A DNA stretch of 64,000 nt from Clavelina lepadiformis (taxonomy: Eukaryota > Chordata > Ascidiacea > Aplousobranchia > Clavelinidae), in the NCBI RefSeq assembly GCF_947623445.1, contig NC_135244.1, forward strand, positions 24,366,860-24,430,859, read 5' to 3'. The position numbers were made by a program, and so were the translations under genes. Below the pieces are notes generated by a model that saw nothing but the letters and a program-made list of their open reading frames with translations, was not told where the DNA came from and made no database searches. Shown in pieces: positions 1 through 64,000 of this stretch (position 1 is the stretch's first letter; each line of letters starts with the position of its first letter).

Positions 1-743
1 AATTCAACAATGGTTGCATAAGGATGACAACTGTAAATACTGATCTATATTGATTTCTTTAAACAATTTCATTTAGACAAAACATTAGCACAGCAACAGC
101 ATAAAGACGTCCATGTTGTTATAGGGTTGATCTCAGTAGAATGAATGCATTGAACAGCTGTGCATAACTCACGCAAGATACTTATGTCATGATGACTTTA
201 AACGGAAAACAGAAAGTTATCGGTACGCAATGTTATCTATCATTGACGTCAAGTCGTAAAACAGACGTCTCAAAATAAGAATTCTATTCGATTTGTATAT
301 TATAATATCCTTTTTATTATCACAATGTCATAAAGCATCCCTGTCAGTTCTTATCCTGATCTCGACGGTGCCTTCTTCCAGAAGTAGTTAAACGCTTTTT
401 TGCACAGTTTCGAAGAAACAAGTTGATGCGCAAAATGGTCGTGGCCGAATGAATTATTTGGAACGATCGAGTCAACATAATTGACCTAAACGATTCTTTT
501 GCCACCACCATAATGCGGCACATGGAATTTATTTGTAATTTTGCCGGTGAATCAGGAAGAAAATTCAGCAATATCTTGATTAAATCGCGCAAAAGTAAAA
601 TAATGGCGACCAGTTTATGGCATCGATCGTCATCTCACGCTTATAGCGACGCAAAATATATCTCGATCTTAAATCAACAGTAAAGGAGAGACCACACGGA
701 ACCATTTTGCGATTAAAAACAACCGGCACACAAAAAAATCACG
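1..743. other. Gene-free left edge, downstream of PNKP
   Basis: No coding exon is recognised here. The open frame on the minus strand at 344-592 has no familiar motif and no convincing splice signals. The stretch lies 3' of the PNKP stop codon and should hold that gene's 3' untranslated region and terminator. Confidence 0.5.
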
Positions 744-3700
744 TTAATCTGTATATTTTCGATACATTTTGCTCAAATCATCGTTTTCAAAATGAGGAAC
801 AAAATTAATTTTCACGATTTCATCAAAACCCTCTTTTAATTTTGGTTCGACAAATTTCTTCCTGTAGGAATAGAGAATCATTTTTGGAACGACATCATGC
901 GGCGAACCCGACAATTCACGGAACCTGAGTACAGAGAAGTCTTTGAACAAACTCATTCCTTGACTTATACAGTTGATTACTGACCTGTTGTTATGCATGG
1001 CGTGGTCCAGGGTGGCCTGCATGACGAAGCATCTACACTGGCAGCCACGAGACTTGGCACAAGAGATGTATCTGCAAGTCCGGCAACAATCAATCAACCA
1101 CTTATCACTTTGAACTGAGCATTACGCTGCGCACAAACAATCGCTATGACGTCACCTCTGTCTCGACTCGAGGTCGGGATTGGTGTTGTCAATGACAACG
1201 CTCTTCCCGCCAGCCAATGAGGAGTTGCAGAGGGAGACGCATTTCTGCCAGGTCTTCAGTTTATCCTGCGCAAAGCAATGGAGTAAAATCAAGTTATTTG
1301 AGGCAACCGACTGCGCCACGAACCCTATTGATGTGGATGTAGCCAGATGGCAGCAGATGCCTCGCCACGAAAGTTGACTTGCCAGCTGCAATAAGAAATT
1401 GCATTGTGGGAAGGGACGCAAAGACTTAGAATATTATATTTATCGATGACAACTTGTACGTGTATAATGTGAAGGGAAGATTCTTACAAGCAGGATATCC
1501 GACAAGAATGACGACTTCCTGTTTTTCGCTTGTGACGTCAGCGCCATCAGTGGGGGGTTGGTCGACCAACGATCTCTGCAAAGTTGAAACAAGAATCCAG
1601 TGAAGAATACTAGAAGTTCTAGAACTCCACACCAGCATGTACCCGAAGGTCATGACCCCGAATATCGCAAGGCAACTTACGGGGTCAAAGGTCGGCATTT
1701 CAAACTTTGCTGCTCTGTGTCCGAGGAAGAACTCCTCGGGGGTGAAGAAAGTCACGTCCAGGTTAATCGCGAACAACCTATGGCGTCATAATCCCAAACA
1801 AACGATCATCACAGAGATGAGCATAGACCTTGTACCTGTCACTGCAGCTGAAGTCTTTCTTCTTCCCCGGTGCCCAACCCTTCTCCCTCCCCGCTGCGTC
1901 ACCCACGTAAACAAAACTCGGCTTATCGATGGGGATTCCCCCGTTCCCGGACTCGTCAAGCCACTTCCAAGTGCCGGTGTTTGGTTTTCTGTAAAATCCC
2001 CGATCAGTTATGGCGAGAACCTAGGAAGCAAAATCATTACAACGTTAACATGTGTATAATGTTTCTATGGATGAATAATAATTAGGAATTGATCCGACAC
2101 CTGGAATGGAAGGAATAGAAACTTGACCAAATTCTCAACTTTTGTCTTGAAATCTTCTTTCTTCACTTTTCCTTTCCCGATGCCCATTTGGTTGGTAATA
2201 ATCACTAGTTTATGACCTAATAAGCATAAGGGCTTAACTAACCATGGAGCACAACGTGTTGTAATGTATAATGACATATCATAACTCATATTTCAAATTA
2301 GTGGATATCACTCATAGGTGGGCAGTACCGTGGTACTATAGCTACCGAATTACTACACCGCGGTACTTTTTCAGTACCGATACCGGTACCGTCCGTACTT
2401 TTAAAAAAGCACCGAATCTCTGCACCAAATTACTTTTTTCAAGAAATTTCAGTCGGTCCCAGTACTCGGTACTTTCCACGAGATTATTTCAAAATTTTAG
2501 CAAGTTTGTTTTCAAAAATCCATGTTAATTAATCTTTGATACTAATTTCAGCATTTGTTGATCTTTTTTAATCTAGAAATATCAAGTAAATTTTCAAGCG
2601 CTTAACGTCACATATGTTTTGACCTGGAGTAATCTTTACCAAGGGCACAATAGCGACAAACACTGCATTCGCAGCAGCATCGTTTACCGACAAAGTACTG
2701 AACTACTTTTTTGAAAAATTACCGAATACCGGAACCGTCGGTACATTTTTGCCAAGTACTGAAGGTTCTTCCCAAGTACCCACTGCCCACCTCTGATATC
2801 AGTTTAACTGCTGCCAACCTTGCTCTGACAACTCTTTAAGCTTCTTTGGGATTTCAGGGAAAAGTATTTTCCAGTCATTGATGTCTGCGGCAAACGTTCG
2901 ACCTGTCGTACAAAATGAGGCCTCAGAGAGCTTACTTCAATGGTTTTCAGGAAATAGAAGTCAAACCTGACTTGGTTGTTATCAACGTTCCATCCATGTC
3001 AAATGCGACGATCTTCGACGAATGAACCAAACCGTCCGACTCAAAAACGAGCAGATTTTTATCGGCTTCGTACCACCCAGGGTCTCTCGAGGTCACCTCT
3101 TGCAGGGACGAGGATGCTGAGCTGATGCTCGATTGTTTGCTCCTCGAAACTGAACCAGCAATTTTGAAATATTGGTTTATGAAAGCATAGATCAGCAGAA
3201 AATATTAAAATTGCCGACAACATCCACGATAAGTGCAAGTTTAAAATAATTCACGGCATATTGTCACCTCCCAGATAGTTCTGCGAGTTTTGCAACTTCT
3301 CGAGCTTCGTTTTGACCAGCTTTTCATTCTCAGAATCTGAGGGAAATATTTTGTCCCGGTAATTCTTAAGCATTTGCTGGTCAATAATCATATACAATCT
3401 GTATTGAATGATGTCATACGAGATAATCATTGTGATACAAATACTCTGCATAGTGAGGTCATGATGATGTCACTACCTTCATCTTCTTCGTCTTTTTTGC
3501 TTTTCTTTGACAGATTTTCGTCCGATGAAAAATAATCGCTGATTGTTCTCTTGTTGCTCAATTTCCTGCTATCTGCTCCTGAAAGAATATTGTCTCGACA
3601 ATAAGTCAAAAAATAGAAAACTCACCATTTTCTCAGCACCAATTATAAGATGATTTCAACAAAACTCAAACTTTTTAGTTTCAAGACTTGGACGAGTAAA

Positions 3701-4110
3701 ACCTCTGAAGAGCAAATGATGAGGAAAATCTTTTTCGACAAAATAAAGCGTCTGTCCCTCCTCGAGCGTCTCTTCGGAACCTTTCGACACATCGACATCT
3801 TCAACTCGAGCAGGGTTGGGACCGAGTTGCTTCACAAAAACCTTCCTTGCGTTATAATCCGCCGCCAACTCAAGTTGTTTCCTAAATCAACAGATTTCTT
3901 AAGAAAATTTTCCACGCATCCAGAAATGAACCAGTTTGGTAGTTGGTTAATAAAAATAGAAGTAATGCATGGCAAGCATCATCACCTGGAACAACGTTTG
4001 TCTTGAATTTTTGTTTCTTTAGATCTTCCTACGACAACAGCAACTCCATCCGGCAGAAGAATGTCTTCATGGGAGTTATTTAAGCATTTCAAAAAGATTT
4101 TGAAGGACAT
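744..4110 (-). CDS. PNKP: Bifunctional polynucleotide phosphatase/kinase (PNKP), multi-exon
   Basis: PNKP removes 3'-phosphates and adds 5'-phosphates at broken DNA ends in base-excision, single-strand-break and end-joining repair in the nucleus and mitochondria. The exons give, in order, an N-terminal FHA domain ([12 protein letters not shown], then KQLGPNP after an intron), an acidic/lysine linker, and a HAD phosphatase with catalytic FDMDGTL and [10 protein letters not shown]. The phosphatase ends with [10 protein letters not shown] and [13 protein letters not shown], followed by [10 protein letters not shown]. The kinase has Walker A GYPASGKST (split by an intron) and VIDNTNPD; the C-terminus is [13 protein letters not shown]. 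The start ATG at 4108-4110 lies just before the first FHA strand, exon 1 is 3986-4110, and the next exon begins at 3881 in phase. All domains and catalytic motifs are present, so the gene looks intact and of normal family length. A hAT MITE sits in the intron between the WKILFPEIP and ITNQMGIG exons. Confidence 0.93.
2313..2795. mobile_element. Non-autonomous hAT MITE in a PNKP intron
   Basis: The element is 483 bp with imperfect terminal inverted repeats: CATAGGTGGGCAGT at the left, and CAGAGGTGGGCAGT when the right end is read in reverse. It is flanked by an 8-bp target-site duplication, ATATCACT at 2305-2312 and ATATCAGT at 2796-2803 (7 of 8 match). Eight-base duplications and a CA-GGTGG end are typical of the hAT superfamily. 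There is no transposase. The interior is rich in GGTAC/GTACC words. A sibling copy lies at 43948-44499. Confidence 0.88.
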
Positions 4111-7100
4111 GAGGCAACACACAGACCTGTACCTACTTAGGATAGATGCTATCTTATTGTTAAAGAGACACTTTTAAACTGTCGATATTTTGCAAAAAAT
4201 CATATTTTAAGCTGTTTCAAGGTTTTAAAATCAACCAATCAAAGCACAACCTGAAGTTATGTTCTGATCTAAATTTATTCACCCAGTAACCCATTGTATG
4301 ACCTTTACTATGATTCTATTTTGTTGATGAATACATTGCTGATCGTATCATTGCTGGTATTGGACCGATTGCTTTTAAATTAAAAAAACATTAAAGTTTT
4401 GACTTTTTATTTCAGCAGAAGGCGAATATCACTTGTTTAATGAAGAGAGACCTGGCTAGTTCAAAACTGATAATTTCTTAAATCTAAATAAATTGCAAAA
4501 TAATATTTTTATTTGTACAAAATCATTCTTTTGTGTTCTTAAACATTTTGAAGAAACAGTACTAGGCACCAGTATTTTACAATATGATTCATTTGGATTT
4601 CAAGACGCCAAGCAAATGTTTTGAAGTTGGTAGAAAGCATTTGAGCCAATGTTCTGAGAACGTACCAAAATGTTTGTGTTCTATCACTGCAACGTAGGCA
4701 TAGTGATACTATAAACTAAACAAAGTAGATATATAAACTACATCATAATCAAGGCATACAAAACCGCATTAGGACACACTAATCAGTGAACCAAATAAAG
4801 CCAAATTAACGATATTAAAAATACACCCAACTAAGAGAAAAGGTTTGAACAAGGAGTGTCAAATATTGCGATAGGAGAAAAGTAATTTAAAACAATTGTA
4901 TACTTTTCAATAAAAGATAAAGTTTTATAGAATAAGTGTAGGCCTATTATATATAGATAGAGTTACTAAATTCAGCTTTGTGCGAATAATTCCATGTGAA
5001 ATTAACGTTTACATGAGATGCAACAAACTTGATGTACTGAATAGCTGTAAAATATTGGTCTTGGTTTTAATCATAAATTTGATGAATATGTTTTTCTCAT
5101 GTGTTACCGTTAATTCTTCACCGTAATGGCCAATATGAGAAACGAAAAGTATTAAGCTAATCCTTACAGCGCCAAAAAATCGAAACATGCCTGCAAGCAC
5201 ATGACATAGGTTGTAGGTATTTCACATCTTTGTTTCACTTTCACAAAACTTGAAGAAAATAAAAGATCTGTTGACTTTGCTTGCCCAAAACTATAGCTAC
5301 AAAGTCTACAGAACTAGAACTTTAGTTAAATTATAGACCAAGTTCAATTTACTGGGAATGAATTGATTTGTTTGCTATTTGAAATGGCAATGCGGTTGGA
5401 CCATCGCCAAATGACTCGCAATTTGATTTAGGTTCATCGCTTGTAATCAATTGGTTGTCCATTTTATTGACTCATTGCACCTCGGCACGATTTCCTTCAT
5501 AAACAATCGTAACCTACTGCTTTGCTTTTATCTCTTATTGTTGTCACGTTTTGTTGTTTGGAAGTCAATTTCGCTCTAAATCTGCTCTATAGAAAGACAA
5601 ATGTCACGTCGTAAACTCAGTGTTACAAGTTAAATCATTTTTTTATAATAATGGGTCTACCTGATTTAATTGTTGTAAACGCTACTGCATTGTATTCGGA
5701 TTTTGAAAGCATCTCTTTGTAAGCCTAAATTGTAAACGGAAACACTGGTTTCGTCAGTTATTATTTTTAAGAGCCGTCAATCATACGACGGCGGACAGCG
5801 AAGAATGAAGACGATTGCAGAGCGTAGACGGGACGGCATTGACTAGCAAGCTGCAAAATTCTTAACAACAGTCTATCAGTAGCAGGAAGGGTTTAGGTTT
5901 AGGTTTAGGTTTAGGTCTAGGCTAAGATAAGTTTATTAAGTTGTCGTGTATAGAGCTTGGGCAAGACAATATATAAAAACAAAACAAACAAAAATGTGTG
6001 GCAATCGCCATCTGAACTTGCGCATTGGCTATGGCTATAGCCTAACTCAGTACCCGGGAGACCGGGCTCTAGCGATGAAAAAACATCATCGAGATTAAGT
6101 CGTGCAAAGATTTTTCCCATTCCGAAAATAAAGATTCTTACGATAGTAGGCTACCATGCCAAATAAGTTAGACTAGCTATAGCCTATACTGTATACAGTT
6201 ATAAGGCCTATATCTCAGTTCGTCATAAACTAAGTCATATTTATAAATGTTGTTCCAATAAAATGAAAATAAAGTTATTACTGGAAGGGCAATAGAAGTA
6301 AAATTAAATGATATTTTTATATGTTAGTACAACATCACACTACTCCGTCTCAGTTTTTCAATTAATCATGTTTTAAAAGTTTCGTTATTTATATCTTTAA
6401 ATTGTGCAGTAGTTGATCAACTGAGTGACAGTTCATTTAAGTGAAACATTGCGAAGTACTGTTCAAACTACAGTAATGAGTTAGGGTGAGGGTTATGGTT
6501 AGATTTAATTATGTCACTCGAATGAATAATTTATGTCATAACTATGTCAGTCAAATACTGTCACTCAAATGAACTGGTACTCAGATGATGTACACCCTTA
6601 AATTTTTTATATATTGCAACCTATATGTCTTGTTTTTCTCCAAAATGTTGTTATTTATATACTTAATTTGGCAATGTTTGCTGTTCTATTGTTCGAGTCT
6701 TAACCTCGGCCGGGTAGGACAGTTTTGTTAACTGGTGAGAATCCATCGCGCACTCAGCTAACTTTCCAATCTGGAAGCTTGGCTATGTTGATAGCCTAGT
6801 TAGTTTGTGTATGACTTTTTTGTTATGTCAGATGTGGACTGTGTAGTTTGATTAATTGTTTGTTTTATGTAATCGGTTTTTTATTTGATAAATTACTTAC
6901 AGGCATATGATATCATAGAATGATGGCAGTAGACTAAGATGGTTCCAAGATATTTCATCGCTTGACGCCGTGCGAGTATTTTTGATTTTGGTGCATTGTT
7001 TGCAAGTGCCATGCCGACCACATTTTGTATTGGGCATTCAGGAATGGCTGCCCACTGAGCACTCTCTGTGTTTTTAATGACCTGCCTTGACCTTCATTCC

Positions 7101-7982
7101 ACAACGAGGTTGTCCATGCAGCCGATGTCTGGATAATGCCATTTTTTAAGGCTTAATTTGTGCCAGACCATGCTATGCTAATGAGATTGCATTAAGAGAT
7201 GTATTTACAGAAAACGACTTGTAATTGTGTCTGTAGAGTGAATCCGGCAACGGTGATCAAAAAAGTAGAATTTGTATGAAACAATTTGCCCAAAAACTTG
7301 TCTAATTGTGTCTGTTGGCAGATTTAGCTTAGTTTTCCAGATTTGGCATCCATTTTTTTGGGGGACTCCAGAGCCAGGATGCCCAGGAGAATCTACTCAG
7401 AAAAATAATAAAAGGGTATTCCTGGGTATACATTTATAATCACAGTCTTTATTCTTGTAGTGAGGAAAGTCTTTTCACGACTCGTGGTGACTCATCACTA
7501 CTTAAGCCCTGTCTGCCGAACTTGCCAATGTGCGACTTTCAGAGGATGCACATTTTTTATTTGTTTTCTATATTTTATATTGATCTTAAAAAAGAAGAAA
7601 AGATTTTTAAATTTTTCAAGGAACTTCCATTAATACATGAAGTGGCAAAAATGCTAATATCTGACTTTTAGACCGAACCAGTATTTCAAATTTGCTTTTG
7701 ACTTTCCCACAATCGAGTCTAGTCTTGTTGTATGCTGGAAAGTGCATTAACGCACACATGCACGCATTAATGTTCATTTATAACAAATAAACAAAGCAAA
7801 GATTTGAAGATTCAGTCCACGTCATCTTGCCCAAATTTCTGTGTGCATGATATCTCGACAAAAACCACCACTCTTTATCCTGGTATGAAATGATCAGCAA
7901 CGAAAGTTTCACTGAATATCTTCTATAAATTTAGAGCGTGTAGGTCGTGTAAGATAATTTAAATTGTTGATTCCACACTGAA
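4111..7982. other. Gene-poor spacer between PNKP and CNNM
   Basis: About 3.9 kb of AT-rich DNA upstream of both PNKP (minus) and CNNM (plus), so both promoters should lie inside it. I see no exon with a recognisable protein. The only ordered feature is a short TTTAGG hexamer tract near 5889-5922. Minus-strand open frames at 5009-5200 and 5917-6120 show nothing familiar. Confidence 0.55.
5889..5922. repeat. Short TTTAGG tandem tract
   Basis: Four perfect copies of the hexamer TTTAGG are followed by variant units (TCTAGG, then CTAAG). The word resembles telomeric repeats such as TTAGGG but differs from the standard animal unit. It may be an ordinary microsatellite. Confidence 0.7.
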
Positions 7983-13258
<5,276 letters not shown>

Positions 13259-13974
13259 TCCAATCAATCATTCGTAATTGACAAAAGCAGCGTTTCCATC
13301 CCATTTAACGTATTTCATATTTAACGTTTCGATTATTTAACTAACAATTCACTTTGATTGTTTTTTCCTGATGAATTTAATATTTTTTGGTCGTTTAAAC
13401 TATTATTTCTTTTCCTTGAGCTCTTGTATTGTCTAAATCATTTTATCGAGTCTTTATGATTTCTATGTAGTGGTCAGAGTTTTGCGCGGAGAATGTGGTG
13501 AAAGCTTTTCTTCAGGGGAATGTTTGTTTTGTTTCGATGACTTCAGTTTATGCATTTAAGCGCTTACCTCCACGACTGACATCGCATACGCACCAGCCAC
13601 TTGCTCAACTATCTGTGGGTGACTAAGGTGTCGCACTTTTCATGAAACTCAACATATCGCTCCTTGCCGTGCATTCATGCTCCACCACACGCAGTGCATG
13701 GTTGCTCTGAGATTTCTCATTGATTTCTTCATGTTTTGCTAATTTTGTACAGAATTGATGTTTCATTAAAAATATCTGTCAACTGCAGATTGAAGTGAAC
13801 TTGCCAGATATATTTGCTCCAATTTTTCTCCCAATCGTTAATTCCAGCAGAAGTTTCTGGATCTGATTGTGTCAAGAGCAAGAGTTTTTCAAACACTTGC
13901 ACAGAATAATCTTTAACAACTTTGTTGATCTTAGTGCCTTGAAGTTTGAGCCGAGAAAGCTTCAATATTTGCAG

Positions 13975-14681
13975 TCTTTAGCCTCAACGCGTTTGCTGCA
14001 TAAACTCAATGGAGCGTTTTAGAGCTCTGTGGTTGTCAGGTTGCTCAATACACCAGATTACAACAACAGCAGTTTTGAGGAGGATGAAAATGTGTGTTGT
14101 ATTTTAGAAGGTCTGTTGACATCCAGTAATTTCCTTGCAACAAATTTCCCCATCTGAGATTGCTTTGTATGAAATGGGTGTTCGACTCCTCCGTGTGGGA
14201 AACATCGCTTCTTTTCGTTCTTCAAATATTTCTACTTCCAAGCTTGGGAGACTCCCTCCAACTTCGTAGGTTCAAACAAGGTGGTGATGAATTTGATTTC
14301 TATGTTGTGAAATAATTGTTTTGATGTCAATCTGCCATTGATTCTGTCAAGAAGATATTTGAAAATATCGGTTGAGCCATGTGAGTAGGTTTGAACGTTC
14401 AAGACGCAAAGATACAAATTTTTCTGTTTGCAGAGTCGGACGACCCAATGATGATGGTGGTGAAATCTGCTTAATGCCAGGTTACATTGTGATAGCTACG
14501 AATGATGTAAAGTACATTAAGGGGAGATTTCAGTTATCCACCAAAAAATAAAGAGACAACAAGTCCGATGAATTGTCGTTTAGGTGACAAAGGATCAGTA
14601 TTTCAGCGCTATCCGAGCCACAAAGATGGCTGAAGTAGGTGGCTATGACAACCACGCACCGAATGGGACTTCTTTTTAGTG
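13975..14681 (+). pseudogene. Decayed tandem copy of the CNNM 3' half
   Basis: About 0.7 kb past the CNNM stop, several stretches repeat CNNM exons in order. 13975-14110 resembles the exon with AAHRFLLAEVEPFKAL (here SLASTRLLHKLNGAF, then an in-frame stop) and ends ILEG with a donor-like GT. About 14160-14260 weakly resembles the FSYYGVPAL exon. 14434-14520 reads CLMPGYIVIATNDVKYIK against MPDYNLIASSDVKYIK. 14584-14680 reads VTKDQYFSAIRATKMAE against VTKQQYLNAVRATKMAR, then stops. The donor after the KYIK exon is GGGGAG instead of GT. Exon order and acceptors survive, so this was a genomic tandem duplication and not a retrocopy. No membrane or CBS part is visible, so function is unlikely. Confidence 0.75.
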
Positions 14682-15857
14682 ACTCATCTGAGGACAATGA
14701 CATATTCGCGATTCATGTTTGTTGCGTCATAATGACACTGCACAGTATTTTTTCCTTGTTGCGAATCTACCATGAATCCAAACGAAAAGTTTGAACATTT
14801 TTAAGTTAATTGCATATACACATAGTTTACCAGTGAAGAAGAAAAGCATGTTATAACTATGGTCATACTGGACTGATCTACTTCAAGTGTTTCATGAGGT
14901 ACCAACTTCCAGTTTATTGCCAGTTGCCACTTTCAATGTGCTGTATTAGTTGCTTATTATCGTTTTGTTAATATATCAAATGTACAGTATGTGTGTGATT
15001 AAGTGGAAAGTTATAACTTATTGATCCTTGCAGGAAAGAAAGTCTTCTTCAAAGCAGCAAATTTGAACGATAAGTCAATACAGAAAAGACAGTAATGAGA
15101 CATGACAATGCAGACTGCTCCCAAGTTAAAATAATTTCTTTGCTAATGTACGAAGTATGCGCAACCAGACAATTAAAAGTTAAATGGTTGAAGTAACTGA
15201 CTTGTAAATAGTCACAAAAAATCCTCAAGCACCAATGAAAATAGAGACCAATTCACTAAGACTTCTTGCTTTATGCTGCAATTGGGCGATGTAAACTGTT
15301 CCGTTGTTGAGTGGTTTTGGCTTTTATTTGAATCCTGCATCAAAATGTCCTAAAAGTCGAGCCACCAGTAAAGTTTGAAAGCATTGGCCAAAGTTAATCC
15401 AATTCATTTGAAGAGATTTAAGTGAAGTCGAGTCAATTAATCAGTGAAACCACACAAGTCAAAAGTGGAAATACCGAATGTTCAACAAGAAACGTTACAA
15501 ATTTTTAGCTGCACAGAGTGCGTGTTTCAATAAAAACTATCTCATTTTAGAAACAGGTCGCCCCTAGTTTCTTACTCCAAAAATATCCTAAAAATGTATG
15601 TTCGTTCCAAATAGAAAGTATTTGAGGTATTAAGTTGAGCGTTATTTCGCCCTTGAATAACCATTGATCAATGCGTGCAATGGTACTGCTAGGACTGGCA
15701 CCATGTGGTGACATCCATCGTGGTCAAATTGCTGAAGGTGAAGGTTGGATTTGACTGGATTCGCTTTCATGTGTTCTGGGATTATGAAGTTGTGAGAGAC
15801 CGTAAAATCTTTTTGTTCAAGTCTGAAACTTTCGGTTCGCTAATCCACGCTGTCAAC

Positions 15858-18800
15858 ATGCTTCGAATTGGAAGTAAAGCCGCTCTACGCCTAAAGGTAA
15901 GCCGTAGTCAAACAGGCGTGATACATACATTGGTTGCCCCTTTGGTCACGGTATAGTTGCATAAAATAGCCTGCGCTGGTCTGATGTTTGAAGTTTGCTG
16001 AAAGTGAATTATCCTTATGTTATAAATAGTTGCACATAGGCGCCGACTTATAGGGGTTAATGGTGGCCAAACCACCCCATTACTCGTAGTGGACTGGTCT
16101 CCAGAGTTTAGCAAGGGCACATTCAAGCGCGGTTTTTATTTAACCCGGCAGGACACTTGAGGTGCATTAATACGCTCAGATATGCATGGAAATATATTTT
16201 ATATCCATTAAATCAATCGTGAGCACACTTTCTTTGCATTTTGAGATTTTGTAGCAATCAGGATGTAGAGGAAACGGTCTGTACCGTATTTCATGGCAGG
16301 ATTCGCAGAGATCTCAGGTGTGTAGACTTGCTAACTCAAGTTTGCAACGAGTAAACGACTAGCCAAGTGTGCATCTATTCAATCTTTCTCCAATGCCTTT
16401 CTAAGCTAACACGTGCAACTATAACCTAGATTTATCGGGTCTAATATACAAATGCACAACCACAAGATGCCTTTGTATACTAGACCCCAACTTCTCAAAT
16501 TGTGATGTCATCTGGTTGTGCGCTTGTGTAGTAGACCCGATTTATCTAGTTAACATCTTATCAAAAAATCCTATAGGCCAGATTAATTTTCATCAATCTG
16601 TATCGAAATTGGGCCAATTATATGACTAAATAGATGAAGGCAACCTTGCTCATTCATCAAACTTCAATAATTCTAAACATTTTTCACAGTGTTTTGTGTG
16701 ACCTTTTCTCTGTTATGATTAGATCCGAACTTGGTGTCTTGTGCAAAGCGCAGTAGCGATTGCCGACTGGACTCGCTACTTCATAATGTCCAGAGTTATG
16801 AACGACTCACACCTGAAAATAAATAACAGATCTACTAATAAGCTGCATAGATTCTGCGTTTGTGCTCCCTTTTTGAAGTGGCAGCGGTAATCGAGTCACA
16901 ACAATGTTGATAGATTCTATGAAAACTATGTGATAGAATCGAAATAACAAAAGACAATATATTGCTACGCTAGCATATTAGTATGTAGCGTATATATTAT
17001 GTTGAACGCTAAAAAGTATGATCAATTAATGTTTTTTATCCTTTTTATTTATAACGTGATATCGTGTCAACTGACCAAACAAGAAATATGCTCACAGACA
17101 GTATTACTCCAAAAACAATTTTTCACACTAAAGAAATAATCAGGATGATTTTGTTTATTTTTATGTAGAACGCCTCTAGACTGTCGTTCTCGAAAGACGG
17201 ATCTAAAACATTTTCATCAGCATCATCTAGTGGCAGGTGTGTTTTCAGTGGTACTTGTCTGAATGATGTCATAATAGATGGTTCAACGAGAATTGCATAC
17301 TCACATATTTATATTTTTTTCTTTGAAGTTCCTTGAGAACCATCGTAATCACTGGCGGGATAATACTGGCTGGATGTGGTGGCGCTGTTGCATATGCCAA
17401 GTTTGATTCGTCATTTCGGGACTCCGTGCAGAATTCCATCCCTGGAGCAACCTCGATACTTGATGCAGTTTTAGGACCAGCCAAGTAACTTTCTTTGAAC
17501 TTTGTGTCATTTCACTTTATAACTTCCAACATAAAATGTGTTAATGGTCACAATGCTCAAGTAATATTTGTTGGTACAAATGTATAATGTTTTATGGCCT
17601 GAGCCTAATGTATTCTTGTGTTATAATTTATAGATGAAAACAATATTATTTAATTTGTTTGTAAAAATTTTTAATGAGTTGTAAATCGGCCAAAATCAAC
17701 TTTGATCAAAATGGATTTTACTGCAGTTATAATTATTTGGGCAAAAATCTTTTGAGGATGATAAAATATTATGTTGAAGTCACTTGGAGAAGCGACCACT
17801 CAGGTCTGATCCTGCCTCTGTGGACCCATTTGAAAGGCCGCTCCAGAATATAAAAGAGCTGGAGAAAATGCCCATTGTTGAGGAACAAAGAGTAACGATA
17901 GAAGATGTTGAGGAACTTCCTGGATTGAGCGAAGGTCTGATGACTGGGCGGCGAGACTGAGCAAACAATGATCTTTGTTTGTCGATGCTAAAATATCCTC
18001 TTTCAACTCCTCATCTTTGTAGAACTGGAAGCGAAGGAAGAAGTTGTCGTGAGCTCGTTTCCGCTCATGGAAGAGGATGAAAAAGAAACAGTTTCTGTGA
18101 AAGAAGAGAAACCTTCGCTTGTTGATGATAAATCTGTCTCCTTATCTCCATCTGGTGGTGAAAGTATCTTACCAAATAAAGGTAAACACAATTTTATTTT
18201 TTCTTCAAGAATCTATTTTCTATTCAACATCTTCATCCCCACCACCAGAAGTTTGATTGACAGGTTATTTATCTGACAACTTTTCAGTGAATGAAGAGTT
18301 GATGAAGACACCTGCAGACTCATCCCTGAACAACTCTTCAGAGTTATTGGCGCCGGAATCAACCAACCTGGAAGTTGAGTTTACCTCAGAAGATGTAACC
18401 ACGACAACAGAGAGCATAGAAGTGGTGGCGGATGTTGGAGCTTCGGCAAAATCAATCTCGAAGGAGGAGGAGAAGGATTTGAAGGAAGAGGACGCGACAA
18501 AAAACTTCGACATTGTCGGTGAGTTTTCTCTATTCATATAAATAAGCTCATAGATGGTCATCATGATGCAAATGTTGTTGCAGCATCAACTGCCATCCTC
18601 TCTGATCTTCTCAGTGAATGCTCTGTGGCATGTGCGGATGCGATTCTGTCAAGTAACGACGCTGCCACCGCGGTCGCGCATCATTCCTCCCTCCTTCGCA
18701 CCGCTCTTGATGATGTGCAAGGTGCTCATCCGATCTACTGTTCACTCATCCATAATATTTTTATGTGAAATTTCATGAAATGCGTTGCCATAGATATGGT

Positions 18801-21233
18801 AGCCACGTAAATAAATTCTTCTGCAACTCTTATGAACTTAACTTTGTTGTAGCGAGCGCGGAAGAGAAAAGTCTGCAGTGGACCGATGTGGGTCTGGCCT
18901 TGATTAAAAAACAGAGAAACTTGGAAGCGGCCGATGTCGATCATCAGCGAGCAATGTAGGTCACTTCAGGTCTTCTCAATTATCTGCTAATGTCCTCAAT
19001 CCTGTGTCTTGCAGAGAAACATTGACCAAAATCAAACTTGTCCTGGATCAGATCGAAAGCTCGTACCCGCAGGTGAATGAAAAGACCATAGACATCAAAC
19101 AAAGCTGCTTGAACATGTGGAAAGATCTGGAAGATGCAAAATCAAAGGTTAAATCAAAATAATCTCGAGTGATATCGCGTTGCACAGGTCCCATGCAGTG
19201 AAATGTGCTTGCAGGTTGTCAGATGCAAGACGGAGGCGAACGCTTTATCTGAGTATCAACATCTCATAGAAGATGCCAAGTCATCCTTGAGAGAAGGACT
19301 CTCGCTGCCCGACGGGAAGTCCGAGGACACATGGAGGCGTGAAAGTGAGATTCGTTCTTCATTTTGTTTGAAAAAGTCCGCTTTAGTTTGCATTGTTAGA
19401 ATGCCATGGAGTGTGAAGCAAAATTTTGTCTTTTTTTAAATCATCAATTCTCTTCATCGCCCCTTGGTGTCTAAAATTTCATCGATATTGGTCTTTGCAA
19501 GGTGCGATTTTGAGCCAGGATGAGGAGATGGAAATACTGCGTCGGCTGCAGCACCGCATCGAACAACTTCAACGAGAACTTACTGAAGAAAGAACAAAAT
19601 CATCGGACCGTATCGAACGAGCTGTGGACGCCATCCGCATGGAGACCGAGAAGCAAGTGAAGCGTGACGCTGATGTTGCAATAAAGAAAAGTCTCCAAGA
19701 AAATGAACTTCTGCACGAAGAGAAGGTTGTCACATTTCCTTATAGGATATAGTACCTCGTTGAACGTCATAATGCATATTGTGACGTCATCGATTCGTCC
19801 ACCAGATGGCAGAAGTGTCTCGGGCCCACGCGGAGGAATTGAGATCTCGGCTCCAGCAGCAGACAGCCGCTCATGCGGAACATCTGTCACAGGCACTCGC
19901 CTACATGGACAAGCAAGCTGCGGCGAAATATGAACAAGCCCTGAAAGACAGGTTGAAACCCATGACTGTGACGACATCATGACGTGGCTTTATCTGATTG
20001 CTTGTTGCGTTTAGAGTGGAGAAACAACGCAGTGATTTCGAGAGAGCGTCAAGTGAGGAGAGAGCGAAGTTTGAGGCCCGGATCATAGACATCATCGACC
20101 AGCATCAGGTCGAGCTCAACATCGCACGTGCCAGGGTGGCCGGCATCGAGAAAGCAATCGACGGTACCACATAGACATCTCACAACCCTAATGCTCTAAC
20201 ACTAGAGGTCGTGACAGAGTTACATTTACAGGTCGCGCACACGTCGAGAGTGAGACGCGGAAAGCGCAAGAGCTGTCACTCGCCTGTGACTCACTCAGGC
20301 TCAAGATGAGGCTAGGTGATGAGGGGAAACCCCTTCCACTCGCCGCTCAACTCGACACCGTGAGGAAGGTGATTCCCCTGTTTGAAGAATGTTTCCAGTC
20401 CTTTCATGACGATAAGGTCATAGATTTTCTAAAAACCTCTTCTTAAACACAGGTCTATCCCGATAGTGACGTCATAGATATGATAGCGAGTTCAGTGCCA
20501 GCGGAGGCGGCAGAGAGAGGGGTGTACAGCGAAGACAGGATCAGGGATTGGTTCAAGGAGGCGGGGAAAACGTCTCGTCGTTTGTCGATGATCGATGAGG
20601 AGCATAATTCTTTGTATATTTATTTTCTTTCATTTTTAAAGGTGAGGAAATTGTTTGGGTTTTGCATTTTTATTCTAAGCAGGAACCTGTTTTCAGGGGT
20701 GACATGTTCCTCTTAATTTGACTACGTATTACAATTAAATTGTGTTCTGTAACTGCCAATGACATCACACAAAGTTTTCTAACAAACTAGGTCTCTGGTT
20801 CGAATAAACAAAATTTCCTGAAAATTTTTAGTCCATGTTGACGGTGTCGCACGCTTCGTCGGCCCCGCCCACCGACGTCAACCAATCAGAGCTGGACGTG
20901 TTTTCCATTATTTCTTATGCGAATTACTGCTTGGACAGGAATGACGTAGAACAAGCGGTCCGCTTCGTCAACCAACTCAGGGGGGAGTCGAGGAGAGTGA
21001 GTACTATTTCGTAGAATTTAACTGCCGTTGTTGTTTCATACTATCTATAACTTCTGGACTGAAAATATTCTGTGTTTGACGTCATCGAATAATTATCTCC
21101 ATATGGTCACGTGTTGCAGGCTGCTGAATCGTGGTTGGCGGAAGCGAGGTTGCTATTGGAGACAAAGCAGACGGTGGAAGCTTTGTGTGCTGTGGCCAAC
21201 GCCACAGTTTTAGGCGCCAGACTTGGCAGTTGA
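15858..21233 (+). CDS. IMMT: MICOS subunit MIC60 (mitofilin, IMMT)
   Basis: MIC60 is the core subunit of the MICOS complex at mitochondrial cristae junctions, anchored in the inner membrane and facing the intermembrane space. Exon 1 (15858-15896) starts MLRIGSKAALRLK and exon 2 (17169-17236) adds a serine/arginine-rich continuation, together a typical mitochondrial presequence. Exon 3 (17329-17484) has the transmembrane helix (GGIILAGCGGAVAYAKFD) and the family motif SFRDSVQNSIPGA. Exon 4 (17780 on) joins in phase as AA+T. Acidic, poorly conserved exons follow (18.0-18.5 kb), then a long coiled coil (about 19.5-20.2 kb, e.g. LRRLQHRIEQLQREL), and the mitofilin C-terminus: SLYIYFLSFLK, ISYANYCLDRNDVEQAVRF and WLAEARLLLETKQTVE. 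The stop is TGA 21231-21233. The estimated length is about 800 residues, slightly longer than human. The longer open frame from 15705 is not needed, because the Met at 15858 gives the presequence. Confidence 0.93.
16424..16553. mobile_element. Short palindromic MITE, copy 1 (MIC60 intron 1)
   Basis: About 130 bp with long inverted termini: left ATCGGGTCTAATATACAAA, right end (reversed) ATCGGGTCTACTACACAAG, each followed inward by GCACAACCA. The middle carries TAGACCCCAACTTCTCAAAT and TGATGTCATCTGG. Three related copies occur at about 47955-48065, 60033-60140 and 60349-60463. It lies in MIC60 intron 1, shows no coding capacity, and its superfamily was not determined. Confidence 0.75.
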
Positions 21234-22039
21234 TGAGACCTGTACTTTGTGCGCGTTTAATCAATAAATTCATGAGCTGCTTAATGGCTACGATCAGGTC
21301 GTCAGCTTCCACTTAGATCTACCCTGGCTAGTTATTTGTATAAAATCCAGGCTTTTGTTACCAATGAGACAGCTGTGTGGGTAGCGACAACACATATCGC
21401 ATTTATTCCATGGTGAATAAAAAATTCCGTTTATTAGTTGTGTTAGTTTTTATTTTCATTTGTATGGACGTCAAATAAATGTAAAATCACCCAGGTTATA
21501 AAAAACTTTCCACTCAAAGCTCTTTATGCACTGCGCCCACTGCAGCAGTTTAAACGTAAACCGTAGCTGCCGCATCGTGGGAGCAATTATTATGAAAGCT
21601 TTTTGAGGTGATGACGCAAGAGTAGAACATTTCGAAGAAAATCTAACTTTCTGCTTCAAGACGAGTCCTTAGTCGACTCACAATTCAATTTTTTATAGTT
21701 AATTGACTTTTGCAAAATCAAAACAACTGAGTGAGTTAATACGAGTCTAAACCTTGAGATCGCATATTTTCTAAGATCTTGTTTGCTGAGATGATGCCTC
21801 TGAGCGCCATGATGTTCATGTTTAGGTAAAACACGTTTCTAGGTGCAGGATTATGTCAAAAGTTTAAGCGTAACAATACAGTTCAATAACTACGCTCAGG
21901 CTTGTACGTGACTTATGAATGCTTTGTGAAATGACATATATAGAAACTAGCAAGCTTAACCTGTAAAATGCATGCTTGCTCTTGAACAAAGTAGGCCTAT
22001 GACAACATATTTACAAAATCTTATACAATAAGCAGAAGT
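21234..22039. other. Convergent intergenic region, MIC60 and methyltransferase
   Basis: Both flanking genes end here. AATAAA-like words lie near 21263 and 21415 on the plus strand, suitable for MIC60 polyadenylation. No additional coding feature was found. Confidence 0.5.
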
Positions 22040-22969
22040 CTAAATTGGACTTTTCTTTTGAGCCTTATGCTTTTGACTCTGTCCGAGTTTAGAAAGAAGA
22101 ATGTAAACGTTGAAATCGATTTCAAATTTTTCTTCTTTGTTTCCAACATTCCAGATTTTCATCATTTTATTGGTGATTGCTTGGAGTGGATCAAAGCTCC
22201 CGATATCGACTTCCATCATAACCCCAAATATTTCATCAAGTTGATCTTCCTTTGTTTCGAGATCTCCCAAGTCCATGGTGGATGCGAGAAACCCGCAAAG
22301 ATCTGAGAATGTGACCACGTTTTTGATGAAGATGTCATCTCTGCGTTCCTTTGATGGGAAGGGAATCTTGGCAAATATGTCCTTGTAGCCGGTGGTCACT
22401 TCTTCAACTATCCAGTCTTGCCTGGAATGGTTCGACATTCCCAACCTTGCCAAGTCTACAAACAAATTCAAGGTCTCTTTGAACGACGAAGGATTGTTTT
22501 GGATCAAACGGAGTCGATTGATAGATTGCACCCAATATCCAATTATGGCGATGCATCCTTCCGGTTTAAGAACGCGCGAAACTTCGCGAAAAAACTTGGG
22601 TAAATCGAACCAATGGACAGCTTCTCCACAAACCAGCAGATCGACGCTCCCTTCCTTAAAAGGCAATTCTTCTGCTTTCCCAACCACGTAGTTGATGTGA
22701 TCAAATTTATTTTGCTTCTTGGCAACTTTTATCTGATTTTCGCTCGCATCTAGCCCGACAATCTTCTTGAAATACGCGGCAAATATGTTGGTCGCCTGCC
22801 CGCTGCCACATCCGACATCGACCATTAGATCGTATGTCGACGATGAATCGTGGACTTCATCGCGTCTTTGTAAATATTTCATGACTGTTTGAGCAACATC
22901 ATCGGAATAAACGGGCCTGTGCTTGAAATAGGCATCGACCACGTCACTATGCTGGTACAAGGAGGTCAT
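22040..22969 (-). CDS. Intronless class I SAM-dependent methyltransferase
   Basis: This single uninterrupted frame encodes 309 residues, in contrast to the split genes around it. Residues about 45-150 form a Methyltransf_11-type Rossmann domain. Motif I is VDVGCGSGQ, motif II is VGLDASENQI, and then come GKAEELPFKEGSVDLLVCGEAVHWFD-type motifs (GKAEELPF; SVDLLVCG; AVHWFD) and VSRVLKPEGCIAIIGYW. The AxHWFD signature is typical of the group containing yeast Tmt1/Crg1-like enzymes and bacterial UbiE-related proteins, so the substrate may be a small carboxylic acid or xenobiotic, but it cannot be read from the sequence. No signal or membrane segment is present. The start Met at 22969 precedes the conserved YxxHRPxY region (FKHRPVYSDD). 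The lack of introns suggests a retrocopy or a transferred gene. A broken partial copy lies at 25.1-25.5 kb in the opposite orientation. Confidence 0.87.
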   Translation of the reverse strand: MTSLYQHSDVVDAYFKHRPVYSDDVAQTVMKYLQRRDEVHDSSSTYDLMVDVGCGSGQATNIFAAYFKKIVGLDASENQIKVAKKQNKFDHINYVVGKAEELPFKEGSVDLLVCGEAVHWFDLPKFFREVSRVLKPEGCIAIIGYWVQSINRLRLIQNNPSSFKETLNLFVDLARLGMSNHSRQDWIVEEVTTGYKDIFAKIPFPSKERRDDIFIKNVVTFSDLCGFLASTMDLGDLETKEDQLDEIFGVMMEVDIGSFDPLQAITNKMMKIWNVGNKEEKFEIDFNVYILLSKLGQSQKHKAQKKSPI

Positions 22970-25099
22970 TCTGAGTTCACTCGAGCAGCTTTTCTAGTTG
23001 AAAAGTTTAATATTTATTGAAGTATTTTATTTATTGTTTCTTCGATCTTAAAAAACGAAGCAGCTACACTTGATGGCGCTAAAGTTTGCAAAAGCTCGGG
23101 TTGATTGTATAAAATTTAACGTTGTGAGAACCAGCTCAACATTTCTATAATAAAAAGATATTATGATACCAAAACTGGTTTACACTTGAGGCTCGAAATG
23201 CTCTCTCTTATTCTGCTTTTTTATTGCTCTATATCTTGAGGTCAACTCGGTTCAGCCAACATCAACTCATAAAACGAAGTCAAAATCTTATTGACCGCGT
23301 CAACATAGTTACACAAATTATTCTGATGTTTTGAACTCGAATAAAGTTACAGGGAGACGTTAAAGCGATGTTTGGTTTAAAATGCTTTGTTTGCATCGAC
23401 AATAATTCTACCTGGAATTATTCTGACAACTTCGTTCTATAAATTTTGTCGCATCCAATAAGCTTTCTAATCGTGAACTTCACCATTTCAATAAATCTGC
23501 AAAATTGTGAACGAAGGCAAGAAACTTTTTTATAACTCGGACAAACATTAGCACAAAATAATTCAAAGAGAAAAATTACGCCCTGACATATCTAACCGGA
23601 AAAATGCCCTCAGGTTATTCGGACAATCATGAGATGGTTCTTTGGTGCATTCACGGCAAAGGACCTTTAATTCATTGAAAACCTGTAAACTGTCGTCTAA
23701 ACTTTATAGTTATGCCAACGCGTCCACATCAGCCATTGTGAGCGTTTATTACGACATAAAACGACAAAGGGTAATCACAATCATAGCCTCCTATACTGTG
23801 CATGCAGCCCCAACTTTAACTTCCGCTCACATTTACTCAATCGTGTTAAACTGTATGGTTTGGCTCAATCGTGTGCTTAATACGGTCGAAATCGTGAAGC
23901 GGCGAAATAACTTTTGCTTCGCTGTAAGCGTCTTAAAGAAGTTGTGAAACCGCAGAATCATCAATCATTATTACGTCATTATCTCCTCTAACGTCAGCAA
24001 ATCTTCTTATGTGGACATTTTTACCTTCAAGGTCGCGTGCGAGAAAGTCCTAGGCTTGAGGCAAAAAGCTGCTAATAATGTTGATAAAAAGTGTCGTCAT
24101 TTATCAAACGTAGGTGAAGTGTGGAGTTTTAACCCCAAAATGTAACAACGCTGAAAATGGCGATAATGAACAATGGCCGTCTCTTGTGTCCGCTTGTACA
24201 GCAACCAATGCGAGCTTAAATCTTACGAGCAGGTTTCTCTCACTAACTTGTGGCAAAGAATTGCCATGGAAGGTCCAATAACCCTGGTTTGCCCCTTCAA
24301 CGACGACCTATAACGAGCGAAAAATATTGTCTGGCGATATTAGGTCACTTGTTGTCACGTGTTAACAAAACTATTTCACGTTTTGTGGTCGCCGCGTCTG
24401 CAAATTTGCGTCGCATTTAAGTTTTTTGCGTTTCTTAGATGTTTATAGGTTCAGGATATTTCAATAAATATGTTAAACATGTTGCGTCAGATGTCTATCA
24501 CTGGTTCTATCTTGAAACACGTCTTTTATGTCATTATGGTCGTTACAACGTCAGCATTTGCCATAAAATAAGTTTTTAAGACAAAATATTGGTGCTTCCC
24601 TTTTTATAACATGATGAGACAATAAATATTCTCACGAACAATATGGGATTGACAAAACAGAAAAGAAATATGAAATGACTATCTGACTCTGATTACAATA
24701 TTGCTCTTGTTGAAAACATTCAAGCAGCTATATTTTTGGTTGGTGACAGACAGACATGCGACCTAAAAGTGTTCTATATGTTTCAATAAATGTGTCACGT
24801 TGTCAATATTTTATTGACCGAATAAATTTTTGACAGGTTAACTTTAAAGTGAAATAATGATGTAATAAACAAGCGCATTAACTAAGACTGCTGACATCTT
24901 AGCTTGCGGTATGCAGTTGGTCTATGGCGCTGCATTAGCATTTTTCATATGAGCTCAAAGCATTCCCACTCCATTGGTTCATCTCAGTCATGAAGTGTTT
25001 GAATTATACAATTTGTTGATGGCGACGCAGAAAAGGTTTTAGAATTATATAAACAAAGTCAATTTTCGGCCAAGGGCACAGTTTCAAGATAAATTTGTG
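22970..25099. other. Gene-free stretch between the two methyltransferase copies
   Basis: AT-rich DNA with no exon or repeat that I recognise. It separates the intact methyltransferase from its inverted partial copy and should hold the promoter of the intact gene on the right of 22969. The plus open frame at 23642-23947 has no recognisable motif. Confidence 0.5.
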
Positions 25100-25540
25100 G
25101 GAAAATGATTTTTATTTTACAATCTGCATCGAGCAGGGCTGAAGACCTCTTCAGAGATGTCGGGAAATTGCCTCAACAAGGCCCGGCCTGTTGGTCAGCA
25201 AACTCGGGTGAGATTGGATAGTTGAAGAAGTGATCTCTGGCTACCAGGATACATCTGCTGGACTTCCCTTCAAAGGAACGCAGAGACGACATCATCATCA
25301 AAAACGTGATCACATTCTCAGATCTTTGCTGGTTTCTCACATCCACCATGGACTTGGGAGATCTCAAAACAAAGGAAGATCAACTTGATGAAATATTTGG
25401 GGATGTGATGGAAGTCGATATCGGGAGCTTTGATCCATTGCAAGCAATCACCAAGAAAATGATAAAAATCTGGAATGTTGGAAACATAGAAGAAAATTTA
25501 AAGTCGATTTCAACGTTTACATCTTGCTGGTGTCTGTAGC
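25100..25540 (+). pseudogene. Broken inverted partial copy of the methyltransferase
   Basis: The 3' part (25306-25540) reads MITFSDLCWFLTSTMDLGD, then TKEDQLDEIFG and VDIGSFDPLQAITKKM, near-identical to the C-terminal third of the intact enzyme at 22040-22969 (VVTFSDLCGFLASTMDLGD). Upstream, about 25140-25300 matches the preceding coding region only across frame changes and stops (for example nucleotides matching IVEEVTTGYKDIF), and the SAM-binding N-terminal half is absent. The C-terminal end also diverges and stops early. The orientation is opposite to the intact gene, about 2.1 kb away, which suggests a local inverted duplication. High similarity in the tail argues for a fairly recent event. 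Confidence 0.85.
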
Positions 25541-27230
25541 AAACGGGTAATCCCCACAGATGTGAACTGCAAGAAATGTTCAGCAAATAAGCTTCATACC
25601 AGCGACATCAAAATTTATCATCCATATCATTTGTCATAACTGGGTAAACATAGCCCTGACATTACCGTATAGGAAGCACTAATTATGACGTGCTATTGAT
25701 CGTTTATGATGTCAATGAGGTAAGTTTGCCGCCAAGGCCCGAACAAAAAGTCTAACATTCGCGAAACTTCGTAAATATTGTGTTGTAACATCTTTTGCAA
25801 TTGGAAAGACGTATTTACTAGCGCGCTATGCACCATAATTACGCAACGTGTTCATTTCAGCGAAATGTTTCTCACGTGACTTGTATTGCGATCAATTCTG
25901 GAAACTCTAACTTTGGAGCATTTGTCCAGACCTACTTTGTTCTTTAAAACCTGTTTAAAAGGAAGAGTCTGACCCCAAAAATGAACAATGGACCTGGCGG
26001 AGACTTTGACCCCAGGCGCCCGAGTAAAACTGGCGATGCCTCAGTAAACTTCGTCCCAGAGTCGTCACAGCCACGAGCAATCTTGCTGGGGAAGTCCCCA
26101 CCATGGATTTGTCACCTGCAAACGCAGAAGTGCAGAAAATGCTTTTGATCGGTTTAACCCAATCAGTTGCGTAACTAGAGGGCGCTGTCACTCCTGGAAA
26201 ACAGTTGCCCTCTCCCCCTGAACACATGTGTCAAACATTGTTTTCAGGTGACAATTTAAAGTGTTTTATGTATAACAAGCAATTTCGTATACATGCTATT
26301 GCCATACCGATGCAGAGTTTCAGCGTCTGCAGAATATTTTTGTTCGGGAGAGAAACTTAAAACTGGATTTTTAGTCACATCCAGGTTTAGTCTTATTCTG
26401 GATATATTTATAATTGGTCTTGTATAAGCAAGCGGGAAGCTTCACAGGAGGCAAAATTGTAAATCATGTTTCTCAGGCTGCAGATAAAACTGTCTATATA
26501 TCCACCTTGAGATTGTAGATAAATAGATATTGTTGTGCTCATTTGTGACGTTTCATCATGGATAGTTGCGAATGTTCGATTCGTGCTAAGCATCTACTTC
26601 ATATTCAGCAAATGTGATTTGGTAATAATTTCGCGGTTTAAGTTTTACGTCATAAACTTAGCCCATAGTTTGCAACATTATTCTAGAACGTTTTGGCTTG
26701 TTGGCTGTTTGTTGGGGAGTTGCATTATGTGACTTATTAGAAAACAATGCTGTGAACGCGCCTTATCGCTCTCGCTTCAAACATTCGGCGAGAAATTCAA
26801 AAAACCTCTGATTACGAAATAACAAATCGGTCGTCGCTGTGGAGTTGATTTAAACCGAAATACCAACAATCTCGCTGCTTGTGTTTATCGTAATAAGCAT
26901 TGTTTGCTCATAATTACACCCTGTCTATGATGGAACACATGTTGCACGTCATAGAAGACTTTATTTGCATCATCGAATCAAACGTCAAATCAAAGCATCC
27001 AGAGCTGACAAACGGAAGATTATGACGAAACAATATTTCAAAGCGATCTGCTTTGGCAGAAATTACTGCAAGATACTAGACATCCATAAACACAAAAGTT
27101 ATTGACCTTATTCTAAATATACCGGGTTATTTCTGAGAAAGTTATTATGTTGGTTATTTCTAGTAACAAAAGAATTAATAACTGACGTTCAATTCGTCAT
27201 AATGCACAGAAGTGCGGTGATTGGTCGATT
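25541..27230. other. Gene-free spacer before the fibrinogen-related gene
   Basis: No exon, RNA gene or clear repeat was recognised. The minus-strand open frame at 25955-26227 shows no family motif. The right part should contain the 3' untranslated region of the fibrinogen-related gene. Confidence 0.5.
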
Positions 27231-28386
27231 TCAGTAGAACTGCAGCTTCATGGACACGCGGGTGAGACTGGGAGTTTCGGGGTTGATGTTGCCCCAATCG
27301 GCCACATAGATCGCTTTATTGTCCATGACGCCAACATTCAAAAAGTTAATGTAGGGGCCGTTTAAGTTGGACCCCTTCCACTTTTCATCAAACCACCAGC
27401 CCCCGTCGTAGCTTCCCCAGGAATTAGTCCCATTCACGTAGAAGGGCCGGTTCAAGGTGGGCAGCATCAGGTTGGGGACAGTCCCGCTTTTGCTACCCAG
27501 ACTTAGCACGGTCAAGTTATTCTCCCCGACCACGAAGTCGTCATATTCCGCGAACCCACTCATCCCTTGATCGTCCTCCACGTCGATGCGGAGTCGGACC
27601 CTCAATGTGACGTCACCATCACGTCTCCGGGCCATCAGGTTGTAGAGGTTGTAGTTACCGACCCAGTGTTCGCCGGAGGGTAACCCGAACCCGGTCTCAT
27701 AGACCTCCTTGTCGTCCCTGAAGCTGATTGACCCGTCCTCCCTCCTTTGAATCGTGACCCAGCCCCTGGTGGGATGGAGGGGGTGAACGAAGTCCATATC
27801 ACAATGGACGTGCACGAAGTAGTAACCCCGCTTCAGCCAGATTGGGTAGACCCCGCTACTTCGGTAACCCCGCTTGTAGACGTCATCGCACCCTGTGGGG
27901 GTAAAATATTTTCATCTTAACACCAAGTTTAAATACATGAAAATGAGGACATATACGGCGCATATGACCTTGTACTTGGACATTTACGGCGAATATGACC
28001 TTGTACTTGGACATATACAGCGCACATGACCATATACAGCAATCAACAACAAGCTATACCATGAACATGTCACCTGTGAAGAAATTTTGCTGAATACGCA
28101 GCAAGTTGAAGAAAGTTTCATTTGCTGGAACCTTTGTCACGTTGACGTCGTTTTTGCTGTTGATGACCTCATCAACTTTATGACGTAGCTCCTGCATCGA
28201 TTCCGCGCACGATCCAGCGTTTCTGTAATTTGCGTAACCTTCGTCAAGTTCAAGGTAAAGTTTCAGCGCTGACGTCAGCTCCCCTTCAATTTGCTCAACC
28301 GTGACCTGTGTTTGCTGGCCCGTGACGAGGCCAAAGTTCACATCTTGCAGAAAAAGATAAAAGAAAAGCACAAAAAAGATCTTCAT
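27231..28386 (-). CDS. Secreted fibrinogen-related domain protein
   Basis: This is a two-exon gene. Exon 1 (28074-28386) encodes a hydrophobic signal peptide (MKIFFVLFFYLFLQDVNFG) and a short helical N-terminal part (EQIEGELTSALKLYLELD). Exon 2 (27231-27892) joins in phase and encodes a fibrinogen-related domain: CDDVYKRGYRSSGVYPIW, VHCDMDF, GWVTIQRREDGSISF, GEHWVGNYNLYNLM, GGWWFDEKWKGSNLNGPY. Such proteins are often secreted lectins that bind acetylated sugars in innate defence, but the ligand is unknown here. The first cysteine pair is kept, while the C-terminal pair that usually brackets the GxWWYNxC segment is missing (NSWGSYDGGWWFDEKW). The frame stays open to an upstream Met at 28683; I prefer 28386 because it gives a clear signal peptide. 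The stop is at 27231-27233. Confidence 0.85.
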
Positions 28387-29752
28387 TGTGTCGTAATAAA
28401 CACCCTTTCTTGCCTGGTCTACGCTGCAATTGAAATCTGGAACGTCGGACCGGTCGAATAAATCCTCCTTCAAATCACGATATGACGTCATCTTATCAGG
28501 GACAATCACTTTCTCACGATGTTTAATGACGTCACAAGCATGCAGAGGAGTGAAAGTGCCCTCGTGGGAAAGTGGGATTAATGGGAAGCTAATTTTATGA
28601 TGACGGCCCATAGAACTGACGTCATAATGATTAAGACAAAGGAGAATATTGAACAATACAGAACAGCTCAGCTGTGATGACAAATTCTTGTTTTAAAAAG
28701 TATTTAAGATTACTCGTTTACTCCCCTAGTGGTGTCTTGTACGCTTAATTTGCCTGCCTTGTTGCTTATTGGTCTTTATTATGCAATAAGAAGGCGTTTG
28801 CCACAATAGATACCGATTCGTCTACAATGCTAGTTCGTGTAAATCGACTCGATTCCCTTGAGTAGCGACATCGCCAACTTCGCTGCCTCGGTTTATGCCG
28901 GAGTATGAGGTTCTAAGCCAGCGAAGGAAAAGATTTCCTTGTTTCATATAACGCTTGTTACATCATAAACAACTCGCGACTCTGAGATGAATCAGTGCCT
29001 TCATGATATTTATAGCGTCGGTCTAATTACGTCACACTGAAAAGCGTTTAACGACGGAAGTGAATTTGTAGAACAATGGAAGCTGCTTCAGCCACAAGCG
29101 CATGCATCGCGCTAAGATATATCCTTCAAGGTTTGTTACGAAACAGATGAGATTATGAAATGATTTAGCGGCAAGGTGAAGGCAGATTGTGATTCACAAA
29201 ACTGACGAGTCTGAGCAGAATTAACAGACAGAAAACTCCCAGTTTCACGAGGAAATGCGTCCAACGCAGCTCATGCTGTAGCAGGTCATGGCCGACTCGC
29301 TCTTAATCACATTGTAAAGTTATTTGATTTCTGTGGAGAAACTACCCACGATGCTTCTTATACGATCAGGATTGCGGATTACATCTAACTAAAACGTAAA
29401 CAAACCCCTGATCGTTTTAAGAAATCGTGGATTGTTTCGTCACAATGGCCGCAGTGCGTTCATAATGCTCGGAAATTGCCTGTGACGTCACATTTGTTTT
29501 TAGCGAGAGAGCGAAGTGAAAGAATCATTCGAGAATTCAGGACGCACAAGGTCCAGATATTCTTGTAAATAGTTGAGCGAGCACATAACTTTTATGACGT
29601 AATAAAGTCGAATCTTTGAAAGAATTTATTCGAGAAACATTGTTCAGCTGAAATAGGATTCGTTATATCCAGTGCAACAGATGATTTCAATTAACTTCTC
29701 TTTATGGCAACATAGAAGTGACACAATTTTGTAAAGATTTTATGACGCAACA
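28387..29752. promoter_or_regulatory. Head-to-head promoter region, FReD gene and pleckstrin
   Basis: The two flanking genes are transcribed away from each other, so this 1.4 kb should carry both promoters. It contains several CRE-like TGACGTCA words (for example near 28482, 28529, 28617 and 29480). No TATA box or start site was defined. The part 28387-28683 is also open in the FReD reading frame and may be 5' untranslated or an alternative N-terminus. Confidence 0.4.
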
Positions 29753-31769
29753 ATGGCACAAAAGTATGACGTAAGAAACGAGGGAATAGTGACGGAAGGC
29801 TTCCTCATAAAAAGAGTGAGTTAAAATTATTTGCTGATTTTGTGTTTGACTTTTTAATAATTCTTACGTCATAAAAGGGTCATGTACGTAACAATTGGAA
29901 GACGCGTTGGTTCAGGCTGAGTGAGAGCTCGCTGAGGTATTACAAGAACAAGAAGAGCTCGGTGCCTCGGGGGAGGGTACCGCTAGGAGGCGCCACTTTG
30001 CTCACAACCAACGTATTTCAAGATGGCGATGCTGATGACGTCAGAGTGGTAAATACTCATTATCTTGATCGTTTGTGCGTTTTGTTAAATAAAATCTTTT
30101 ATTTTGGCGTTAAAGAACGTATTCAAAGTGACGACATCAAGCGGAATAGAATACCCGATCCAAGCCACGTCATCGTCGGAATTCCAAACATGGACAGACG
30201 CAATTTGTGACGTCATATACAAGCTCGATTCAAATAACTCGGTAAGTAGATCTTGACGTAATAATCTAGCTTTTGACTCATAAAAGACAGTATTTCTTGA
30301 ATGTTCAGGAACCAAAAATAGGACGAAGTGAAATGTCATCAATGGAAGACGTCTCCACAACACACCATGCGGATAAAGTTAAAAAAGCGCTTACGACACA
30401 AGATGGCGTTGTGAGAGAAGCGAGGGTAATCGAAGGGATCCGCTATACCCAGGGATTCTCAGGTAATCCACAAACACGAGCCTGCAATAACGCTCATTGC
30501 TAACTTTTATGACGTCACACAGGGATGGAGCTGCAGAGGTGGGTGTGGAAGAACATGGGGGTCACGGGGTCAGAGGCCGAAGACAGGGTCAAAGGGTTAA
30601 TAAGAGTCGGTTTACTGCAATGTATGACGTCGGAAGACCGGATCCCGACTTTCTCCGACCGACATTATTATACTTTGGTGAGCTTATAAACGCCTACGTG
30701 ACGTCATAGAAGCAAAGCACTTACCGCCTTTTGCTTGAAAACAGCTGACCAATGAATCGTCGTTGAAAGCAATGTCTACTGCTTACGTCAACAATATCAA
30801 GCTACAGACAACCGCTGCCCCGTCCAAACATGATGACGTCAAGCACAAGTAAAAATTCTCCAATGACGTAATAATGATCCACGCAATCTAACGTTTTGTC
30901 TTCTGACAGAAATAAAAAAATTTTTGCTTCGAAAGATGTTGGCGAACTTCCAAGCGACTTACCTCCTGGTGACGTCATAAAGCGAGGGATTCTTTTTAAA
31001 AGGGTGACTATAAATTATTATGACGTAATAAGGAAGCTTTATTATGCATAGGCTTACCATACGTCCCGTTTTAGCCGGGACTGTCCCCCTTTTTAACGTC
31101 TTGTCCCGGCGTCCCGATCGGTCGGCCAAACGTCCCGGTTTGGCATTCAGTCAGCCAGCATAGGCATACCGCATAGAAGCCATACACGAACATTAGCATG
31201 TTCTTATTATTGTTTTTGCTGTGTAGCGTACCGGTACTTCTTGAAGAAGAATTCGTGATCTTGTTTGTTATTTATTTCATTGTATTCGATAAAAATGTTA
31301 TTGTGACGTCATATGTCGAAAGCGTCCCGCTTTTAAGCCACAAAATTATGGTAAGCCTAATTATGCATGAAACGCGGTTGACAACAGGGCCACATCGTTC
31401 CATCGTGGAAGGCGAGATGCTTCGTGCTGCAGGGATTTCCCGCCGCGCTCTCATATTTCGACCCGGCCAAGAAATCGCCGAACGTCATAAAGAGCTTGTC
31501 CTTATATGGAGCGTCCGTTTTCAGCGTCAGCCCAGCCGCCGCCCAAGTGGGTGAGTCACAACTATTGATGCGTGGGGTCGCACGAACCGTTGTTAAAATA
31601 CGGTGTTGTCGTAGCTCTCAAGATGCAGGATGCTCCCGAGAATCTCTTCTGTCTGAAGTTGAAGGATGGGACGCTCTACCTCATCACCGCTGCGTCCGAG
31701 GAGGAGAAGACGGGGTGGATCAGAGCGATCAAACCGCTATGCGCCCGGCAGTCAACTATGTCGTCATAG
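29753..31769 (+). CDS. PLEK: Pleckstrin (PH-DEP-PH)
   Basis: Pleckstrins are cytoplasmic phosphoinositide-binding adaptors linking PI3K/PKC signalling to actin. Exon 1 (29753-29815) encodes MAQKYDVRNEGIVTEGFLIKR and joins in frame to exon 2 (from 29878), NWKTRWFRLSESSLRYYKNK: the first PH domain. It finishes with NVFKVTTSSGIEYPIQA and WTDAICDVIYKL near 30.1-30.24 kb. The DEP domain follows (IRYTQGFSG; MELQRWVWKNMGVTG; LIRVGLLQCMTSEDR; FSDRHYYTL, 30.4-30.68 kb). The second PH domain starts at DVIKRGILFKR (about 30.97 kb), continues at 31.39 kb with GHIVPSWKARCFVLQG, and ends with LFCLKLKDGTLYLITAASEEE and WIRAIKPL before TAG 31767-31769. Domain order and length (about 350-400 residues) match PLEK/PLEK2. 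A 311-bp MITE lies in the intron inside the second PH domain. The join between DEP and the second PH domain was the least certain. Confidence 0.88.
31049..31359. mobile_element. MITE in a pleckstrin intron, perfect 8-bp duplication
   Basis: The element is 311 bp with perfect 12-bp terminal inverted repeats (TAGGCTTACCAT at the left and ATGGTAAGCCTA at the right). It is flanked by a perfect 8-bp target-site duplication, ATTATGCA, at 31041-31048 and 31360-31367. Subterminal parts repeat CGTCCCG words in opposite orientations. There is no transposase; the small open frame inside (31198-31554) runs from the element into the exon and is not a gene. Eight-base duplications fit the hAT superfamily. 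Confidence 0.88.
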
Positions 31770-34293
31770 TCTTGAAAAGACTACGACAACATAGAAAAAA
31801 ACGTTTATTTCGAAAACTCAAAATTTTCCCTCTTTCGGAATCGTTTGTGAGAAACTACAACGCTCTTGTTCAATCGTTTGTGACGTGACACTGGGTTAAT
31901 CTTTGTAATGAATAAAAATTTGTGACCATGTTCAAAACTGAGCAGATAATCCAGTTGCGTTGTTGTGCAATTTTTGCTACCGGTGCTTTATAAATTAAGA
32001 AACCAAATACCAGGTTGGAATCTTCAAGCTAAATTTTCTAATTCAATTGGATATCAAAATAGGGGCTTTCCCAAACCCAACTTTGTCATAACAAAACGAT
32101 AAAATTGAAAGTTTGTGTATTGGAAAATATCTCAAAAGCACTTAAACTTGCGCTTCACAAAAGTAGTTGTTAATCCACCAAAAATATTTGAAGCAGAATT
32201 TCTCGGGACGGAGTAAAAAGTGTAATCTTGCCATCATCTGAGTTGCCGCTTGTTCACGAAAACCTGGATTTTTGACAATGATTAAAAGCAGAAGACGTGG
32301 CCGCACTCCACGGACTGCATTCTACTTACTGCAGCGCCATCTGCCGGGCTAATCTCATTCCAGCTTCACGTGGAGACGGCTTCGTGCTTCGTGCCGCACT
32401 TGACGACACGTGCACGTATCTATGGCAACAGAACCTTTCCAACATTTCTTTTCACTCAGTTGGAGTCAAAGCGTCCTCACTTGAAAGAAATCTGTGAAAA
32501 CAAAATTCCCACAACTCAAATCAGATCACAAAAATATTATTGAAGTGGTGATTGAGGGAGATCAGATTTTTACCATAACCTTCATATTTATTGAGCCAAA
32601 CAACACAGAATATTCTTGCACCACATTGTGACGTGATTAAGATACAGCGGTTTAGTTGTTAGACCTTATACCGGCACAGTTGCTCAGGTCCAGGCAAACT
32701 TCTTATGAATGGAAGTTAATTTAGGGGAATTTGTTGCAACCTGAACTTTCAAAATAGATGAGTGAAGCGTATAAACGAATTCTGAAACAATGTGAATTTA
32801 TTTGTTATGTTTCAACATTATTTGAATATTTTAGAACCTTGAATCATGCCATAGCTATAAGTCAGGGGTTCCCAACCGGTGGTACGCGGGAGCTTTTCAG
32901 GCGGTACGCGAGCAGCTCTCCGTTGCATGCGATATATAGTAGTATGCGTAGTAGTATAGTTCTGATGCGTTCTGTGCTGTGTGGTTTAATGGACTCTGTG
33001 ATGTTTTGTTGGTAATTTTGCTACTTTCGCTGACTTTACATCCAGATTCATCATCTTGCAAATGATTTAATATTGGATAAAATTAGTTGTTTTGAAAATA
33101 GTGGTACGTGTTGACAATCCGTGGTGGCTAAGTGGTACGAGAACATAAAAAGGTTGGGAACCCCTGCTATAAGTAATTTGTTAACAACGGTAACTAACCA
33201 ATACAAGTGGAATTCTAGAAAATGAATACAAAATTAGCTTTTACCTCATTAATCCATTAAACTTTGCTGTGTATATTGTCGGGCTGTTCCTCGTCGCAGC
33301 ACAACTAAAAGTTACTTTTTAAATGTCAAAAGAACCCAACCAATCCCAGGCTTGACTTGACGTAGACAAATATCGCCAAAGAAAGTCTGTGCAAATGTTA
33401 CAAAATAAAATCTGGTTATGGTGGATGGACACAATGCCCTGATGACATCATCCGCTTTTCATTGGGGCATTCCCTTCTCGAATGTATGGCTCCAAGTAAA
33501 TTAACAGTTCAGTCACAGACAAGGGTTAGTTATACTGGTTATACCACAGCTTTCATTAACCATTTGCACAATTTGAAGCACAGGTTACTCCAGGTCAAAA
33601 CGAGTGTGCATGTGACGTCACTCGTAGCTACTAGCTAGCAATTTGCAACAAAGAAGCAAGGGTTGAAAGTTGGTGGCAGAATTTACATGCAGATGAACCA
33701 GGAAATGATGTAGAATGCTATGAAAACGAGTACACGAGTCTCCTCACAAATCATCATCTGCTTCAGTCGAAAAACTTCACATGACCTTTTCTCCTCTTCA
33801 CAACCCACAATGCACTGGAACAATTTAGCTTTCTGCAACGAAGGCCTAACAGCACGAGCAGATCTAGAAAAAAATTTTTTATGAAAACTGTAAAAATTGG
33901 CAACTTTGGCAGATAAGTGAATTGAAACCTTGAATTGAATAAATAGAATAAACCACAGCAAAACAAATAGAAGAATATGACAACGCAACATGCAAAAAAG
34001 ATGAAGTTACCGATACAAAACAAACTGTATAAGGGTTGGTAATAAAAAAAGTCACAGAATCAAACATAAGCAGTTAAAAAAAAAAATTTGTGAGAAAATA
34101 CGAAATCTAAACCAATGAACAAGAGCTGGAGTAGCTGATAAACTTAAGAGAATCTCTGCACATTTTTAATGAAAAACAAAGAAAGTTAAACAGAAATAAT
34201 CAATTTTCAGTAATTGTCTTTGAAATATTGATTGAGCAGAAGATCGTAGTGACAGTGGATAATCTTCTGTTTCGCTCAATCACTTTGATGTCA
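31770..34293. other. Spacer downstream of pleckstrin and of the La-like gene
   Basis: The region lies between the 3' ends of pleckstrin (plus) and the minus-strand La-like gene. It contains one hAT MITE (32863-33166). Minus-strand open frames at 33683-34067 are phenylalanine/leucine-rich AT translations without a family motif. No other feature was found. Confidence 0.5.
32863..33166. mobile_element. hAT MITE with CAGGGGTTCCCAACC ends
   Basis: The element is 304 bp with perfect 15-bp inverted termini (CAGGGGTTCCCAACC and GGTTGGGAACCCCTG). A perfect 8-bp target-site duplication, CTATAAGT, lies at 32855-32862 and 33167-33174. The CAGGGGTTCCCAAC end is characteristic of many hAT elements in animals. 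No transposase is present. Perfect termini and duplication suggest a fairly young insertion. Confidence 0.93.
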
Positions 34294-37200
34294 TCATTCA
34301 GTAATTTCACGTCTTTCAATGCCATAGCCCTATAAAATAAGCAAAAAGACAAAAATTGTTTGCTATAAAAACAACTGAGTCAAGTCACACACCTTGCCAT
34401 GCGGCTTCACAAGTTTAAGCGTTTTTGAACTTTTCAACGCATCAGCGAGCAACATTCTTCGAGAACGAGCGCTAAGATAACCAGAGTTTTGGATTTTTAT
34501 GTTTAAATGAGCAAAGGAGAGGAAGCCATGCAGAACGTCCAATAAATCACACGGTTGGTGCCGCAATTCCATTTTCTTCACGTGCTTCGCGAGGTGGTCA
34601 TCTCCGGCAAGGCTGGATGAGGAAAACGCAAATTCAAAGCATTCCCGGATGGATTTTGTTAAACTTTCACGGCTACGCACGGGTATGATAGGATTAGCGG
34701 CATTATTTGTTGTCGTGCTTGACTGGAATTCAGTTCTTCGATGTTTGAAGCGAGTTGCCTCCATGTCCACAGTATCTGTTGATGTGATGTCTATGGAATT
34801 TTTGCGTTTTCTTAAAGATGTTTGCTTTGAACCATCTTTGTCAAGTTCAAGGTCAATGGCAACGGGATCTCGTGGTAAATCATCGACGATCTTATCCTCA
34901 TCATCCGATGTCTCTCCAGTCAGATCAATCACCTCCGAGACAGTGAACAGGTCGCATCTTTCAATTTTCCTGGCCGTGGACTTCAATTCAGAAACAAATT
35001 TCATAATTTCATTGTTACCTGAAATCCCTGAAGAGCTGCAAGTCTCAGATTTTGCAACAGAGGAGACCCCAGATGAAGTTTTCTTCACACCAAGATTGTC
35101 AACATCATGTTTCTCATCTGCACTCACATGTCTGCTCACATCATCAGGAACGGTGCTCTCATCATCAGGAACTGAGCTCACATCTTGCCTGGAGGGGCAT
35201 TCCCTCAAGATCTCTCTTGAATCTGCAAGGGATGTCTTTTTGCCTTCCTTCCCTCTGCTGCAGCACTGAGATGGGGTAAGCACCTTACTTTCAGTTTTGG
35301 AAACATTTTGGTTGAAAACTTTGTGCGTGGATGTGTGTCCAAGCAACCTGATCCCAGCTCGCAGCCTTTTCATTCCTGAAGATCTTCTGTGCAAATTGTC
35401 TGCAGTGGAACAATCTCCGATCAGATTGAAAAGATCTGGAGGAGTCCCGCCTCTCTGCGAACGTTGGTCAAGATGAGCTGGACCGGGGCATAAGTTTGAA
35501 GCCTGGAACTCAGTTTCATCTTTAATCACCACGACTCGGAGATCGTGACAAACATTTCGATGAGATTTTTTCGCATCGCTTCCATCGCCGCCTGACTTGC
35601 TGCTCAACTGTTTATGAATTTCTTCATCATGGGAAAAATTTTCTTTTTTCATTTGAAAATTCATGATTGGCGACACAACACATTTTCCATCCTTAGCTAC
35701 CAACAGAGAAGTCTTACTGCTCACATAGACCTTAAAAGTAACAAAGTTAGAGTGAGGAACAATTGGTCAAACAAAGTGGAGCTTATTATGAAGACACAAC
35801 ATAACTTGCACAAAAGCCACCGAGGACAAAACAAGGACAGGCACTGGTGAGGTTAATTTGCATACTGCGTGAACTTGAAAATGCAAAAAAAGTCGTGGAA
35901 ATAACAAAGAGATGCGAAGTAAAACAAAGAAAATTGTAAGCGACAATGGCACAAAGAAAAGATGGAATTATCCAAGTGAATAAATTTACTAAGAAAGTTG
36001 GCAATTTTAGAGTTCACAAAATAGCAAGAAAACATGTTCTAAAACAAGTCCAGCAGTTTGCGATCATTGAAGATCGGCTACCAAAGGGGGAATCCCACAT
36101 GAGTTGAGGTGTTTTATTCCTCCAGCCACCTTCCTCTTCACACAACCCTTTATGAAAAAATTTCAAGAAATAACATTTGGTTAATCCTTAATTCTGGCCA
36201 AATTGTAAGTAATTTCCCCATAAGTGAAACCATGAGTTTATTGGAAACTTACTCCAATTATTGAAACAAATCTTGACTTGATCAGAGATTTGGAAACAAA
36301 ATTGCAAACATCGTAAATACTGGGGCCAACTACTTGCAATTCTTTAAGTAAGTAGCGGAAGACAGAATGATCCTCCAGGAGCTGAATCAGAGGAATCGGA
36401 CGATTTCTTTCTTCCATGTCTGACAAATAATTGGACAAATCTCTATCGTGAGCCAAATTCTCTTCAGAAAATGCGTAACAAAAAGCCCCCCTGCAGAGAT
36501 CAGCCAATCTAGCCATTGGTGCTGTGTGCTCAGGTGGAACCACTGCTGTAGCTTTTGATGAATTCCCGTACATTTCCTCGAACCCGTTATGGGACCACCT
36601 GGTGCTAGCATGGGAGAAATTTTTGGGAGTTATCTTGGATTTTAAAAGACTTCCATGTTTCTGATTCACACCATAGGCTCCTTTAACTGCATTAAAAAAA
36701 TTATTAAAAATACAAGAATTTGCGCCATTACTTTAAGCTTTGTCTTCACCTGTGAAATGTCCTTTTCCTTGCATCTGCCGACGTTTCAATGCCAGGCCCT
36801 GAATATAAGAATTTGCTAGAAATCTAGAATTTGTGATAATTTACTCACAAATATAAGAAAAATATCGTAAAATATCCCAAAACTTTTAAGACAGTTTCTA
36901 AACTAAATGTAAAAACCCACCACTTGAGTTTCAACAACCAGCAGAAATTTTGAATTCTCCAAAGCTTTATAAACAAATATTCTTCTGACTTTTTTATTTG
37001 GGAATGCTGAAACCAGCTTCTTGTTCAAGCCAGCAAGTCCGGAGTACTGAGTGAGGAGGTTTGAGGCGTCCATCCCCTGCTCCCTCCTCTCATGCTTGGC
37101 GATGTGGGAGGCAAATTTTGCATCGGTGTCCAGATTGTTTGGAGAAAACACGCGATCAAACACTTCAAGCACTTCCCTGGACAAAAACGTGTCTTTCTCT

Positions 37201-39772
37201 GGTGCAACACATTTAGTTTGTGATTTCTTTAGTTTTTTCTTCAACCGAGATGAAGATTTTTTCTTCCTGGAATTCTTCTTATTGGAAGATTTCGGGTCCA
37301 ACTTCATCGTTTTACTCACGTGAAGGCTTTCAGCATCCACTTCATGGTCACGAGGTCTCATCCTGAGAGTGGAGATCGATGAAAAGTTTTGGTCCCGTTT
37401 TGCGGACAAACATTTACCACCGGATGTGTTTGCAGCAATGTGTGGCGATCGCATAAGCTCCGAGAAAGAAAATCTCTCTTTGAAGTTAATGAAGCCGGAA
37501 TCAGCGAAAGAACGTTGGGTCACATGATCAACTCGTTGCGGATTGGGCGAGCAAAACGTAGATGGTGGATCAGCCGTGAAACAAAAGGGAGACGTATCGT
37601 GGAAGGTAAATAAGTTCTCAAGCTCCACAGGAAGTTGAACCAGATTGGCTCTCGCAACAGGAAGTGGAACAAATGCCTTGGTGTCATGGATGACATCAGA
37701 TGCCTCAAAAGAAGACCTCATCACTTCAGAATGAACATATTCATCTTCCTCAGTTAAACATCTTCGAAAAGTGAACTCTTGCACATTTGAAGCTGACCCC
37801 ACTCCACCACGATGAGGATACAAGGCTGGTGGTTTTATATTTCTGGTTGTGGATTTCTTTTCTAGGGTTCTACTCGGCACTTCTTGTGTTGGCTCGTTAC
37901 AGCTATCCTGTAACTAAAGTAAAAACAGCAAATGAAATACAGGCGGCCATTTCTGATCTCAAAATTTGATTACAGAGAAAATTAAAAGTCAAGTGGAGAG
38001 AGCAGACGTCAAACGCTGACAATTTTCATAAATTCATGACCAGTCAATAAAAAGGCAACAACCAGAGACAGTGGCTAATGTTGCCAAAACTTTAGAGTAC
38101 AAGAATCTACAAATGATATGGGAGTGTTGAAAGCAATGCAAATGCAGGTATAGACATTATTTTGTTAAAAATAAATTGAAACATCCATTAATTCATCTGA
38201 GTGATGTAATCCATTGATGTCATAATCTATGTTTATTACAAATAATTCTGCAACAAACACTAGTACGTACTATATAATAGTACTAAAAAGCTAATTAGCT
38301 TCAATGAAATCTTGTTTCTACCTGAACTTGCCTTGTTTTGGCAACATTGTGGGAGGAGTCTAAGTCTGATGAAAACCAGTTTTGCTATTATTCAAATTAC
38401 AGATAATACAACTAAATGATATAAAGTTGAAAAAAATGTACAACTTAAAATGTAACAAAATTCTGCAAAATTGTTTTGACTTATCATAAATTCTACTTGA
38501 ATAAGAACTCGGTAACAATGAGCAATAACGCTTTTTTCTGATACCTTGAACTTATTTTACCAACAACAAATATGTACATTTTGAAAAATAACTAAATTCT
38601 GAATTCTGTTCAACTAATATAAGACAGATAAGTCATGGGCTGCTGGGCAGTGGAGGTGAATATTTTATGGATTCACTTAACTTACTTGTCAGAGTTCAAC
38701 CAGATACTTCCACACATTGTGACAATGTAGCACCAACAAAATAAATCTTTTCAATAATAACAGCCCCAGAATAGTACATAATGTGCAGATAATAATTATT
38801 ATTATATCATATTATGTAATAATTATGATTATAATCAGTATTTGTAGGGGTCACCAATAAAATAAACATTACACAGTTCTCTCCACCTGACTTTACCAAA
38901 AGTTTTCACAACTAACTTTCTCATTAGATGAAAATTTGGTTAACGCTGGGTTAATAAAAAATGACTTTTCGCCAAGAAGTCCGCTTTTGTTCACGAGCAG
39001 CAAACTTTCAGCGTCATTCACAAAGTAATAAACCGCCCCGGATGGTGACTTGACCGTCAACGTCACCTAAACATTAAACACGTTCCATCAGCAAAAATTT
39101 GAAGACCAACTAAAATTTCATGTGCCATGAGGCGTGACAAGTCATCGCTTCTGATGAGACCCCACCACATCACTGTGAGTGTGCAGGAGGAAGTATTCCA
39201 ATCAAAGCACAGTGAGGAGGTCTGAAAAGCAGATTGTGTTATCCTCTTGGGAATATGTAAGATCTCAGTTTTCTGCAGCTTTAATTTTCTCTAACAATAT
39301 CTTTTGTTTATGTTTTCTCAATCTCAAGTCATCAGGAAATTAAAACTGAGCTAAAGATAGACAAAGAGCTATGAACACTTGGTGGACTGCTTGAATGATC
39401 GCAATTCATTTGGACTCGAAAGAGCAGGAAGTCTGAGCAAACATGGAGCATTTAGTGAATTAAAGCTCATGACATAACATTGTGAAACTGGATCATTTAC
39501 TATTTACTTCTCAGACACTCCTGTTGGCTGCCACTTAATCTACGTTAGTGCATCGTGTATTCAGACCACATAAGCACGGAAGGCCAGGTGGTTAGAAAGC
39601 AAGTCACATGATTTCTGCTTTTTTAAAATTTTCACCCATTTTCATCAAATGTCTAGCACTGTGGATAATTTCTTACCATTGCCTTGAAGAAGTTTTGCAG
39701 CACCAGAATTTCACGCATGAGTGACTCTGTCTGTCGAACGAAGTTTCTTTCATTCTGCTCTAAGACTTCCAT
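34294..39772 (-). CDS. Putative protein: decayed MADS-like domain plus three La-motif-like domains
   Basis: I do not recognise this gene as a known family. Exons read 5' to 3': 39772-39669 (MEVLEQNERNFVRQTESL, LMREILVLQNFFKAM) and, after a phase-0 intron, 39069 down to about 38940 (VTLTVKSPSGAVYYF, NKSGLLGEK). Together they align with the MADS-like domain of the neighbour at 40191-41950. Then come 37918 to about 36918, a small exon at about 36800-36749, about 36690-36247, about 35733-34400, and a last short exon ending at 34294. Each of the three large exons ends with one domain of about 85 residues: VFSPNNLDTDAKF...KALENSKFLLVVE, AFSEENLAHDRDL...SKSLIKSRFVSI, and AFSSSSLAGDDHL...ADALKSSKTLKLV. 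The FSxxNLxxD start and the ALxxSxxL end resemble the La RNA-binding motif (compare LARP6), with a longer middle. A lysine-rich stretch before the first (KKNSRKKKSSSRLKKKLKK) suggests nuclear targeting. Exon joins and the true start are inferred; the MADS-like and La-like parts could belong to separate genes. Confidence 0.55.
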
Positions 39773-40190
39773 GACCTCTGACCCCTACTGCCTTTAAACA
39801 CCTCCAGAAATTACATTTAAGATCCCAAAATTAAATCTTTATGAAAACATAGAATAGTCAGGTAAGTGTAAGTAGGTATAACTACCACAATAACGCACAC
39901 ACCATCAACGTTCACATGAGCAGCACCATCAGTTTGCATAAGACAGTAAATCAAATGAGCAGCTTAACACCTGCTTAAAATCTTCTGCATTGACAATTAA
40001 AAGCAAGTTTGGGCAAAAAATTTAAAAACTGGATGAGTCGTGTCAATAGAGGAGGAATCTACGGCAAGAAGATGTAAAAGTGGCCACGAGATTGCAACAA
40101 ACATTTGCAAATAATTGACAAATCACAAAAATTCATTGAAAGCTTTTGCAAACAATCTGTGTTTCTGACTTTGATAGGAAGAAATGTTTT

Positions 40191-41950
40191 TCAACTCTTC
40201 CTTCTTGTGCATCTTGAGTTGGAAGATGAGTCAAGCTCACGGGAGCGCTCCTGACTCAATTGCTCCGAGTAGTTCTCAGGAGGCCAACATGTTGATTGGA
40301 GCAGGTCGTCTTCCTCATCAAGATCTTCTGATGACTTGGGACTCTCACGATGAACTTCACAACTTCCGTCATTTTCTTCTTTCACTTTAACCTTGGTACA
40401 ACCAGCTTTAAAACTTTCACGAGTTGAAGTCACCTCATTCTCCATCAAGTGTTGTGAAGCTTCAGTTTTAACCTCTTTTAATTTGTCGAAATCCAGGCTC
40501 TCTCTCCTGTTCCTATAATCGCGATCCCGCCTCCACGAGTTGTTGGAAGGAGCAGGATCATCTCCTGAGCTTGCGCCAGTGCTTCCACAAGACCTGCCAG
40601 TTGGCCGAACTTCAAACGAGCGTTTTCTCTGTAGATTTTGAGATAACCTGAAAGCACTCCGACCATTCGATGCAAACCCAGATGAACGCCTTCTTAAACC
40701 TGACACTGGGTCACCAGATGGTGAAATCGTCGTCTTGCTCTTTGTGAGTTTCAGGGAAGTGCCTGCATTGAGCTTCCTCGTCCCATCCTGCTCGTTGTTG
40801 GTGAAGCCGGGCTTATGGCCTCGATCGAGGACTGGGGTTGAGCAGAAAGAGTTGGACTGAGGCGTCGACTCTTGGGTAAACGTCCCAGAAGTGGGAGGTG
40901 ATCTTGTGTCAGATGTCGGCTCAACACGGGATGCTGCTTGCGTAGGAAGTGTCTGTTGTTTAGCTTCAAGTTCACTGATGTTGGATGGATTCTTCCTCTT
41001 CTTCGACTCATTCATCTCGCTCGTTAACATTTTAGCAGCTCGCTGGAGCAATATCGGATGAGGAATTGTGGCTGCGGAAGAGTCAGAAGAACTCGAATCT
41101 GATGACTCTGAGTCGCTACTTTCAGGAGATGGTTGCTGCTGGGTTATATGAGAAGTGCCCGGTTGTGATGGAACTGGCTTCACCAATCGGATGGGTTGGG
41201 CTCGTGGGATCGATGACCTCACTGGGAGTTTGTTCAACTTTTTCTCGGCATTCAAACTTGGTCGTTGAGTTGGTCTTGACACGGCCGCTTCTTGGCAAGT
41301 TTCCATTTTGTCCACCACTTGGGGGCAGGTTGGAGTTGCACTGGTCTCCGAGGCAACAGTAGAGTTACGACGAACAACGTGACTTAAAATCTGCAATTTA
41401 AAACCTTGATCCATGAACAAGAAAGACACAGGGTGGGTACCTCAAGGGACTTACGCTGTCCATGGTGCTCGCCTTCAACTGAGCTGACGACACATGGTGA
41501 GACTTGCTTCCTAGCAGCCCGCTTTCTTTCAACAGATCAACTGTGACATCACTGTTGGCATAATAATGTGTCTCTCCAGTTGGCGCTTGAATTGTCACCG
41601 TCACCTAAAAAGCATTAACTTTTAAAATACAAACAATTGTATAAACAAGAAATATTGAAATCTTCAGAAATCCTACGGACAATTGCGCCGGTCGCTTCCT
41701 CAAGTTCCATTGCTTTCATCAACAAAGTTTTCTTTCTTTGGAAGTAGACCCTCTCCCACTCCACGATGCTGGTAAAGTCGCTCAACTTCCGTCCTCGTCG
41801 TCGCTTCCGGTTGCGCAAGTTTAAAAGTCCGGAGCTCCCCGATGATTCTGGTGCACCACGCGACGATGACAACGGGGCACTGGAAGTTGAAGGAGCTGAG
41901 TTTGATGCTCGATTGAACAATCTCGGAAGAACTCTGGCAGTTTTAGACAT
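40191..41950 (-). CDS. Divergent SRF/MADS-type domain protein, three exons
   Basis: Exon 1 is 41681-41950 (90 codons), exon 2 is 41455-41604 (50 codons) and exon 3 is 40191-41390, all phase 0, giving 539 residues. After a serine-rich start, residues about 52-120 read RGRKLSDFTSIVEWER, then FQRKKTLLMKAMELEEATGA, then VTVTIQAPTGETHYY. This follows the SRF pattern (KIKMEFI...TTFSKRKTGIMKKAYEL...TGTQVLLLVASETGHVYTF) in order and spacing: a basic N-arm, a helix with FxxRKxxLxxKAxEL, and two strands around a TG turn. The long tail is low-complexity, with a Ser/Asp run (SSDSESSDSSSSDSS), proline/serine stretches, an RDRDYRNRRES patch and an acidic end. A nuclear DNA-binding role is inferred. It is too diverged to call SRF or MEF2. 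The donor after exon 1 (GTCCGT) is weak but keeps the frame and matches the intron position of the paralogue downstream. Confidence 0.6.
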
Positions 41951-42426
41951 CTCTGCATTCTACAGTAAATTTTACACCTAACACTGTGATAGAAAAATAA
42001 TATTTTCCAACAGCAAATGCATAAATAATACGCTTTGTAAATTCTTTACAAGCTTGTAAACAATTTTATCTAAAAATAACACCATCTTGTGGATAAAAAA
42101 GTAACAATATGGAAACAATGATGTACAGAGACAGAAAATCATGGCACGGAATAATCACATATTAGAAGATGACATACCAGCGTAAAAAAAAATCAAGAAA
42201 TAATTAGAAAAATTATAAATGAACAAACAACGAAACAATATGTTTCTAACACATTTGATAACCACTGAGAAGACTCATTTTAGTTGACAAACAAACAAAG
42301 CAAATATTTTTATATTACATTAAAATAAAGAATGTAATTTCGTGTTTGACAGAAAATATTGAAAGTGTGATCGGCGAGTAGAACATCTCGTGTTTGACAG
42401 AGAAAGTGAAGGACACATCAGCGTCA

Positions 42427-44799
42427 CTACACAGGGAGCTCCACGTCTTCGGGGATTAATTTAAAGTTCAATAATTTTGACATTTCTTCAAACGAGACCT
42501 GTTTCGCAAACTCAATGAACTCTTCTTCGTCAATAGAACCCTGTCTCTTGTGGTCGACCTGATCAGTAATTTTTGCAAGTTAAATGTGGAGACAAATCAG
42601 ACATGGAGAAATGCTACGACTCAGCTCCCCACGAAATCTGACAAAATGTTTGCTATACAACCAACTACTCCACAAAGCACTCACAACTCAACAACCGCAG
42701 CATTACCTTCTCCACAAAGCTCTTTGCGCTTTGAAAGAGATCATCTTCAGTCATGGTTGGGTAAACATGCTTGAGCACGCGCTGTGTGATGTCACTGTCT
42801 ACAGCCTGTCCTCGATTGATGACCAAATAAATGACTGTGATGTCAGAAACAGTGTGAGCATTGAGCACAATGCCCGACACAAACACATCATATCGCAACA
42901 ACCTTTCAATTTCTCCACTTCCTCGAGATTTTCAAACCACTTAACCACTTTCAGGTAGACTTGGAATGACAACGTTCCTTTCGAAGACCACGGCAACATA
43001 CGTGAGACCTGGGCAAGAATTAAACCCTCCACATCAAGTTGCCACCCATGACCACTGTCATGAAGTTGCATGAGGTTTCATAATTTACTTCAATTTTGAT
43101 ATAGAGTAGAAATTGCCAGTATTTGACGTCACGTCTGAACAAGTTTCACTCCAAGCCAGGTCAAGGAAAGGTGCAGATACGCATTATTAGATTGATTACC
43201 AAATGGCTACTGCATGTGGTATGCATACAAACCCACACACAGCACAGTGGGCAACATATGCTTTTCTCTGGAGTCAAAAATGATTTAAGAAACTCGAAAA
43301 ATGCTGTTTGGTTTGTTTTAAAACATTTTTCAAATAATTTAAACCTATGAGTGTCTTATACAAACATTTTTAGCCCAAGGTCAAGGAAGAGAAATGTGGT
43401 GCCACTGAGTTCTTATACACAAAGTCATTTTAGGCAAAGTTATTTCTACTTAAAATTATGGTTTGTGAACGAAACTTTGCAATAGGCATCATTATATGCA
43501 AAATGTCATTATTGCCGTGGTCACTATTCGCGATTCTACTGTACATAGACATAAAATTAACTAGGGCTAGACGATAACTACTCAGACACATGAAATGACA
43601 CCAAACCACAACATGAATGATTTTAACCTGCTGCATAAACTTGTCGTCTGTCTTCCAGATTTTTGAGTTTTGAGTCAGGACGCCTTTCTTGTTTGCACCA
43701 ATCAGAGTGAACCTACGCCAGCATCGTTGAACCTACGTCGAAGCAATATAAGTGTGCGACCATCACAAAATGTTACAGCTATCTTCTATCTACATCTGTT
43801 ACATGGACATGAGTCAAAGGTCACATTCATCTGCCGGGGATATGATATTGATATATATATTTGCATATTCAGTGGAAAATTTAACAAAAAATTGTAAAAA
43901 TTACAAGCACTTGACGAGGTATAAAATTTATGTAAGTGCATAATAATCCTAGGTGGGCAGTACCGTGGTACTATAGCAGCAAATTACTGTACCGTGGCTA
44001 TAGGACTTTTTCAGCACCAACATTGGCAATGCAGGTGTATATATACTTCTTGAAAAAAGTACCAAATTCTGATACTAAATTAATTTTCCGAGCAATTTAA
44101 CAATGTTTCGGTATTTTTCAAGTAATTATTTCAATATTTTGCGAAGAATTTTTTTTAAACATTCCTTTTCGTTAAACACTGACACCAAGCTTAGTGGCAG
44201 TATCATCGTATTGTCAGTTTAGTTATTGTTCTTTTTCAATCTACAAATATATACAAAAGCTGCAAAGAGTGAGGTCACATAAGTTTTGACCTGGAGTAAC
44301 TTGTGACTGGGCCTGAATAGGGACAAAAATATGCACTTGCAGTGGAATTAGTTACACAAATAGCATCGGTACCAAGTATAGCAAAAGTACCGAATTACTT
44401 TTTTCAAACAGTACAGAATAGTGAAGTAAACAACACCATTGGTACAGTTTTTGCCAACTACCAGTACTTTCTAAGTTATATACAACCTACCCACCCCTGA
44501 TAATAATATATATGTACAAAATACATGTGTGCGACTAGGGTGCATGAAAAGACATTGTGTGTTGCCCAGTGTTCAACGTTGCCTTTTAAATACTTTGTAT
44601 TATTAATATTTCTGGTTTGAGTTCTGATTTTAAGAATGAATCAAGGCTGGATGAACATGACTCAGCATGAAAACTAGTTCACCTCAGAGAAAGGGACCAT
44701 GCATGACTCTGCATGTTTGAAGAGCCAGTTTGGATCAGTCGGTTTCAATTTTATGATGTCTTTGGCTTCAACAGCGAATGCACTCGAATAAACTCCCAT
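42427..44799 (-). CDS. Calcineurin-B/CHP-like EF-hand protein, likely N-myristoylated
   Basis: Five exons join in phase. 44683-44799 (MGVYSSAFAVEAKDIIKL...MVPFSE) is followed by an exon at about 43735-43628 (VQRCWRRFTLIGANKKGVLT; KIWKTDDKFMQQ). Next come 43011 to about 42892 (VSRMLPWSSKGTLSFQVYL; VVKWFENLEEVEKLK), then, after an intron of about 70 bp, VIYLVINRGQAVDSDITQR to SFVEK, and finally 42557-42427 (VDHKRQGSIDEEEFIEFAK, stop). The order of four EF-hand-like units, the RxxxRFxxxxxxxxGxL opening and the MGxxxS start fit the calcineurin B / CHP / tescalcin group, whose members are myristoylated Ca2+ sensors for phosphatases or Na+/H+ exchangers. Loops 1-3 lack the acidic ligands, and loop 4 (DHKRQGSIDEEE) keeps only part of them, so calcium binding is doubtful. 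A hAT MITE sits in intron 1. The exact orthologue is unknown. Confidence 0.65.
43948..44499. mobile_element. hAT MITE, second copy of the GGTGGGCAGTACC family
   Basis: The element is 552 bp and starts CCTAGGTGGGCAGTACCG, close to the PNKP-intron copy at 2313. It ends ACCCACCCCTG. A perfect 8-bp target-site duplication, ATAATAAT, lies at 43940-43947 and 44500-44507. No coding capacity is seen. The interior is more diverged than the termini, so the two copies are not recent twins. Confidence 0.88.
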
Positions 44800-45099
44800 T
44801 TTGCAAAGATTTCAACCTTTCTTCCCCAGTAGCCGAGGATGGACAAAGTCAACTGATTTTATCAAAATCTACTATCTCTTATGTTTCATCAAAATTATGT
44901 TTAAAGCGACACTAAAAGGAAAAAGATGAGTGAAATAAAACAGCAATATTGATGAAATAACGCCTGTGCCAATACAACAAATGTTTTCACCAAAACAGTA
45001 AAAAGAATCGAAGTTTCGAAGAATCGAGTTTGAATTTTCTTAAATGAAGGAAGCAACAAAAAGTAAATTTACACACGCTCATGAAAAGCAGTATAGAAT

Positions 45100-45480
45100 G
45101 TAGCTTTGCTAAATTCTGTGGTATTTTATTGTACTGTCTATTTTTCGCCATTAACTGTGTGGAGCAAAAGTTACGATGCTGACCATTGTAGTTATAGAAC
45201 AATAAAACACACGCTTAAGAACAATTAACGAGCAGGAAAAGACATGCAACATAGCAATAATAGAATTGTGCTATAAGATGGTAGGTTAGCACGGCCACCA
45301 AACCCACAAAATAGTTTCTAAGTTTAACGAAGGACAAAATAACACAAACAACGAAACAACTACACTGTTGGAAGATGTAGAGGACAAGTTCCCTAACATT
45401 AAAAACACGGATATTAACAGCCGAAATGAATATATAAAGTAACATGGTTAGATTAAAATGACAATGAATATCTTAAGTGC
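45100..45480 (-). repeat. Unclassified interspersed repeat, copy A (reversed)
   Basis: Read on the minus strand this shares long stretches with 47700-47900, 54630-54775 (minus), 59250-59460 and 62905-63035. Shared words include TTTTATTGTGCTATAACTAC, GTGGCCGTGCTAACCT, CACTTTTTCCTGCTCGTTAA and AGTTAATGGCGAAAAAT. No inverted termini, coding capacity or poly-A tail was defined, so the class is open. Confidence 0.7.
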
Positions 45481-47699
45481 ACAAGAAAAGGACGTTTAAA
45501 GAAAACCGCACAGAAAGATACACATTAACAGTGTGACGATTACGTCACGAGTCACGAGTTGTTTTCGAGATGTTTGAAATTTAATTTGGGATCTTGTAAT
45601 TCAGTTGTTGACCAGATTTCAGTTCTCCTTAATGACGTCAGATAAATTACCTCGCTTGAACTGGTTTGCCACATATAAATACCGATATAATGTTTACAAT
45701 CTTTCCTTTTTATGTGATCGATTTCACTGGTTACTACAGCGCTATGTAACATTCAGTAAGATTTGCCCAAAGGCAAAAGCCTTTGTGTTATAATAAATAA
45801 AATGGGAACTTTATCATTTAGTAATATGCATAAACAGAATTAAGCAACTAACAGCATAGTCACGCAATTTGAGAAATGAGAACTCATACCATCGAAGCAG
45901 AAGCAAAACAAGTTATCAACCATCTATCGTCCTCGCTCATATTCTAATAATTACCGCCAGCATTCGCGGTCTTTATGATGGATGAGTTTGTTGTGCAATA
46001 CTTCACACAAGTAGGCCTAGTACACAAACTAAAATAAAATTTGTCATAACAGAAAAAAGCAATGTGGTCAAAAAATCTGGCTAGATGACCCAGCAACTGC
46101 ATCTGTTTTCTTAAAATAAGCGCTCCATTAACAAGCTAGGTTACACTGCTTGTAATAGGCTACTTCCCATTCGAAAATTACTTCAACACTAGCCTACTAG
46201 ACCCAAGTAAACAATGCAATACAAATAGGTCTATCTGCGTTACACAGTGTTTTTGAAGCAGTCAAGTGGCATCAAACAAGGAATGTGGGCGCAAGGTTTT
46301 TCATACCGAGGCTGCAAGGTTTAAGTTAGGTTGACAAGCAAGCGTGAAAAATTATAGCTTTCAACGCAAGATTTTTTCCTGTGAAATAGTGGCAGTCCTA
46401 GATTTTTTGTCAAAAGTGCCACAGTTTCCAGTGGGTAAATAGGCCACTGCGATCTTTTAAAAAAAGATACACTATGCTCTTTTAGGTCAAAAGTATGTAA
46501 AGATTCAGGTGCAAACAACAGAAAAACGGAGGAGGAAATTAAATTTGCAGTTGCCATGGTTTCAATACGTTTGCGACAAAATGTATTTTGCTCCGTGTCA
46601 CGGCGAGTTCAAACCGAGTTTACGTAGATTGGCTTTAGGTGATATAAAACTTCTTCGGTGTAGCTCACGTTGAATGCAACAGCCCAAGACAGACAAATAA
46701 ATGGATATGGATTCACTGAGCTCGAAATCGTGCTTGCGGTGTAAAATATGAATGATTGAATCCTGAATGGTGAAATTTTTTTCGAAACTTCTGGATAAGA
46801 GGTCAGAAGGGATTAAAATTGGTAGCACATTGTAAACTTTTCAGTGCAAGCTGCAAATCTTGAACAAAAATAAGCACATTTAAATAGTAGCAGTAAATTT
46901 AATGTAAATTCTCCTTATATGCCCTAGTGGCCTAGTCATTATAAGCAAGTGTCGAGCTAATTGCAAAAATGCCAAGGCGCTTGCCTAGTACTACTTGCAA
47001 GGCTTTCTAAGCACAAAAGCTCCTTTTATCAGATGTAAAGCTTGAGAGAGAATAGAAGTTTTTGGTCGCAAATTGCTTATGGGGCCGTTACAGGCGCGAA
47101 TTTAACCGGATAACCTAAGTGGTTATATGCAACTGGCATTATCGCCATAATGTTTCGTACGTTTAAGCTCTTTAATTTTTCCGCTTTTCGTTTGTTGATG
47201 TCTGGTAGGAAATTGGTTTCTATTGTGCTGTGACAATAGTTAGCTACGTAGTTTTGCTTTTAATTGCAAATTGGTAAGGGTATGGCAAGGGAGTACACAA
47301 ACAAGAGAAATTACTAATTTCGTCTTAACCTACTCGTAAGTTGGTTACGCAGCACGTTTTCAGGCTGTTAAAAATTGGTGGTTAGTTTAGGAGAATGGGC
47401 ATGCGTAAAGTTAATATTGCATATTTCGGCTTTAATCGAAGTTAGATTTGGGTTAGAACGTAGATTTAAGTCGCAGTGAATCAAATGAAGTTGAAGTTTG
47501 ACCTGGGTGCGTAGGCTTGGTTAGAGTTTTTCTTTGCAAAAAACGTTTAGTTTTTTGTCTTCCAGACAGCGTAATTTTCAAAGTCTGGTGTGCACCAGCA
47601 GGCAACAAAAAGTGTGCAACGGCATATGGGAATGTGCACCAGATGTCTCTGTTTGGTAATAGACCCTTTCTGAGTTACTGTCTATAGGTAGCAAATTTT

Positions 47700-47900
47700 T
47701 TTCGATCGCCTAGGCCTATACTTAACAATGCATTATTGCTCATATCTTGCATGCTTTAAGCCCTTGGGCTTTACCACTTTTTTCTTGCTCCTCAACTGTT
47801 CGTGAGCTTGTGTTTTATTGTGCTATAACTACAACGGTTAGCATCGGAACTTTCGCTCTGCACAGTTAATGGCGAAAAATAAACAATACAGTACAACACA
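47700..47900 (+). repeat. Unclassified interspersed repeat, copy B
   Basis: Carries the shared core TTTTATTGTGCTATAACTAC followed by GGTTAGCATCGGAACTTTCG and AGTTAATGGCGAAAAATAAA. The left part (AAGCCCTTGGGCTTTACCAC) matches the copy at 59250-59460. Confidence 0.7.
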
Positions 47901-47954
47901 ATGAAAAATGTCGACCCACTTTGATTCATTTTTGAATCACAGTGCTTTCTTTCC

Positions 47955-48065
47955 ATACAGGTCCACAACCAAATGACGTCACAATTTGAGTAGCTGGGGT
48001 CCAGCATAGTAGGTATACAATGCACCATACCCTGTGGTTGTGTACTTTTGCACTAGATCGTATAA
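47955..48065. mobile_element. Short palindromic MITE, copy 2
   Basis: A degraded copy of the family seen at 16424-16553. The order CACAACCAAATGACGTCACA, GAGTAGCTGGGGTCCAG, then CCTGTGGTTGTGTAC is kept with outer termini worn (ACAGGTC and GCACTAGATCG). It contains a TGACGTCA palindrome. Confidence 0.65.
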
Positions 48066-49171
48066 ATTTTCCTTGAGGTCGACTAAAACTTAAATTTATA
48101 AAAGAGGTTTTACAACTCGTACAGTAAGGATTTTTACAGAATACTTAGAAAGCGTGATGTCATTCTCTATATAACATACTTTAAAACGATTACACTTCAA
48201 ACGATAGTTTTTAGGTGGTGCTGGATGTTTTACCGACACTTTTTTTGAATTTGGAAGCTTTGCAGAACTTTTGCAATAAAGCAAAACGTCAGAAAACAGT
48301 TGCGCTGTTCCTTCAACAACATCAACGTGTTTTGTATCGTTGCTTTTTAGTGAGCTAAATAATTGTTATTATTGCAATTATATGATACACTCAGTCGAGC
48401 TAGACTATAATTTCTCATTTGAAAAAAAATGAACAGTAAAACAAGTGACAGACACAGCTGTTGCCAAGATTTTAAGTGGAGACAAGACGCTGTTTCGACA
48501 GAATATCTGAAGAGATTGAAATGGATGGAGTTGGCATTGACATTGGACTCGCTTTGCATCAGCTAACTACACCGAAAAAAGATGTCACTGTAACTCACTC
48601 CTCAGAAGAACAAAGGAGCTTGGCATGTATATATCAATGCATTGCATGGTCTTTCAGAGCAGTAGCAGTACACGAGTCGCTACAGATAACCCACCGAGAA
48701 ACATCTTCATGAAGCGTCACGACGTTTTCGTTTCCCATATGTTACATTTTCTTCATGCGACATCGTCAATGGCGTTTTGATTTTCTAGTAATTTTTTCTC
48801 TTAAAAATTATTATGAGAAGCTTCCTATCATAACCTATGTAAGTTTTAGGCAAAAGCGCCACTCAGTGTTCAAGGTGGTGAGAGTGAAAAGAAGTTGTCC
48901 GAAGTGAGGACACGACTGCACTGACATTCCACCTGGAGTCATGGAGTACTTAAGCATATTTAGTGCAGTACTCTCTGTAGTTGTAGAACCCACTTTTCTC
49001 AATCTTAAGTTTAAAACTCAATCAGTTAATGCAATGTGCAGGTAAAAGCAATTTCTAGTGGTGAGCTAACAACAATTGATTTTTATATGTTTTTTCAATT
49101 TTTTTCATAATTGCTGACTAGGCTAGTGCTGATGAAGCTAATATTCCATGCAATCGTCAAATTTGTTGATA

Positions 49172-49792
49172 CAGTAGAATCCAATTTGCATTGGGACGGA
49201 ATTTTTTACATTGAAAAATAGCCGATTAATAAATCCCAAATTCGCTTTATAAATGCGTTTCATTATAATTTTTGTGAATAAAATTTAACGTAATCTCACT
49301 CTGTTCAAAATGTAATGTAGGCTATGCCAATCAATGCAGTATGTCAATCATAATGAATCGAATGTTTGCAAACTGGGATTACAGTTCAATGTTGTGTTAT
49401 CAATCTCGTGTTGTGTAACACTACAGTATTAGCGGGTTACACTAGTGTTGCATAACAATGCAGTATTTTCCCATTTGACTGTGCTGTCATATTGAAGGTC
49501 ATCTTGTGCTGCCTTGTCATCATCTCAAACTGCATCAAAAGCATGGATCTGTTTAAGTCTATGAAGAGACAAATAGAAAACCATCTTAGAGTGACCTTTC
49601 CACTCATACAGACCACGCTGGATCAGTTTTTTATATTGTCCGTTGATAAATAAATATTGTGCAATGTACTATATTAAAATATTTGTGCTTATTTTTGTAT
49701 AGTGCACTAACTTCTATTGTGACGGATAATAAATCCACCGCTTATTAAATCCAAAATTGGACGGAGGTGGATTTATGAAGCGAATTCTATTG
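49172..49792. mobile_element. Probable pogo/Tigger-type MITE with TA duplication
   Basis: About 620 bp bounded by TA on both sides (49170-49171 and 49793-49794). The inverted termini are CAGTAGAATCCAATTTGCA at the left and, read in reverse at the right, CAATAGAATTCGCTTCATAA. Both subterminal parts contain GGGACGGA/TGGACGGA and AATAAATCC words. The TA duplication and CAGTAGAAT-type end suggest the pogo branch of Tc1/mariner. No transposase frame is present. Confidence 0.68.
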
Positions 49793-49972
49793 TATATGCC
49801 TTAACTAACGGGTTGCACAAACTATTCACTGTGAAATCTTTTTACAGGTTATCCTAGCTGTGTTAGGTGCAAATATCATTTTACTTTTGCCATCCTAGAA
49901 GTGTTTCCACTTAAACTTATGAAGAATTTGTTTCTTAGCTTCCAAAAGGGGTTATTTTGATTTTAATGTGAA

Positions 49973-52419
49973 ATGGCTCCAACTTTAAATGTAAAAACAA
50001 GCACATTAATAGCTAGTGCAGCTGCCGGAATAACACTTGGTAAGTGAATAATATTTCAGCTTTAATAAGATGTTGATTGTCTCATTGTTGCGAGTTTAAT
50101 TTAAATATCAATGGTTGCTGAGTAGTGAGTACGTTGTTGCTTTATTTTTTAATCACTGAAGCCAAACTGCATTTACACCAATTCTTATAGATTCCTGTTT
50201 TGCATGAATTTAGTACTTTCACTTTGTACTCGAGTCATCTGCACAACATTAGCTATTATCAACTCTAAAATGTCTCACACCTGCACAATAGGCCACAATT
50301 ACCTAAAAATGACGTTTATCCTTCTAGTCAATGTTGATAGAGATAGAGTTTCAACAAACACAACAGGACTTGAAAGTTAAAAGAAACAAAAGTGAAGCCG
50401 TATTGTGCTTAAATTGGCAATAAATAAAATGACATTAATAAGTGAATATAGGAGTAATGTCAGCATGAGCATGAACTGGCTCGAAACCAATGCACAAAGT
50501 TGTGCTGGTCACGCTACGAGGAAGATGGGCTAGTATAGCTGGCGCAAACGATTTATAGTTGTGTTCTGAAGTAGAACACCGGATAGATTAATATACAGGT
50601 GTTGCAGGTTTGTACATCATTAGCCAGCGCATGAAATCGACAATTTTGTCAATTAAGAAGTGTTTGTAATCAGCCTCTTTAAAAGGTGATGGATCATGTA
50701 TCCGTTCACAGTTTATTTTTTACAAGCAGGGCATACTTGAGTTATGTACGCTGCAACAGTGAAAACGTTTCCAGATGAAATGCATCGGTTTTTATCGTAC
50801 ACACTTGAATGTGTTGCAGTTAGACGTTCAAAAGATATCTCATGCTGTTAAAAATTAGCGAAAAAAAGCACTTTCCTGACATGTAATCAAAATTATCGGT
50901 GCAACCTCAAAACATTTTCAGTATTTGTCACAGGAGCGGTTGTTGGTTACTTTATCTATCGGCGGCGACGCACATCTGTCGAAGACGCAGATGAAGGAAT
51001 CGGTGACGTTGATTCAATCATATCGGAAAGCGAGGTTGGTTGCTGCTTTCATCATAACTTCTTCCAGTATCACGGCAGTCTCATTGTTACACCACAGATC
51101 AATATAGACGACGATGGCGCTTGTCACAGTGTTTCCGACTCAACATATGTGACAGTGACCAGCGCTGCCACGGCATCAAGGTCAGACATCGGTGATTATG
51201 TGGAAGCTCAAGTCGGTTGCCATGACAATGATGATGTCATTTGTAACAATGAGGAGTCAACCACAACTGACCAAGTGACTGCTTCGAGATTACCCGTTAA
51301 GCCGATGAAGGTTCTGGTGTTGGGATTATCTGAGTGCGGAAAGACGAGCATGCTCAACTTGCTTGCCCACCAACCTGTGCAGGAGGACTACAAGCCCACC
51401 AAGGGTTTCAACGCGATTCAAATTGAGAAGAGTGGAATTGTTGTGAGCATCATGGAAGGTATTTTGTGGCAAGTTTCCTTTTTATTCAACTTTTATGTAA
51501 ATTATTTTAAAATCTTGACAATGTTTGCTTCGATTCTCGCAGAGGTTTGGACTCATTTTGACCTGAAGTTACCGGCATCATGTGTTTATTTGGCTGTCAT
51601 TTTCAAATCACGTTTAAAGTTGCGAAATTTTGACAATATTTCATTTGAGTTCAACTTGTTTTACAACTTTGCCCATCACTTTAATGAAGGTTGAGCGTTT
51701 GACCTGGTATTAATAACTTCAACTCATTGTTTTTTGCTCTAACCAAGACGTGAGTCGGCTACTGTGCGTGTAAAGTTAAGGTTACTTCAGGTCATGCTGA
51801 CTTGTGATGTAATAATAAATAAGTATTGAAAATATTAATTTGTACCTTGCAACTTGTCAGAGTAAGAAATAATTTGCAAATAAACGAATATTTTTTAAAT
51901 TGAATGAAAGCAAGTGAGTATGAATTTGCCTAAATTTTATCAGCTTTCCATCATTAAATTATAAGATGTCGCTTTTAGTGGGCGGAGGATCGGGGACGAG
52001 GGAATATTGGAAAAATTTCACCAACGATACAAGTCTATTGATCTATGTGGTTGACGGTTCCAATGCTTCAAGATTTAAAGAATCGAGGGTTGAGTTGAAG
52101 AAACTACTTGATGAGTCACTACTAGAGGGCATTGCATGTCTGTTAATTTCAAGCAAACAGGTACGAACTTCGACCTTGAGTGTGTGGTGGCGCTACAGAG
52201 CATATATGCGTCATTATTTATGTAATGAATTTTTTTCAGGATATCTCTGGCGCCCTGAAAGCAAATGAGATTTTCACAGCAAGAGACTTGACCGACATCG
52301 CGAAGAAAGGTTTGTCGAACATCACGCTGCTCAATATGATTTGCACTCCGAGAAGCAATGGCTCATCTGATGGTGATGTCATAATGGACGTTATCTTAAC
52401 TATGTTGCAAGAACTTTGA
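49973..52419 (+). CDS. ARL10: ARL10/ARL9-like membrane-anchored small GTPase
   Basis: Exons are 49973-50039, 50922-51458, 51979-52160 and 52240-52419, all joining in frame. The start encodes a transmembrane segment split by intron 1 (ASAAAGITLVFVTGAVVGYFIYRRRR), followed by an acidic linker and then an ARF-like G domain. The P-loop is GLSECGKTS, switch I is PTKGFNAI, and the switch II region reads VGGGSGTREYWKNF in place of the usual WDxGGQ. IYVVDGSNASRF follows, and the guanine motif is SSKQD instead of NKxD. The N-terminal membrane anchor and the altered switch II match vertebrate ARL10/ARL9, which lack the ordinary myristoylation glycine. GTP hydrolysis may be weak because the switch II glutamine is absent. 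Cellular role and membrane are unknown even for the vertebrate proteins. Confidence 0.82.
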
Positions 52420-53164
52420 AGACTGTGATGTCATCAAGTTAAAAAACTTAAGAACAAAGAAGGATTTTTACGTCACTGTTGAACTTTTTCACGTCATTGT
52501 GGAGTCGATCTATTAAGACGTGAAAAAATAGTTTTCAATTTATGATCTTGCATCAGAGATTATACAAGCTTTAAGGCGGTTGCCATGGTAACGAACAATC
52601 ATATAATGTTTGTTTACGATTTCCTAACAGTGTTTAAAATATGTTGCCAAGCCTGTAGCTTTCTTTGTACTATGCGCTTATCAAAGCTGCCCCTGCTACT
52701 GACATTATAGCTACAGGATAAACTTCTATTAAATACCGTGGCGTAGACTGATGCTTTCAACCGAGTTCAATTTATGTTGCATTTTATCGGTGGTAAAATA
52801 CATTGTTTCGTTTCAGAACTCATCGTGCCCGAGTGGCCTAGTGTTTATTCAGGCGGTAAACTCAACAATATTAAACTGTGAGCGGGAGGGGGATTCCCCA
52901 TATGTGGTATCAGTCTCTGTAGAATAACAGTTTCTAGATTCTAGAATTTTTATAGAACTGTTCATTCTATACCTGGATTTCACTAACAGATATTAGATGG
53001 GGGCCAAATCTTTGAAAGGTCTAAAACTTCTAATTCAGCCCGAAATGAGCATTGAATTTTGTATTTTTTGGCTCCAGTATCCTGCAAAAACATGGTGGAA
53101 TGAAATGTATTTTCTTATTTGCATATACAGTAAGTTCTCTAGTAATCTAGTTGATGATCTAAAA

Positions 53165-53651
53165 CATATGTGTCAAACTATGCACGGGCAACATCCGGCC
53201 CGCTATACAATAAAACTTGGCCGGCAATGCTCTTTTATACATTGAACTATTTCCAGCCCACGAGATCATTGTACAGTAAGCTATAACTTACTTTTTTAAA
53301 GCAAGAAACAAGATTATAACAAATCGCACAATACAGCAGCACAGCAGTTGCCCCATCATACGATAGAATAAATCGATTTATTCTAATGCTTGTAATCTGG
53401 GCTGCTTTTTTTGTATTGTTTGTTAATTCTTTAATGCTTTTGCAAGGAGATGAACGAAACATAATGATGTAATAGAAGAAAATTTATAAATAGCCCAGTC
53501 AAAAACATCAAAAATTTTTTGTTGTTTCGCTGCCTGTTCCAATTCGTGTACTCGTGTCACGAAACGTTCAATCAAGTTTTATCCTTACGGCCCGCGGCGT
53601 TACATAAGTTTTGAGTTTTGGCCCTTGGTGCGATTGAGTTTGACACCCCTG
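53165..53651. mobile_element. Old hAT-type MITE with GTGTCAAAC ends
   Basis: About 487 bp with inverted termini: TGTGTCAAACTATGCACGGG at the left; read in reverse at the right CAGGGGTGTCAAACTCAATC. Both ends carry nearby GGCCCGC words. Flanks ATCTAAAA (53157-53164) and ATCTAGTC (53652-53659) match at 5 of 8 positions, as expected of an old 8-bp duplication. The CAGGGGTGTCAAAC end is common in hAT elements of animals. Confidence 0.75.
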
Positions 53652-53769
53652 ATCTAGTCAAGTATAATTGTGAAGTCGATCGGAAAATGCGAGAGTTTTG
53701 CTGTAGATCTATAGCGCAACGAGAGACATTACACAAAAACTGAAGACATTCCGGAAAGAGAGTTTATTA

Positions 53770-54006
53770 CAGAGATGTCCAACCTTTTATTATTGTGGGA
53801 CGCATTGTCACTTGAAATAATTCATTGGGCCGCATAACCTATTAAATTTCAAGAAAAATGGATACATAAAGAGCTGACTGGTACATTTTAATTAGGTTAA
53901 GATTCAAAGTTCAAAATACTACTTGGAGTGAAAATGACTAGCGGGCCGCACAAAAATCTCAGGTGGGCCGCACTGTGGCCCGCGGGCCGCAGGTTGGACA
54001 TCCCTG
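53770..54006. mobile_element. Young hAT MITE with ATGTCCAACC ends
   Basis: The element is 237 bp. The left end is CAGAGATGTCCAACC and the right end, reversed, is CAGGGATGTCCAACC. The perfect 8-bp target-site duplication GTTTATTA lies at 53762-53769 and 54007-54014. GGCCGCA/GGGCCGC words fill the right part. No coding capacity. Confidence 0.9.
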
Positions 54007-54629
54007 GTTTATTACAATAGCTCTACAGACGGGGCAGTTACTGATGCAGATTACGAACTGGCCACTATCTCTAACTCATACGATGTAGAAATAACTTTCA
54101 GACTGTGCGACCTTTTAAACCAGGTGCAACCGCCTCCTACGTGAAAACATATTTCAAGCTCTGTCGAGCATGGAAGTGCCAGATTACTTGGTGGTAAGTT
54201 ATTCAAGCTACGGTGGCAACTCATTTCTACAAATCAGTTTCGGTGAAAACTTTCAGTAACAGCGTCGTTTTTGAAATAAAAATTGTTTATGAAGCGCAGT
54301 GAAGACTTCCCGGCTTATCTTAATTCCTGCGCGTGTCGTGCGTCAAATTTGTTTGGTGGAAACAGGAACTTACTCGCCAGATGTTTCCAACGTGAATTAA
54401 TTATCTTAGTTTTTTGAAAGTGTTTCCAGCACTGCGATGCGCATGCGCCAACATCAACGTGAATGTGCTCCGTGAGGTGTGGCGCGCGCGTGTGCTAATG
54501 CGCACTGTACAACAACGCACACTCACGATAAATCGGGCTCTCGTTCCATTGTGATCAAATAGAAGGCTACGACAGGCAGTAAACATCCGTTGAATTCATT
54601 CATTTGCTTGGTTTAGGTTTAACAAGAAG

Positions 54630-54775
54630 GAGCGGTCTATTTTATTCACGAACAGTTAATGAGCAGGAAAAAGTGGCAAAGCCCAAAGGCTTAAAACATG
54701 CAAGATAGCAATATAGTATAAAGTACCATGGTTTGATTAAAATGACAATAAATAGCTTAAGTACACAACAAGTGT
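54630..54775 (-). repeat. Unclassified interspersed repeat, copy C (partial, reversed)
   Basis: Contains GAACAGTTAATGAGCAGGAA, AAGCCCAAAGGCTTAAAACA and TTAAAATGACAATAAATAGC, which match copies at 45100-45480 and 59250-59460. The core with GTGCTATAACTAC is missing. Confidence 0.6.
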
Positions 54776-55781
54776 GTCGCAGGGCGGTTAACTTTGTTCT
54801 AGTAGGAGAGCGTCAAGTTGAGTCAAAGTTAAGTCATTTTTTGGTTGAAGACCTTTCATTATTAAAACAATTGTTGATTTGATTCTGACGTCATAAACTA
54901 TATTGCATCAATTCGTGTAAAGGCCGCAGGCAAGGCGAAGCTTGCACTTACCGAAGCATGACCGATGCATTTAGCGTCAATTATTGAAATAAAACGTGAA
55001 GAAATCCTTCCGGCTTGCAAGGTTACCCTGTCGTTAAGACGTGCATAGTGACTGTTTGGTGTGACGTCATCATGCTAGGACAGTAATTTTTGTCACGTAG
55101 TAGTAAATTAATTATTTACGATGGACGCTAAAGCGATGACTGGTTTCAGGCTCGAAAAAACCAGCAGTCTGACGTCATATAGCCTACGTGTCAATGAAGG
55201 TCACAGCAGCAGTCGCCTTAAGTTCAAGAAGCTCGTGTCCAAGTGCACTTGGTATGCGACTTGAATGTCACGTCATAAGACCAAACGATTGTTACGTGGC
55301 AAGGTAATTCTTAGAATACGCGGAAACCCGGATGTGTGAGCGAAGTGTTCGGTTCAGCTCTGACAGTTTTCGGAAATGTTGTTTTTGTCCATGGGAAGTC
55401 TTTGCTTTGTTGTTATTGGCGATGTTTGTTTGTGAACTCACAAAGCTTTGATATACAAGTAACACGTCGTATTTTGTATTTGCGCCTATTGTGAGTTTTC
55501 AGCGCAGCGATTAGACGCCACACCACATGTTTGGCGCTATTAAAACTTCAGAAGCGAAATAGGCAGTGACCTCCAAGTTAAAGCTTTGCCTGTTACGTGG
55601 TGGACTTTCTCTTCTCGTGGAGCAAAGCGATGTATGACGTAGGACAGAGAAAATAATAGACAAGATGATGGCTCTGTTGTGTTGTGTTGCAGATCTCCTG
55701 CTGCCGCAAGGCGTACTAGAGACTAAAACTTAAATCAAACTAGCCATGAGTTTATGACCTCACAGAAGTATTTTTGCAGCA

Positions 55782-58436
55782 ATGACAGCGCTTTCAGACA
55801 ATGGTAGTCATGGTTACCACGATACGTCGGTAGGAGACTGCTTGTTCTGTTCTTCTCGGCGGCGATGGCGCCACCTAACGACGGCATTCTACATTGTTGC
55901 CTTCTTGTGGTTGGTGGCAGTAATCCTACTTCGCGTCGTGGATCGACCAACGGCGATCGTGAATCGCGATCATCTGGTCAAAGATTATCGCGATGTCTTC
56001 GAAGCTTTTAACGCACATAAGATGATGTACGGTTTTATGACGTAATTCTGCTTAATTATGACCTATAAATTAGCTAATTTACGGGATGGTTTCTTTTAAG
56101 ATTTGGCGGACTGAGCAGCGAGGGTGATCATGACGTCACTGTGGGAGGGGGCTCAGCCCTCCAGGAGGTATTTGATCCAGGGACCGGAAGGTTCTCTACT
56201 TACTCACACTACAAAATGGCAGGAGGTAGAAATCTTATAATTATTGCAGGTATCAGGCAGATCGAATCTCACGTTATCAGATGTCGATTTTGACCTTCTG
56301 GGTCGCTTTTACTTCAATGATGCTCCTTTGCTGCCACCTAGCGATTGTGGTGCAATCTTGCGCGGCGATGAGGGCGCTCTAGACCAATCGAAGCTTCTCG
56401 GCCTCGAATTTAAAACAAAGGTTTGTTCTTCAATTCCGTCGCGGTTGATTCTGTTGTGACGTCATAATATTGTTCAGACATACGAAAAAGAGCGGGAAAG
56501 GTTGAAAAAGTTTGACGACGAGTTGAGCAGTTTGGCAGAAAATTGTGAAGATTTCTTGAAGAATCGAAAGTACTTCACATTGACCTTTACCGCTGAAGAA
56601 AGGGCCTACCCCCTTGCTTACGTCATCACTGTACACAGGTGATGTCGCTGGGTATTACGTCATTGGTATAAACTCCCAGTTTACCAAATACTTAAAACAT
56701 TGAACATGAGGGAAGCGTATAGAACACCATTGCATTAAATTTACTTAACTGGAAATTTTTGAGAAAAAAATTAAAGAAGTTTGGTCCGTGCTGAAACGAT
56801 ATTTGAGCTACAAAAATATTCCGAACAAGAAAAAGCGAAATTTACAAACTTGAAATATTGGAAATAGAGCATAAATTCAAGAATGGAGAAACGTAAATTA
56901 AAAAACAAAGAATAAAAAGTTTTGGTAGATTTAGTTTCTTTAAGTCTTAATTTCCACTCTTTCCAGTCGAATTAATTTTCGTTGATTCCATTTTTCTGTC
57001 TCCTGGCCTGACATTTGTTGTTTGAAAATAACCTGTCAATTTGCTTTTTAACATCAAAGGAAGTTTACTTTGTTATTTTCTAACTTAATTCATCCTGCTT
57101 CTGGTATTTTGCCGGAATATATCAAACAAGGGCATGAGTTAGACATATGATTTCTATTATTTTGGCGCTAGCGTTCGTGGCTTGCTAAAATTTATTAAAC
57201 TCCGTGGCTTCTTTCAATATTATTTGATTCGGTTTTGCGACTTTCTCTCGTAAAATTTCGTTGCTGTCCACGCCTTGACACGTCACGAATCAGTTTCTCG
57301 TTTAATTTATTTCAGGAAGTTTTCCATGTTTGAACGACTCTTGCGCGCCATCTACCAGCCACAGAATATTTATTGCGTCCACGTTGACAAGAAATCGCCG
57401 CCAGAATTTTTACAATCGATTCGGAAGCTGTCTGATTGTTTCAGCAACGTGTTTGTTGCGTCACAGCTGACGGAAGTCCACTATTCTCACTGGAGCAGGG
57501 TAGAGGCGGACCTGAATTGTCTCAAAGACCTTGTGGCCAGGTTTGAACCTTTTTTGAGTTCAAGTGCTGGTTTCAAGTTTGACCTTCACCTTCACCTTTC
57601 AGGAAGCACGAGGTTCCGTGGAAATACGTCATCAACCTGTGCGGCCAGGACTTCCCGCTGAAGACGAACTTAGAGATCACTCGAAGCCTGAAAACCCTGC
57701 ATGGGTTCAACAACATGGAGACGATCACCCCGCCCGGCCATAAGATGAACAGGTGGGACTTTCCCAACCTTGCAACCTTTGTTCTTTGCTTCCCTTGCTA
57801 ACTGCAACGCTTTTAAGGTTCAAGTTTCATTTTCGACTTCCGGAAAACCCGAAGCATGAATACGTCACAATGGAACAGACAGACGTCACAAAAGCACCGA
57901 ACCCTCTAGATACCCCTATTTTTGTAGGAAGTGCTTATTACGTCATGAAACGACAAGCGGTTGAGTTCATTTTAAAAGGTGACGTTATGTGGTTTTGTCA
58001 CAAAATTGGTTGACCAATCTATTGTGACGTCGATTATTTCTCAGATAAGACTGTGGAGGCATTCTTCGAGTGGAGCAAGGACACTTACTCTCCCGATGAG
58101 CACGTGTGGGCCACTCTGCAGAGGAACTTCCCCCGGGTTCCTGGCAGCCACCCTCCACACGCCAAGTACGACCTCAACGAGCTCCAGTCGATCACTCGTC
58201 TTGTGAAGTGGGGCGGCCTCGACACCAGCGTCTACCCCCGATGCACCGGGCACTACAGCAGGGGTGTCTGTGTATACGGGGTCGGAGACCTCCCCTGGTT
58301 GTTAGAACAACATCATCTGTTTGCGAATAAATTTGATTATGACGTAGATCCTTACGCAATAGAGTGTCTTGATGTTTGGCTTCGAAACAGGACTTTGTCA
58401 CAAACGAGGCGTTATTTATCTATGGGTTATTTATGA
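55782..58436 (+). CDS. GCNT: Core-2-type beta-1,6-N-acetylglucosaminyltransferase (GT14)
   Basis: GCNT enzymes transfer GlcNAc from UDP-GlcNAc onto O-glycans or poly-LacNAc in the Golgi lumen. Exon 1 gives a type II membrane anchor ([19 protein letters not shown]) after a short cytoplasmic tail. Later exons encode the stem ([33 protein letters not shown] with [14 protein letters not shown]) and then the GT14 catalytic domain. Key motifs are [20 protein letters not shown]-like [102 protein letters not shown], and [15 protein letters not shown] with a C-terminal ECLDVWLR. The cysteine spacing is family-like. The start at 55782 is the first Met before the anchor and the stop is 58434-58436. It resembles GCNT1/3/4; which one is not resolved. 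Confidence 0.9.
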
Positions 58437-59249
58437 TGCAATGCGGCGATGACGTTATATCGCTATAAAGTAAGTGTAGCATGACGAGCAGTGCTTAAGT
58501 TTAATGTCAGATGGATTTTATTGATTTAGGTCGGCCTGGCGGAGACCGCTATATGGCGCCATTTGTAAATTTCGGCTTATTTTGCTTCCGGAATTTATGC
58601 GACGTGCAATCTTTCTACATTGTTGCGTATTTGTCTTTTAGTTTAACCCTGTTCCGTACGTTCCGTGATCCGAATGCTATGAAATTTTCGTTGATATTCC
58701 TGAATTGAACTAAAACGCTTTGGTTCTATTGTTGTGCTTTGCCAAATTGTTTCTGACTTTACAATCATGTTAAATGTTTTTAGTTTAGGAACGTATCAAG
58801 TGCTTTTCCACCAATGCTTTCAACTGTTCATTTTCTTTAAAGCACTTGCAGCATATTTGTGCAGCTTATGGCATTTTACAAACTGTGTATTGCAATAGTT
58901 AGTTATTTCTTACCAATAAAGTTTAAGTTGTTGTACCAAGGATGCCGGTGTTCATGCGAGCCACGGCTTCCACGGCCGCACTTTAATGACTTACATAAAA
59001 TCTCGTTTATCGAAGGAGTGAAGTTGGGGGATAACTTTGGTCCACTCCAGGGTGGTTTATCTTTCCGAAAAAAAGGTCTTTACGGTTCCTTATAAAGGAT
59101 TTGTTATAAGAAAGAATGTAGTCGAATATCTTTTCCAATTTGACTATTGTTAAATTGAAATTGTCCTGTATAGCCTACTTGCTCGGTTTAGCTTAAAATA
59201 TACAAAAGTATAAAATATATGCAGCATCTTTCTTATTGACTTCGTACAA

Positions 59250-59460
59250 ACAATGGGTTTGGTGGCCGTGCTAACCTGCCATCTTATAGCACAATTCTAT
59301 TACTACTTTCTTGCATCTTTTAAGCCCATGGGCTTTGCCACTTTTTCCTACTCGTTAATTGTTCTTAAGCGTGTGTTTTATTGTGCTATAACTACAATGG
59401 TTAGTATCGGAACTTTCGTTCCGCACACTTAATGACAAAAGATAAACAGTACAATTCTTC
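59250..59460 (+). repeat. Unclassified interspersed repeat, copy D
   Basis: The best-preserved plus-strand copy: GGTGGCCGTGCTAACCTGCC, AAGCCCATGGGCTTTGCCAC, TTTTATTGTGCTATAACTAC and ACTTAATGACAAAAGATAAA occur in the same order as in copies A and B. Confidence 0.72.
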
Positions 59461-60032
59461 TCGATATTTGCAATTAGTTTTGATAAAAAATAAATCGTCC
59501 CTTATTTCCTAAAACTGGATGAAACCCCGTTTTAATACTTGCGTTAGTCAAATGAGATTTTATTTTCTGTTTATAATATATCCCAAGCTAGATGGTTTGT
59601 TTGTACAACCATAGATTACTTTAAGCCTTAAAGAAATTAAAGCACTCGTTTGTTTACTAAAGCAATATTCACGGAAGTGCGTACGTGACTCGAGCTGTGT
59701 GGCATGAGGTCACAATGCAGTGTGTCTTTGCTTGATGCTTTTTCACCTTACCTGTCTGCTGGACTAGAGAAAAGATTCGTGATTGAACTAACTGCGTTCA
59801 ATTTTGTTAATACCGGTTAGTTGGACGACTATCCTGCTAGGCCTAGTTCTAGTACTACTACAGGCAACCTGGCCGTATGCTGCCCGTTTACTTTTTCTCA
59901 GTATTTAATTTGGTGGAAAGCTGATCAGGCCTGCATCAGCTGTGATACTAATATCGTAAATAAAGTTCGAAACTAAATGTTACGGTTGTATTGGCCGCGC
60001 TAGTTGTTATACCAGCAATTATTACCTTAATT

Positions 60033-60140
60033 ATTTGGGTCTAGTATACAAGTGCAAAACCAGATGACGTCATAATTTGAGTAATTGGGGTCTAGTATAA
60101 AAGGGCAACCTGTGGTTGTGCATTTGTAGACTAGATTCGT
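60033..60140. mobile_element. Short palindromic MITE, copy 3
   Basis: Contains GGGTCTAGTATACAAGTGCA at the left, AACCAGATGACGTCATAATT, TAATTGGGGTCTAGTATAAA, then CTGTGGTTGTGCATTTGTAG at the right. It is oriented opposite to copy 4, only about 210 bp away, so the pair could itself form a hairpin. Confidence 0.7.
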
Positions 60141-60348
60141 TTTAAAAAGTTTATCCTTTGGCTTAGTCATTGCCTACTATCCTGCCGTTAATGTGTAATT
60201 TTATTCTAAGTTTATTGAATGATTCGTCAAACTGTCAAAAGTGCGGTGGGAAAGAAAAAATTTAGCCGGTCATTATTTGCATGCGCTAATAAGTTGCAAG
60301 AAAAAGTAACAAAGCTGAAAAGGTTTAGAACATGCTCAAAAATAATTA

Positions 60349-60463
60349 GATATAGTATACAAGTGCACAACCACAGGGTGCCTTTTTATAGCACCCCCAG
60401 CTACTCAAATTGTGACGTGATCTGGTTCTGCTACATGGTTGTGCACTTGTATACTAGACCCTT
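60349..60463. mobile_element. Short palindromic MITE, copy 4
   Basis: Termini TATAGTATACAAGTGCACAA and, at the right, GTGCACTTGTATACTAGACC are near-perfect inverted repeats. The middle has CCCAGCTACTCAAATTGTGA as in the other copies. Confidence 0.75.
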
Positions 60464-60737
60464 TAAAATGAATAAATCGAACCTACAGAGCTACTAGTCT
60501 ACCAGTTTAGTCTGAACTAAAAAGTTCGGCAGTTTTTGACATAAAATCACAGAATCGTGCTTTCAAAGATGCAAATTTTGGCATGTCCTAAAGCTTTACA
60601 TCGTTGTCCATTTATTGTCACTATCTGGACTTTATTAAGGATTCCGAATTTTTTAAATGGGCACTAACCTGGCTTATTTCTTCTTTCATGAGTGAGGTCA
60701 TTTGTTGCAGGCTGCACTAGGCCTTAAATCAACAACA

Positions 60738-61976
60738 ATGTCTGATGGAGTGACTGCTCTTGTCAAGGCAAACCCCGTCCGAAAGCGATTTGGTCCTAAG
60801 GTGAGCAAAGCCAACAAGGTGCCCGATGAGATATTAAATAACTTGGAGCTGCAACAAGCAGTGAAGCTTCTTCCCGATAATTATGAATTTGAAATTTACA
60901 AGACAGTCTGGAGGATAAAGCAGTCGAAAGCGAAACGTGTGGCTCTTCAATTCCCCGAAGGCTTGCTAATATTTTCCTGCGTCATCTCCGACATCATCGA
61001 AACCTTTACCGGGGCAGAGACTGTTATTATGGGAGACGTCACGTATGGAGCATGTTGTGTCGATGATTACTCAGCACGCGCGCTCGGTTGTGATTTCATG
61101 GTTCACTACGGCCACAGCTGCCTCGTCCCTATCAGCAACATGCCCGACATTAAGATGCTGTACATCTTCGTCCATATTCAGATAGATGTTTCCCATTTTA
61201 TTGACACTTTGAAATTAAATTTTAATCGAGGGGCAAAGCTTGTGCTGGTCAGCACGGTCCAGTTTATTACATCACTGCACACAACCAAGTCGGAACTGGC
61301 TGCTTGTGGGATTGAAGTGATCATTCCTCAGTGCAAGCCTCTGTCACCAGGAGAAGTCCTGGGTTGCACATCATCAAGACTGTCCAAACTCGATGCAGAT
61401 GCTGTCATATACCTCGGAGATGGAAGGTTCCACTTGGAGTCAATTATGATATCAAATCCTACCCTTCCAGCATACGCTTATGATCCTTACAGCAAGGAAC
61501 TTACCAAGGAAGGTTATGACCACAAGGTGATGCTTAATACAAGAAAAAGTGCCATTGATGCAGCAGCAAAGTGCAAAAAATGGGGATTGATCATGGGAAC
61601 GCTCGGGAGACAAGGCTCCTCAAAAGTTCTTGCTTTCCTGGAAGAATCCATAAAAAGAGCTGGAAAGGAAGTTGTCACAATTCTCTTGTCGGAAATTTAT
61701 CCGAACAAACTTAAAATGTTTTCGGATGTTGATGTCTGGGTTCAGACATCATGCCCACGATTGTCCATTGACTGGGGAACTGCTTTTGACAAACCTCTTC
61801 TCAACCCCTATGAAGCATCTGTTGCTTTACAAAAAATTGGGTACAAGGATGTTTACCCGATGGACTTTTATGCTAATGAAAGCAGTGGGGCGTGGACACC
61901 CAATAATGTTGCCAACAGACCAGCCCTAAGGCAGAGGAAAGCAAAGACAGCTTCGAACAATGCGCCAACTTTCTAG
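60738..61976 (+). CDS. DPH1: Diphthamide biosynthesis protein 1 (DPH1), single coding exon
   Basis: DPH1 pairs with DPH2 as a radical-SAM-like iron-sulfur enzyme that moves the aminocarboxypropyl group of SAM to the target histidine of eEF2, the first step of diphthamide synthesis in the cytosol. The 412-residue frame shows [76 protein letters not shown] and [13 protein letters not shown]. The cysteines of the [16 protein letters not shown] and QTSC regions are the expected 4Fe-4S ligands. Length fits the family. The frame stays open to 60702, but the first ATG (60738) fits the family start, and a likely 5'-UTR splice acceptor ends at 60710. The uninterrupted coding region is unusual beside the split genes nearby. 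Confidence 0.93.
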
Positions 61977-63678
61977 TCGTTGCGTAATCAGGCAGCAGCA
62001 GTGGGCAATTTAAGCTTCTATCAGTCATTTTTGGAAGTTGTATTTTGGACAAACTCGTATGAATGTTTGTCTTTCATGCACTGTTGTATAATTGATTAGT
62101 TACAACGTTAATATTATTTGATAAACTATTTGGATTGAGTAGTTCTGTGATGTGTTTACCAATGAAAAGCAGGTTAAGTTCAATAATGTGCAGTTGATTG
62201 GAGTAACAATATTCTTCTCGTCATACACGCTGGACCCTAAACGTCTTACTTTAGTCACAGTGGAGCAGCTTTTGGAAATGTTTTCTTGCGTCGCTAGGTG
62301 GCGCTCTCGATCGGTTGAAGCATGTACAGTAAATTGTCTTTGACGTTGGTCTGGTCGTCTGCCATTATCCTGTGTTGAGGGGGTTGTGAACTGTTGTTAA
62401 TTATTGCTTGAACGATTGTTCGCTAATCTGACTCCATTGATAGCGCGTTCATTCACCCCAGATAACCAGTTAAGCATCACAGTATCTGAACCAAACTGTC
62501 AATGTCTTGAATAATTATTTATTATTGGTTCTGAACGAAATGGTCACAGTTATCAGAGCACAGAATAAAGTTGCGGTCAGTAGATTGTTAATACCAGACT
62601 CGCCACATCCGAAGAACGCGTTAAGCGCTGCCGTGCGAATGACGTAATTTAGAAGTAATCAAAACCGGGTCGCGCAACTAAACACGACCAAAATATAGTA
62701 CAGCGCTTGTTGATAAACACAAATAACGTCATAATATCAACAGATCTGCACGAGAATTCTGTAGGAATAAGGGTTAATTATGACAATTAGCACGATTCCA
62801 AGTTCGTGATATTTGGAATTTTAGTCTAAAGAGATAAACTGCGGCACGTTCTTGTTACTTCCCCTGTTGGAGTCAAACGACAACAGTAAAAGCCACTAAC
62901 TTCTTAACCACTTTTTCCTGCACGTTATTTTTTCGTGAACATGTGTTTTATTGTGCTATAACTACAACGGTTAACATCTTAACTTTTGCTCTCTACAGTT
63001 AATGGCGAAAAATGAACAATGCAATCTTGGTATAGTCAGACCCGGTATTTTCACAAAATTCAAAATTCACAAAAGGAAAAAAATTCAACCAACTCTACAA
63101 AAATACTGTAAAACAAAAGATGTCAATAAGCAATATTTTCTTTCTATAAATTTAAAAAAACAATCTTACAAATGGGAGTTTCCCTAATGGAGCTCGTGTT
63201 TTCAAGTTTTTCAATCATAAATTTTTTTTGTGAGATAAAGTCAGCCTAGGCTTAGTAGGCTAATATAATGAGTAGCCCAGAGAGAATAAAGTCTATATAC
63301 TCTTATAAATCTTTAATTTAATTTTACTGTTATAAATCTTTTTACAACACTTCAGGATTCTATTTTAAAGCTTTTTAAATCCTTGGCTATATTGCCAAAT
63401 TTTATGGTTTATTATAGTTAGGAAAAAGGTTCAGAGTTTTACACAGCTTTGGGCTAGGCTGGACCCAAATTTCAGAAATCGCCAACTTCTGCAATTGGAT
63501 GAATACTGCCCAATTGACCGAAGTAGTCAAACTGAGTCAATTTTTTTAATGAGGCTAAAAAGTTCATGATTCCCTGCTGACTAGCCTCCAATATTAGTAA
63601 TGAAGAAGATTCAATCTACTTGACATATCAAACTTTTGCAGTGACTATGGTGGATTAGTGAGTTCATATGAGTGCATT
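61977..63678. other. Spacer between DPH1 and OGFOD1
   Basis: No coding exon was recognised. It holds one interspersed-repeat copy (62905-63035). The plus open frames at 62152-62343 and 63002-63187 show no family motif; the second overlaps the repeat. Confidence 0.5.
62905..63035 (+). repeat. Unclassified interspersed repeat, copy E
   Basis: Contains CCACTTTTTCCTGCACGTTA, TTTTATTGTGCTATAACTAC and AGTTAATGGCGAAAAATGAA in the family order. Confidence 0.68.
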
Positions 63679-64000
63679 ATGGGGAATGATGACCCGGTGA
63701 AAGCAAAATTAAGTCAGAATGTTTTTGAAACAGTGAAAATTTCACCGAAATTGTTCCAAGAAGAAGTGAAAGAGCAAATATCGAAGGTTTTTAAAACTTA
63801 CTCTGTTGAAGTAACTGGAGGTGAGATGTGAATCCTCGCTTTTTATGAAATAAAACTTTTGTGAAAAATAATAATTTCGTAGATTTTCCATCTGTGTCGG
63901 CGTCTTCAAATCCATTTCCACATTGCTTAGTAAAAGATTTCCTCCATGAAGGTGAGCCATTTATGGAACTTTCAAAATTTAACTTCTAGATCTAAATTAG
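63679..64000 (+). CDS. OGFOD1: OGFOD1 (2-oxoglutarate/Fe prolyl hydroxylase), 5' exons only
   Basis: OGFOD1 hydroxylates a proline of ribosomal protein uS12 (RPS23) using iron and 2-oxoglutarate. Two exons are visible: 63679-63820 (MGNDDPVKAKLSQNVFETV; KLFQEEVKEQISKVF) and 63883-63951 (DFPSVSASSNPFPHCLVKDF, LHE). They join in phase 1. The NPFPHCLVKDF segment matches the family's DPFxHCVIPNF just before the catalytic domain. The frame upstream is open to 63604, but the first Met is at 63679. The catalytic double-stranded beta-helix with its iron ligands lies beyond the window edge, so the gene is cut by the window and not broken. Identification rests on a short conserved motif. Confidence 0.68.

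Follow-up and report, generated by a model that had tools for sequence, protein, structure and literature searches.

A predicted Clavelina lepadiformis gene with three diverged La motifs and a degenerate MADS-like N-terminus

A 64,000-nucleotide window of the Clavelina lepadiformis genome (NC_135244.1, positions 24,366,860 to 24,430,859) contains two predicted genes in tandem on the minus strand, one of which (gene B) appears to encode a 1050-residue protein with three diverged copies of the La-motif (LaM) winged-helix fold. Of two tunicate markers, GH6 has no match either here or in the controls and is uninformative, and cellulose synthase has a match below the family cut-off; the same cellulose-synthase search is positive in 11 of 14 control genomes, and its result is no more than supportive of a tunicate source. 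On balance we favor an explanation in which these are tandem MADS-like genes, the triple LaM of gene B is of LARP6-type origin, and its product acts as a multivalent nuclear scaffold; the anatomy in this account was tested by computation, and the mechanism is one that we infer.

Organization and coding potential of gene B

Gene B is an eight-exon model in which all seven introns are GT-AG and the reading frame is open throughout, with a stop ending only the last exon. The initial annotation had set the upper end of the locus at 39772, and this is the ATG of the model. Exon 1 (39677–39772; all coordinates are on the minus strand) contains the ATG and, as judged by BLASTP to gene A, a degenerate first half of a MADS-like domain without the basic arm; the second half is in exon 2 (38917–39066; 150 nt, phase 0-0), and was recognized by the model, BLASTP and a profile scan. 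There follow the three large exons (37907–36924, 36686–36253 and 35730–34393) that had been correctly described as ending in the same domain, each with a small exon behind it that starts with Gly and a basic stretch (GLALKRR, GCVKRK and GYGIERR). Exon 3 (36924–37907) encodes a linker with a Lys/Arg-rich stretch and La motif copy 3 (La3, ~36924–37193), and the 49 nt exon 4 (36750–36798) its predicted wing (GLALKRRQMQ), with a phase-1 junction to exon 5. A linker and La motif copy 2 (La2, ~36253–36522; AF2 model) are in exon 5 (36253–36686), and exon 6 (36082–36147) is assigned the La2 wing (GCVKRKVAGG) from the gene model. Exon 7 (34393–35730) has a long linker, in which a SIM-like VIDLT precedes an acidic stretch, ahead of La motif copy 1 (La1, ~34393–34676; AF2 model and Pfam), and exon 8 (34294–34329) supplies the La1 wing (GYGIERREITE) and the stop codon in the gene model.

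The three large exons have no stops in 328, 144 and 446 codons respectively, and order-1 simulations of them average 14.5, 6.8 and 21.2 stops, with 0, 3 and 0 open runs per 2000. The small exons 4 and 6 are matched in a six-frame profile search at E 1.3e-5 and, weakly, at E 0.069, each of them being itself part of the profile.

Linkage of the exons is defined by hand-picked splice sites together with the reading frame. Scored with generic weights rather than weights trained on the C. lepadiformis genome, and against a background of all 551 GT and 572 AG of the region, five of the seven gene B donors are at least at the 95th percentile and five of the seven acceptors at least at the 90th. The remainder are weak, including the donors of exon 3 (La3; GTGGTG, 75th percentile) and exon 6 (wing 2; GTAGCC, 72nd), and the donor of gene A exon 1 is also weak (GTCCGT, 62nd). 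A listing at set cut-offs includes two of seven donors and three of seven acceptors in gene B, and none of the gene A sites. Because several splice sites are weak, we give less weight to the main explanation and more to a reading that divides the La exons among two or three neighboring short genes, or among alternative isoforms, instead of placing them in a single 1050-residue protein. The weak La3 and wing-2 donors fit this reading, as do the stops that would be reached within five codons of wing 3 (after GEDKA) and of wing 2 (after VADLQ) if the following intron were retained, the in-frame Met codons preceding the domain within the La exons, and AATAAA sequences at 36242 and 36118. However, every exon junction is in frame, with a direct stop only after wing 1, the donor and the acceptor of the phase-1 junction between wing 3 and La2 both score well (99th percentile each), and a separate La2 product would have to start at an internal Met; we regard separate products as an unlikely arrangement with a real claim to attention.

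La-motif identity of the three copies

The pattern that had been seen in the three domains reflects homology, with BLASTP E-values of 1.9e-12 (La1–La3), 1.2e-6 (La1–La2) and 3.5e-6 (La2–La3) in a very small database made up of eight pieces from genes A and B. The copies are strongly diverged, at 24–30% identity; in their alignments the last three residues of the La2 row are read into the intron. The proposed exon-wise triplication is supported, with the wing, which had been overlooked, as an exon of its own: all three copies stop at the same intron site, in phase 0, in the model. A fourth copy was not found in a profile search of the 2147 six-frame segments of at least 20 residues in the window (best other match E 0.21). 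A six-frame search of the genome with the whole of gene B matched this locus only, although small or diverged exons can escape it, and a query made up of the N-terminal 218 residues of gene A, and not of its other 321, also matched this locus only.

A profile built from the exon parts of the three copies has LARP6 as its best PDB sequence (E 0.0058), and with the wing exons included the first four of seven PDB matches are LARP6, LARP6, p65 and LARP1 (E 0.005–0.044), in agreement with the original La-motif assignment. The initial annotation had suggested profile-profile comparison and structure prediction as checks, and both point the same way. The first gives a score of 30.1 against an alignment of five of the 12 La matches of the same genome (split exons were left out), and 200 column shuffles score no higher than 17.5. 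One row of this alignment (L005) contains intronic residues ahead of the exon, and its first pocket columns are unreliable because of them. In the second, AF2 models of La1 (pLDDT 82, pTM 0.72) and La2 (pLDDT 88, pTM 0.77) superpose best on La/LARP structures. The middle of the domain is longer, as had been remarked, with insertions of ~3–4 and 11–12 residues relative to La and another LaM of the genome (L002).

La is the sole Pfam family found at E ≤ 1 in the whole of gene B (E 1.3e-4, 22.2 bits), and the score is below the gathering score of 37.1 bits, which is a curated threshold and no biological criterion. La1 with its wing scores 15.5 bits, and La2 and La3 alone have no match. By sequence the kinship of the copies to La motifs is remote, and single copies mostly go undetected; profiles and models together support a LaM winged-helix fold, the fold of the LARP superfamily, in gene B. 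As also noted previously, there is no RRM in gene B at Pfam E ≤ 1, a search that a strongly diverged RRM could escape. To our knowledge La-related proteins carry one La motif, and the titles and abstract openings covered by our literature search include no paper describing a triple array; the architecture may be new. In most La-related proteins the La motif precedes an RRM (stated in part of PMC9458460).

Origin of the La-motif unit

The LARP6 gene of this genome, identified by sequence (E 2.4e-20 for LARP6 vs 1.4e-10 for LARP7), has an exon ending LELNKP and a next exon beginning GTKVRRKD, split in phase 0 at the site of the wing intron of the gene B copies. All three copies have this intron in the model, in the same phase. 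Four other LaM loci (L002, L003, L004 and L006) have no intron there and read through, and in L010 a candidate donor lies three codons past the site; the comparison left out L008, L011 and L012, and L005 gave no result. The site is no textbook criterion of LARP6, and among the seven LaMs of the genome compared it is L004 that matches the gene B copies best, by a slight margin over LARP6 (LARP6 being best in PDB), in a ranking that used nine of the 12 loci. Because the LaM exon pair is split at the same place and in the same phase as in the genome's LARP6, a LARP6-type gene is the probable source of the unit of helical-body exon and wing exon, which would then have undergone intragenic triplication.

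MADS-like N-termini of genes A and B

Gene A adjoins gene B upstream in tandem (41950–40191, minus strand). Its exon 1 (41681–41950) encodes the ATG, a Ser-rich lead, a basic arm (RRRGRK) and a MADS-like helix (gene model, and Pfam together with exon 2), exon 2 (41455–41604; 150 nt, phase 0-0) a MADS-like strand and second helix, homologous to gene B exon 2, and exon 3 (40191–41390) a Ser/Pro-rich tail and the stop. Exon 3 has no stops in 399 codons, and none of 2000 simulations was open. Neither Pfam nor the window profile scan finds a La domain in gene A; one considered in the tail was rejected, with BLASTP against the La pieces at chance level (E 3.3 and 8.8).

Exons 1 and 2 of gene A match Pfam SRF-TF at E 1.5e-4 (21.5 bits, below the cut-off of 26), and the gene A domain by itself has four PDB matches, each of them to SRF or MEF2 (E 0.12–1.2). 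The N-termini of genes A and B are 32% identical over 72 aa spanning the intron (BLASTP E 1.5e-11 in a small set), and the gene B part alone gives a weak match. A joint profile of the two scores 32.2 against the SRF/MEF2 of the genome, with 200 column shuffles at most 17.4, and 15 of its 25 PDB rows are MADS proteins (SRF, MEF2, MCM1, SEP3). Nine rows, including the six best E-values, are WD40 or designed propellers, which we set aside because no stretch passes alone (best i-Evalue 320 in two of the alignments). A glucanase (E 1.6) makes up the remaining row. These comparisons suggest that genes A and B share an old SRF/MADS-like N-terminus, better preserved in gene A and degenerate in gene B. 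By eye, the stretch VYVSSKTSLLVAKDGKCVVSP ahead of La1 looked like a possible third MADS-like segment; it has no match in the window profile scan and was dropped. The initial annotation had overlooked the MADS-like N-terminus and the tandem gene A, as well as the loss of the RNA-end pocket and the intron that the copies have in common with LARP6.

The RNA 3′-end pocket

La and LARP1 grip RNA 3′ ends with the Gln, the second Tyr and the Phe of the pocket, and the pocket Asp positions the terminal ribose. In human La numbering, Y24 and F35 belong to the pocket beside Q20, Y23 and D33. The latter three are numbered in this way in part of PMC9705548. In La1, La2 and La3 the Gln is replaced by C, A and V, the second Tyr by A, A and V, and the Phe (Phe35 position) by H, D and K, respectively. 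An aromatic residue occupies the first Tyr position in two copies (La1 and La2) and the Phe55 position in La1 and La3, and Asp is the sole residue of the LARP 3′-end pocket that is kept in all three copies.

One reading of this is that the gene B LaMs are now mainly protein-interaction modules in which specific nucleic acid contact is gone. It would account for loss of the pocket in all copies and for their strong divergence, and Pof8 offers a parallel as a working LARP whose oligo-uridine-contacting residues are mostly unconserved (according to part of PMC5805746). However, the wings are basic in all copies and Lys/Arg-rich linker stretches are still present, and we consider this reading improbable, though not remote. 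That the domains still bind RNA 3′ ends in a LARP1- or La-like manner, with altered but working pockets, is very unlikely: the modeled LaM fold, the terminal-ribose Asp, the aromatic positions and the RNA binding of the LARP1 LaM without an RRM (part of PMC11259064) speak for it, but all three copies carry substitutions at Gln, at the second Tyr and at Phe35, and in LARP1 a double mutation of Gln and Phe abolishes oligo(A) binding (part of PMC9458460).

Possible functions and relationships

In the explanation that we favor, gene B is unlikely to protect RNA ends in the manner of La or LARP1, since most of the 3′-end-recognizing residues are lost in all three LaMs. Its product is more likely a multivalent nuclear scaffold in which the remaining surfaces of the LaM array would bind proteins or nucleic acid, the latter at internal or structured sites, with the basic linkers supplying extra contacts. 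The MADS-like part may pair with the gene A product, which could itself contact DNA. A more specific and rather doubtful proposal is that the two form a lineage-specific pair in which gene A is the DNA-contacting MADS-type member and gene B its heterodimer partner, a DNA-anchored multivalent RNA/protein adaptor that arose by fusion of MADS-type and LARP6-type parts, with three repurposed La winged helices replacing DNA contact.

Several known systems resemble these genes in part. LARP6 is alike in its LaM fold, in being the best PDB sequence of the three-copy profile and in the wing intron and phase, whereas gene B has three LaMs rather than one, no RRM found, a replaced pocket and a MADS-like N-terminus. 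LARP1 and LARP1B also have a LaM without an adjoining RRM, but LARP1 has a poly(A)-binding Gln/Tyr/Phe pocket and a DM15 region (parts of PMC11259064 and PMC9458460), and Pfam finds no DM15 match in gene B. LARP7 and p65 are the best structural matches of the La1 and La2 models, and the p65 profile match breaks in two around the middle region, as would be expected if p65 also had extra length there; LARP7, p65 and Pof8 differ in combining a LaM with RRMs and in their role with telomerase or 7SK (in part from PMC5805746, in part general background), none of which is seen in gene B. HEN1, which has a La-motif-containing domain, is a small-RNA methyltransferase, and gene B has no methyltransferase domain in Pfam. 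Gene A matches the helix and strands of the SRF/MEF2 MADS domain and keeps the basic arm, but it falls below the Pfam cut-off and its helix is one residue shorter; the intron position in the MADS-like domain differs from that of the genome's SRF, and gene B is without the basic arm.

If the favored explanation is true, the La fold would be separable from 3′-end recognition and reusable as a repeat module, and gene B would be a case of exon shuffling that still shows the intron of the donor. The two genes also point to a MADS-related pair in an animal genome beyond SRF and MEF2.

Gene structure and neighbourhood

Gene B is predicted on the minus strand as eight exons: exon 1 (39772-39677), exon 2 (39066-38917; 150 nt, phase 0-0), exon 3 with La3 (37907-36924) and its wing in exon 4 (36798-36750), exon 5 with La2 (36686-36253) and its wing in exon 6 (36147-36082), and exon 7 with La1 (35730-34393) and its wing in exon 8 (34329-34294). 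Seven GT-AG introns join these without an internal stop into a predicted protein of 1050 residues. The splice sites were picked from homology among the copies and the reading frame, and were scored with generic weights and ranked against all 551 GT and 572 AG of the region. Five of the seven donors are at or above the 95th percentile and five of the seven acceptors at or above the 90th; the weak donors are those of La3 (75th) and wing-2 (72nd), and the weak acceptors those of exon 2 (78th) and wing-2 (86th). The large frames of 446, 328, and 144 codons have no stops (simulated means 21.2, 14.5, and 6.8). Placement of the La exons on separate transcripts, one of the two main rival readings, seems rather unlikely.

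The tandem neighbour, gene A (41950-40191, minus strand), has three predicted exons encoding 539 residues, a weak first donor (62nd percentile), and a 3' end ~420 bases upstream of gene B. There is a strong acceptor-like site just 5' of the gene A ATG (41983-41950) and acceptor-like AGs precede that of gene B (39800-39772); these may be spliced-leader trans-splicing sites or reflect an operon. Six-frame searches of the genome (209 Mb, 95 contigs) found no second copy of the whole of gene B or of gene A as far as residue 218.

Six of eight nearby stretches tested have ordinary family matches: CNNM (8734-9198), a methyltransferase (22040-22993), a fibrinogen C domain (27231-27911), a PH domain (29875-30210), an Arf GTPase (51924-52268), and diphthamide synthesis (60696-61976). 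Elsewhere, one exon (G000:C9:12557714-12558331) matches bacterial-type cellulose synthase (CelA profile, E 5.3e-29), with a score of 106 bits that is below the family cut-off of 699; such an exon is in keeping with a tunicate genome and is no proof of one.

La domains and their source

The three related La-type domains proposed in the initial annotation are borne out, and computation supports the La fold, the triplication and the wing exons. BLASTP within a small set (eight pieces of genes A and B) gives E values of 1.9e-12 (La1-La3), 1.2e-6 (La1-La2) and 3.5e-6 (La2-La3). A phase-0 intron closes the large La exon in every copy; the short wing exon that follows opens with Gly and a basic stretch, and was overlooked in the initial annotation. 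With the wings included, the La profile reaches p65 at E 0.015 instead of 0.042 and LARP1 at 0.044 instead of 0.62, the LARP1 alignment spanning the wing.

The LARP6 gene of this genome (L007; E 2.4e-20 to LARP6 versus 1.4e-10 to LARP7) has a wing intron (LELNKP, then GTKVRRKD) whose position and phase recur in all three copies, and the intron is absent from the other La-motif loci L002, L003, L004, and L006. The unit is thus more likely to derive from a LARP6-type exon pair. Sequence score by itself is not decisive, as L004, which we read as LARP7-like, scores 20.1 bits against the gene B copies and LARP6 17.4.

MADS-like N-termini

A putative MADS-like homology and the tandem arrangement of genes A and B are supported by computation. 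Gene A exons 1-2 match SRF-TF with E 1.5e-4 and 21.5 bits (cut-off 26; 17.9 bits for the whole protein), and gene B exons 1-2 are 32% identical to gene A over 72 residues spanning the intron (E 1.5e-11, small set), with exon 2 common in size and phase (150 nt, 0-0). Scored against SRF and MEF2 of this genome, the joint profile reaches 32.2, while the highest shuffle is 17.4; the corresponding values are 26.0 and 17.8 for gene A by itself, and 17.1 and 15.3 for gene B by itself. MADS proteins are 15 of the 25 PDB matches of the joint profile; nine others, propeller repeat sums, were set aside, and one is a glucanase. The gene B part lacks the basic arm. Separately, part of the MEF2 MADS exon recurs at G000:C5:2081015-2081059 (VIFTKRKFGLMKKA, then unrelated residues); this copy may be a pseudogene or have arisen by recent duplication of the MEF2 locus, L014.

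Targeted literature searches returned no La motif with MADS combination and no multi-La-motif protein, and among the matches listed by broader searches none fits; since review coverage was incomplete, absence of such an architecture from print is not established.

RNA 3'-end pocket and predicted role

In LARP1, binding depends most on Gln333, Tyr336, and Phe348 and is lost when the Gln and the Phe are mutated together (PMC9458460), with Asp346 and Tyr337 also touching the RNA end (PMC11259064). In the alignment, the equivalents in La1/La2/La3 are C/A/V for Gln, F/Y/R for the first Tyr, A/A/V for the second, and H/D/K for Phe, with Asp kept in all three. These replacements, together with the LARP1 mutant data, make canonical 3'-end binding unlikely. 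A precedent is Pof8, a working LARP despite losing most oligo-U contacts (PMC5805746). A role of the gene B La motifs as pure protein-binding modules, the other main rival reading, seems rather unlikely.

In a further diverged La motif (L006; G000:C1:13494712-13494861), Gln, the two Tyr, and the Phe55 position of the pocket are replaced, whereas Asp is kept and position Phe35 still holds an aromatic residue. This motif lies in a 475-residue open frame without the wing intron and may be a second repurposed LARP.

The exon 7 linker of gene B (34880-34950) contains EVIDLTGETSDDED, which we take to resemble a SUMO-interaction motif with acidic residues behind it. Judging from this SIM-like VIDLT and the Lys/Arg-rich stretches, the product would be nuclear. 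It may pair with the gene A product through its MADS-like part, and its La motif array would bind multivalently to a target other than RNA 3' ends.
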